NCBI GenBank assembly: GCA_019009955.1 | Contig: CM032233.1 | Location: 95,985,001-96,049,000, forward strand | Reading direction: 5' to 3' | Origin: Riptortus pedestris | Taxonomy: Eukaryota > Arthropoda > Insecta > Hemiptera > Alydidae | DNA length: 64,000 bases | Part shown: piece after piece, positions 1 through 64,000 of the stretch | How positions within the stretch are numbered: the first letter of the stretch is position 1 | How the letters are laid out: each line of letters opens with the position of its first letter | The notes under the pieces: model-generated | Seen by the model: the letters and a program-made list of their open reading frames with translations, nothing else | What the model was told of the DNA's origin: nothing | The model's database searches: none | Made by a program: the position numbers and the translations under genes

Positions 1-780
1 AAAATTTTAAACAACCTTAAGTCCGAGTAACATCTGGGCCTTTTCATATGCCTCCAAAGTTGAGAAGTTATCTTGTGGATACGCGTGGATTATTGGGAGT
101 AAGGCAATGAAGTGACTGCACTGATAAGCTCAGTAAATTCCATTTTTACCGCTGAGATGGTGGCTATAAGTCAAGCTATAAACGATACAGAACAACTGCA
201 ACAAAATTCATTCGTAATCGCTACGGACTCATACAGCTCACTCCAAAGTCTTGCCAACCCAAAGTCACGATGTCACCACACAGACCCAGTAAAAGGTCAA
301 ATACATAGCTTAGAAAAAAATATAGTAGTAGTGCTCGAGAAGATAAAATAATAGTAACCTCCATCTCTCCAGATGATTTGAAACGAGAGTTTCAAAAACA
401 CACATTTCAAGGGTGGAAGTCAGACTCGCTGAAGAAATATGACAACAAACTGCGATAAATTAAAGAAATTACTGAGCGATGGAATACTTCAAGTAAAAAA
501 AATCCGAAAAGAGGAGGTTGTTCTTGCCCGTATTCGAATAGGACACAGATAGTTATTTATTGAAAGGCTTATTCCCACCAACCTGCGATTGTGGTAGTGT
601 CCATCTTATTGTCTCACATATTCTCCTTAATTGTAAAAAATACAATCTTCCAAAAAGAGCTTTGAACCTTAAACCGAACATAAGAGAACTCCTTTGAGAC
701 GACGAAGAACACATTAAAAGGCTTTTTGCATTTTTACAGAAACTTGTTTGTTCCAAGAACTATAGATCTATCTACCGATA
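1..780 (+). pseudogene. 3' part of a non-LTR retrotransposon (RNase H and C-terminal zinc-knuckle region), broken
   Basis: At 112-351 one frame shows an RNase H-like stretch: TAEMVAISQAINDTEQL, then ATDSYSSLQSLANP, matching the AE..AI..A and TDS.SAL motifs of RNase H domains in I/Jockey/R1/Loa-type LINEs. Downstream, EEVVLARIRIGHR (511-549) is followed after a stop and a frame change by CDCGSVHLIVSHILLNC (from 584), the C.CG...H...C tail typical of these polymerases. Stops and frame changes make it non-functional. The 5' part lies outside the window. The end near 780 is approximate. Confidence 0.8.
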
Positions 781-2079
781 ATGGCAATAGTAGATGCGGT
801 ATATTATAATAAATAACAGTATTATAACATCATATTAACTATTGAAGTTTGATTCACCCATTTAAATCAACCTTAAAATGTTTTTGGCTCTTTAGTTCCT
901 TGGTTTCCTGAAATGTTAATTATGTCTAAAAAAATCTTTTTCTACAATATTAAGCCCATTAACTATCTCTAATGATATTGAAGCTACGAATCCCAAACAG
1001 ATCACCACTGATAAATAGAGATAACTGATATCAAGGAAAAATGAACATATATATAACTGATGTTAAAAAGAAATTAAAAAAAACATTTATTATTAATCAA
1101 AACATTTGCTACAATGTTCCAAATTAATTTAATTTGATTTTAATTTAATAAACGGAACCTGAAATTGATTTCATATCCCTTTCGATTGCTTACGCCAACC
1201 TGTTGTTGAAGAAATGTAGAACGAGGTTAGGTGAGTTAGTTTTTCTGTTATTGTAAATGTATTCATACTAATCCTCGTTCCAATTAATTTAGGAGTCACT
1301 GAAGAAGAAAAGGCAAATGAATGAATTCTACGCTTGAAAGAGAAATATCTAATTTTATAAAATAACCATCATGTTAACAATTTAAGAAATATGCTCAACC
1401 ATTTTGTGCTGCTTCTTTTTACTCTTTCTAATATCTTTGTAGTATCCATCTTTGTCTTAGTAGGCTCATCGCGACCTAAAAAAAAATTAATAAAAAAATA
1501 GGTACTTAAAGAGAAACAATGATAGGTTGGTGCCTGTTATTTTTAAGGTTGCATGTAAAAGGGAAGAGGATCCGTTGTCACCAAAGGCTAGAAGTTGCCA
1601 TCCATAAAATAGAATCTTGGATTTCTAATATTTTTTAGTTAGCCAGCCTGTTTGGCATGTAAAACACTGATTTTTACTGAGGAATTCGCTTGGCCAACAT
1701 ACGATCTAGGGCTTACAATAAGTACAATCTCATTTGCTGAACATCTTGAACATCGTCTGCTAAAATTCAACTACAACGCCCCGTTGGGAGTGTTAAAAAA
1801 TACTGGAACCTTAAGATGGACCAATGACAGGCTGGCTGAAATGGAGGTACTTATTTACTTGTTGAACTTCATTATTATATAAACTGTATACTCCACGGGT
1901 AGAGTTCTACTCGAGTCGTAGAGGACTTGGGAGTGTCTCTGGACTAAAGATGTCCTTTAAATGGAGCGATAGCACTTTCCGAATAAATGTGTTTGTGGAA
2001 AATCCCGGCATTTCATTACTGCCCATGAATATTATCACCACATCCTTAAATAAACTTTTAAAACATTCTCTTGGAAAAT
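781..2079. other. AT-rich stretch without recognisable gene
   Basis: I see short open frames (for example 1652-1882) without codon pattern or similarity I recognise. No RNA gene was noticed. Confidence 0.5.
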
Positions 2080-2600
2080 GTTATATTAACAATCTAATTG
2101 CATATTTAATTATTGTTGTATGCAATTGTTCTCTAACTCGAATGTTAACCGAGATATTTGCCTACTTTTAACCTTCTTTAAATCCCTTCTCCTACTAATA
2201 CTCTTTTCACTTAGAGCACCAGAACCACTAAACATCTCATGTTCAGTTTAAATTTCAAGTCCTCTTCACAAAAGCTTCTCCTTACTGTAAAAATGGAGAC
2301 TAGGTGGTGACAAATCGGCAGCATGCCCAGTTTGTGGAAAATCTGCTTAGTTTACGCAGCCCCTGGGTGACGAACTTTTTTTTTCTTCTTCAGTTAATCC
2401 CCATTCCTACTCATGCTATATCTCTTAAAGCAAATAGCTAAGCATCTTATGCCCACCTTAAATTTTAATTCCATTTTACATAGGCTACTTATTACGGGAA
2501 AAATATAAATAAAATGAGAAACGATATCAACTGCGCTTCATTTTATCACGTGAAACATCTACTTAGTTTACATAACACCCACGTGGTGGGCGTTTTAATA
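2080..2600 (-). repeat. Dispersed repeat family T, copy (minus orientation)
   Basis: It contains CTCGAATGTTAACCGAGATATTTG and the block CTGCTTAGTTTACGCAGC at about 2342-2359, with a second partial block at about 2563-2580. The same blocks recur at 57.7-58.5 kb in the same orientation, and in reverse at 50.5, 51.3 and 53.97 kb. The left boundary is uncertain. Confidence 0.6.
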
Positions 2601-2751
2601 CTGTTATTTTGTGCTGCGGGTTGAATCAACCGACAAGGTATCCTACGGTTTTAAGTTGTACTAAGCAATGAATGCCTTTTTCACATATCCCGTGTGCCTT
2701 CCATCCATATATAAATTTGCATTCCAATTAATGTAGACTTATAAAACCATT

Positions 2752-3157
2752 ATTACAATGCAAGTCTTCGGGTATTGACTGTGTGCTCATGTTTCTGGCC
2801 AAGGTTTCGCTAGACATACCAGGAAAGAATCGTACAAGAAGCAATCGAGAGAGTGAAATGCCCTATCTCCTTAAACAGAGAAGACGGTTATAGATTAAGT
2901 GGACTATGGAAGGCTATTATTGCACCTAGAAAGAAATACACTAACAAAGAAGTCATAATCACATAGGAACCGGCATCGGAGAGGAAGGTACCTTGAAGGG
3001 GAGGCTCCGCCCACGGCGCCGGACTAGATAGTTATATGCACCTGCATAGGAACTCTTCAGTCTCAGAGAAAACACTTAAGACGCCAGAAACACGTCTAGC
3101 GAAACGTCGGAAAGAAACATAAACACACAGACAATACCCGAAGAATTGGATTGTAAT
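2752..3157 (+). mobile_element. Penelope-like element fragment between inverted copies of its own 3' end
   Basis: Positions 2835-2911 read QEAIERVKCPISLNREDGYR then LSGLW, matching the C-terminal end of Penelope-like (GIY-YIG/RT) proteins, where a REAIEI...NREDGYRLS.W stretch is usual. After the reading frame comes a 3' end, GTCTAGCGAAACG (3094) to AATACCCGAAGA (about 3144). The sequence at 2752-2815 is its inverted copy: about 64-bp arms with mismatches. The fragment is non-coding as a whole. Confidence 0.75.
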
Positions 3158-6100
3158 ATTGACAAGGACCTTAGAAGTCTAAGAGTTTTTTTCCCCTAAT
3201 TCCTTTAAAAGTTTTCACCTCTGTTATATTCATATTTTCAACCCGATGACGAGTTTCGCGAAATCGGCTAATATGGTTTAAAAAGGCAACGAATTTTGTC
3301 ACTAATATAAAACTTTATACTTCATGAACGTTCTTAGGAAGAGATAATGATACAATTACTTAATTTTGTTTTTTGTTTCTTAGGGAAGAGCTATTCTCTC
3401 TCTATCTGTCAGTGAATATAACAAAAGTCTAAATAAGCTTCTAACTTAAACAAAGTAGTATTTACTTAAGCAATATATATTAAATAAACAAAGAAAAAGA
3501 AAATTTAAGGGCATTATTTATCTCTCCCCCCCATTTACGAAAAAAAGTCCGAACTCTCTACTCTTCAGTGGATTCACTCTTTCCTTCATTGTTTTGGCAA
3601 CTAGAATAGTTACCTGGCTAAATGTACATGAGAGGGGGTTGAGGAGTTAATAAAGGAGCTTTGGGAACAAGTACTTTACACCCTCCCCCCCCCCCAAAAA
3701 AAAAAGAAATCAAGTAAATTTTTAGCAAGGTTAAAATAAAAACATTTTAGTTATAGATTGTGGTTATCCTATCATCCTGAGTCGTCAATATCAATGTATA
3801 CCTCATCAAAATCCTCATCCTCAAAGGAGTAATACAACCTGTCCTATGATATGGACCTCCCATCTTCCATTAATCCACCCAAACAGTTTTTGCCACCTGC
3901 TATGCTGCTGTTGTTCTAGAACAAGTAGTTCAGAAAATTGTATTTACACTTCAGTCTACAAAAAAATCCAAACTAGTATACCTTACACCCCTTCCTTAAG
4001 CCTGTCTTAGAAACAATTACAAAGTGGTACATCAAATTCTTCTACCCCTTCAACAATTCCCTCTTTTCACTGATACTCACCCTCCTAACCAACCTGAAAA
4101 TTGGCAAGCCTTTGGTCAAAATGTTAATATTGACAAAAACCTGTCCCATATATCAGCATAAGAGTGGTGACATCCTATCCTCCAAGGCCAAAAAGTCCCC
4201 TTATCCTATTCACCAAAATTTAACTAAACCTAATTAAACTTAATCTTCTATTTTTTTTTTACGTATACCTACCTTCTTGTCTCAATACCTTTCTTGTCCT
4301 TTACATCAATCCACTATTTCACCAATCTGTCTTATCAGATATAGACTAGGTATGACCACAATATCTTTCTTACCTTCACCTTTTATTGATTCCTTGGTAC
4401 AGCAAAAGGGAAGTCTCCACACTTTCACTTTTTTTCTTGTAGATTCTTGACTCTGACTTATTTTTCTTTATCTTCATTTTCATTTTGTTAACTAGTAGTT
4501 GGGTTCAGTCTTTATTGAAAACCTATTCAGTGCAGAGGCTTACCCCCCTTGCCATAGTCCCTCTGAAGTCTGCCAGTGGTTATTATGAGTCAACTGTTCA
4601 CTTGCCCTGATACATGGATTTACTACAACTACTGGTCTAAGTCCTAGTCAAGTATTATTTCGGACTTTAGTTGTAAGTACATTTAAGAACCCTCTTTTGT
4701 AATGTTAAAAATATCTCTTAAACAGTAGATTTATTTGTTCATTTACTTAACTAGAAAACTAGGTGAATAAATTGATCTTTATTTAAATGTGTTAAATTAA
4801 TTTTTAGCTGTTCTTTCCTTTTCTTTATTTTTGTATTTGATTTGGTTGAGGTAATTTATTTCTAGCTTCCACTATGCACATTCTTTGAACCAGATCATGG
4901 TGTGTATATAAAAATACATTAATCAGGTGAGAACTAGTGGGTTGTAGAAAATAAAAGGGATGAGCAAAATAAAATCGCACATGTAATTTAATAAACAGTA
5001 TTCAAATGATTGTTGCCCATGACCAGAACAAACCATTTTTAAAGTGGAAGCCTCTGTTGTATCATACAGGTAATTTAAAAATACCCGAATATTATCTGAT
5101 CCACTTCTTCCAGAGCTATCAGGAAATAAACTTGTTTCTTATTTAAAAATTTATATATTAATAATAAATATTACATTTGCTTCTATTCTGCTCTATTATC
5201 AGGAAATATTTTTTGAGTTTCTAAATGTTGTATGCCATTTTTGGTAAACAACTTTTGGATAGTACTAAAAGAATGTATATGATTCATGGGTAAATAAAAG
5301 ACGATTATATAAGAGGAATCAGAAAGTACACATTAGACGAAGAAATATACACTTTAATTATAACATGATATGGATATATAATAGAAAAAAATAGCTTATA
5401 ATTTAGTAATTTTATTCTTTAAATAACATTACAAAATCCTAAACATTGATGAGTAATTTCATGCTATTTATGGTACCTTATGTTTTTCTAGTCTTACAAT
5501 AGCTAATCGGTATCACTGATATAGTAAAAATCAAAATTTCTTTTTTTTTTTTTTTCATTATTTATTGAGATAAATAAAAAAAATTGGCTACATAATAAAT
5601 TTAACTAACTTGTGGTTTGCTTGTTTTTTCCATGTTGTTGTCATCATTATGTGGTGTAAACTTGTTCGTACAATATTCTTTTTTACAATATTTTTGTTCG
5701 TACACTATTCTTATTTTATAATATTTTTGTTTGTACAATAGTCTTACTTTATAATATTCTTGCTCATATAATATCCTTGTTTGCATATGATTACAGTTGT
5801 TAGTATTATGTATTACAAGTGTGGTAGTTTAATGAATATGTATTTGTGAGAATGTATAAAACCACAATGCCACACTGCCAGCATAAAACACATTTTCTAC
5901 AATTGGATAAATATTTCATTAGAGTGTAAGTCATTCATAGGAGTATAATGGTTATACGAACTGTCAGAAAGTGTTTATTGTACATTAAAGTACAACCAAT
6001 TGTTTAATATACACATAAATTTAATTGAAAGTAAATAATATCACATAACCAGTAACAATTAGATGTGTCTTAATAGTTAGATATAATTACTATATATTCA

Positions 6101-6956
6101 CAATAATAATAACAAAAATTAACTGTGTCACATGGTAAACTATAAAATTAATTTGGTGTTACACGTTTCATTAAAACCATGAGAAAATGTCTTAAAGTCT
6201 TCTTCAATATTGAATACTTTATCTATACATATATTGAATATATATATATATATTATTTAGTTCAAGTCATTTTTGCAAGCAAAAAATTCTCGAGCCATTA
6301 GGGCTTTAGAAGACATTAATAATTGTTATAAGTATTTGGCTGTGATAACATACTTGAAGTAATACAAAATAACCACTTTAGAAGGTGGTAAACCTATTTC
6401 CTTCCAGAAAAAAAATCAATCAATTAATAACATTTAATTATCAACAATTTTTTTTAAAATAGCATTAATGATGTGAAGTAAAGTCACTGAACTTTGGATA
6501 AACCATAATACGAGTATAAAGTAAACTATATATTAACATGATGGTACAAGTAAATTTATTATATAAATTATTAAACAATATATACACATACACGTATGAT
6601 CAAGTATATGTTTATGTGTTTACTTCTGAAATTTTATAATACTATCAGTGTATCTTTTAGTGTATGTTTCTAGTATTTTATAATGCTAACTCATAGACTG
6701 TTGCATAGATATCACATCCATATACCATATATTTAGTATAGTACATAACTTGTATAAAATTGTAAACATAACATTGATTAATAATGCTCTAATCATCAAT
6801 GTACATTAGTGCACCTCAATTTAATTTCTAGATCAAAGTTCAAAAGTGTCAAATACTTGACAGCATTCCTATAATATTAAATTTGTAAAATTCCTTAAAT
6901 AACCTACTTTCATATACACATATGAAATGTGAGTGTATGTTTGCATGTGTTTCTGC
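3158..6956. other. AT-rich region downstream of SNAP-25, no gene recognised
   Basis: It contains homopolymer runs (C run near 3686, T run near 5545), short inverted repeats and no convincing coding signal. Part of it could belong to a long SNAP-25 3' UTR, but nothing in the sequence proves it. Confidence 0.4.
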
Positions 6957-7019
6957 TCACACTCCCTCTCCCTCTCCCTCTCTCTATCTCTCTCCCCCTT
7001 ACACACACACACATACACA

Positions 7020-7105
<86 letters not shown>

Positions 7106-7110
7106 CCACA
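6957..7110. repeat. Compound microsatellite (CT)n(CA)n
   Basis: CT-rich repeats are followed by a pure CT run of about 60 bp and then a CA run of about 25 bp. It lies about 0.7-0.8 kb downstream of the SNAP-25 stop codon, so it may be in the transcribed 3' UTR. The apparent long open frames here are only repeat translations. Confidence 0.95.
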
Positions 7111-7605
7111 TGTGCGCGCACGCAAGCACACACACATTCAAGCATACACTCTTAGATAGGATAACAATTTTTTTTTTCTTTCTTTGAATATGAGATTACA
7201 AAGTAACAATAATTACCATAATAAAGCAAAATTCAAAGCATGTATAAATCAATTTGAAGATCTAATAACAGCTCTAATAATTAAAGAATGAATACAGATC
7301 CTGTTACATAACAATGCTGATCAACTAAGATCACACACATTCCCACAGCCATTTATTAGCACATTACATGTGAAGCAAAAACAATGAATTTTAATAGTCT
7401 AAAATAACTTGAAGATAGAAAATAAAGAGAGAGAGAGAGAAATTACTAAATTCTTGATCAATGCTAATGATTTTGTATATCTGCAATCTACATTTATCAC
7501 GCAAAGAGAAAGGTTCATCTAACAAAAGGCTGCTTAAGTATCAATACATTAATGGTTTATAAGTATCTCTTTTTAACAATAAATTTACATAACAATGTAT
7601 ATTAT

Positions 7606-7611
7606 TTTATT
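7606..7611 (-). promoter_or_regulatory. Candidate polyadenylation signal of SNAP-25
   Basis: The minus strand reads AATAAA here, about 175 bp after the stop codon. The region is very AT-rich and further AATAAA-like hexamers occur downstream. Animal SNAP-25 3' UTRs are often long, so this may be only a proximal site or may not be used. Confidence 0.3.
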
Positions 7612-7784
7612 AAATAACAAAATAAAGTAACAAATAATAATTAAAAAACTTACTATAGTTATTACTGTAATACTTCAGTTTCTCATTAATGACTATTGGA
7701 ATATGCTTATTCACATTTATCTGCATGTGCAATAATTTAAATAAATAGCATTGACCGCAAAAGAAAACGAATGATATACTGAAA

Positions 7785-7847
7785 TTACTTGAGAAGATCA
7801 TGAGCGCGTTGATTAGCAACTGCTATTCTGGTTTCATTAGATTCGCC
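7785..7847 (-). CDS. Snap25: SNAP-25 last coding exon (residues 193-212 and stop)
   Basis: The exon follows acceptor TTTTTTAG and encodes GESNETRIAVANQRAHDLLK and TAA (7787-7785). This is the C-terminal end of the SN2 helix, and the product ends at 212 residues. The 3' UTR continues toward lower coordinates; its end is not certain. Confidence 0.97.
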   Translation of the reverse strand, partial: GESNETRIAVANQRAHDLLK

Positions 7848-8240
7848 CTAAAAAATAAAGAAAACAAATGACGATTATGCTATAAGTTAGACAAATAAAC
7901 AAAGAAAAAAATCAGTATAAAATAAGTAAGACCAAAATAGATAGACCAGTGCAATATATACTAGACAAGTAACTCAATTCAAAATACAAATGGAGCCTTA
8001 GAGAACTCCAAATTAATAAATTATTTCTGAGAAAACAAGTGGATAGAGTTAAATGAATCGAGAAAAAATTTACTGAATAAATGAATGGAAATACATTTAT
8101 AACTTTGATATATATATATATAAAAGCTAGACAAATTCAGAAATAATATTTTTAATTGAATCCTGATGTTCTGTTTCCATAACATCTTTAAAATTAATCA
8201 ATTTCGTCCAAAAAAGAGATAAAGAATTCCAATGACTAAC

Positions 8241-8385
8241 CTTACGATTGATCCTGTCAATTTGCCTGTTTTGGTTTTCTAATTCTGATCCCATGTCAAT
8301 GGCCATGTTTCGCAGGTTACCAATCATTGTGTTCACTTGAGACATATTTTCTTCCATTTCATCTTCTCTTGCATCATTAGTAATT
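8241..8385 (-). CDS. Snap25: SNAP-25 SN2 helix exon (residues 144-192)
   Basis: The 145-bp exon is phase 2 to 0, with acceptor TTTCCTTCAG and donor GTTAGTC. It begins [20 protein letters not shown] and ends [13 protein letters not shown]. It forms most of the second SNARE helix; the ionic-layer glutamine is Gln182, in the ENQNRQ stretch. Confidence 0.97.
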
Positions 8386-8689
8386 CTGAAGGAAACAATA
8401 AACACATTAAATTTATATTGTAAAATAAATAATCTTTGGAAGTTACCCTCTTCTTAGAGATACATGCTAACACAGAGATATTTACTACTAAAATTCTAGG
8501 ACAGCTGAGAATCGCCACTTAAACAACTAAAATATATACTAAAACCCAAACTACCTTTACCCACAAATCACATTATCTCAATTTAATGTCATCACAAGAC
8601 TAATATGTTGTAATACTCTTGGCCAAGGTCTTGTATATACATGTGCGTATACACATATGTGTATGTACGTATATAAATAAATAAATATG

Positions 8690-8692
<3 letters not shown>

Positions 8693-8731
<39 letters not shown>
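8693..8731. repeat. (TA)n microsatellite in SNAP-25 intron
   Basis: Uninterrupted TA dinucleotides in the 1.3-kb intron before the SN2 exon. Confidence 0.95.
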
Positions 8732-8737
<6 letters not shown>

Positions 8738-8995
8738 CTGCAAAAAGGAAGAAAAGGAAGGGCAGAACAAAACATACTTAATTTTCCTCAGATTATTTAT
8801 TAAATTCACTTTATTTGTTACTATATTATGTTCTAGTTAACAACAGAGCTCTTGATTAGGTGTAACACCATCTAAATCAAGTAGAGCGAGTTTAATAAAT
8901 GAGTTGATGAAAGGTTTTTTGGACTATCTTCTACACATCCTTCGTGTAGTATGGATGTTGAAAATGAACAGCTACATGAGCGAACATTTTACTCA

Positions 8996-8996
8996 A

Positions 8997-9064
<68 letters not shown>
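8996..9064. repeat. (CA)n(TA)n compound microsatellite in SNAP-25 intron
   Basis: About 18 bp of CA is followed by about 50 bp of TA. Confidence 0.95.
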
Positions 9065-9066
<2 letters not shown>

Positions 9067-9289
9067 CACTCCTTCAAAAGTTCTTTACTGATCCATGTTA
9101 ATTAATGAAGACTGGAGGAAAATTTTTCTTGAAGGTTATATAACTAATTGGTAAAGTTTTAAATTTAAAAATTCGAAAATAGACTGAAAACAACCAGGAC
9201 AAATTATGTGTTCAATTATAATCAAGGATTTTGTTTTTAGATGACTGAAAGAAAAACAAAGCACGTGATCTGTATATCTTTGACACTCC

Positions 9290-9590
9290 CAGAGCCCTTT
9301 TTGACTGGTTTAGGTATACATGTGCATATCACACAAAACTCAAAAATGACTTGGCTTACAATCATCAAATTTCATGTTTAGGACTGCTCCAACATCTAGT
9401 TGTGCACCTCCCCTTTTTATTAAGATAGGATAAGGGGGTGGGTTAGAGAAGGTCAAAAAGGAAAAATTAAAAATTTCTGCACCTATTAGAGATAAAGAAA
9501 GACAATTTGTTTAGGACCTTTTTTTTTTATCATAAATATATCTATAACTTATGTTTTATGACTTTTTTTGATCCAATGGAATGGAGATCT
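9290..9590 (+). repeat. Dispersed repeat family R, copy 1
   Basis: It shares AAATTTCATGTTTA, CTAGTTGTGCACCTCC and CACCTATTAGAGATA with copies at 49.56-49.85 kb (plus) and 59.93-60.13 kb (minus). It is about 300 bp, with no coding potential seen and undefined boundaries. Confidence 0.6.
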
Positions 9591-9685
9591 TTTATATATC
9601 AATTTCAAACATACTGCTTTAAATGAATTGCAACATAGCATTGGAGTTGAAATAATAAATTAAAAAAAAAAAAATATTAACTTAC

Positions 9686-9814
9686 TTAGCAATGTATCCT
9701 CCCTGAGGACCAAGACCATTACGATCATCCATCACTCGTTGAGGTTGATTGTTCACTACTTTACCATCATCATTGCCCCTCCATGTTCCTTCATCTTCTT
9801 TAAATGATGCTCCC
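9686..9814 (-). CDS. Snap25: SNAP-25 linker exon (residues 101-144)
   Basis: The 129-bp exon is phase 2 to 2, with acceptor TTTTCTCAG and donor GTAAGT. It encodes the segment from GASFKEDEGTWRGNDDGK through VVNNQPQRVMDDRNGLG to GGYIA. This is the flexible linker between SN1 and SN2, and it keeps the conserved NNQPQRVMDDRNG block. It lies 1.3 kb upstream of the next exon. Confidence 0.97.
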
Positions 9815-11814
9815 CTGAGAAAACAGAGAAAATGTGAAATTGTGTGCTGAAATTAAAATGGAAATAAAAAGCAATGTAAACAAACATACTGAGTATATTG
9901 AAATATATTAATTGAATACAAATATACTGAATATATATGGAAATAGAACAATTAAAATAGAACAGAAAATAAGCTCAACTAAAATAAATTTTAATTTTTT
10001 AACTTTTATAAAAACCAGGAAACAAATGAGTCCTACAGCAAATGTTAAACTCCACTTGATCAATATAGAATGTTTTGGGATATCAAAGAAATTTTCATGA
10101 AATAGGTGTTTTATTTGTATTTTGTTACTTGAATCAATAAAAAGTTTTTTTTTTATGTATACTTATCACAATTAGAAATTCAATTAAAGGAACTCACAAA
10201 AGGGCAATGAAAAATTGAAGTGAAAAAATGTGTGGGTGCGATGTATAACTTTTGTAACATTAGCGTTATTCAAGAACTGGTTAAGAATATTACTTAATAT
10301 TATAAATGTGCCAAGCCACTAAGATGGTAACATATTTTATCAAGGTAAAATACCAATGTAGTACAATTTTTTACAATATAGTTGCCTATAATTAATTATG
10401 AAATTCCTCAATGTGTGGCTTTAATGAATGTCCACCAAGTCATAAATTACCCTTCCTAATTCTAAATCTATAAAAATTAGAATAATGTAATTATTCTACT
10501 GGTTATTTTTTAAAATTTAAAATAAATGCTACTACAGTTAATCAGGCTGGGCTACCATCTTAAAAATTAGACAATCTCTCAATAAAATTCTGCAATATCT
10601 ATCAACTGTAGCAACTAGTCTACAACTGCACAGTGAAAAAGTTAACATTAAATTACTAAGGTGATACAGTTTCTTTGAAACTGGTAATTTACAGATACAC
10701 AGACATTCTTTGTTCGACAAATATACAAATTAAAAGCGAAAACTTTCATAGATATTAGTCAATTCTAAAGAATGGTGAGCATAATAGTATTGTAATAACT
10801 AACTCTAGCACTTAATCATATAATATTTTTGTAGTGTGTGGAAAAGGAAAATATTTTACCTTTCTCTGTCATGCCCTAGGAAATCCTAAAAAGAAAACAA
10901 CTTGGACTCACTCCCATCTAAGGCATCCCCTCCCCCAACCATGATTAATACTTTAATGAAATAAAATGTTACTATTTGTAACTATCATTGAACAATAACG
11001 ATATAGTTTATTACAACTTCAATAATACAATGAACATAATGCTATTAAATGCTTCACTCACCTCATAATGTATATTAATAGAAACATTAAAAGTTTATTT
11101 TCATATAATGATTTTATTCATTCAACAAGGAAATTCTAAATAAAGAAGTAACCACAACTAAAATGAATTTTAACAAAATGAAAATTTGTAATTGGTTTCA
11201 TGTGCAAAGTGGAATGCCAAAGCAATAAGATTGGTAAGCATTTCTAAAGTCCCTGTATTATTAAATGGAAAACATAATTAAACAATATTTATTACATCAC
11301 ATAATATATAAAACATTTATAGTAAAATATACTAAACATGGGTCAAAAATATTTTTGATTCAACCTACTGTACTATGAGTCAGTTTGTAATAACCACCAT
11401 GTTACGAAACATTATGTTCTTTTGTGATAATGAAATGATTTATTTCTTAAAAAATACCTGAATACCATCATTTTCCAATTAAATTGGTTTACAAAGAAAT
11501 AAGTATAATAACAATTTCTGGATATTTCAGTTAGAATAAAATTGAAGTCTATAGAATGTACCCAGAAGTATTAAGATAAACTTTTGATTGAGTTTTTATA
11601 AATAGTACTATTATTAATATAATGGATTATTTAGTTTGACAGTAAAATTATTAGTTCAAATATTATACATTAGTACAAATAAACCCAAAGACCTGAAGTC
11701 AAATTTCAAAAATAATAAAGAGAAACTCAGATTATAAAAATGCCTTTAAAATCAAATCAACCAGAGTGTCAATATTGACTTTGCTTTAAATTATTATAAA
11801 GCATTCTAGCTTAA

Positions 11815-12053
11815 CCCTTGGGCGAGCGTGAGACCTCACAGGTCCGTTTTGTTTTTAAAAAATAAACAAAATTCTTTACTACTAAAAATAAAATACAATA
11901 AATAAATGTTGCTTTCTAGTTGAAATAAACATTCAAACCCTCAAAATGAGTTCCTACAATTTATAACCTGTTGAAATCCTTGCCTAAATTTCAGTAAACC
12001 TCTGAGGCCCCAGTGCTCATTCAAATAACTTTCAAACCACGCCCACTCGAGGG
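11815..12053. mobile_element. piggyBac-type MITE
   Basis: TTAA at 11811-11814 is followed by CCCTTGGGCGAGCGTG. The right end is CACGCCCACTCGAGGG, followed by TTAC (one change from TTAA). Imperfect terminal inverted repeats with TTAA targets are the piggyBac hallmark. The element is 239 bp and non-coding. Confidence 0.65.
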
Positions 12054-12374
12054 TTACATTAAAAGAAAATGTATTAATCCATCAGAATTCTATTCTATTC
12101 TTCTCCATTATAGCTACTGCATTTATTTACATGAAATAAAAAAAGGACAGAATGGATCTTCAAACCATGCGGTTCCAACTTTGGTTTTATAATCTGAATC
12201 AATTGAAATACAATGCATATTGTGACAAGAACGGTTTTTATGGAAGCTCTTTAATATGTTGTGTTGAAAATACCAGTATAAAATAATATTAAATTCATGG
12301 CATTATACAGCTGTTACTACAATGCCCCAACAATTTTCAAGTAATCAAGTTTTTCTACATGGCTAGATACATAT

Positions 12375-12492
<118 letters not shown>

Positions 12493-13589
12493 GTGTGTGG
12501 ATGTGTATGTAACCAATTTTTATTTTATAGCCCACCTTTGCCATTCTCCTCATTTAATCATTAGCTGTTAGGCTGACTCTCAGGTGAGTAACTTTTTGAA
12601 ATTTTTTGTTAAATTGTTTTATTTTTATGTTGCCTTAGGTTTATGACAACATATTACTTTTTTTACGTTTTATTTACATTTAAAATATATTAGTGTTTAA
12701 ATGAAATTGGGAATTTGCAATTTTAGAAAACAATTATGAAAGCTACGAAGCTGTAAATGTTATGAAAGATGTAGGATAACTATAAAATTAAGAAATTTAA
12801 TATATGAACCTAGCCATTAAGTAATGAAAACCATTTGCATCCAAAATTTGCTATGAATATATTTCTCGAGTACTTATAGAAATAGAAATGATGGGCTTGA
12901 AAAATATATACCTACTTAAAACATGACGTGTTTAAAACATCATTCAAAAAAAGATATTAGAATGTCCTCAACTCCCAGCAAACCTGTGTGACCAGCCACA
13001 GACCCTTCATGGGCTGTCAAGCCATAGATTTTCTTCCTCAACTGGGAGATGCGTGGCACCATTAAAAAGAATATCCAAGATTTATGTGATTTGAATTTTC
13101 GCACTTCACCTGTCTTAATTTCTATGTATTTTGTATTTTGAAGTCACAATATGCCTAAATTAAAAGTGATAATTGCATATAGTTGCTTACTTTTTGATAT
13201 ATAAACTTCCCAAAACAGCATACATTAATAGCAAAGGCAGACATTTTTAATAAATCCTGTATAATTGAAAATGAATTTTTCTTTTTACCCCCTTTAGCCT
13301 CCACATTCATTGTCTACATTTTGTAAGAGTAATACCACAATATCCATAAATTATTTAGATCAGGTAGTAAAATTATTGATGCCAATTTAAGTGTGGATAT
13401 TGAATGGAAGAAAAATAAAAAAATGTGGCTTAACACAAGATAGTAATAATTCCCTAATTACTGGTTTTGGTTATTTTAACATTGCTGTAACTCAAATCCG
13501 TATGCAGGATAGCAAATTATGACATGTACTATGGCAATCATATAACAAAAATTTTTGTTCACAGATTCCTCAAATCAATCTATTGATCT

Positions 13590-13893
13590 TTGGCTCAATA
13601 CCCCATGAAGGGCCAGTGCTTGCCAAATATCTTTAGGGAGTTTGCTTGGCGTATATCCTGCAACACTGTGGTGGCTGGTATTACAAACCAAAGATCACTA
13701 CTGATGTGTTTAACTAGCTGCAGTGATGCTGCTTCACTGTGCTGAGTGGACACCAAATAAATGGATACAAGTTGAACCTCAAAGCCCGGATCCCATATAA
13801 TTAAATAAAATTTGGTATACAACCCTTGGGCTTGAACTCGGAACCTCTAGTGTGGTAAACAAATCCACAGGCCAATTGATCAATGCCACCTCA
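13590..13893 (-). mobile_element. tRNA-derived SINE (minus strand)
   Basis: Read on the minus strand, it starts GGTGGCATTGATCAATTGGC with an A-box-like TGGCCTGTGGA. A B-box-like GAGGTTCCGAGTTCAAGCCC with a one-base insertion follows about 30 bp later. About 230 bp of tRNA-unrelated body ends near 13590. The family is not recognised. Confidence 0.6.
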
Positions 13894-16034
13894 AGACTAT
13901 TATGCAGTGATGTTTAAAACATGAGTTTTTCAGAAGAAAAAATAAAAGCTGAAGTACTGGAAAAACTCTAAACAGACCACATAGCCTGATTTGGAGAAAT
14001 ACACATTTATTAGTTGCAACATGTTGAAGTAAATGGGGGGATGTTAATGGAGGAGGGGGTATATTGTATATTACATTTTAATACTCCCTCCTGGAAGTCA
14101 AAGCTGCATATTTATAAAGTGGTCATTGTAAAATCAATTAATTATGAGAATAAAACATAAACTCTCTCTAAGGAAAATAAGTCAGCTCTCCTCACCAGGA
14201 AGAGATGAGCCATAATAAAGATATTTGAGACCATTAAAGAGAGAGGGGATCTCAAACAATGCCCAAATAATGGATTTGTATGATGACTATTTACCTTTAT
14301 TAACTGTCCTAATAATAAAAAAAAAAAAAAGTGTATGGTAGTCCAGGTAGTCAAGAAGCAGTGGTAGGCATTGACAGAGATGGCAAGATAACCTGAAGAC
14401 TTGCAGAAGGGCTGACATTGGAGGAACCTGGATTTTATCCCAAAAAAATGATCTAATATAGTAGCAGATACTAGGTCCTACAAGGATTGTGGTTCTTGTC
14501 AGGTAGATAAGTTTTCTAGCTCAGTGTGTCACTCATTGCAACTGTTGTACTCACTAGCATTCATAAATGATAATTGAAGGTACAGATTAGTTGTTTGATG
14601 AAAGGGGGCATTTATATTCATATTTCTTCATATACACATGCACACATGTGTGTTCACACTGCAAGTTAATACTAAAAATCAGAAAATAGAATCACAACAT
14701 AGAAATAGATCAACAAAATGGAGGAGAAAGTCAGAAAGAACACATTTTATCTAAAATTTTGTAAACATAAACTGAAAGTTATTGTGGTTAATAAGCACAT
14801 TTTAAGAGCAAGCCTTTAACCAGCAGATATAAGACAAGTTAAGTTATATTAGTATATGGTAAGAATAAATGACACACATAAGGATCCGCTTGCCCCCCCC
14901 CCTAATCACTCTCTAAGTGTCCACTGTACATAGTTATAATGAGAATCTGATTGAATAAATAACTGGAAAAATGTGCTGAGAAACTCAATATACAAAGATC
15001 ATATCCTCAATATCCTAACTAGGTCTTAGTATGTTTTTATGACTACTTGTATACAAACTTTAGATCACATCAGTTTCAAATATACTGGAAGCATCAATAG
15101 CCACCAATTATTGATTTTTTAGTCAATCACACACAATAACTTGTCATTCCATGAAATAGTTTAGAACACTTGTTCATGATCATTCATAACTTTCATGGTT
15201 ACATGAGCAGCAAAATTCAATTAATTTTGAAGATACAATTTTCATAAAATGTTTAGGTTTCAAGTACATCGGTTTTGGACATATTAATGTAAATTATTAA
15301 GAGAATTAGTTGGCTTATATAAATTAAACTGTAAAAGCCATTAGGGTGAACAGAGAGCTTCTATATTTCATGCAAACAAATAAATAAAAATAAAACTAGT
15401 GCTACATGCTAAGAAAGCAGGGTTTAACGAAGATAGATGTCATAAATAAAATCTACTAACTCCTAGTTAGTAGCATATTTTTACAGAAATATTTATATTT
15501 GACTGTTTACGTTATCTCTAATCAAAATATATAGTAATATTTATAAAATAATTTTGAGGAAGAGATGAATTAAACAACTTATCATTCATATCACAACTCA
15601 AAACACCTCTTTATAAGCAAAACTTTCCATAGCAAAGTGAAACTATGGTCAAAATATAGTATAATATATACATGAAATATACATTAGCAATTAAATTTAA
15701 GTTTTTAAATGATTACTATGTAGTTCCAATATCATTTAATAGCTACTAAATAATAATAATTATTAACAATAAGACAGATCCAGGAATAAATTCAAGTAGC
15801 CTCAGGGTTAGTTACTTATTTATTTTTATAATCAGGTTACATATTCCACGTTAGTTCTCCAAAGAAGTAAAGTAGAATAAAATAGGAACTGATGTAAATA
15901 TAAATTAAATTCTGCTAGCTGTTAGTTATATTTGATCTATTAAATAAGGAAGGTGTATAAACTTTCAAACATCAATAGTGAATCAAGCATAGTGAGGAAA
16001 TTTGTAATTGTTTTTATTTAATGAATTATTTTAA

Positions 16035-19000
16035 CTTCCTCCCCTTTGGGTGGGGGTTAGCGTTCACTTAAGGTATCCTCCTCCTGTCGTAAGAGACGAC
16101 TAACAGGGCCCCAACAAGAGTATGGTGCTGCTGATCCTGGTGTTACTAGGACTGGTAGAACCATATTTGCTGTCAGTCCCAAGCTAGGGTTAAAAGAGCA
16201 CAGATAGTGGGTGACCTCAACTCTATAAAAAAAATCAATCTGCCAGTGTGACAGATTATACTGAATACAATGAAAGAATGGTGAAGGTTAAAAACTAGTC
16301 TCTCAAAAGAGCAACTTGGATAAAAAAGGAGGAGGAGTTCAAACAAACACCAGATCTTGAAAAATATTCAGAAAACTGGTAGAAGAAGAAGAAAAAGGTG
16401 TCAGAAAAGGACTAGAACTCAAAATAAGTGTCTGTGGCATGTAAAGTGTGGATGGATATAGTGGTTCCGCAGAAGATCCAATGGAGAGGAATTCATATGA
16501 CCTACTTGAATGAATATCTCCTAATATATAGTGGTGCTAGGGAAACAAACAAGCCACAGGTTTATGATTAAGAAAAGTCACTGCCATGCACTATTGGAAT
16601 ATAACAGTATCAATGATAAAATTTGACTTGAAGTATATAGTAGAACAAGGCCTTCTAATTGATCCCTTATCAATGACAGTACCTGCAGAATAAATTAAAT
16701 GGAAGATTTTGCAATATGTTGTTTATCAGTGTACATGCCCATTGTTAGGATGCAGTTGATGATGAGAAAAAGTCCTTCTTTGCCAGCCTGGCCAAAACAT
16801 ATAAAAAGATACCAAAGCACAGTGTCAAATTGGTATTAAGCAAATTCAAAGCTCAGGTAGGTATGGAAGAGTGATATATATTATAGTATAGCAAACCCGA
16901 GTTGACCAATGACAATAAAAAGAGAGCTCATGAAGCTAGAAAACTCAAGGAAATTTTCAAGTGAAATAGAGGCAGATTTATAAGGGTGTTGAAAGCCTAT
17001 ACCAGGGATTGTCATGGTGATATTTCTGCCTTGGAAATCTTTTCACTGAAAGTGATGAAATCAATGGTAGGTGGGTCCTATAATTACAAATACTACATAT
17101 TGAAACAGGTCAAGGTCAGTTAAAGATTAGGAAAGGAGGAGAGCCGCCTGATATAGACAAAATCAAGTAAATCTTAAGAAAAAACAAAGCTCAAGGGCAT
17201 GTTGAAATTCCCCCAGAATTAGTAAAGCACGCAGGATATGCCATTATCATAGAGGGGGTTTAAAAATAGATTTTTGATGTATAGATAAAAGAAAAATCCC
17301 AGCAGAATATTGTTCTCATTTATAAAAAGGACAATAAATTTAAAGGTGAAAATTATAGAAATGTAAAGCTTCTTCTCAAAGCCTACAAGATCCTGTTAAA
17401 GAAAAATACTGGAAAAGGCCAATAAGCATGATGTTGATGTACATCATCTCTTCATTGACTTCTGACAGTCATATGACAGTGAGGACAGGCTTGAGTTGCT
17501 GTAGGTATTACAGTCCGAGTGAATACCAAGCTAGCTCCTACGATTGATGAGGGTGAATTGAAAACCCAGGTTGGTGTTTTTTAGGGCTTTGAAGTTACTG
17601 ATGGCTTAAGAAAAAAAGAAACATTATCATTTATACTGTTTAACCTCACCCTGGAAAGTGCCAACCTGAAAAATTGGACGGATGAATCCTATTGATAATC
17701 ATACACAATAGATGTGTGTTGATAATGTAATAATCACTGATAGAAATACTATGGCCTTAGCTTGTGTTATGAAAGAGTTTGCAAGAGAAGCACATGATCT
17801 AGGGTTTAGAATAAGCATAGAGAAGACCAAGAGCACATGAGACACTCTAGATGAAACAGGGAGTATAGTGGTAAAACTAGTGGAGTAAGAGTAATAACGA
17901 GTACTATAGAAGCAGATATATAAGCCCAGAAAAAGCTCTCCACTTTAAGAATCTCTCCAGGAAGGGTAAAAAGGAAATATATAAGATGGTCACCAGACCA
18001 ATTGTTACATACAGCAGTAAATCGTGAACTACTAAGGGAAAGAGGAGAGCTTTGCTGGTTTGGGAGAAAAGACACCTGAGAAAGATATCGGGAGCAGTGA
18101 GAGAGGAACACAGATGGAGGATCAGAAACAATGCAGAACTGATGGGCTACCTGATGGCAAGGCTGATATCTTCTGTGCTATTAAGAAAAGTAGTCTAGAG
18201 CCATACAAAATAATGGATATAATAAAGCCCCTGTGGTTATCATGCTAAACATGCTAGAACAAGCGCACCCAAACAACAGAGAAATCATTCAAAATATTTT
18301 TAGATTAGATAGACTAAATAGTTAGTAAGCCATAGTATCAGTAAGTTTCCCCTCATGTTTTTTAAACTCCAGAAGATAAACAACCACAGGAAAATAACAT
18401 GTGGATGGAGAAAGAAATTGTATTATTCTATAGGAGATACTTAACTTACTTGTTTTCTATAATATGCATATTAAATGTTGGTCTTTTGAATATACCTTTT
18501 AAATAAGTTTCAGTGCACTTAAAATTATACTGCTTGTCTGAAAGTATATAATGCTTTACTTTTATAGATGAGAACAAAACTATCTTACTAACGAGTGCCT
18601 AGATTGAATTTATTTGAAAAAAGTATTACTTTGATCATAGGAGATTTCTTAAATCCTTTTACAATTTTCATTTGAAATGTTGAAACTTTAGCAGTTTTGA
18701 ACAAATTTTAATAAAATCAAAACAAAATGTAGGGAAATAATGTAGGATTACATGCTGACTTCATTCCCCTAACCCAATTATTACAACATTCAGTCAGGCA
18801 GTGGAATCATCTACTTCATTTTGAAAATCACTTAAAGCTTGAAAAAGCAGAAGAAAGAATGTAAATTAATTCTCCAAGATCTTTGGTAAAAGCTTTTTGA
18901 ATTGAAACTATTATCAAAATTCAGTATTACATTATCACAGATTATTTTGAATTACTTTTAAATCAATCATTAAATTTAGAAATAAATATTTGTCCTCAGA

Positions 19001-19760
19001 AATAATATATTAACCTAAACTTAATAGAATACTTAAACAAATATATCATATAGTTTTTTATTTTAATATGTCTATTAGATTTTAATTTTAGTATTCTCCT
19101 TGAGGCCAAAAATGATTATACTAGAAAAGATTGTACATCCTGTGCAGTCTACTATTTTTACTTTTTGCTAGTGCAATAGTAATAATGTAATAAATATAGT
19201 AATAATAGTGGTATTAACCAGTTTCTCAAAATATTATTAATTAGTTTCATAAATGTGTAGAAATTTAGCGAAAGCTAAATCTTAAATAGGCCTACCTACA
19301 ATAATGTTCTTTAACGTGTATTTCTACCCAAAGGGTACCTGATTTGGGCAGGAGCACACTTCTGTTTTAATAATAATAAATCAACTTAGAAAGTTGATTC
19401 TATTTTTAACTTTACATTTATTCTAAAAATAGTTCATTTATACAAATGAATGAAATCATTCATGTACATGAACATAAAATTTATTATCCATTCATAGTAT
19501 ACATATTCCATGTGCCCAACAAATTGAATATGTTATTAAATTTTATATTTATCCCATAGAATTCTTCAGGCTGGAGTTCAATACATTACATGCTATACCA
19601 GCAGGAGCATGGAAGATTGGCAGACTCAGACATCACTGGCTCGAAGACTTGGAGGAGAAATTGTGGAGGCATAAGGTCTGGTATTGGAGGAGTCTAGCTC
19701 CAAACTACAAGAAATATCCGATAGGGAAGGCAGATCCACAGATACATTATAATTTTTAAA
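16035..19760 (+). pseudogene. Non-LTR retrotransposon pseudogene (endonuclease/reverse transcriptase, CFDP2-like), interrupted
   Basis: Degenerate but ordered motifs are readable on the plus strand. An endonuclease-type ISVYAP-like stretch lies at about 16,722. An IPKHSVKLVLSKFKAQVG stretch near 16,810, equivalent to DFNAQVG, follows. RT-type FIDF.QSYDS lies near 17,450, a YADD-like VDNVIITDRNTMAL near 17,720, and ISIEKTK near 17,813. The tail LLVWEKRHLRKISGA...HRWRIRNNAEL is at about 18,053-18,145, and the C-terminal GRLRHHWLEDLEEKLW is at about 19,618-19,665. Between 18,250 and 19,555 about 1.3 kb of AT-rich DNA separates the last two blocks, so another insertion is likely. The element has many stops and frameshifts, and lies antisense inside a SNAP-25 intron. 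Confidence 0.8.
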
Positions 19761-20741
19761 AAATGAAGAATCTAATTGAGAATTAAGCATAATCCACACA
19801 GGGTTGCTTTTAAATGACTAACTAAACTCTGGCTTAACACCAAATACGATGTACTACCAGCTCTGCATACATGTTAATAGTGCAATAAAAAGTTATTATA
19901 TCACTATTCTTAAGTAAATAGAATAAGTTAAGAATAAATATATAATCTGCTGATCTGTAAAGGAAATTCTTGAAGTAGATAATCATCATGAATTAGCCTC
20001 ATAATGCTGAGTAAGAATCAATATGGAAAGGCTGGGCATTAATTTCATGAAGAGATAGTAGACATCATATTTTGCTCTTCTATAGTGTGTAGTAGTGAAA
20101 ACATGAAACAATTTCAAATGATAAATATCAAAAAGAAATATTCCATGAACCAAGTACTGCACAATCCTTCAATTATCTAGTTAAACTTCTTAATTTCAAA
20201 AAAATATTTTATGGCAGTAATTAAAATACCTTGCAGTTTTAGAATAATTTTGTTACCAATTAAATATTTACCTTATCCTTCAAGATAAAATGTTTACGTT
20301 AAAATGTTACAGATAAAGTTTTCAGCATGTTCATGCGCACAAGCACGTAAAAGTGCAATATGTGCATTTTCACACAGCACTCATACATTAAACATGTCCA
20401 AACACAACTCTGTAATATCCCACATAGACAAACTTGTTGAATACAAATAGAATTTAAATTGAAACATGCATTCATACTCAGATTACTAACAACACTCAAT
20501 GAAAAGGAAAAACCACAAAAACAAATGCACCTCAAAGAAATGAACTTTAAAGATATTACTTCAAAACAAATAAAACAATTCATTACTTGCAAATTTGATA
20601 GAGCATTACAAAAACTAGTAAGCTATGATTAATTAAAAACTATTGTAAAGCAAATTTTAAAGTAAGCCGAAACAATGTCAATAAACCCAAATGTGAATTT
20701 CCTATTAATTAATATGTTGTGCGTTGGTAAACAGTACTGAC

Positions 20742-20859
20742 TTGTTGCAGGGTAAGACGCATAGCCCACAGCACTTTTCCATTCCAGTTAAGTTTTTCTC
20801 TGCCTCCCGCATGTCAGCATTAATCTGATCCATGCCTTCTTCGATACGATCAAGTTGTT
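20742..20859 (-). CDS. Snap25: SNAP-25 exon with end of SN1 helix and cysteine cluster (residues 62-101)
   Basis: The 118-bp exon (phase 1 to 2) starts [20 protein letters not shown] and ends [12 protein letters not shown]. The donor is GTCAGT and the acceptor is TATCTAG. The 118-bp length and phases equal vertebrate exon 5, which exists there as alternative 5a/5b; I found only one version here. The four cysteines in CCGLCVLPC correspond to the palmitoylated membrane-anchoring cluster. The first codon is completed by the G contributed by whichever 49-bp exon is used. Confidence 0.97.
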
Positions 20860-21799
20860 CTAGATACAATAAAATAGGTGATGAAGTATAAAAAAATAAT
20901 AAATATAATAATAATAAAATTATCTTGCACTTTTACCTTGAGTACTAAAAACTTTAATCAAATAATGGCTAATAATTGAAACAAGACACTTTAATAATTT
21001 GATAGAATAAAAGAGGAATTAATTTGAGTGTCGTTGTTTATTATAAGAAATTTAATAAAAATAAAAAAGTAGAATACTGCATGACTGTAAGGAAAGAAAT
21101 TTGCTCATCATAGTGAATAGGGGTACATGATACAGAACTTGAAACTCGTTTAGCCAAATTGTTTTAACTGTTACTTTTTCTTTTTTACCCTATTCCCTGA
21201 GGTCATATCTTTTTTGAGTGAACAGAAAAATTTAAGTTTTGAAGCAAAAAAACATAACCAGATCTGTCTAGGACCATGACTTACAGAAAATAAAATACAT
21301 GAGCAGATCATTAAATCATCCTAAAAAACTACTCATTTTTGAGGATTTTTAACAGGCAAACTATTCCCTTTATTTATAAAGTTTTAAACATAGTAATTTG
21401 AAAACAAAAATTATAAAATAAGGGCAACTGAAGAGAAGGTTATAAGAAAAAATTGAAATTTAATTTAATAAAAGTTGCAGTAAAGGTGCCTGTTAAAAAA
21501 GATAAATATCATTGTCAGTCAAATGTCTCAACTAACTGGGGGTTAATACGTGAGAGGAAAGTTAGTATGTCTCAATTCAAACCATTGAGTTGCTGGCTGA
21601 GTTAAATTTTGGCATTTTACTTTAAAAATATGGTTGTCATTGAGATAATAGACTATTTTCTATATAAGCTGAGTTATGCTAAAACTAGCCACAAGAGAGG
21701 CAAAGCATTCATTAGCTTTTCTAATTTCTTAAATGATGCATTATTCCAAGAAATTATCAGAAGAACCTAAAAAATTATGTTGTAAAATTGGAGCATTGC

Positions 21800-22772
21800 A
21801 CCGAACTTTCCTATCAAGCTGTATTCCAAAGTAGCTCAATTGGATTGAACTCAGGATACTGTGGAAGCCACATAAGTTCTTCAAGGTGCTTCTTTTTTCG
21901 TTTTTTTCTTTTTATTAAATTAGCCTCAACAAGGATTAAATGAATGCTTTTGATCAATATCATGCTGCATAAGAAAACCATAAATGATTTAATGAAGACA
22001 AGAAGGAGTTATATGGTTCCCAAAATTATTTTATACTTGTTTTTGCATTCCTAAAATTTTGACCACCTCCTTTTTATCTCTTTGTCCAAAACAGCCTCAA
22101 AACACATGAAATGGATTTCCTGGTGATAGTTTTGACTTCAGTTCAGATATGCTGGGCAGTCATCTTCTGTCCTTCTTACTTTTTAAGATTATAAATTGAT
22201 CCTCTTGGGTAGATATTTTATTTCAGTGAGAGTATGTCTCTTTGTAGTGAGAGATGGTGTTAAGCACTCCAATTTTTTATATTTCACCTGTGCAAATGAG
22301 CAATTTTGCATTCAAATTTATTTTTCTTATGTAGTCTGTAAACTGTACTAAGCATTTCAGTGGGGAAATTTCTTCTTTTTGCAAATATTTAGTAATAGTA
22401 CATGAATTGGAACTCTTTAAACTTTGGGATCACAGAAAACACTAAATTATATCTTAATCCCAACTAGGGTATGTGTCTGAATGTAAATAAAACTTCAGAC
22501 AAACAGAAACATTGTGTATTCCCATGGAGTATCATTAATTATGGTGTTAGAATTCTATAATTAGGATTCTCAACATTATTGAAATATTAAATTCTTCACA
22601 TTTATAAAGTTTCAATAGATCCCTTAACAATGTTTAATAGTTACTAATTAAAGTTTATTTCATGTACTATAGTGGTATTAAAGTTATATTTATAAAACAA
22701 TTTGAGTTTATTTCTTCCAAAACATACAGATTTAAAAAAAGTTAGATAGTCCTAAACTTTTGAACATCAGTG
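21800..22772 (-). mobile_element. Tc1-type DNA transposon relic
   Basis: On the minus strand near 21,830-21,880, WLPQYPEFNPIELLWNT matches the WPAQSPDLNPIE.LW motif around the second catalytic acidic residue of Tc1 transposases. QHDIDQKHSFNPC near 21,930-21,970 matches the Q.DNDPKHTS motif. The 5' end shows a Tc1-like terminal repeat, TGATGTTCAAAAGTTTAGGAC, with TA at 22,773-22,774. The 3' terminal repeat was not found, and the frame is broken throughout. Confidence 0.75.
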
Positions 22773-22794
22773 TACATAGATTCTCCCTCTCTTT

Positions 22795-22797
<3 letters not shown>

Positions 22798-22862
<65 letters not shown>

Positions 22863-22918
22863 AACGCACACACACACACACACACGCACACGCACACACA
22901 CACACACACACACACATA
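22798..22918. repeat. (CA)n microsatellite
   Basis: About 120 bp of CA with a few CG and AA interruptions. It lies just beyond the Tc1 relic end. Confidence 0.95.
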
Positions 22919-24015
22919 TTTCAGAAGAAATTTCGTATTTATGTAAATGTCAGGAAAATATAAAATATGCAGCTTATAATTTGAATTATATACCTTAAGC
23001 CTTTTAGTCATTTTAATAATTTGATATTGTCATACTCCATGAAGCCAATATATATAATTGCTTCAAAAAAAAAAAAAAAAAAGATGATTTAATAATGGTT
23101 AAACGAGTTTCTAGTAAAATTTGACACTCTAATGAGATTGGAAAATAATAGGAACTTAATATTTAGTTTAGGAAATCTGCTGAAGTAGGTGAAACAAACT
23201 CTCTAAAGAAAATTAATAAATAAAAAGTTGTGATGATTCAGTATATTCTGCTTTACTGAGGAAAATAAAAGGATAATTAGTTCGAAAAACATTCAAAAGG
23301 ATATATAAAATGATATTACTGCATAAATATTTTGCAATAGAGAAGTAGGAGATCACATCCACTTTGTGTTAACCCCATCCAATTTTCCCACATATCAATA
23401 AAAAACAAAGGAAAGCTAAATGGATATTATTTAAAATATTGTGGACTCTAACTTAAGAATATAATCAGGCACTTCATGTTAATAAAGACTTGATATTTAA
23501 TGACAAACGACCTATATATACTATTTAATATTAAAATATGTTATCTTTATGGTTTCTTAATACATTTAAACCAGCAGGCACCAGTACCAAATGGTTTAAA
23601 TAACCTTAAAATAGATTAGTGGGTAATAGCTAATTCTAAAATATGCCCATTTCAATACACTTCATAATATTCAGCAACATAAAATAATGTTCATTGTATA
23701 ACAAATATAATCCAAATTTCTGGCAATAATATATAACACTGTAAATCCTTCCTCCATCTCTTGCTGTCCTTGTGGCTTTTATTCACAGTTTGCACATTTC
23801 TTAAGATGCACTGATTCATAACTTTAATACTGATAATAAAACATACTCAAAACATTGAATATTAATCATCAATATTGAGGGATGATGAATTATTAAGGGA
23901 TTTAGATGTGCAATATAAACAAGACAAAGAAATATACTTAAAAAAAAATTATTTATTCACTTTTCAAAGTAAAATATTGATTATGATTACTTCTATATCC
24001 TATAAAACACAATAT

Positions 24016-24051
24016 GCACACACACACACACACGCAAGCACACACCACACA

Positions 24052-24091
<40 letters not shown>
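24016..24091. repeat. (CA)n...(TA)n microsatellite
   Basis: A short CA tract is followed by a TA tract of about 35 bp. Confidence 0.9.
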
Positions 24092-27000
24092 TAAAACATT
24101 AACTTATTTGTTCTTCCATTATGTATTTGAAAGTTCAATGTCTAATGAAATGTCTATTACAATGAAAGTTTGTTTCACCTAAATCTGTCGATTCCCAACA
24201 ATATAAACTTCCCATTTAGCCTGTAGTCATAACTCACCATTATAAGGAATAGATAAAAATACGAAATAAACAAGCAAATCAAATATATATTATCCAATTA
24301 AATACTAGCATGTTTGAGAAGCATATCTTTTAATTTAAATTAATGATGTGGAATTTTATAAAAGTAGACCACTAGAAAGGAAATAAGGTTCCAAAGAACT
24401 TATTTTTCTCGTGTCCATTTATTTGGACTTAGTTTTAATACAAACCATTTAACATCTGAAAAAAAAAAATTCAAACCCTAATATATATTAACAGTTGGTT
24501 ATACTCGAGGCTCCTACAAGATAGATGACATTATTATAAATTGGAATGATTATTTTATTTTATAATTCCCTGTGATAATCCTAATAAATAATTTGGAAAT
24601 AAACTAATATTAACAATTTGACAACAACAAAAAGCATTGATATTCTCTTTGTGTGTCCATTATTTTGTACTTTATATTATTTCATTGAGTTGTGTAATTC
24701 AAGATTTCATGGACATATTTTGATGAAAAAAGTTTTTTTTTTTTTGTTTCTTTTTTTTCCATGAGACAAGAAATTTTAATTATAACTAGACATCAGACTT
24801 TGTATAATTAAATCATTTCACACTTTTTTGCCTATCCCTTCAAGACTCACTTCATTACATCTCTTTATCCAAATCCTCTCCTTCTCTTATAATGGTAGAT
24901 GTACTTATTTTTAAGAGTTCTCAATGGAAAATAAACTAAGTGGCAAAATGCTTCAACCAAATTCACTCTCCTCTCTATTGCCGGAATGAATTGAATAACT
25001 AAAACAAAAATTTAACATAAATAGTCTCAAATTAATTAAATTCTCCGAAAATGGTGATATTTTAACAACAAAGGAATATGTATGAGATTAAAGAAATATA
25101 AAACTGGGGGAAATAAATAAGTATGGTGTGTGTGTTTGTGTGTGTATGGGTTTGATGCAGTAAATTAAAATCAAGTAAACTGAAATAATTGAACTATCTT
25201 TCTCAAATGGTTACATTTGGTTGCGCCAAGCCAAAAAAAAAAATAATAAAATATATTTCAAAGAGAAAATTATTGAGACAAGATTAACAATGACTAACAA
25301 CCTTTTTCTTTGAATTTTCTATTAATAAGAGAAAAGGGAGAGTTTCAATTAATATTTTTTAACAAAAATATGTTCAATAATAAGCTCAATATTTACAAGT
25401 ATAGATTCAATCAGAATTTTTAAAAAGCTAGTCTAAATTTTATGGGGAAAATTTACTTTTTACTTATGCAAAAACTAAGTATCAAGAAACTATAATGTCA
25501 AGAATGAGTAATTAGAGAACGTAGTACACATGATATTTCAGAATATGAACAAAAGAGTCAAAAATTAATTTATTTGGCATTCTCAAAAAAATCTTCATAA
25601 GGCACTAATAACATTACTATTTCCCCATGATCATCATTGAATTAAAAATGCATCTAAGAAATTAATACTTTTAAATTACCGTCCTTCTAATGAAGATTTT
25701 AAGTTATCTAGTGCCTATCAGCAGTATAAAACTTTCTAGTCAACCTAGGTGGAAAACATTACCTAATGGGAAGTCACTAAACAACACATTATATTCTTTA
25801 TTCAACTTTATTAAAAACTCTAAATGTTTTGCTATGTTTGACAGCTTTATCAGGAGAGCTTTATCAAAACTTTAATCCCGTCAACTAAATCCTGCTGCCC
25901 AGAGGGTCAAGTTAAAATAGCCTACTAAGTAAGGGTACATACTCCAGAAGAGGTAATTGACCTTATAGTGAAACATATAAAGTTTTTAATAAAGTTCTAT
26001 ATAGAAGATACTGTGTTTTTTTTTTATTTGATGACTTCCTGCCAGTATCTATTTCATTAGCAAAAGAGACAGGGTTACAAGCTGCAATATATAAAACGTT
26101 ATGCAAAAAAAAAACTTGCAGAAACAATGGTGAGCCTAAAAAACATAATAGCTTTATCAATTAAAATATTGATTCTGATAACAGGAGATAATTAAAGCTC
26201 TTGGAACTATCTGGAATACATTACTCCTAGATATAAAACTTCAGTTAATCTAAAAATGGGGTTATTAAGGGCATTTACATAGTTGAAACATTGATATAAC
26301 AATTAGAACCCTTTAAGTAAATTATGAAACCATTTCATTAGCAACACTCATTACTGCAAAAAGTATTAAAAAAAAAATCAATCATCATTGATATATAATT
26401 TGCATGAGGTGAATTTGATAAGAGAAAAAGAGGAATAGGAATACAAAGAATATAATGATGAATTTTTTAATTTTTTGTCTTGAGTAGTTTCTTTTACTCA
26501 TACACACAACAGCATAGATCACATCACCTACCTCCTTCAGTATGATAAAATTACTAATTAAAAAAGGCTTCCCACAAAAGGAATATTGGCAATATTTCTC
26601 ACAATGTAAATACTACTTCATAAATATTTTCAAGAAACAAAAAAAAATTCAAAAAAAAAATCAATGAATAATTTATAATAACTTCATTTCAATTTAGTTA
26701 TAGTAAAGAAACTTGTGGTATATAACAGCAGAGATATTAATAACAACGTTAAATCAATAAATGAATTAGGTTTAAGAAAAATAATTTAAATGAAAAATGC
26801 AATTGGATTTTTAATTTGGCATACATTAAGGGACAAAATTCGTAGGATAATGTCTAGTACTATGTTCATGTACATGTGTGCGACAGTGTGTATGTGAAAG
26901 GGATAAATATTTTCCTAGATTTTGATGATGAATTTTTAATATCATAATAATACCAAAAAATATATATCTATCAAGAGTATATTTTATAATCGAACTAGCT

Positions 27001-27172
27001 GCCAAAATCAAAACAACAAGGCTTCATGATCCCCCCCCCCCTTTAATTCCCACATAATTCATTTTCCAAGAATTCTATGGATTTTGATATTAAATTTTAA
27101 AATGTCAAAAGAAACTTAAATTGCAACATGTAATTCAAATTTTTTTCAAGCTAAAGCACTTATTATAAATGA

Positions 27173-27390
27173 CCATAATACCCTATTAACATTCCTATCA
27201 TTAATAAATGTAGAGAATACTATTCACTAAAAACTAGAGGTAAGTTCAGGATCAATCAAATAGTGATCTAGTTAGAAAATACCATAATACCCTATTAACA
27301 TTCCTATCATTAATAAATGTAGAGAATACTATACACTAAAAACTAGAGGTAAGTTCAGGATCAATCAAATAGTGATCTAGTTATAAAATA
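27173..27390. repeat. Tandem duplication of a 109-bp unit
   Basis: CCATAATACCCTATTAACAT begins at 27173 and again at 27282. The two units are almost identical up to TGATCTAGTTA, which indicates a recent duplication. The unit shows no coding or known repeat signature. Confidence 0.95.
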
Positions 27391-27731
27391 ATTGTCATTA
27401 TAAATTTCACCCCACTGCTAAACTAAAATGGGAATGTTGAATCCCAATCTAATTTGATCAGTAAAGTCAATATTAAAATATATAATTTCATAAGACATGC
27501 CAAGCACAAGATATTTCCATAAAAACTGAAAATAATTTAACTGATGAGTTTTTTTGTTTTTTTTTATATACCTTACAAAAAAAATGAGTTCATTTTCATC
27601 AAATAGCTGAGAAAACATTTACTTCACTCTCATTTGACACATTTGATAGTGTCTTTGCTAATTTTTTTAAACTTCAGAAAGAATCCTTACTGACTTAATT
27701 AAAAGAAACCAAATCAATAAAGAAGGCTAGG

Positions 27732-27733
<2 letters not shown>

Positions 27734-27783
<50 letters not shown>
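27734..27783. repeat. (TA)n microsatellite
   Basis: About 49 bp of TA in the intron downstream of the alternative exons. Confidence 0.95.
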
Positions 27784-27786
<3 letters not shown>

Positions 27787-29000
27787 AATAATGAGCTCTT
27801 AGAGAAAATTTTATAAATTGAAATTTTTAATTAGGACTGTTGGAAATGGCATGTGCAAGCAATTTTAAATGCTCCAAAAATTTGTCTGTAAGCACAGTAA
27901 ATTTGTTCATCCAAGAGACAATGAATATTCTTTAAAGCATGCCCAATTATATAAGAAAGAAGGTCCAGATAGACCATTAAGTATAATGCCTCTGGCTTTT
28001 GGTATTTTAATTTTTTTAGTTTTAAATAACTCTTCTGAAAAATGAGATTTCATTTTTCATTTTCAATAGGGGATGAACTTATAAAATCACAAATGGAAAG
28101 TATACACATTAAATGGTTGTAAATTATGAAAATTATCATACTGATATATTTTTACTATAAATATTAGTAGAAAACTAAAGGTTGCATTAAATCAGCTCCC
28201 TGATTTAATGACAAGCATACACTCATTCAGCTCCCAGTACTGATGATTTGTCACATGTATTAAAATTACATTTTGTGAGTGGTATTCTTATTTTGGGATT
28301 ATTTTGTTCAATAGTAATACATTAGAGCATATTATCTCCCAAACCTATAATTCAAGCTTAAATTCTTTTATGTATATTAGTCATTTTTAATCCATTTTTC
28401 ATAGCTTTAAAACACCCAGTTCTAAATTTTTAAAAATGGTTTCATCGTAAAAGTACAAGACGTGGTGAAACATCAATGCTTTTATGATTTTATAAAAATT
28501 GAAAAAGGGAACTAGGAAATACTCTTTTTTATTCATTTTTCAATCAAATTTGAGGCTGTCATCATTCGATCAAATATTGGCAACATTTTGAGTTAAAATG
28601 AACCGGGTCATTAACATTAAAAAGTAATTATCGTATAGTTTTAAAAAGGTATGACTGAAAAGTGATTGCATACCACAACTATTTGGTAAATAATATTATT
28701 TAACATGCTGTATTGTTACTGTTATTATTCTTAAAATATAGAAAATCACCTGCTCAAATATACCACAAGTGCATCTAGAATATATAACAATGATTTTTAA
28801 ACCTTTCATAAAATAAAAATTTAGCATTAAGTATATATATTTATTTCTAACATAAAATAAACATTTTAAAATAACCACACATATATTAGGAATCTTAAAA
28901 AAAAATAATAATAAATTTAATACTGAACCCGGAACCTTTTTTGTTACATGCACTTTGAAATTAAAATTTGTATTATAAAATCTTTTTTTTTTCTTTTTTT

Positions 29001-29002
<2 letters not shown>

Positions 29003-29040
<38 letters not shown>
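29003..29040. repeat. (TA)n microsatellite close to alternative exon version 3
   Basis: A TA run that starts about 180 bp downstream (in transcript sense) of the donor of the 29,223 exon. Confidence 0.95.
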
Positions 29041-29044
<4 letters not shown>

Positions 29045-29222
29045 GCATGAAATTGAACTTATAGTGCACCGAATCTTTAAAAATAGCTACCTGATAGTGC
29101 TAAACCGTATCTAAAACTACTAGCTGACTGAAAAACAAATAAAACTAGAAGCTGTGGGTACAGGGATTACATAAACAAAATATGTGAATATATAACATAT
29201 ATGAGAGGAGTCGTGGTCTTAC

Positions 29223-29271
29223 CCCCTTGCTCATCCAACATGACAAGTGATCTCATTCCCACCTCGTGGCT
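29223..29271 (-). CDS. Snap25: SNAP-25 alternative exon, version 3
   Basis: The 49-bp exon encodes SHEVGMRSLVMLDEQG plus one base, phase 0 to 1, with acceptor TTGTAG and donor GTAAGACC. It is 10/16 identical to version 1. Its second half, VMLDEQG, equals the vertebrate SNAP-25 sequence. It keeps the layer residues (with Ser for Thr at 53) and the acidic pair Asp58/Glu59, but has His at 47. It lies only 512 bp downstream of version 2 and shares Val49 and Met56 with it, which suggests versions 2 and 3 are the more recent duplicates of each other. Confidence 0.9.
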
Positions 29272-29783
29272 CTACAACACAATACAAGCCTTTACATCAC
29301 CCCCAAATAGTATGCATGCTCAGATGTGCCTTATACCTGATGGAATTTGCTAATCAAAACTATTACAAGTAAATATAAACTTTCTCCCTCTCATTTTAAC
29401 CTACAATTAAAGTTTTGTATAAATGGGGGTAAATAAATTGAAATTTTTAGCACTTAATGATTGTTGTTATCCAGAAGTTAAGATAAATTAGATCATAAAA
29501 ATGAAAAACAAAACTCGGGTTAAGCTAAGAGGAAGAAAAATTACATGATATTAATCCCCAACTGACAGCGGTGAAATATTTACAATAATAAAAGACACAA
29601 TTAATTCACTTTCCATTAGCAAAAATGTTAAATAGGAATAAGGAAAAATTATTGAGAGTAAATAAAATAGATGTAAACAAACACCGTTGTTGTTCAAGAA
29701 GCAAGAAATAAGGTAAACAGGAAAAGTAGTAAACGAGAAATGTTAGTAACCACCACTGTCATATACAGATATACGGATCTTAC

Positions 29784-29832
29784 CGCCTTGACTTGCCAGC
29801 ATTGAGAGCGTTTTGCCACCGACTTCCTCACT
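29784..29832 (-). CDS. Snap25: SNAP-25 alternative exon, version 2 (divergent surface)
   Basis: The 49-bp exon encodes SEEVGGKTLSMLASQG plus one base, phase 0 to 1, with acceptor TTTATTAG and donor GTAAGATC. It is 8/16 identical to version 1 and 9/16 to version 3. All five core-layer positions (Ser46, Gly50, Thr53, Leu57, Gln60) are unchanged, while surface residues differ: Lys47 to Glu, Ile51 to Gly, Val55 to Ser, Asp58 to Ala and Asp59 to Ser. The open frame, exact length and exact phase argue against a dead copy. I cannot see expression evidence. Confidence 0.85.
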
Positions 29833-32800
29833 CTAATAAACAAAATTGCAGGAAATAACATGAGTAAAAAAAAAAAAATAAGGAAAAAGAAAAAAAATAC
29901 CTTCATGACCAAGCCAAAAGAGTACTATGTGTTCATGAATTAATGTGGTACCTCAAATCTGCATTTCAAGTTATTAAATGTAGTGGCCATTAGAAACTAG
30001 GGTTAAATTCAAAACAATTGGCCAAAGAAGAAATATTTTTAAATAAAAATTAGTTAATCTAAATTTTAAAATTTGTTAGTAAGTCAAAATCAATCATTTT
30101 GGCTCTAAAAAGTAAAATGAAAACAGCTTTTAATATTGACATTTTATTGTCAATTTCCTGAAGAGGTTAAATTTTTTGTAGCATATTAAACTTAACTATA
30201 TTATGTCTGCACAGGCATTAGAACTGTAGTTTACAAACACTCAAAAATTTAAAAAATCAGATTGTGGAAGTATCATAATTTTCAACATTTATTACAATTA
30301 AAACTTGTATTGCTTAAAGTCAATCAACCATTGTTCCCAATCTAATGTCAAAATATTATTTTGAGATGTCATATTACATACATTTATCTTGCGAGATGCT
30401 TATTAATCAGATAATTCCCAACATAATTAATAGAGTGTGTAATAGAGAAATTTAATAAGATGATCCAAATAATATAAGTGTCCCTATTTTTTCATATGTT
30501 AACTAATGGCAAAAGCGAGTGATAAACCAATATTTTCTCTGCAGGATATGCCTTACTATTGAAACAAATAGAAAATAAATTATACAACCATACTATCCCA
30601 AAAATAATCTAATAATTTAAATAAAATCAAAAATATGCATAAAAAAAGATACTATAAATCCCATTATTATTTTTTATTTATTGGAAACATAATGCTATAA
30701 ACATAGCAGATATGGAAAAAAATGCAATGTTACTTTAAAATAAATTAAAATTACTCGTAAATGTTTGGTTAAATTAATGAATTAAAATATCTGTTATTTA
30801 TTCTCCCATGATATAAACACATAGTTTATACTTTTTTGGCCAGGCATGGCTTGAAAAAATATGATGAAATATAAAACAATAAAATAAATAAATAAATAAC
30901 CAAAAACAAGAGGCACAATGCTGCTATGAATAATGTAGTGAAGTATATATGTCATGTTGACTTCAATGAACCTGTAAAGGTATATTTATTTTGGATGTTA
31001 TTATTAAAAAGTTATACAATTTTTAAAGTACATTCTTCTTTTAAAATTGTATAATCAAAATATGAATGTCAAAAATCTTTAGGTCTTTCAACAATAATTT
31101 AATTCTTAAATCCGTTTAAAAAAAAATTAAGCTAAGTAAAGGTAGAACTTATTGTTATACTAAAAACAATATTAATTAAAAAATAATTACAACTCTACAT
31201 ATTATTTTGAAATAAAGAAACATATCTTTCTTTTTAAATAAAATCCAAATTAAATATACAGGGTTTGAAGTGCATTTAATGTTTGGTTGCTATGTCAGTC
31301 AAGCTACATAGGAAACACAAATGAAAAGGAAAATGTATTTATATAAGAATGGTTTCTGTTTAATGTTTTTAAAAGTGTTAATTAGATGGCTTAATTATAC
31401 AGGTGATTGGGATTTTGTTTTTTTTTTTGCATCTGGATGCAAAGAAAAAAAAATATAACAAAAGAATAAAAAAGCTGTTTGCTTTGCTGAAAAGCTAAAT
31501 TAAACTACACATGAAAGTATTTCAAATAATAATTTTTGCTTCCATTCAAGAATACACGCACTACAATAGTAAAGTGTTTTGTTTGTTTCAAAAGAAAATG
31601 AATAAATATATTTTTACAAATATGTAAAAAATATTAAAACAATTGTAAGAAATGTTTATATTAATTGATGGGTATGTCAATATTATCCTTTTTAGGGATG
31701 CCAATTACAAATACTATAAAGTAAACATTTTTGATAAATGTATGATAAAAAAAATAGTGATATTACTAAGCCATGATTTATTGTTAAAAACTTATTACAT
31801 ACATAAAACATAATAACTTCATTCCTTTAGATAATGTCTATACTAATACAAAACAGATAACTATAAATTGTTAATTAATGGCTTTAGTTTAAAGGGTGGA
31901 TTGTAGGATTTTGTGTACAGGGTTGTGAATTGCTGAAAGCATCACCAACTGCAAATCACACTGACAGATTCACATGCAAAACACACAAAATTTCAGCATT
32001 AATGAATAAATATTTACAGTGATATGATGTTTCTTCCCCACTTAATTCCTACATGTTTGTACACTTTTGTACCTGTAACTTACCGTACGTGTGCACATGT
32101 ATAGGTGTGTATGTTAATGTGCCAGAGTGCACGCACAAGTTGTGCTTCAAGAGAATTGTTGTCCATGAATCTTGATACAAATCATTTCGTTCTTACAGCA
32201 TTTAAACATAACGTGTTCCGAACATAATCACACAAGTGATCTACACATTCATAAGTAGATGCAACTATGACACTTTATATCAAGGCATAAATCATATCTA
32301 TTCACAAAAGAATACAAACTGACACATAAGCACAGTTGGAATAAAAAATAATACTCTGCATATCTTACGTATTTTCTGCATATCTTGTTTTAAAAGTTCA
32401 TTTTCATAGAACAGTACAATATTAAGCTATTGTTACCATAATGTTTTTAAAAAATTAAAAGCAAAATCAGGTTTGTTTTTTAACTTTTAAAATAAAAAAA
32501 ATTGAACACCTATTCCTTTAGATCCATCATATGTCAGTTAAGCTAATAAAACCAAAATAAAGAAGCTATTTATTAGCAGAATTGGCATCCTACCTTTTTA
32601 TTTTATGTAAATATAATGTATTTTATGAATGTTTTAAAAATATAAATGATTAAGGAGCATACATAATTTGAACAAGGAAGTATAAAGAAATGCTAACCAT
32701 TTCTTTGAGTGCACGAGTGTAGGTGTGCAATCAAACTTGAAAATAAAATAGTGTCTTTGTGAAAACACACAATGTATAAATTAAAAAATAATAATAAATT

Positions 32801-34232
32801 AAAACTTATTTTAAAAAAATAATTAATTGTGATGAACACGTGTCACCCTCTTGCAGTGAGTTTAATATTAATGTCATTAAATAAATAATTTCTTTAAAGC
32901 TTAATGGAGAAAGAGGGGTTACACACCTATTTTCTTTGAATAGGTATTCACTATGAAACTAAGCAAAACTATAGTTTAGTGTAAAATTGAGAGAAATATA
33001 TACATATTTTTGCACAATAACTTTTCATTTTGGACTGCTTTAAAATGAGGTAAATCAGGATCAAGTAATACTCTGTATGTTGAATTTCATATATGACCAC
33101 TTGACAAATATGAAGTGAATTCAAATCTTGAAGTTATCTTTTTTATTCTTTTGAAAAAGAAATCATTACCATAGTTTCGATGATATTGCACTCTGGAAAA
33201 GTTTGTTTATAGTTGGAATTATTCTGTAATTGTATAGCTGATAACTAATAATATTCAGTTAACAAAAAAAAATTGGTTCAATATGACTTATATAATAATT
33301 TAGTTACAAATTATTCAATTTTGAAGTAAAGCATAAAAGCAATGTTTAAAATTGTACAAATTTTAAAATTAATTTCAAATTATGTTATTTTTTTTTATTT
33401 TTTTATTTATTAATTGACAATAAATTTGGAATATTTATATACAGAAACTAATCTGAATAAAAATGGCTTAACTTTGTTTCTCAGAAGCCTGAAATATGCC
33501 TATAACAATTAGTTTTTTTTATTTTTGAAAATTTTCAAACGAAATAACTCAGGTTAATGTATGTATGACATATTTAGCATTATCTTTAGATAAATACAGG
33601 ACATACATAATCTTAATAATTACTACCAACAAGTACTTGATTGATTAGGAAATACTAAAAAGCAAATGGTTATTACTCCTTTTATAACTTATTAAGAAGC
33701 TTCGTTTCTTATAAGGCAATATTAAAATTATTTTCCATGTTCAGAAAATTATACACAAAAAACTACAACTCACTGCCTAGTCTACGATCAAACACCCACA
33801 TGAGAGAACAAACACTATAAGTGATCCACTATGGTTGTAGAATCCAATTTCATTGGAAAAAAAATAAAAATTAATGAATAGTTATTATGCTAAAATATAA
33901 ATATATACAATATTATGGTCAGATCATTCTCAAATATTTACTGCAGTTGTAAATAGTACTGCAGTTGTGGATATTTATGCTCCTATTCATTAAAATATTT
34001 CCTACCTTATTATTATATGTGTGGTAATAATAAGTCTATAATAAAGTACATATAATAGAAATCAAAACTGAACAAACATGCACAAATATTAGTGTGATGA
34101 AATAAAAATATAAATAAAATAATGTAATGAATGTGGGTAAAGCAGAAATAGAACATTTTATTTTTTATTAATTTTTTTTTTTGTGTCTGAAGTCATGGAA
34201 GGTGTTTCTGTGGGTATGTGTATCTGACTCAC
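29833..34232 (-). other. SNAP-25 inter-cassette intron (4.4 kb)
   Basis: AT-rich sequence between alternative exon versions 1 and 2. I saw no transposon with defined ends and no extra 49-bp exon in it. The 512-bp spacer between versions 2 and 3 (29,272-29,783) also shows nothing else. Confidence 0.7.
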
Positions 34233-34281
34233 CTCCCTGATCATCAAGGGCAACCAGTGTTCTGATGCCTGCTTCCTTGCT
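34233..34281 (-). CDS. Snap25: SNAP-25 alternative exon, version 1 (residues 46-61 and first base of codon 62)
   Basis: The 49-bp exon encodes SKEAGIRTLVALDDQG plus the first base of Glu62. The acceptor is CATATAG and the donor is GTGAGTC; phase is 0 to 1. The peptide is the canonical insect sequence and keeps the layer residues Ser46, Gly50, Thr53, Leu57 and Gln60 (ionic zero layer). Gly50 is, as I recall, the residue changed in the Drosophila temperature-sensitive Snap25 allele. Lys47 and Asp58/Asp59 are retained; these correspond to rat K40, D51 and E52 of the synaptotagmin-binding face. This is the most upstream of the three versions. Confidence 0.96.
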
Positions 34282-36462
34282 CTATATGCAGCACGAAAAA
34301 CAAACACCCACCATTTAGTTTAAATTTCAAAAAGGTTAGGCAAATAATAGGATTGAAACTTATATATGAGCCAGCGGACTTAATTTTCAGATTGTCTGCC
34401 ATAAAAATAGGAACAACGTAAAAATAAGTCTATTATTCGAACATATGACTATAGGAAGCACGTAAATTTCAAGATTAAATTTTGAAGGAACCCGTTATCA
34501 AAGATACCTAAACTTTCAAGTTTAGAACATAATAGTAGGAATGAAAAAAAAAAGAAAAAAAAAACTGATATAATCACAAGAAATGATAATAAATAAAAAT
34601 AGCATAGCACCCAGTAGTAGAAAGTGGCAACAGGGATGTATATTATTTAATAAATTATAATTTAAATAATGGCAGATAGTCCTAAGATTATTGTAAATAT
34701 AGTAAACACTCACATATAAGTTAAAATCCTATTTTCGCTCTATAAACCATAATAATTTTTATTCAAGAAAAAAAAGAGAAATGAAAGATCCTTCTATTTA
34801 TTCATACTAGATTTCTTACACAAACTTTTTTAAAATTATAATTATTATTAACAGGGCAAAAATTAACTACACAGAAGCAATTCTTTTTTAAATCAACAAA
34901 AATTGCCTTATACGTTGTGGGTGTTTATTATAACCCACATTGCGATTGCAGGCGAAGTGTTATTCACATGTATTCATGTAATGATCCAAATGAAAAAGAA
35001 ATGTAAATATATTCAAAAGAATATTTGTTGTGTATGAAATAATAAATTTTGTACAAGAGTTTGTGTAGTGTGTAAGAATCTACTATTCAAAATGAATACA
35101 TAGAAAGAACTATTAATGAATGTATCATTATGGTATATATGTGAACATACAAACATATGTATAAAAATACACCAGTGTCTGTGATAGTAACAAAAACAAC
35201 ATTCACAAGCGTCATAAGGACATGCGATAGGTACTTGGAGATTCATCTATATAGACCATACACTTTAATTAAGGTAGTCACTTCCAGTGTATGAAGGTTT
35301 CTCACATTCCAAAACAAAACAATCATACAACATAATTACAAAGCTTTGTATATGTACATACATATATATACATATACATATGTTACATATACATGAACAT
35401 CCAGGCAGCCACTAGACAGAAAAGACAGATCCTGTAAAAGTAGTAAGAGTAAGAAAGAAAGATGTGTTTAATAATTCACATTGGAAAATAGAATAAAATC
35501 ATGTTAAATGAATATATGTACATTTATAATAAATAAAATAACATAAATTAAATAGAGATTTAATCAAATTAAAATAAGACATTTATATCAGGCATGAGGG
35601 AAGTTGTTACAAGAAGTCTGAGAGCAAGAAGGGCTTCTAAATAGCAAAGGTAATATAAAGCACACATAAAAGTGTCAATAACGCAGTTTTATACATAGAA
35701 TATGTCTGGACATCACTTAGAGTATAGGTTGTATAAATATGTTTTTAACAATTTAGTTATGTTGTGTGAAAATGTAAAAGTAACAAAATTAAATTAAAAA
35801 TGACATAACATTGAATAAAATAAAATAAAAATTAAATAACTTGGTTGCAACGAAAAATTACTATAATCCAAATGATGTCAAAACGCCTCAAAAATAATTT
35901 ATGGGCAGTTCCTGAAAAAGAAATATTAGAACACCAATGCACCAATATACAACACTCAATGGTATATACATTCATAATATGCTTGACAAAAACGTAATCT
36001 CACATTCAGATGCACCACATATAAAGACACACACACACACACACATCCAGACCCATTCAAAAATGAAATGTCATAAGTAAACTATAACTTAAAAAGGTAT
36101 TATTATGAGTAATTATCATAAAGTTCACTAATGAAGATAAGAAATCCTCACTTCAAATTCTCAATTTATCTTTAGAAATTAATTCTATACCTTTTATGTG
36201 CATAGTAGATAGAATACTTGAAGCATAAGTAAGATGTAATAAGGGGGGGGGGGAAAGAAAGGTTATAGAGTAACCAAAATTTGGATGGCAAGGCCAATAA
36301 GGATAGGTTTTCTTATGGAACCAGTTATAAAATAAAAATAATACCACCAAAGGAGATAAAATCATAAGAGTAAATAGCCAAATATAAAGTGCGTAGGAAT
36401 TATAAAAGGGAAATCAACTGACAGAAAAAGAAAAAAGAAATGAATGAAACATTAGATTGTGT

Positions 36463-36545
36463 GTGAGAGAGAGAGATAGAAGATGAGAGGGAAAGAGAGA
36501 GAGATGAGAGGGAAAGAGAGAGAGATGAGAGGGAGAGAGAGAAGG
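36463..36545. repeat. GA-rich minisatellite
   Basis: Three units of about 21-24 bp built on GATGAGAGGGAAAGAGAGAG lie within a GA tract. The 135-residue open frame on the opposite strand is driven by this repeat. Confidence 0.85.
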
Positions 36546-37904
36546 TTTGTGAGTATAAGAATAAATTGGAATTAGAAGAATTATAGAATATTCCATGTAT
36601 ATAGACGCCACAAACATAACATGGTATTTACACACATTCCAGCAGCTATGGTCAAAGAAAGATAAAATAAAAATCCAGTTTTGTTTTGTAAATAAAACTA
36701 AAAATTGGTAATCCCGCTGAATAGTTGATTCTGAAATTAGAAAACGATGAATACAATGGAGAAACGTTTCAATAAGAAATATAGACAGAAAGTAAAGAAC
36801 ATTGAAAAAGGTGGAATTCAAAGTTTTTCATATACATGAGAAATAATTATAACTCAAAAGCTCATTTAACAGCTCAATTGTGTATTAGTATAATTTATAT
36901 TAAATACTCTTATATTTATCATTTCAACAAAAAAAAATTATTCAGGTATCTAAAAGGTCAGTTCTTTAAATAAACCATCTAATTGCTTATAATAAAACTA
37001 GGGGTCTAGCAATACAAGAGGGACAACCCTAAAAATGTTTTTCTTGTATATTTAAGCTCTTATGCAAGGTAAGTAAATAATTGGTACCCATATTGAAGAA
37101 AGCATTCATGTTGTAACAGTGTTTGACAGTTTAAAACATTTAATTTACAACAAATGATGTTCTATTTAATAGATTAAATAAAGGTATTTCAATAAATTGT
37201 GCCACCAATTAGTTAGCTTTGATTCATTTGGCTTTATAGCTCACTGCATATATTCAGAATTTCTAGCTACCCAAATCTTATTTCCTGTCTGTACGTTACT
37301 TTTGTTCTATCCATTTGAACTCTAAAATATTTTCTTAAGTCACTATTACATTTAAATACAAGAGACTAAAAATTGCTAAGGAGACTTTATTAAAATTACC
37401 CTTCTTACAAGAGACACCACTCTTAATATACTTCTCTTGTAATATTTCTTGCCTTTTTCACATGTATTTATCATTTTTCTTGAAACATGAAAAGCACATC
37501 AGAACAGAAACTATTCTCTAAGCTTTTCTGAATAAGAGTGTGAATTAAATAGTCCACATTGTTTCTGATGCTCTCATAACAAGTGCATGTTAGTTTTCAT
37601 TGTCATTATTCAACTTTATTTTTAAAAAAGTTTAAATAATCAATATTTTTTTCAAATTATACAAGACAGTAATTCAAAATGACAGCCATTTTGAACCTCA
37701 GAAAGATTATAGGTGTACTTGGGAAAAGACTAATTTTTATATGTGTAAAGAAGTGAATGATTTTTGTCTTTACCATTCATGATACTGAAATTTTAGAAAT
37801 TGGTTTGAGGAATATTTTGAACTTTACCTTTCTAAATACATTAATGCATATGTAAAAGTAGGAATTTAGATAAAAATAATTAATAATATTAAGATTAAAT
37901 ATAA

Positions 37905-38066
37905 TAGTATATAATTTAGCACTAGAATTTTGAGTTGTGGGTTTGAGTCATGTGCGGCTAGTGGAAATGTAATTAGTATTGGACTCTCTAAATAACACCC
38001 CTACTTCCACCCTGGCTAGATAAGGGTGGTAACATAAAAATTAGCCCCAATTAGCCTTAGTTGTTT
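37905..38066 (+). mobile_element. tRNA-derived SINE, copy 1
   Basis: A B-box-like GTGGGTTTGAGTCATG is followed by a body with CCACCCTGGCTAGA, GGGTGGTAAC and CCCAATTAGCCTTAGTTG. The copies at 58.74 and 61.37 kb share these modules. A second fragment of the tail module, CCATAGTAGCATAAAGTGG, lies at about 38,230-38,250. Confidence 0.65.
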
Positions 38067-39850
38067 AAAGTGGATATTAAAAATAAAATAAAAAAAGGAA
38101 GTAAGCTAATAATAAACAAGAAATTTATTGATTGCAGAAATAAAACTTACAAGAAACATACATCCATGAATAAATCAATAGTAGTGATAGACTCATTAAA
38201 TAAACTCCTTAGGCCCAACCCATCCCGATTAACCATAGTAGCATAAAGTGGGCATAAATAATAATAAACAAAAAACAAATCAATAGTGGTAGTTTTGATA
38301 GATCATAAATAAAATGGACTAAGAATTGATTTTATTTATCTCAGCATGATAAATGGAAAACTGATGAATAATCATTTGCATAAAAATATTTGCATTATGT
38401 GTTTAGTAATGAAATCTGAAATATAGTAAAACCCAACAATAATTAATAATATTAAACTTTACATATTATACTTGATATAATTATAATATGTGTGTGTATG
38501 GCTTTGTAATATTTTCATTAGAAATAACTGCAAGCAAGCAATGAATTTAGAAGAATTAGTAATTTAAGTGTTTAAGTTGTTTTGATAGTTATAGTAATAT
38601 AGTTTGTCATAGTAAAATCTGCTTCATTTTAAACAATATTAGAAACAAGAACCTGGATTAACTTGTCACAAGGAGCACAATGAAATATATTAGAACTTTT
38701 TTTTTACTATATATTTTTATTGTAAAATGAATATTACTCTACAAAAAAAAATGATACAACAGCCCATGAAAGGCAAGAAGCTGTTACAAATTTTGGTGGA
38801 AATGTAGTCTATCATCTTTATGACCCATAATGTGTTTATGACATTCTAAACCGATGTTCACTACTACAATACTTTATTCAAACAGCTTTTCTATTGCCTT
38901 CAAATGATGTATTAGTGATGGAACAATAAATAAAGTCTGACTAAGCCTAGCTTAAAAAAAGACCAGTGAGTCACTTGTGGGTTTGACTATTATCACCTTG
39001 CTCTAAGGCTAGAGCACCAACTCACAGCTCTGTATAATTAAATTTCTTCTAAAATTTGATGTTAAAAAATAAAGTATTAATTATGGCTGACATAAATGAG
39101 CTCCCTCCCTTAAAATTCATAAATAAGAATTTTAATGCCAATCACTTATTAAGTGAGAATACATTACACTAATAAAATAAAGTTTAGAATCTTTGACTTT
39201 TACATTACTATGTTAAATTCCACCTTTTACATGTTAAATTTTAATTTATGAATGCAATAAAATCATTGCTTGAACAATTGTATTGCTTACAACAGAAATA
39301 GAAGAATAGAATTTTAGTAAAATAAATAAATAAAAGTCCAGAAAAAATATGTGATTAGGTGAAGCCCAACTAGAATACAAACCTTTAAACAAGAAATATA
39401 CAATTAGATGCCAATTTCTTGGAATGAATAACTGAAATTAACGAAAAGCTTTACCTGACACAACTATAATTAAACCAAAAAAATCAATAAATAAAAATCT
39501 AAAGCATGAGAAGCATTATTGAAACAGGTAATATAAAATTATTATTAGTACATAATGTTTTTATGTAGGGTATTTAATACATAAACCATTATAAAGGTAA
39601 GGCAATTTTCAAGAAGTGAACTTTGGTTTAATGTAAGCTTATCTCACACAGACATTGTTAAAAGAAAATTAAAACATCTAACATCAGCAGGGATAGTAGG
39701 GATGAGAATTATGATTATGTTGTGCTAAATAAAAGGTATATTTGACTCCTGAAAATTAATTTATGGAAAGGCTAAATTCAACTAAATTAAAAAGAAACTT
39801 ATAATAAAGAACCAAAAGCTTCACTACGAAATATGGAACTGGATCATCTA

Positions 39851-40375
39851 CAGTAGACTCTTAGTTATGATTGACCCCAATTAAGCCTGTTAAAGTCAAA
39901 GTCATTTAAATGTAATAATAATTAAATTATCTAAAACTACTAGTTTTTAGAGTATTAAGGTATTTTGAAAATACAGTTTCAAAAAATAGCTGTTGTTTAA
40001 ACACAAATAAGTAAAGAGCAATAAAATGTAAATATTTATTTATGCATGTAAAGAACTGAAAAATAACGAACTGTAAATTTAGGAAACATTATTTTGTTCC
40101 TTTATAGTAAGCTTTTCATTTATAAAATAATGTTTCCTAAATTTACTGTTTGTTATTTCATTTCTTTCTGTTTGTTACTTCATTTTTTCTATAAAGCAGA
40201 AGGAACACAAAATATATTTCTAAATAACAATGGCTCAAGCGTTATTAAATTATTTTAACTTTTCTAACATTTTAAGCAATGATTTTATTCAAATAATTAG
40301 GTAATTGTTCATAGGTTTCATAGTAGATAAGAGAAATAAGATATTAGGTAAAGCTTGTTAACATAGAGTCTGCTG
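39851..40375. mobile_element. pogo/Tigger-type MITE
   Basis: TA dinucleotides (39849-39850 and 40376-40377) flank terminal inverted repeats that begin CAGTAGACTCTTAGTTA on the left and CAGCAGACTCTATGTTA on the right (minus strand). CAGTAGACTC ends with a TA target are typical of pogo/Tigger elements. The element is 525 bp and has no transposase. Confidence 0.75.
40061..40158. repeat. 35-bp inverted repeat inside the pogo-type MITE
   Basis: Arms at 40061-40095 and 40124-40158 match at almost every position (core AAATTTAGGAAACATTATTT), with a 28-bp loop. Confidence 0.9.
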
Positions 40376-42575
40376 TATTCCTGTTAAACATATTTGGGCC
40401 GACTAAATGAATTTCAATGGTTAACTACAGTTAATTACTAAAGTAAAACACAATACTGCTATAGTAAAAATAAATACAACAATAAATTTGCAGTGAGATT
40501 AAACATGCACTATGTATTAGGGCAGTTCGTTAAATCCAAAAATTAATGTTTTAGGAGTTTAAATAAAGGTACACATATTTTCTTTTCTACTTTACTTAAT
40601 CCCATATACAACTTAAAGATGAAACAATGTTTTTCAAAAGGAATTATTATTTTTCCCAGGTGGAAGGTTTAAATCACTTTTAACCCTTTTGAATTTTTAG
40701 GAGGTTATTGGACCAAATTTATAAAGGGAAAAATGGAAGTTCTCCATATGTTCAATAACGAGCATATTTTAAGATTCTAGAAAACTACTAACAAGTAGGA
40801 ACAGTTGATAGGACTTTCAGGATAGAGTCATTCAGGAAAATTGCCAACTGACTACTTCAAGCAAAAATCATTTAGTCATTGATATATGTCTAAATATTCA
40901 GAATTACATAAAAGAAGCAACTATTTAAATTACAAAATTTGAGATAGATATATACCCTAAAGTTGAGTTTAATTTGGACTTATCTTCGAGGGCATTATAT
41001 GCCATTGGCATTTAGTATAATCTTTAATATTTTTATATTAGAGAAGAATAATGTAATATTCAAAGGAATCTGGATAAAGATCCTCTTATTGTGTACATAG
41101 ATATCAGTAATTTAGCTGCAGACTCGGCAGCCAAGTACAAGAGATATAGCTACAAAAGTAAATATTTAGTTAGGCTGGCATAAAATTCCATAACTAAATA
41201 AGTTTCAGCATTTGCCAAGGTACAGGGTTTGATAATGTTTGGCTGCGAATTCCAGCCAAGTCAAATATTTTTTCCATATAGAAATATGATTAAGATGCAT
41301 GTCAGTCAATGATTTGGTGAGATAATACGTTTTTACCAAAATATGCTATAAATGTACAATCAAATATGATCTATTTAACAGATAGTGATCTTAACAATTC
41401 TTGTATAATATTAGTGTGCATTCTTATTATAAATTAATATTTATTTTCTTTAGCAAGCGGTATAAAAATAGTTTCCAAGTCCCCCACCCCCCCCCTTTGA
41501 GGATTATATTTCATACAGAAGACTTTTCATGCTACTTTACAAGCTCTGGCAGTAAAAATTGTAAGGTAGTAAGTGCCACATTTATAATTTTTTAATAAAT
41601 CAAATATAAAATATTTACAATAATCCCAATTAAGTTATAGTCATTGTGTAATAACTAAATTAAAGAACTTAATGCTTCCATGGGTAGGAATAGTCATTAA
41701 TAAAGGCTCTTATCAATATTTATTTATATAAATTTTAATAAAGAAATAGATATAAGGATGTATAAAATCCATATTATACACTTATTAAAAAGCTTTAGTC
41801 AAATTGTAACCATTTTTTAAATGTTAACAGAGAATGAAATAGACAGTTCTTTACAATTCAGTCATGGCTGTACTATGCCTAAACAATGTCATTTATGAAT
41901 AATAACAATCGCGAAAGACTTAAACTATATTTTTGTTATATCACCTTTAATATACCAAAAACTTTAGATTCTTAACCATTAAACCACACAATCACCTTTC
42001 AGGCTCTGTAGTTATTTAATAACTTTATTAAATTACTGTTTTTTTTTTAATCCTATATTTTATTTCTTGGACAAGATCAAATGGAGACTTAAGATCAATA
42101 AAGGTAAGGAACATGCAATGTCAATTAACACAGGTTATATTTATATTTCTAAGATATTTCTTATGGGAAACATATTCTATTGACAAATATGTTTTTACTT
42201 TTTTTTTTTTAATGGATGGAACACATCATCAATACTAAATATCATATAGTAGAAAAAACAAACAAAAAATAGAAATATCTGTTCTGGGTTAGGTTTCTAG
42301 GTTTGAAATTTGGATGTTCATCTCTGCTTTATGTTCTCACAAAAGGCTTTAATTACATATAAAATATAGGTGGATACAATTTTTATACTACAGGTGACCT
42401 CTCACCTGTAGTATAAAAATATTTCTTAAACATATTTCTAGACTTGGAGTAAACACTTTCATTTACGCTCTTATGTATTGGGGTTAAGATATTGCATGCC
42501 TAAACCTAAAGAAATCTAATGTAGGTAGGATGAAAAAATGTAGGCTACGCTTCCACTATAATAATTTAATAACAC

Positions 42576-42614
42576 GGCAAAGCGCTTTCGATGCTGTGCA
42601 TCATCGTCAGTGCC
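42576..42614 (-). ncRNA. Hammerhead-ribozyme-like motif, intact core (left arm)
   Basis: On the minus strand the order is: stem I strand GGCA, core CTGACGA, stem II GATGC-ACA-GCATC, core GAAA, palindromic AGCGCT as an ultra-short stem III, the U-H cleavage dinucleotide TT, then stem I strand TGCC. After one G-G mismatch, outer AACA pairs with TGTT. Ultra-short palindromic stem III, acting as a dimer, is known from Penelope-like hammerheads. The pair next to the core in stem II is U-C rather than Watson-Crick, so activity is not assured. Confidence 0.65.
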
Positions 42615-42760
42615 CTGTTGACACACACAATAATAGTTACAATTTTCTATAAAATATGTTAGGTACATATAACAAAAAACTTATTTTTCTTTGGACTAAA
42701 AACATATAAAATATTTATTATATTTTATAGAAAATTGTAACTATTATTGTGTGTCAACAG

Positions 42761-42799
42761 GGCACTGACGATGATGCACAGCATCAAAAGCGCTTTGCC
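42761..42799 (+). ncRNA. Hammerhead-like motif, core substitution (right arm)
   Basis: It has the same architecture as the left-arm motif, but the GAAA core reads AAAA: position 42786 is A where the left arm has G. This core G (G12 in standard numbering) is catalytic, so this copy is predicted inactive. Confidence 0.6.
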
Positions 42800-43068
42800 G
42801 TGTTATTAAATTATTATAGTGGAAGCGTAGCCTACATTTTTTCATCCTACCTACATTAGAAGTCACTTCCACCTGCCAGAATACCAACTCAGACTAAAGA
42901 AATCTCTTTTCATTACTTATTTCTCAGAAAATAACCTAGAAAATGGTAATATTCTTAGGCCAGGATATTTCTGACTCTTTAAGAGATTCTTTAGTTCAAT
43001 TCAATTATATAACATTAGTTTTTCATTTTAGCTAGTTTCTTTATCAACAGTAATTTGTCGGTTTGTTT

Positions 43069-43069
<1 letters not shown>

Positions 43070-43117
<48 letters not shown>

Positions 43118-43660
43118 AGTCCAATATGTTGTCAGTCCACCAGAAAGTTTTCTTCCTCAAGCTAATGAAGCCCCAGATGTCATTCATGTTACATATTCGC
43201 ATGTGTCAAATAAGCTTTATTTCAAGTGTTTCTTCATATAGTATTTTAAACATTTGTAGGACAAGTACATTAGATAAAAGAAACATTTCCTGTCTGAAAC
43301 AACAAATTATTATAGGGCTAACAGATTCCAATTGAACTAGTTTCTAGAAATACTCATTCTCCCAAGTGATACCGATACTTTCGATAGCCCATTTCCAGCA
43401 GATGTTTAGGACCTTATTACCAGAAAAAATTAATGTGTGGTTCCTCTCGAAATTTACAATCACAGATCCTTTCTTCTTGACTTTACTGTTTCCCGAGTAT
43501 TCAGGGTGCATGAACTTATTTCTTTGACTATAACTACCCAATTCCCAATAATTGCTGTAATAATGCAGGTTTTGAGTTTGATGTCCTTTTCCATTTTGGT
43601 TACTTCATTGTTTTTATTAATAAGTTTTTTAAATTATCTCAAACACTAAAGCAAAAGATA
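43070..43660 (-). pseudogene. Possible retrocopy with a long poly(A) end
   Basis: A run of 44 T (43070-43113) would be a poly(A) tail on the minus strand. Upstream of it, at 43541-43344 on the minus strand, is an open frame whose sequence (for example NFERNHTLIFSGNKVLNIC) looks more protein-like than its surroundings. I do not recognise the parent. The far boundary and target-site duplication were not found. It could also be a LINE tail or chance. Confidence 0.3.
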
Positions 43661-44175
43661 GTCCCAACTATGAAGAGCTTTTAGTTACATTTTACAATAG
43701 ACACTCCAATTCTCATTATTATTAGCTAAAACAAAATTCGGACATTAACCCAAGATCACACTTCCAGATAATGAGTTTCATTTATTCTATTAATTCCCAA
43801 CAATTAGTACTAAATATTATTTATCACTAACTTTACAGTAAAAATTTCTAATTAAATAAGCTAAAAGAAGTAATACATGTTTAAATGTAATTTCAACATT
43901 ATAATGATAAAGACAAAATTAACAATAAAATAAGACTAATGTCAAAAATATATACAAAAAATATAATCTCCTAAAGATAAAACCTATCCTTTGAATGGAA
44001 TAATATGATAATTGGAGTGGCACATGCAATTTAAGAGTAAATTAGCAGCTGCCATCCAAGTATTACAAGAATATTGAAGGTGGCAACTTAAATAGTGGAA
44101 CAATAATTTAATCTTAAAATGCAAATATTTATCTAGTAGTGGCTTAGTTCTGCCAGTAAATATATAATACTATTA

Positions 44176-44457
44176 TCAATTCTGTCAGTGGGTAGTGTCA
44201 TTAGTGGCAAATGGTTAAGTCTACTTGGCAAGCGCTTTTGGTGAGAAGGGACTATCTTCAAGCCTGCCAAACGTTATACTGAGTAACTGCTTGGTAATCT
44301 CATCATTTTATTTACTTCGATGATTGTCTGTAAACTGGAGATTTCCAAACAACATTACAATGTTAAACAGGCTTGAAGATGATGGCCTAGCATTGAAAAC
44401 TCTTGTAAGTGTACTTGCCCAACGGGCAGTAAAGACAACATTCACTGACAGAATTGA
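44176..44457. mobile_element. Foldback element (degenerate Penelope-like end pair)
   Basis: Outer arms TCAATTCTGTCAGTG (44176-44190) and its complement (44443-44457) match exactly. Inner arms ATCTTCAAGCCTG (44254-44266) and complement (44368-44380) also match, with weaker similarity between. GCTTGAAGATGATGG followed by GAAAA is a decayed hammerhead-like core. Confidence 0.65.
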
Positions 44458-44697
44458 CTGTTGCAAGTATTTCTACTAATTTATTTTACTTAATCATTTT
44501 TGAGTTGATGATTATACCTTTTTAATTTATATAAATTAATTTTTAAAATAGGATTAAAAAACTAAACTGACTTTACTCACATTTTTTCCTCAATATGACA
44601 ATTTTAAATTTTGTAATCCGATTTAGCTAGTAGCTAAAAGGGTCAAAAATTAACGTCTACTATTTTCTAAGCCGCAATACATCCCTTCAAATATATA

Positions 44698-44899
44698 CTG
44701 CTCAAAAATGAATAGGGATATTGACTGTTTTGTGGTATTTATGGGGCCTAGCATTTTTTTAAAAATTATAAATATCATTAATATTTATTAGAAATTATTG
44801 TCTTTTTCCCCCATAAAAAAGTAATTTAATTAAGTTCGATTTAATTAAAATTATTAGGATAAGAAAAAATAACCAATATCCCTTTTCATTTTTGAGCAG
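44698..44899. mobile_element. Tc1/mariner-type MITE
   Basis: Terminal inverted repeats begin CTGCTCAAAAATGAATAGGG on the left and CTGCTCAAAAATGAAAAGGG on the right (minus strand), with TA on each side (44696-44697 and 44900-44901). The element is 202 bp and non-coding. Confidence 0.85.
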
Positions 44900-46092
44900 T
44901 ATAGATTGATAGCTTGGTCTAAATGATAAGAGCCAGACCATTAAATAATAAAACTAAATGAGATCAGAGTTTGACTATGGACAACCAGTCTCATGTAGCC
45001 ACATAGTAACATATGGAGCTACTTAAATAACAGAAAACAAAATAATCGATAAGAAGTTAAATACAAACACTGCAGAAAGCAGAGGTTAAAACCATGTAAC
45101 CACCCCCTCGAGTCCATAGACATTGAAGCATCCATTGCCTTCCTGTTGTGTCACAGAGTTTATTTTATGTTCTATGAAGCAAATTCATCTTCAATACTTT
45201 TCTCTCAAAACAATAATTCTTATCATGGCTAAATAAACTGTAAAATTGGTATATAAACCAATACAAGTAATTCAGTGAATGAATAATTAAGAATATGTTA
45301 ATGCTTAACTAACTCGTTTTTGCCAATATTTGTTTATATCATCAACTGAAAAATTTAGACTTTTAAAATAGCAAATGAAGTAGTTCGTTTCTGAATATTC
45401 GATATTAGATAAGATCTTTAACATTTCAGAGAACCAGTACCAAAAACTATAATATGTATTAATTTATTTTTACCTTAAAAATATACACATGATATTCAAT
45501 ACTGAAGACATGAAATTTACTTAAGGTCAAGAAAAGTGGAAAAAGTTAGATCCTAAGGAAAATAAGAGCCGAAATAGGAAGAAAAGGAAACCTTAGTAAA
45601 GAAGCATTTGTACAGGCATTATATGGTTTGCTAAGATATGCAATGAGTTTGATTAAATCAATAACTATAGTGGAATTTTCCGATCATGCTTTCCAAAAAA
45701 TCAATGACACGTGCTACAAAAAAATTACTAGTAACAACATTTTTAAAAATCTAAGAACATGCAAAATGATTATCAGGTGCAGAGGAACTCTTGCATATAA
45801 ACATTAAAATAAAAAACACACAAACTCCCGTACATGTGTATGTGTGCACGTGCATACATACACTAGAAAGTTGAAAGAACGGCTCCACCAAACACATATA
45901 ATTTCTGGACCAATAGAACAATATTGAAAAAAAAAATTATATCACAGGTTAAGTGGCAATATAAAATGAGAATAGTAAAGACAAAAAAAATAAGCACAGT
46001 AAAAACATATATTTGCTAACATTCACATACATTAAATGTTAAGAAAAACACATCATATATTAATTTTAAGGAGTTACTTAAAAATCACTCAC

Positions 46093-46134
46093 CTCTTCAC
46101 AAAGGGAGAGCATTCGACGAGTACTTTCAAGAGA
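46093..46134 (-). CDS. Snap25: SNAP-25 second coding exon (residues 32-45)
   Basis: This 42-bp exon encodes SLESTRRMLSLCEE, phase 0 to phase 0, between acceptor TTACAG and donor GTGAGTG. The length and near-identical peptide (vertebrate SLESTRRMLQLVEE) match the corresponding vertebrate exon. It forms the N-terminal half of the SN1 helix. It is 798 bp from the first coding exon and 11.8 kb from the first of the alternative exons. Confidence 0.97.
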
Positions 46135-46932
46135 CTGTAACAAGAATAGAAAAATGCAACAATTCATGTTAAAACCAATTCAAAGATTAAAAAAAGTTAT
46201 ATCAATCTATTTATTTAAATACCTAATTTCAAGTAAAAAGAAAATTTGATTTAGAACCTCTGCTTATTAATGGTTGGTGGTGGTTGATTTTATAAATAAT
46301 ACATTATTTTGTTTTCTTCATAATGTATATCGTTCAATTAAAAGTTGAATATTGTAATGAATACTATCCAGTTTTATAAAGGAGATAGACAGCAGGGTTT
46401 TTTCCTATTGATATAAGATACAGTTAAATAACAACAAAGTCAAATACATTCAAAGCAAGATTTTACTGGCTGATTTCAAGTTAATGTATCTAAAATTAGG
46501 GTACGGCAAAAATATTAACTGCAAGCAGTGGCTTCTGTGCAATCTAAACATAGTACAGACAGACTTGACAAAAATTTAGACATTAAAGCTGATCTGTATT
46601 TACTGCATTCTTCCAGTATCAAAATTCTACCTCAAAAAAATTAGGGGGAATCAATTGCTAATAATATCAATTCTCTGAAAATGTACTCTATTTAAACAAA
46701 TTATATATACAAAATCTCCAAATAATACAATGGATTATGAACATTCTTTTAATAAAGTGCTTTTGTATTTTGTATAATTGAAAAATAAGGAGTTTTATTT
46801 TGTACAGTTGAAAAATGAGTAGTAATTAACATAAATGTGTGATGCACATTAAACATACAAATATTTTAGATAAACTAGATAATAAGCTTTAACAGGAAAT
46901 ATAGGTTATATAATTTAAAACAAATTGAGTAC

Positions 46933-47031
46933 CTCATCTGTAACCTGTCCAGCTTTTAGTTGTAATTCCTGAAGCTCTGTTCGAGGGGGGCCAGGCTCGG
47001 CAGCAGTAGAAGTAGGGGCAGGCATTTTTAT
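46933..47031 (-). CDS. Snap25: SNAP-25 first coding exon (residues 1-31)
   Basis: The ATG is at 47025-47023. The 31 codons begin MPAPTSTAAEPGPP and end QLKAGQVTDE, followed by the donor GTACTC at 46932. An acceptor (TTTTTCCAG) ends at 47032, so only ATAAAA of 5' UTR lies in this exon and the rest must come from an upstream non-coding exon. The proline/alanine-rich start is typical of insect SNAP-25 and precedes the SN1 helix. The exon ends in phase 0. Confidence 0.96.
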
Positions 47032-48778
47032 CTGGAAAAATATAAGTTGTGGGTAATGTAAAGATTATAGAACATAATAAAATATTATCTGAATAAGTGT
47101 ATACCAGCTTAATGTAAGGAAGAAGGTATTAAGATGTAGATTATTAAGGATAATGAAGAGCAACAAACAGCTTTCTCATTTTAACCCCTAAATGCTATTG
47201 CTATGCTCATGAAATAGAAAAGCTATTGAAAAAAAATTAAAAAAACCTTTCACCCGAAATATTAACATACATATTAATCTGTACTATACATTAATGTATA
47301 GGGTTGACAACTAAGTCATAGCAAACCTCATGGATAGATGTCTTTGAACTGAAAAGGTGTTTTTATGTAGTATTACTTGATATTCTATGAACTTTCAGTA
47401 GCAAAACTGGTTTACTTATTTTGTACTAAATATCAAAGAGTGGTCTGGTCATCCTGTTTAAGTCGATGGCGATCAGATTTAAGTTGATAATCTTCACCAT
47501 AATACAACACGAATTATCGCAGAGAAGTTAAATGTATCCCATACATGCATAGACAACTATGTTTAAAGCTATTGGATATCAAACGATGTTCAATTTATGG
47601 TTAAATCATAGCCTTTAAAAATATGATTTGATGAACAGCATTGGGATTTGCAATATGGTGTCGAAATGTAATGTGAATGAACCATTTTCATCAAAAAGCT
47701 TATACTGTGTAGGGTACAAGGAAAGAATTACTGAATATGTGAGGATATGTTTGTTATGTAATGGAAAGGAAGTAATTATTCCGTGATTAAGTTAATCCAT
47801 TTTTTAATACAACTGGAAACAATATTAGTTTTGTCTATGGTTAAAACAGATTATTCAAAACTTATATAAAATCAGTTGGCTATACTGTATCTGGTTAAAA
47901 TTTGAGTTAAGTAGACTATGTATTATTTGAGCAGTCAAGACATAAAGTAAACGAGTAATACTGCATTTCTAAACATATGTACGGCAGTTTTCTTCCGATC
48001 GCCATTTCATATTTGAATGATACAGAAAGAAAATAATGTAGGTGAAAGCCCATTTCTAGCGTGAGATGGAAAGAATGGAAATATCTAGTGCTTAAGTCAA
48101 TCCAATCATTATATTCCGACGGGAAATGTTTTTATTAGAACCCACTAACAGTGTGTAACACAGCAATTACGAGAACAAAAATAAACTAGTACATTTTCAC
48201 AATTTCGTCGTTTCATAGTCCACAGGTGTAACGATAGAATGCCAGAGCAGAAAGGACAAGTTTGTTATTTGATGAAAATGGAGGGAATATCTAGTGCTTA
48301 AGTTCATTTAGGGGAAACCATTATTATTTCTACTAGTAAAAACGGGTAAAACAGATAAACTAGCGCAATGTGCGCTTTTTAATGCAGAGACAAGAACACC
48401 CATGTAACTACATTTCTGAAGTCACTCATGGATATATGGTAATCACAAATATAACACACGACAACCAACATATGCAGATGCAATGATCGATAAGGCAGAC
48501 GAATCGAGTATTACACCACAATAAATTTTACATGTATACTTGGCAAATTAAGAACACCTGCAGAGATGAGCTATATTAGCCGCGATTCGACTCGTTCTCA
48601 TGGATAATCGATGCCCTTGTACCAAGAATGCAGCAATACACAGAAAAAAAAACAAATGACCGAAGCTGCAGTAGAAAAAAAAAAAGAAGAAGATAATCAA
48701 TTGTCAATTTCGTCTAAGTTTGTTAGCAAGTAAAACTTTCTTTTCAGCTTTAAATCATATATTATTAACTGTCACCCC
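47032..48778. other. Region upstream of the SNAP-25 first coding exon, no gene recognised
   Basis: AT-rich sequence with no convincing coding frame. It must begin as an intron, because the first coding exon starts at an acceptor site. Confidence 0.6.
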
Positions 48779-49036
48779 ACACGTTTCGTGGCCAATATAC
48801 CACCTCTTCAAGAACTCAAATCTTCACTCTAGAGAAGTGCTCATCAAACTTAAACCACAAAAGACCCTTTAACCAATAGCCGTTCACATATTAACAAAAA
48901 ATTACAAAATTAGATTTAGAATTCGACCGGTCAGTGGGAGGTGGATATTACCTCCAGTAGTTTCATATTGATAATCACTTCTCTGGCATGAAGATTTAAG
49001 CCTCTAAAGAGGTGACATATGGACCACGGAACGTGT
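48779..49036. mobile_element. Foldback element (Penelope-like end pair)
   Basis: ACACGTTTCGTGGCCAATAT at 48779 is the inverted counterpart of ATATGGACCACGGAACGTGT ending at 49036. Matching continues inward to about 48842 and 48973 (AGAAGTG and CACTTCT blocks). On the minus strand the left arm reads TTGAAGAGGTGG...CCACGAAACG, a partial hammerhead-like core. Confidence 0.65.
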
Positions 49037-49559
49037 AAGGCACAAGTTAATAAAGGGATTCGAAGGCCAAAAGGAATGTTTTATTTATTGACAGAAATTA
49101 TAGGAAATATTATGATATAGTTGGCTCAAAAAAACTCGTAGGAGAAGATGATTAATTTTTATTACACGAAAATGCGTTAAAGTTGTAGCTTGCATATTAA
49201 TAAATGGCTCGTGGCTTTCATTTATAAAATTATGCAGGATATGGAGGAACGGCTTTCTAAAATTCTGGGCGACAAGTGACAAGTTCTCTCAACTCTTCTT
49301 TTTGTACAGGCTTGTGAACAAGGCAATAGGAAAGTAGTGGATGTTCTTGAGACCCTTTTCCTCTTCAACATCATATCACTTACAGAAGATATATAATCAA
49401 GAATACCTAAAAGTATATTATATTTACTCATTTTATAACTTTGGGTTTCATTTTCACTTCCTGTTACAAAGAATGGGAAGTGTTGTACTCGCGAATGATT
49501 TTTGTTTTCAGAATTCAACAGAATTAACCGTTTTTACCTAACTGGAATCCATCTTGACT

Positions 49560-49850
49560 AGTTTCCGCCTCAACGTAAACCTCTTTACGTATCAACACTA
49601 ATTCAAAAACGACTAGCTTTAGATCGTTGAAATTTCATATTTAACTGTTGTAGCATCTTCCTTTTTGGAGTGAACCCACGAAAGGGGAGGAGGAAGTTTA
49701 GAGGGGGTGGGGATGAAAATAAAAGAAATACAAATTTCTCCACACCCATTAGAGATACAGGGGATTTTTATTGCCCTCTTTTATCATTAAAATATCTACA
49801 AATTATGAGATTTTTTTGGAGTGGAAATATCATATGTCACTTTCTTGAAT
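49560..49850 (+). repeat. Dispersed repeat family R, copy 2
   Basis: GTTGAAATTTCATATTTAA, CACCCATTAGAGATACA and TTTTATCATTAAAATATCTA align with the 9.3-9.6 kb copy. Confidence 0.65.
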
Positions 49851-51299
49851 GAATTAATTTTAAATGTAGAGAAGCACAAAATGGTATTGTGTATTTCATT
49901 TAATAGAAGTACAAGGAAGTCACGTAGTACCGACGTCAGATGTTTTTACAGCTATAATTAACCGTTAAAATGGTAAACGTCAGTAGCTAGTTAGAACCTC
50001 AAACACCGAAGAAATTGGGATATTTTCATAAAGAAAGAAAATAAATAACCAAAATATTTATAATTTTCTCGTAATAGATTATTTACCTGTAACTATAATA
50101 AAGGTAACCAAGGAATTTAAAGGAAACGAAAGTTAAGATATTTGAAAACAAACAGTTCACATTGCTAAACAAGAAAAAAGTACATTACCTATGTACATCC
50201 AATGCAGGTTGCCCTCCTACTTTTTCATCCTGGCTTGGGACAGGCATATGGCGAGTTACAACCTGCAGTGCTCTATTTCAAATATTGTGAAACATATTTT
50301 TTTTATTAGGGTTTACTATTTTTTGTTCACACTATGGACCTAATTATAATGTCATGGTTAGTCCGTGTTCACATTCCTTTAGGAGGGTGATCGTGTCTCA
50401 AAATTAAGAATATTAAAGTGAATGAGTGTCAAGAGTGCCTGCGCCAATTAATCTTGTGCCTATTCAGCAGCTAGAAGATTGTGAGAGACTTGTATAATGT
50501 AAAAGTATATTCTTTATTAAAGTACACGTATTCAAAATAAAAAGTCTGCCACGCAAGTTCTGAGTAAACTAAACAGATTTGCCACATGTTGTAATGAAAC
50601 GCTAATGACGTCACCCAGCATTCTATTCCCTATGCAACTAATAAAACCCCTATATAAACAGGACTTGAAATTTTAAGCTGGGCACGAGATATTTATTGGT
50701 GCAGTTGCTTAAAGGGTAAATTGCATGAGAATTGAGAAGCTAGAGTTGAATGATTGAAAACTATAAAACACAAATAACTCTGTAACAGATAACAGATACT
50801 TAATTATAAAAATCGAAGAAATAATCGCTGGAGAATGTCGTAGTTTTATTTTTTTACTTACACCGTTCCCATTATTTCCGTCGCTATTTGGGATTATTTT
50901 CAGACAGTGAAGCTGTTAATATGTACGAACAAGTGTAGATATTAAAAAATATAGTATAGATTAATTTTTCGATTAAACACCTAAATCTCCATATTTGCGT
51001 CTAACTTAAATTTGGTATATGCATAAGAGTAATAAAGAAGATAGTATTCATTGAATAAAATGATTGAAGTATTTTTAAACGGAAGTTACTAGCTGGGAAA
51101 GCTCAGAGGCGGAGGTGGAATGGCTGGCTGGAGTGAGGTAGGCAGGTTTGGCTTCCACTTCAGATCCAGCTACTTAAAACGAAGTAGGCTCCCAGCCTTT
51201 CCTCCACATTCTATTGTTCTTAATAGGAACTAACATCCTATCTCAACTAATAATTCTTATTTATTTAAGAGGGCCCACGAAAAGGCGATTTTACTAAAT
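49851..51299. other. Repeat-rich stretch, no gene recognised
   Basis: It contains a short family-T block (GAGTAAACTAAACAGATTTGCCAC, about 50,561-50,584) and no coding frame of note. Several GTAAGT-type minus-strand donors occur (for example near 50,862-50,867), but no exon can be fixed without transcript data. Confidence 0.5.
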
Positions 51300-51720
51300 C
51301 AACAATAAAAACGCCCTTCACGGATGGGCTGCATAAACTAAGCAGATTTCCAAAGAGCTGATATGACAAACTATCGATCTCTTCTCACCATATATTTTCT
51401 ATTTATAAGTAAAAATTCCATGAACAGAAGTGGGGGTTTACTGAAGGCTAAAAACAAGAAACTACGAATCTCTTGAATATTTAAGATACGAAAAAAATGA
51501 ACGTATCAACAATTGTAAAGCATTGATAGTTTATCAAAGTTGATTCTATAACATTTTTTAATCCGCCTAAAAATAAGGGAGATACTTTGAATTTTCGAAT
51601 TCCCCTCTAAGCCCCACCCCCCATTCCTAGCCCGACCTCAGAAATAAAAGACTATGTACTTTAGTGTACAATGAAGCGGTTAAATATAGACTGTGGTGTT
51701 GTTCAAAATTATGCAGTTTA
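51300..51720 (+). repeat. Dispersed repeat family T, copy
   Basis: It begins with GCTGCATAAACTAAGCAGAT and ends past GGTTAAATATAGACTGTGGT, passing through the CCCCTCTAAGCCCCACCCCCC block shared with 54.25 kb. Confidence 0.65.
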
Positions 51721-51779
51721 GAACGTAAAATCTTAAATGAGAACATATCTCACACGGTGAAAGATCAATGAAAACAATA

Positions 51780-52060
51780 TTTGGTATTTAAGCTTGGAAT
51801 AAATTGGTTCATGTTATAACAGCTTATTGTAAAATAACATTTGCAATAAGACTAGATCAATACAATTTTTCGATCCGACGTTTAATAACAGAGTTATTTC
51901 GAATTTTTGAAATTCTCCCCTCTAAATTTCACTCTCCCACTGGTCCGATTTCAGCCCTTAAAAACTTGGTCTTTAGTTTTCCGACTCGCGAGCATGTAAT
52001 AAACATCCTTAATACTCATACAAAGGCGAAGTTCCAATGCTGTTCAGCCAACAGAAATAT
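51780..52060 (+). repeat. Dispersed repeat family T, partial copy
   Basis: It shares CAATTTTTCGATCCGACG, AATTCTCCCCTCTAAATTTC and CCCACTGGTCCGATTTCAGC with the 54.1-54.4 kb copy. The 88-residue open frame here is repeat sequence, not a gene. Confidence 0.65.
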
Positions 52061-52399
52061 ATACAGATGACTTCATGTTGTTGTAACAAATCACATAATT
52101 CCTTCATTAGTAAAGGCCCAGAGTAAACAAAGGGTGATATTCACGCTGAGAATAACACATTTCACGATACATATTTAATATATTATTGAGAAAATCTCAT
52201 GCGTTGGAGTCGAAGTTCACAGAAGGCAGAGAACGAAAAATAGAAAACAAATCAACTTAATGTCAACAGCAAATTATGTAAAACACTATTTGTAGAAAAG
52301 AACATGATTAGTAAGATAGTTAAATTACACTTTTCGATGTAACAAGTAATAACTGAAATAATAATACCACTTCTATAAGCACAACATCTTTTTGCCAGA

Positions 52400-52776
52400 T
52401 TTTAAGTTAGTTTTTTAGAGCATGAGAGAAAATCTGTGGTACTGCGTATCCCACATCCAAGAATGAAACAATCTATTCCCGAAGAAAGAAGCCTATGCAA
52501 ATAGAAATTGAAATATCTGCTGAGCATGAGACATCTAGTTACTCAAAGTGAAAATCGTATGAGTAAAACTGGGGTTTACTGAATCCCTCCTCCAGATCCG
52601 ATTTCAGCCATTAACGAACTTGATGCTTTGTTTTACATAAAACGTTTAAATATAGAGTTTGGTAGTGACCAAACAAAAATTGCAACCGCCAGAGCGTGAA
52701 CAGAGAAATATATCTATCAATCTATATAGATATGTATGTATGTGTTTGTGTGTGTGTGTGTATATATATATATATG
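52400..52776 (+). repeat. Dispersed repeat family T, copy with microsatellite tail
   Basis: GATCCGATTTCAGCCATTAA, then AACAAAAATTGCAACCGCC and an ATAT/TGTG tail to about 52,776, give the 3' end of the family. Confidence 0.7.
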
Positions 52777-53919
52777 TATATAGTCTTGAAGGTTTTTTTT
52801 TTTTACTTTTCTGTGTTATGGTAGTTTTGTTTTCCTATAGTAGTACTTTTTTTATTGTAGTAGGTTAGGGTCTGTCCTGTATGGCTGTCCTTAGGCGAGC
52901 CATCTCAGCCGGGAGTAGGCTCACTAATTTTGATCTGTAGGGACAATCCCAAAGGGTGCAGAGAGCCCAAATGTATAGTATATGTATCTTCTCTTTCTTT
53001 TTTTATGTATGTTGTGGAAATTTGTAAAATGGAGTATTTTAAGTTTTTTTAAAAATTATTTTACAAATTTAATGTTATAAATGATAGAAAATAAACTTTT
53101 CATATAGGATTGATGAACATTTGGTAATTTTTTCGAAAACCACGTCCTGAATACAACCTCAATAGCTGATTTTCCATAAGAGAAATCTGCTAAACGTGAG
53201 TGTTAGGGTGATAATTCGAAGGGGTATTTTTCAACTGGCCATTGAATGTTATGGACCGTGATAAAATAATCGTGAGAAAAACTGGGTTAAGACATTTTTA
53301 GTATGAGGAAAATATAAAAGTACAATATTAGGGCATACATTCTTTGTTGCTTATTCTATTCCGCATATAAACGTGACCGACTCAAACCTTGAATGAAGCC
53401 CTGCTACGAAATGTAACGGACACGTCATGTAGAAACAACTTTATGACGCCAGCCGCCTGATCTCACCTTCAAAAGTATTTACCTGCACTTCCACCATTCA
53501 AAGGTTAGACTCATACAAAAGAACTGGGATACATTGTCCAGATACTTCAAATACACTTTTTCCAAAGAACATTATCTTTCTAACTGTCATACGGGGCACG
53601 AATAATATCAATGAAGTGTGTCCGAAATTCCAATAATGCTGTCGTCACAAGATGCCTAAATGTTGCCAATACAAAGCTTCCATTTACTGTTTTTCAATGT
53701 TCAACACCAAACCACTCTTATTATTGCATTGCAGTAATATAGTAAATGGGAACATTTTATGTTAGTGAGAGATTATTCCCTAACAATTTTGACAAAGAGA
53801 AATCAAATTGAATACAATTTTCATTTGGCATATATTTTCAATAAGAAAAAGTCCATCACGCTGGGGTTACGAAACTAGGCATTTTTCTTAAGTACTATAC
53901 ACTCTGCTGATCAGGCATC
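52777..53919. other. Intergenic stretch, no gene recognised
   Basis: No coding frame, RNA gene or defined transposon end was found. A moderately GC-rich block at about 52,865-52,975 is unassigned. Confidence 0.5.
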
Positions 53920-54402
53920 GTCTGTCTATATGGGGGCTCATCAAAAAAGGGAATATAGATCAAAAGTCAGTCACGCAGGAGCTGCGTAAACTAAGCAGAT
54001 TTCCCACGTGAAGTTATGCAATAGACAAATCTCCATACGAGAGTCGAACAGTTACGGCAAATGGCCGAACTAACTTTTGGCGGGAAATTCAGTCATCCGT
54101 TATCGGCCGACAATTAATAAAAATGCAAATATCTCGGTTAGTATTCAAGATAGAGAATAAATGTATAGAACAATATTTATAGTAAATGTAATTTGCAATA
54201 AAATTGATTCTGTAAAAGTTTTTGATCCGACATATGGTAAGTGAGATATTTAAAATTTTCGAAAATCCCCCCTCTAAACCCCCCCCTCCCACTGGTCCGA
54301 TTTCAGCCATTAACGAACTTGATCTTTTTTTTTACATAAAACGACTAAATATCGAGTTTGGTAACGATTAAACAAAAATTGCGACCGCTAGAGCGGTAAC
54401 AG

Positions 54403-54437
<35 letters not shown>
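53920..54437 (+). repeat. Dispersed repeat family T, best copy
   Basis: It starts around GTCACGCAGGAGCTGCGTAA (53,971) and runs through AAATATCTCGGTTAGTATTC, CCCACTGGTCCGATTTCAGC and ATTGCGACCGCTAGAGCGGT. It ends in an (AT)n tail at 54,407-54,437. A polar body with a microsatellite tail suggests a retrotransposed, non-coding element. Confidence 0.75.
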
Positions 54438-54438
<1 letters not shown>

Positions 54439-56452
54439 CTAAGGTACCCGCCTTCGCTCGGGAAACCATTTAAGGCTGAATGATGATAGTATTTTTTTGG
54501 GCAAGGCTTCAATGTTTACAACTACGCTTCCCGTCGGCGCGTATTGTTTTGCTGTGAGGGTCAGGCAGGCGACTTATAAATGAGAAATTTTATAATTGAA
54601 GAATAAATAAAAATGCGTTCCTAATCTATCCCTTGCCACTTTTTAACTCACCTTTTTGAATACTTCAAACCATAATCATGGATAGTATTTATTACAATTA
54701 AATATCATCTATAATGAAACTTATTTCCTGTCAAAAACCAATCCGAGCACATATAGTTTAAGCATAGTTTAGCACGTAAGGTTATATTCATAATAGTAGA
54801 TCTCAGTGGTAATCACTTCCCGTAATGCCCACCATTTCACAGGAAATTAGTAAACTCAATTAACTCTATTAGCCTCCGTCTATTTCCGCTCTCGCATTAG
54901 AGCTATCAACTCTCTTCTCCTTAAATTATTTATTCAAAATGTTATTGTAATAATTTATTTACCTGATTGAATTAAATAATAGTGTTACCCTAAAAATAAT
55001 TTCAATTATATTCAAAAAGCTAGTCGAGGGGAAGAGATCGTAGCCGTCCCTGCAACCTAAGTAATACTTTAAACAATCATATCGAGTTTAAGAGCATTTT
55101 GTCTTTTGTCATAATGACATTAACATTTAATTGTTATGATAGTACATATTTGTTTCAATAACATGAAGATATAGGAAATAAGATAGTACCTATATAACCA
55201 AAATCAAAGAGTTTGATTCCCTAGTACTTCCCCTACCACTCCTTGAGGAAATTCAGCACGATTTTTTTTTTAAATAATACATTATACAAATTAAATAATG
55301 GAAATGCTCTTATAGTTTAAATTTCTATTGGAAATAAATAACAAAGTTATTTTCTAGGGAAAATAAATAAATGAGGCGAAGGGGAGGGGGATTTATAGTC
55401 TCACTAATCCGAATCATACTTAGTACTAAATAATCGAAATAGATAAGGCTAAAACATAACATCATTTGTCATAATATGCATATATTAAAAACACTTAAAT
55501 AAGTACTAATAAAATCGTCGACTCCCGCTATAGATTTAGCTTATATTCCGTATTTACTTAATTTTACGACATAAGTGAATGAAACAAAAGTTGCTCTAAA
55601 TAACAAAGTAAACAACTTTTTGTTATGTGCACCTTTGCCGAAAAACAAATAGAAAATGAAATATCGTGAATTTTTACTTCAGGCCTCCCTTATAACACTC
55701 ACTCCCGTTCGAACCTAAAAATTTTAATATAGCTTATAATCATGGGAGAATTAATGCTAATTGACATACCGAGTTTTGTTAAGTTCGGTTCAATCGTTAG
55801 CGCCCAATAAAATAGTTGACTCCCGCTTTAGTTTATAGTATATATCTCGTTTATACATCGTTAAAATTCAAAAATGAATATCACAAAAGTTACTCTAAAT
55901 AACAAAATAAACAACTTTTGTTAGGTTCACATTTGCCGAAAAACGAATAGAAAACGAAATACCGCTATTTTAAATTCAGGCCTCCCTTACAACCCCCACT
56001 CCTGCCCGTCCCTAGAAATGTTAGTATGGCTTATTATAATGACAGCGTTAGTGCTAATACACATACCGAGTTTTATTCATTTCGGTTGGGTCTTTCGTCT
56101 CAAATAAAATTGTTCACATTCGTTATAGGTCATTGCGTATATCTCATTTATAATTCAGTATACGAAAAAAGTGAGTATTACAAAAGTTACTCTAAATAAC
56201 AAAATAAACAACTTTTGTCATGTTCATATTTGCCGAAAATCCAATAGGAAACGAAATATCGCTATTTTTAATTTCAGGCCTTCCTTATAACCCCCACTCC
56301 TGTTCGTCTCAGAGGATATTAATATAGCCTAAAGTCTAAGTTGGGTTAGTAGTAATATACATACCAAGTTTCATAAAATTCGGTTCAGCCGTTTATGCGT
56401 GAAAAGGTAACAAACAAACAAACAAACAAACAAACAAACAAACAAACATACA
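54438..56452 (+). mobile_element. Non-autonomous repeat with CCCGCCTTCGCTCGGG head and (CAAA)n tail
   Basis: The head, TACCCGCCTTCGCTCGGG, directly follows the (AT)n tail of a family-T copy. The end is TTCGGTTCAGCCGTTTATGC, then GTAACAAACAAAC repeats to 56,452. Heads and tails of this style mark widespread insect non-coding retroelements. It has no open frame, and contains the internal tandem array at 55,508-56,400. Confidence 0.65.
55508..56400 (+). repeat. Three tandem units of about 298 bp
   Basis: Units start at 55508, 55806 and 56103, each with AATAAAAT..., then CTCTAAATAACAAA, CAACTTTT, TTGCCGAAAA, CAGGCCT(C/T)CCTTA and TACC(G/A)AGTTT. Divergence is visible but moderate. Only the last unit leads into the (CAAA)n tail. 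Confidence 0.9.
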
Positions 56453-57739
56453 CGAAAGAAACAAAATGCAGTTATGGTGTCTATGACATGTGAAACGAAA
56501 AGTTATCGTGAAATTTCGTGAAAAAAATCAATGTACAGACAGAGGTTACAATTTTATATATATAACTACAAGCCGGAGCATTCAGATCTTTTCATTAGAT
56601 TTTATTACCTAATATAGCAAACTAATTTAACATACAAATAAAATATATTATATCATTTAAAATTACATATAAACAAACCATCCAGTTTTTCAGTACAATA
56701 AGTGACAACAGTTGAAAAACATCTCTTATCCATAAAATATTTTTAAAAACTATTCTATGTTGTCTTTCGCTAGCTTTTAAGTTGTTTGTAATAAAAAAAT
56801 ATTTCCCAAAGTATTTTTAATATAATTCCACAAGAGAAAACACGTTACAATTGCACGGAAACCGAACCCAGGTCTCCTTTAAAGACGTTAGTATTCACTA
56901 AATAAAAATCTATAAGTATTTTTGGACAAAAATTACGAGTAATATCCCACTAGCTACAATAATTCAAACATTTTTTTTCTCTGATATAAAAATATTAGAA
57001 GAAAAGGAGTATTAATCATTGAAGCTGTATTCCATCCACAATTAAATCAAAATAAGAGTATTTCTCAAATTGTTTCATGGTACTTCATCAAATAAAAGTT
57101 CCATGTAATTCAGCTTATAGAGGTTTCAAAAACATAACGACCTCCTTCCCTAACCCAATCGAAATATTCAACAATTACAAAACATTGCTTTCTTTATTTA
57201 ATAAAAGAATATGTTTGTCATATGGCTTTTAAAAGCTTACTGAAAGTTATAAAACAACTGAATGGAATCAAAAACGGATATCAAGAATTAAGAGTACGAA
57301 TAGACATTTAATAAACGCAACTATCAAGAGAGTACAGTAAATGACGATCCCCAGCCAAACGCAAAGAGAGACAACAACCAGAGAAATGTTTAAATGTGGG
57401 ATGTATTAATTCTATGAAGCCTTGCTTGTTCCTCGTAAGGCGGTGTTCTGTAAGGAAGCCTTACATTCTTAGGCGGAAGAGCGTCAGCAAATGAAAACAA
57501 TTCTATTTTCTCTATAGTAAAACCTACCCTACTGTTTATGCTCTAACACGATTATATTTTGCCTTGTTTATTGCCGTAGCACCTTTCACGCTGGGTGGGA
57601 TGGGCTCGAATGATATACTCCAATTTCCCACACCGTTAGCAGTGCTATTGTTTGCTTTGTTTACCAAGTTATTTATGTACTCACGACGCGATTTTCCAAA
57701 AATTAATTTAAATGTTCATCGGTACTACTTAGAGACGAA
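56453..57739. other. No gene recognised
   Basis: AT-rich, with short imperfect repeats near 57,410-57,480. No coding or RNA signature was found. Confidence 0.5.
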
Positions 57740-58500
57740 AACGTATAAATATATATCAGTTACACTCTAGCGGTCGTAATTTTTGTTTGATCGTGACGAA
57801 ACTCGAGCGCCTCATGTAAAATTAAAGATCACATTCAACAACAGCTTATTCGGACCAAAGGAGGGGGGGGGGGTGCTTGGGAAAACAATAATTTCACACA
57901 TCTCCGTTATTATGAGTTTGATCGAAAATGATGAATAATCAATCTTATTGTAAATTTAATTTTCGTAGACACACATTTATCTAACTCGAATATTAACGGA
58001 GATATTTAAATATTTCAGTTTCCAGCCTACAGTACTCCCTTCACATCACCATAGAAATAAGCCAATATTTCACTGAGCATCTTATTTTAATGTATTGTAT
58101 TTGATGGGACCAGGAGGAGGGTGTAGAATTAAACTTATGAAATACCTTTGTTATGAGTTGGATCAAATCTAACATAACCAATCCTGTTGCTAAGTTAATT
58201 TTAGAGATTGCTTTTCAATAGATTTGTTCTCTTGCTCGAATATTAACCAATATATTTGTATTTTTGTTGTTTTTTTTTTTTTTTTAGTTTTCAGTTATCT
58301 GTAAACCACCTCTCCTACTAATGCTCGTTTCACTTAGAGAAGTTGAGCCACCAAATATCTGACGAGCAACGTAAATTTCATGTCCCGTTTACAAAGCCTT
58401 CTTGAAACAGGAAAAATGGAGAATTGATGGTGACAAATCAGCATTGCAGTCCGTGGGAAATCTGCTTGATTGCTCAGCACCAGACGACCTTCCTCCCCCC
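57740..58500 (-). repeat. Dispersed repeat family T, long copy (minus orientation)
   Basis: The 3' end, CGACCGCTAGAGTGTAAC (minus strand), lies at about 57,759-57,776. The head block, AATCTGCTTGATTGCTCAGC, is at about 58,460. In between, the CTCGAATATTAAC(C/G) module occurs twice (about 57,976 and 58,236). Confidence 0.7.
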
Positions 58501-58734
58501 CCCCTCCTCCCTGAGTCCTAGGAAAATTAATTAAACAAAATATAAATGTTTTTTCTATAGTGTTTTTTTTATTATTTCTGTTAGCTATTATTATAATTAC
58601 AATAATTAGTTTATATCTCTTGGAGGATTTTCTTTTTCTTAATAGTATATTTATTTACTCTTATTTTGCATTAATTGTAGTCAATTATGTATGTTTGGAA
58701 CTTTTTTCTCTTCTGTTTATTATTTATTATTATT

Positions 58735-58935
58735 TTTTGGGGCTCAGGTTAGCCATGTGAGTTAAGTTATTGGTCAAATCTAGAATTGGGAGTTTGATTC
58801 CCGGCTGGGCAATAGGAATTTCTTTAGTGGTGAACTTGTTAAATAAAATCCACGGTCCCACCCTGGCTAGAAAGGTGGTAACCTATAGATAACCCGTAGT
58901 AGTAGCACAAAGTGGACGTTAATAAATTACAGTTA
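58735..58935 (+). mobile_element. tRNA-derived SINE, copy 2 (longest)
   Basis: A tRNA-like head (GGGGCTCAGGTTAGCCATGT) with B-box GGGAGTTTGATTCCCGGC is followed by the CCCACCCTGGCTAGAAAGGT and TAGATAACCCGTAG modules. It ends AAAGTGGACGTTAATAAATT. Confidence 0.7.
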
Positions 58936-59012
58936 ACATTTATTTATTTTTTAGTGGTCGTTATTAAGTGATACATTTTAGGTTAAGGCATACCTGCGAG
59001 TAAGAACTCCTT

Positions 59013-59458
59013 TTGGGGGCTTGAACCGATTTTAAAATGTCCTTTATAGACTATCAACCTCTTGTTAGTGACCCCCTTATTATTTTTGTGTTATGAATTA
59101 TTATAGTTTACATGAAGTGTTATAATTGTTATTTTGTTGTTAGTACTTTTGTATTTGTTATTGCGTTTAAAGCCCGAATAAATGAAATCACTATATTTAT
59201 TTCAATATGACGTTTAGGCTTATACTGGCCATCTTCAGAGCATGATTAGCTCTTTGCCAATATCACTTAAAAATAGTTATAAAAAGTCAACCTATTTAAC
59301 TATGTAAGCAACTTTGGGAGCTTGAACCGATTTTATAATATCCTTTATGGACTAACAAGGGGTTACTGACCCCCCCCCCTTATTATAGTTTACAGGACGT
59401 GTTATAATTGTTATTAGTTCTTTTGTCTTTGTTATTGCGTTCAAAACCCGAATAAACA
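59013..59458. repeat. Direct repeats (A-B-A') around a Penelope-like end
   Basis: Segment A (59,013-59,183) recurs as A' (59,313-59,458). Both run from TTGGG(G/A)GCTTGAACCGATTT to AACCCGAATAAA or AGCCCGAATAAA. The middle, 59,184-59,312, is on the minus strand a Penelope-like 3' end (CTGAAGATGGCCAGTAT...AAACGTCATATTGAAATAAA) related to the 60.7-kb foldback. Confidence 0.75.
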
Positions 59459-59929
59459 AGTAAAATAAAGCAGGTCAATAAACAAGTTGGAAGAGAGGGC
59501 TGTCCCATGTCCTATATCGGAGGGTGATGGAAAGGGGTTTATTGTAATGGATGGGATGGTGGTAATTTGGTCCGAGCTGGACTGTATAGCCGGGCTGAAG
59601 AGAGCGACTCCGTCCTCTATGAAGTACATTGTCTTCAGTTATATACGTTTTCCTATGAACTTGGGCCATATTAAACTATTTGTGCATTCATTGCCAATGG
59701 GACTTTCTTACATTTCGTGCATACTTTTATTTTTACATTTTTCACAATATTTCTACAGATATTGACCAAATTAATTTTATACATGAGTAAAACACTTGGA
59801 AGAAATATAACATTTCAAAATCTGGTGTACTTCATTTGAAAGCCCTATACGACAACCCCGCTTGAATGCATAGGATCAAGAAGAGTCATAGAACTAAATA
59901 TATAGATCAATTGAAGATGAAAAAAAAAA

Positions 59930-60130
59930 GGTTCTATACAAATCTTTTGTATCCAATAGGTACGACGAAATATAAAATTATTATTTTCGCACTCCCCTAA
60001 AAAGAGGAGGTACACAACTAGACTTTACAACAGCCTTAAATATGAAATTTCAACATTCTAAGGCTCGTCATTTGTAGTTAAGTTCGCTTACATACGTACG
60101 GCCAACAAGGCGAAAATAGTCAAAATGCTT
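59930..60130 (-). repeat. Dispersed repeat family R, copy 3
   Basis: On the minus strand, TGTTGAAATTTCATATTTAA and CTAGTTGTGTACCTCCTC match copies 1 and 2. Confidence 0.65.
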
Positions 60131-60705
60131 TCAGGGACGGTCATAATTCCGTTGAAATCTAAACTTTTTAGCGAAGACAATACATTTTTCAATTCGTAGA
60201 TGGCAATAAAAAGGAGTGAATAAATCCATATATTCCATCACAAATGTTGTAACAGGCTCTCTTGTGAATTTTTTGGATATCTCAGGATCCCTTATACAAA
60301 AAAAAAAGTTAGAAAAACGGTAACTGATTTTGTTAATTACAAGTTTGCATTAATGAAATGAATTGAGAAATTGACCATGGTTATATATTTTAACAGACAT
60401 TTTCGACGATTCGGGGCATCATTATTTTGGAACAGTGTTGTGACGCTTTTTTTATGCACAGTAAATGCTGCTGCACAAACCAAGCTGTGTTCCAACGTGC
60501 TGGAATGACACAAACATGAAGCCATTTGCGTGTCATCCAGGCACAAATGAAATCATCTCCAATTCCTATTTTATACTCCTCACCTACTCTGTAATAATGG
60601 CTTGATATTTAATTTTTCCAGCAAAAGAAAAAACAGAGCTTGTGAGCATGTGAAATAAGCATCCTTATTAATTTCAGTTTTTCATTTTTTGGGGATAAAT
60701 GAATC

Positions 60706-60951
60706 CTTATAGGAAATAAAAATGTCTACAGCTGTCCTACCAAAATAATCACTACATTTATTTCAATAAGTTGACTTTTATTTATTATTTTTAAGTGATA
60801 TTGACAAAGAGCTGACCATATGGATTAATAATATTTTATGATTATGGTAAAGGTTTATTTGAAGATGGCCAATGTACCCAAAACGTCATGTTGAAATAAA
60901 TATAGTGGTTATTTTGGGTGTACAGCTGTAGACATATTTATTTCCTATAAG
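60706..60951. mobile_element. Foldback element (Penelope-like end pair)
   Basis: Arms of 61 bp at 60,706-60,766 and 60,891-60,951 share CTTATAGGAAATAAA, ATGTCTACAGCTGT and ATTTATTTCAA. Just inside the right arm, TTGAAGATGGCCAATG then CAAAACGTC is a decayed hammerhead-like core. Confidence 0.75.
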
Positions 60952-61360
60952 TAAAAACTGCATTAGTTGGAGTGAAGGTTTGCTGAAAACTAAAAAAAAA
61001 TCCTAAAAAAAAAGTATCTATATTTAACACTTTTCGATCCAACTCATTATAAAGACGACATTTTGTATTTTTTACTTCACCCGTTCTCTAACCCCCTCTC
61101 CCCTCCTTCTCTGATGAAACCGATATATCCCATTTTAAGCCTGAAATAAGACACTCAGTGATATATTCGTTTATTTGGAAAGATATATAGGGGTGAGCCA
61201 TTAACTGAAAAATAAAAAATAAAAATATCTCGGTAAATATTCGAGACAGAGAAAAATGTATAGAACAACAATTAGAAAACATTACTTTATAAACAAAATG
61301 GGTTATAAAAACAATTTTGTAATAATAAAAGAAGTATTTTGGATTGTACATTTTAGGCCT
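60952..61360 (+). repeat. Dispersed repeat family T, copy split by a SINE (continues 61,561-61,690)
   Basis: AAATATCTCGGTAAATATTC and AATGTATAGAACAA match the 54.1-kb copy. After the SINE the family resumes with GGATTTCGGTCAGGAATTCC and ACCGCTTAAATATCCAGTTT. Confidence 0.65.
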
Positions 61361-61372
61361 TCTCTAAATTCC

Positions 61373-61547
61373 AAACCTAGAGTGGCGAGTTCGATTCTTG
61401 CCTGGGCAAAGGAAATTATTTAGTGACGAAATTCATTAAATAATATCCTAAAATCCCACCCTGGCTAGAAAAGGGTGGTAACCTGTAGATAACCCGTCCC
61501 AATTAGCCTTAGTTGCAAAAGGTGGACGTTAATAAATAATAATAATA
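61373..61547 (+). mobile_element. tRNA-derived SINE, copy 3, with 13-bp target-site duplication
   Basis: TTCTCTAAATTCC at 61,360-61,372 recurs at 61,548-61,560. Between them are B-box GCGAGTTCGATTCTTGCC, the CCCACCCTGGCTAGAAAAGG and TAGATAACCCGTCCC modules and an AATAATAAT tail. The tRNA-like head is truncated, so insertion was by target-primed reverse transcription. Confidence 0.85.
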
Positions 61548-61699
61548 TTCTCTAAATTCCCACTCCTGGTAGGATTTCGGTCAGGAATTCCATTATCTGC
61601 AGTTTTACATGAACCGCTTAAATATCCAGTTTGGTATAGGTCAGTAAGTAAGCTCGGTTAGGTAAGTATTTGACCACTGTAGAGGTTTAACAAAAAAAT

Positions 61700-64000
61700 A
61701 TTTATATTTTCGGCGTCATTTTCTAGAAAGCAGTGGAAGACACCCGAAGAAACCTTTCTGCCACCGTGCCATGAGCACAATCTCAATACCAAAATTTCCT
61801 TAAGAGGAACCTGCTAAAATGGAAAACTTAGAAATGTCAATCTTTCTATCACTGAAGTACAAATAGTGTTCAGTGAAACAAATAACATACATTGAACAGT
61901 AGGTTTATATTTTATAATCTGTTTCTAGAGTAATTCTGGGTTAATTACCCCGGTATATACTAACTATTTGGAAATCTGTGGGTGGAAGTTGTCATTACTG
62001 GCTGATCGTCGAGTACACCTGGCAACCGATCTAGGGGTAAGGGCCCCCAGAATGTCAAATTCTGTACAAGTTCATGCCGAGACGGGAAATGTAAAAATAT
62101 TGCGTATAATGAAGCCTTACAATGGATATCTTATCACAACCATTATCAGTCATGAAAGATAGCTAGCCTCAAATGTATGTAAATAAATCCAAATATACGG
62201 GTCTAATAGTGACACATATCTGAGGACCCATTCGTTGCAAAATGTGTAACTTTGTAGTAATTAGTTGAAAACAAAAAATTAAACCGACGTTAGCTATCGG
62301 CTAAATGGAAAATAAATTTATAGGAAAAAAAGTTCATTCGTTTTAAAATTCGGTAATAAGAATAAGAATGAATAAACTGAGACAAAGAATAAGAAAGTGA
62401 AAATTTGACTCCACTCATAAATTCTGCATAACGCAGGTTTGCTTTGTTGAAATTCGCCAATCTAAATTCTAGGAACCAAAGGTTTTTCTTCATACGTTTT
62501 ACGAAGATTTTCAAACGAATCTCAAACAACTCCATGAATCGTACATATCATAATAAAAACAGACATATAACATGCAATTGTAGATGAGAGGATGAATGGA
62601 CAAAACATAGCTTCGGGTTACCCAATTGGAATAATAATTCTGATATTTTGAAAGTTTTTGAAGTTCCTGGAAGGGGAGAGATTATCTATACAATTATACT
62701 TCATTATTTGAGTATGGGTCATTAATCAATGGGCATGTATAATAAATTATGATCACATACCGCTATACTTAATAGAAAAGATACGAGATGTTCTTAATAA
62801 ATCACTTCGTTTCATGCTAGTCGCCGAAGGGCAACAAAGCACAAATAGAATACGAAAAGACGCTAAGGTAAGGGAGTCCTGGGAAGAAATGCTTTCTAGC
62901 TTAGGCTCTCCGGGTAGGTCAGGAACAGTATTGAATAGCCCAGTTCACAACGAGCACGTTCAATAAAGGCCCTTGATCTTCATAGGCGGCACTTAACCTC
63001 ATTATTCAAATTTATTCGACTTGATGCTTGTGGCCCCTTCACCGGCGTAATAATTGGGTCCTTCCAACGTTGTTAGGTACTATTTTAGTGGACACTCCAC
63101 ATTCACCTATTCCAAGCAGTCATAGAGTAAAACATAGAAACAGTCCTCAATACTCATAGTGTTGATAAAGTGAATAATATTTCCCACTACAAAGTATATG
63201 CTAGGCAGGTTATTTAATGTAGGACTTTTGAATGTTAAGAAAGAAAGTATTTTGGTCTTCTTTCTTCTGTTTTGGGAAAGAAAGGCTCATTACTTTGTTA
63301 AAGCTGTGCAACTTACTGGAATACCAGACTCAGACCAGAGTTAAGTAGCCCATTGTAATAACAGATGAAGTTATTATCTATTTCATATGTTCATAGTACT
63401 GGCAGGTCCTCCCGTACATGTTTATCGTCATTTGTAAAATTATGAATATAAAACTTATGGGCCGCTTACGTAAGGTTTGTAAATCCCTTTATTACACGAA
63501 ACTTACGTAAATGACACGTCGTAATGCAATGATAATTTAATAAACAAAGCACTAATCTCGTAGAATTCTTAGTCTTGAGAAAATTTTAATTTGTAATCAA
63601 TATCGCGAAATTGCGAGATCCCAAAAAATATTGGACATTAGCAAAAAGTTCTTAAGTTTGTCAAACTTAAATTTTCAACCAAATTCAATTTTCAGAAGGC
63701 ACCTTTTCCAGTGAGGAATAATTTCCCAGAGTTATTTGTTTCAGTGATTTAGAAAATATAGCATACTTACGTTAAATGAAATGGCCAACGAATACTAGCA
63801 TCGCGTTTAAGAATGGTGGCCCTTTTAAAATTCCCTTTTGTGGTTTATATCGGGGAATATATTCTATTTATCATTAAAGTTCGTAAATAAATGTAAATAC
63901 TTAAAATCTACTTAAGATTTATATAAGAATATATGTCAAATTGAAAGACACAAACTAGAAAATAATGTGTTTTAATTCCATTTCTTATCTGCAGAAATAT
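61700..64000. other. No gene recognised; possible minus-strand donor near 63,768
   Basis: Short frames only. On the minus strand near 63,774-63,765 a strong donor-like ATTTAAC|GTAAGTATG occurs. It could end a non-coding 5' exon of SNAP-25 or of another transcript, but this is speculative. Confidence 0.35.

Follow-up and report, generated by a model that had tools for sequence, protein, structure and literature searches.

The window, by which we mean the whole 64-kb stretch of Riptortus pedestris DNA that was analysed, carries on its minus strand a gene of about 39 kb (47,031-7,785) that is identified from its sequence as SNAP-25, a Qbc-SNARE (Table 1). Its product, which has 212 amino acids with any single version of a 49-bp exon described below, belongs to the SNAP-25 family (Pfam PF00835, 78.9 bits against a cut-off of 25), and its closest protein among the matches listed is Halyomorpha halys SNAP-25 isoform X1 (97%). 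The first helix aligns without gaps to SNAP-25 structures, the counterpart of Q53 being kept in versions A, B and C, and the translated linker contains a cysteine cluster, CCGLCVLPC, that is a putative palmitoylation site. The end of the 42-bp exon is the border affected by the human splice-donor variant c.114+2 (PMC10102358, in the excerpted text). We found no second close copy of SNAP-25 in the 1.08-Gb genome, where the other matches were one SNAP-29-like frame and one odd, repeat-rich frame.

Table 1. Coding exons assembled for the SNAP-25 gene, in window positions
Feature	Position	Strand	Basis and remarks
First coding exon, SNAP-25	46933..47031	-	ATG at 47025; ends at the codon matching human E24; acceptor, donor and translation read
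42-bp constant exon, SLESTRRMLSLCEE	46093..46134	-	Ends at the codon matching human E38
Alternative exon version A, SKEAGIRTLVALDDQG	34233..34281	-	Splice sites, frame, class comparison
Alternative exon version B, SEEVGGKTLSMLASQG	29784..29832	-	Fast-evolving class; K40, V48, D51 and E52 all replaced
Alternative exon version C, SHEVGMRSLVMLDEQG	29223..29271	-	Conserved class; K40 alone lost
118-bp constant exon, vertebrate exon 5 counterpart	20742..20859	-	One copy seen; gives E55 counterpart and four-cysteine cluster
Constant exon, linker	9686..9814	-	Gene assembly
Constant exon, second SNARE helix, D166 counterpart	8241..8385	-	Gene assembly
Last coding exon and stop codon	7785..7847	-	Gene assembly

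Three versions of one 49-bp exon

The original prediction described three 49-bp exons that would be used one at a time. All three lie where it placed them, and each has an AG acceptor and a GT donor, enters in phase 0, leaves in phase 1 and encodes the expected peptide. When all eight exon combinations were translated, 212 amino acids were obtained only from the three single choices, as had been proposed; the other products have 68 (no exon), 62 (A+B), 74 (A+C and B+C) and 62 residues (A+B+C), the last even though its 147 bp preserve the frame in length, because translation runs into a stop. A search for the following 118-bp exon, which was said to be single, returned one strong match, the exon in Table 1. 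These findings support the view that the three exons are one-of-three alternatives and not a vertebrate-type duplication of exon 5.

Versions B and C are far beyond what chance would produce. The minus strand of the window has 49 open AG|49 bp|GT stretches, of which the three exons have BLOSUM62 scores to A of 77, 51 and 33 and the next best scores -6; the 48 such stretches on the plus strand reach 0 at best, and simulating the 25.2-kb intron 200 times with an order-3 Markov model gave a top score of 18. The exons have 26, 27 and 26 G+C bases out of 49, a level found in 0.34% of 24,680 intronic 49-mers. Given the simulations, this G+C level and the conservation among relatives described below, a chance or pseudo-exon origin can be rejected. 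The same scoring of open stretches revealed no fourth 49-bp version in the 64-kb window. DNA identity between exon pairs is 26-31 of 49 positions, with third codon positions the most different. A recent exon duplication was also rejected, as there is no real intron similarity flanking the three exons: the sole long match, of 288 nt, corresponds to the intron that B and C share, and the remainder are short and AT-rich. A repeat search of the window returned chiefly simple-sequence arms.

The cluster has sequence features by which mutually exclusive exons are recognized, namely homologous neighbours of equal length and the same phase, each with its own splice sites, and a full-length product from single inclusion only. 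The triplication itself can be read directly from the genome, and each version is probably used in R. pedestris RNA.

Distribution of the three classes among relatives

Searching related arthropods, as the original prediction had suggested, proved rewarding, and A, B and C classes appear as separate isoforms in many of them. Among 244 listed relatives, the classes recur across Pancrustacea, with all three present in Bacillus rossius and Copidosoma floridanum (each on one contig) and in Cloeon dipterum. Judged from these protein sequences, the exon choice extends beyond arthropods to molluscs and others: the same 244 include an A/B-like pair in five mollusc genera and B-like versions in a scorpion, a brachiopod, a starfish, a sea cucumber and hemichordates, and no A version was seen among them in hemichordates or echinoderms.

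The A peptide of the window is the only A sequence found in 21 named pancrustacean A-class proteins, and the C peptide is identical in Thrips palmi isoform X3. The 72 named pancrustacean B proteins yield 55 distinct segments; the B peptide of the window has no exact match among the 244 relatives, and a near match, SEDVGGKTLSMLANQG, occurs in Halyomorpha halys. Two versions are found together in five of the 244 proteins, each inside a longer gene-model protein, and two further proteins with an unreadable segment show no version cleanly. The 60 unnamed proteins of the set (38 B, 19 A and 3 C, from arthropods and other phyla) all come from contigs of at most 4,655 bases. Because such contigs are too short to hold an unbroken frame from an intron-split gene of the 39-kb type, these proteins probably derive from spliced RNA. 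When the 16-residue segments were clustered without supervision, the three classes were not recovered: divergent B segments split off, and 37 conservative B segments fell together with A and C.

Residues exchanged by the exon choice

Transmitter release is driven by three SNAREs, SNAP-25 being one, and the interface of SNAP-25 with the calcium sensor synaptotagmin-1 is a main issue in the calcium triggering of fusion. The 49-bp exon corresponds to residues 39-54 (human numbering) of the first SNARE helix and includes K40, V48, D51 and E52. According to the available excerpts of the papers cited here, the mutant K40A/D51A/E52A/E55A/D166A was designed to disrupt the primary synaptotagmin-1 interface (PMC9811660), D51A/E52A/E55A impairs C2B binding (PMC4878868), and Drosophila is said to provide genetic support for the interface (PMC8164606). 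The human variants K40E, V48F and D166Y have been assigned to the Syt-1 interface and perturb evoked release with no significant effect on complex stability (PMC10102358), and V48F and D166Y do not simply mimic synaptotagmin-1 loss but also gain SNARE binding (PMC10911398).

Version A of the window keeps K40, V48, D51 and an acidic residue 52 in kind, and version C changes only K40, to H. Version B has E, S, A and S at the four positions, and it keeps the core-spaced S39, G43, T46, L50 and Q53. The counterparts of E55 and D166 sit in constant exons, and the partner surface (R281, E295, Y338, R398 and R399) is present in Riptortus synaptotagmin-1-like exons.

This pattern is general in the B class. 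Among its 55 distinct named pancrustacean segments, the core residues are retained almost throughout (S39, G43 and T46 in 53 each, L50 in 51, Q53 in all 55), whereas K40 is found in 1, V48 in 6, an acidic residue 51 in 17 and an acidic residue 52 in 5, although the interface counts are partly circular because class labels were set by a rule using K40 and the DEQG end, a problem that touches the core counts, and V48 within B, far less. Variability in the class is near its highest at positions 40, 48, 51 and 52 (entropies 1.86-3.43) and near its lowest at core-spaced sites (0-0.44); the contrast is imperfect, since position 49 (1.92) is as variable as position 40. The seven distinct C segments all have V48, D51 and E52, and none has K40. 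In the mollusc group, distinct B segments keep V48 in 12 of 13, D51 in 13 of 13 and E52 in 4 of 13, and all three deuterostome B segments keep V48, D51 and E52. Since V48 and D51 mostly persist in non-arthropod B versions, full loss of the interface is an arthropod trait.

A candidate splicing switch and its alternatives

We lean, with modest confidence, towards the view that the mutually exclusive 49-bp exons, each used in RNA, constitute a splicing switch that loosens synaptotagmin coupling. Exclusivity would be enforced at least by frame, since zero, two or three exons lead to an early stop, which would lie upstream of several junctions and make the mRNA a likely target of nonsense-mediated decay. 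Exon choice would alter the outward face of the helix and leave the core untouched, and the substitutions predict a change in binding between versions. The A version may support fast, clamped, calcium-triggered release, and the C version a tuned form of it. With the B version, SNARE complexes would still be built but would couple weakly to synaptotagmin-1, which might suit asynchronous, neuropeptide or non-neuronal secretion. In vertebrates, this role may be partly assigned to SNAP-23.

It is conceivable, though rather unlikely, that the exons are real but tune another surface (assembly rate, complexin, Munc18, Munc13, alpha-SNAP/NSF recycling or calcium-channel binding), leaving the synaptotagmin residues as bystanders. 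Positions 44, 45 and 49 differ between classes as well, V48 is predicted to be important for alpha-SNAP binding (excerpt of PMC10102358), and the SNARE binding gained by interface mutants (excerpt of PMC10911398) fits such an account. Against this, all four known synaptotagmin positions of the exon are replaced in the B version of the window, and these positions are among those that vary most in the B class, in a contrast with the core-spaced sites that position 49 makes imperfect.

We consider it improbable that the choice is essentially one of tissue, with A in neurons and B (or C) in gut, gland or other cells in the manner of SNAP-23, and without a strong biophysical effect. Rapid and patterned change on the surface of B suggests something beyond a neutral choice between tissues, even though several observations favour the tissue reading: the genome yielded no second close SNAP-25 copy, the B-like SQDAGIKTITMLDEQK occurs in human SNAP-23, and flies use a separate gene, Snap24, for general secretion, with Snap25 unexpressed in S2 cells (PMC11666571, in part). 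Tissue choice is compatible with the proposed switch. It is very improbable, despite the high variability of B between species, that B and/or C have decayed, go unused or serve only as frame-shifting poison exons, given the open frames, splice sites, coding-like G+C and third-position excess, the C peptide shared with Thrips palmi, Q53 in every distinct B segment, and the annotated isoforms and short cDNA-like contigs carrying one version.

A more tentative proposal, which we regard as doubtful in its entirety, is that the A/B choice is as old as bilaterians, that vertebrates resolved it via gene duplication (SNAP-25 with the A exon, SNAP-23 with the B exon), and that arthropods added C while their B lost the synaptotagmin face. 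A single ancient split is favoured by the segments of mollusc-group B, which lie closer to other B versions (mean 68.1 to deuterostome B and 65.1 to scorpion B) than to the A segments of the same group (57.3). For pancrustacean B, the lead of mollusc-group B (44.2) over fish A (43.5) is slim, and the second versions of molluscs and arthropods could possibly have arisen independently. The human SNAP-23 segment has a B-type best match (62), with A-type reaching 60, and so hints only faintly at descent from B.

Significance

Given that related insects, crustaceans and molluscs have the same choice, it may represent an old, overlooked switch of release control. If the interface is indeed swapped by splicing in insects and molluscs, natural variants could replace engineered mutants for tests in living synapses, and exon choice might prove to underlie the contrasts among fast, slow and neuropeptide release. 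The temperature-sensitive Drosophila allele SNAP-25 G50E (PMC8377282, excerpt) changes what is, by Drosophila innubila numbering, the glycine of the 49-bp exon. It may thus affect one version only, which bears on how much of the protein is covered by fly SNAP-25 work. The human disease variants K40E, G43R, V48F and L50S lie within the same 16 residues (PMC10102358, excerpt).

Comparison with known systems

The original prediction knew of no description in arthropods. This holds for the literature searched but not for NCBI, whose automatic SNAP-25 isoforms (X1, X2, ...) in arthropods and molluscs contain the same exon classes at the same place as the Riptortus exons, for example Halyomorpha halys X1 (B), Bacillus rossius X1/X2/X3 (A/B/C) and Pomacea X6/X5 (A/B). 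These names have no attached function and are undiscussed in the openly licensed texts searched, whose main texts yielded no description of the 49-bp exon choice. Hatje and Kollmar (2013) reportedly surveyed mutually exclusive exons in Drosophila and might list the SNAP-25 gene. Splice variants of the 49-bp exon were not found in the available portions of PMC3303723, PMC3923563, PMC3228551, PMC5740500, PMC2581893, PMC11666571 and PMC2374702.

Vertebrate SNAP-25a and SNAP-25b likewise stem from a mutually exclusive exon choice in the region of the first SNARE helix, within the same gene family, but Riptortus triplicates the preceding exon (residues 39-54) and has a single 118-bp exon, so that different residues are changed. 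In the vertebrate 5a/5b pair, nine of 39 residues differ, and exon 5 is stated not to be duplicated in Torpedo or Drosophila (PMC2581893); the words 'exon 4' are absent from the available part of that paper. Less synchronous or general secretion is served by a second SNAP-25-type protein, SNAP-23 in humans and Snap24 in flies (PMC10102358; PMC11666571, both in excerpt). SNAP-23 carries the B-like SQDAGIKT signature, although it keeps D51 and E52, and both proteins are encoded by separate genes rather than by alternative exons. Arthropods have other clusters of mutually exclusive exons, including those of Dscam and Mhc, in which homologous neighbours of equal length and phase are used one at a time. 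In Dscam-type clusters the choice is guided by RNA structure, in which a docking site and selectors form competing base pairs in the introns. In Riptortus, exclusivity is so far accounted for by frame alone.

The exon cluster in the SNAP-25 gene

Exon assembly and translation place the coding part of SNAP-25 on the minus strand of the window, where three 49-bp exons, A, B and C, sit between a 42-bp exon and a 118-bp exon. The original prediction gave these exons the same positions, AG/GT borders and phases, and our reading of the sequence agrees. It also held that productive mRNAs can include only one of them; when all eight exon combinations are translated, 212 amino acids are reached only by the three single-exon choices, and the other five stop after 62-74. 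Introns measure 11,811 bases to A, 512 from B to C and 8,363 from C to the 118-bp exon, and because A and B are separated by 4,400 bases, the exclusivity of this pair is not explicable by close spacing. The intron upstream of exon A holds an inverted repeat (113-nt arms, 99% complementary, 120 nt apart) that looks like a hairpin or a small mobile element, and the intron downstream of exon C holds a tandem duplication.

Coordinates of the gene, nearby repeats and distant frames (window positions unless a genome sequence, C1 or C5, is named)
Feature	Position	Strand	Details
First coding exon	47,031-46,933	minus	
42-bp exon	ends 46,093	minus	
Inverted repeat	42515-42627 / 42748-42860		
Exon A	34,281-34,233	minus	SKEAGIRTLVALDDQG; AG/GT, phase 0 to 1
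Exon B	29,832-29,784	minus	SEEVGGKTLSMLASQG; AG/GT, phase 0 to 1
Exon C	29,271-29,223	minus	SHEVGMRSLVMLDEQG; AG/GT, phase 0 to 1
Tandem duplication	27163-27380		109 nt, 96% identical
118-bp exon	starts 20,859	minus	
Last coding exon	7,847-7,785	minus	includes stop
Distant frame, 266 aa	C5:88645537-88646172 (stretch L006, 1483-2283)	minus	28% identity
Distant frame, 344 aa	C1:622663-623631 (stretch L007, 757-1791)	minus	36% and 28% identity

The three exons are more than chance. They score 77, 51 and 33, the next best among 49 open AG-49-GT stretches on the same strand scores -6, and the best score in 200 simulated introns is 18. Among 24,680 intronic 49-mers, 0.34% reach their G+C content (26-27 of 49). 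Third codon positions hold most pairwise differences, which number, by codon position 1, 2 and 3, 4, 2 and 12 for A-C, 5, 7 and 11 for A-B, and 6, 5 and 12 for B-C.

Across the 1.08-Gb genome, in which the window lies at C6:95985001-96049000, a 30-base pattern search found the letter strings of exon C once each, and a protein search returned the window's own exons and otherwise distant frames only, one of them at E = 8. The uninterrupted C5 frame has no introns across the matched stretch, gives V-SNARE_C alone in Pfam and looks like SNAP-29. The C1 frame, SNAP-25-like at both ends with GEGKAEGAK-type repeats between them, had no Pfam hit up to an E-value of 0.001 and is possibly a diverged SNAP-25 relative.

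Exon classes among relatives

Three protein searches (best 120 each of 2593, 2706 and 505 matches) listed 244 distinct proteins, clustered at 90% identity, which can conceal isoforms. The closest match listed, Halyomorpha halys SNAP-25 isoform X1 (97%), carries a B exon. The 16-residue segment is readable in 242 of the 244, and a simple rule yields 73 A, 145 B and 24 C. Named pancrustaceans among the matches listed contribute 21 A, all one identical sequence, 72 B (55 distinct), 20 C (7 distinct) and 2 unreadable segments.

A search of related arthropods, as the original prediction had proposed, thus finds the same classes again. Among the matches listed, all three occur together in Bacillus rossius, Copidosoma floridanum and Cloeon dipterum, and at least two in ten arthropod genera: Thrips, Cotesia (two species pooled), Bacillus, Anoplophora, Planococcus, Gryllus (proteins on separate contigs, possibly paralogues), Arctopsyche, Cloeon, Copidosoma and Sitodiplosis. 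Also among these matches, an A-like and a second version occur in five mollusc genera, Pomacea, Babylonia, Patella (whose second version fitted the C rule and was reassigned by hand for the class comparison), Physella and Mercenaria, and B-like segments in a scorpion (P0216), Lingula (P0213), Acanthaster (P0219), Apostichopus (P0242) and hemichordates (P0229, P0230, P0232). Five listed gene models (P0044, P0083, P0108, P0113, P0116) read A first and then a B, C or B-like segment, an order that points to an upstream position of A in the genomes concerned, as in the window. The gene-model protein of Timema tahoe (P0005) has a second 15-residue stretch beyond the 118-bp exon region, for which either duplication of a later exon or the assembly may account. 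A partial Choristoneura protein (P0212) has a segment, SEDAGMKTLVMLDEQG, that combines B-like and C-like features.

All 60 unnamed proteins among the matches listed (38 B, 19 A, 3 C), which span several phyla, lie on contigs no longer than 4,655 bases, as read by eye from the match tables. Because the gene in the window spans 39 kb, unbroken frames on such contigs point to spliced RNA as the most likely source, a conclusion that concerns these relatives rather than Riptortus pedestris.

What the exon choice changes

The first helix aligns to SNAP-25 structures without gaps, and the alternative exon corresponds to human residues 39-54, including K40, V48, D51 and E52. Human splice-donor variants c.72+1 and c.114+2 place exon borders at codons 24 and 38 (PMC10102358), and the first two coding exons in the window stop at exactly these codons. 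Passages of the interface literature describe K40A/D51A/E52A/E55A/D166A as designed against the synaptotagmin-1 primary interface (PMC9811660) and C2B binding as impaired by D51A/E52A/E55A (PMC4878868). The disease variants K40E, V48F and D166Y lie at this interface and perturb evoked release, and spontaneous release is described there as raised by V48F and D166Y and not by K40E (PMC10102358). V48F and D166Y are additionally said to gain SNARE binding and do not amount to a simple loss of synaptotagmin coupling; the same source assigns I67 to layer +4 (PMC10911398). According to a review, fly G50E falls within the second SNARE motif (PMC8377282). In the Drosophila innubila protein, however, the glycine that the alternative exon encodes in the first helix is residue 50.

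At positions 40, 48, 51 and 52, exon A encodes K, V, D and D, exon C encodes H, V, D and E, and exon B encodes E, S, A and S; the counterparts of E55 and D166 are constant whichever version is used. Across the 55 distinct pancrustacean B segments among the matches listed, positions 39, 43, 46, 50 and 53, which we take to be spaced like SNARE layers around Q53, are kept in 53, 53, 53, 51 and 55. Of the same 55, K40 is kept in 1, V48 in 6, D51 in 14 and an acidic residue at 52 in 5, and position 51 is acidic (D or E) in 17. The contrast between classes is partly built in, because the rule that assigns them relies on K40 and the DEQG ending, and clustering the 16-residue segments of the listed relatives without that rule did not recover the three classes. 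With core-spaced positions fixed and interface positions largely lost, B looks, from its sequence, like a SNARE helix that still works but whose sensor face has been rewritten. Non-arthropod B-like versions among the matches listed keep D51 and mostly V48, and in that of the sea cucumber position 40 is R. Synaptotagmin-1-like exons on genome sequence C3 keep the partner face R281, E295, Y338, R398 and R399, for which we assume a rat C2B sequence as reference.

Age and relation to known systems

Mollusc-group B segments score 68.1 in similarity to deuterostome B, 65.1 to scorpion B and 57.3 to mollusc-group A; pancrustacean B hardly discriminates (44.2 to mollusc-group B versus 43.5 to fish A). 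The human SNAP-23 segment, SQDAGIKTITMLDEQK, has a B-type best match by a small margin (62 versus 60 for an A-type). On these similarities, it is possible that the A/B pair is as old as the bilaterians and was later divided between SNAP-25 and SNAP-23 in vertebrates.

The original prediction knew of no description of this arrangement in arthropods. We likewise found no paper on alternative versions of the 49-bp exon among the open-licence papers searched, but automatic annotation already lists isoforms that carry them. As a kind of arrangement, mutually exclusive exons are well known. The known mutually exclusive pair of vertebrate SNAP-25, as described in PMC2581893, lies instead at exon 5.
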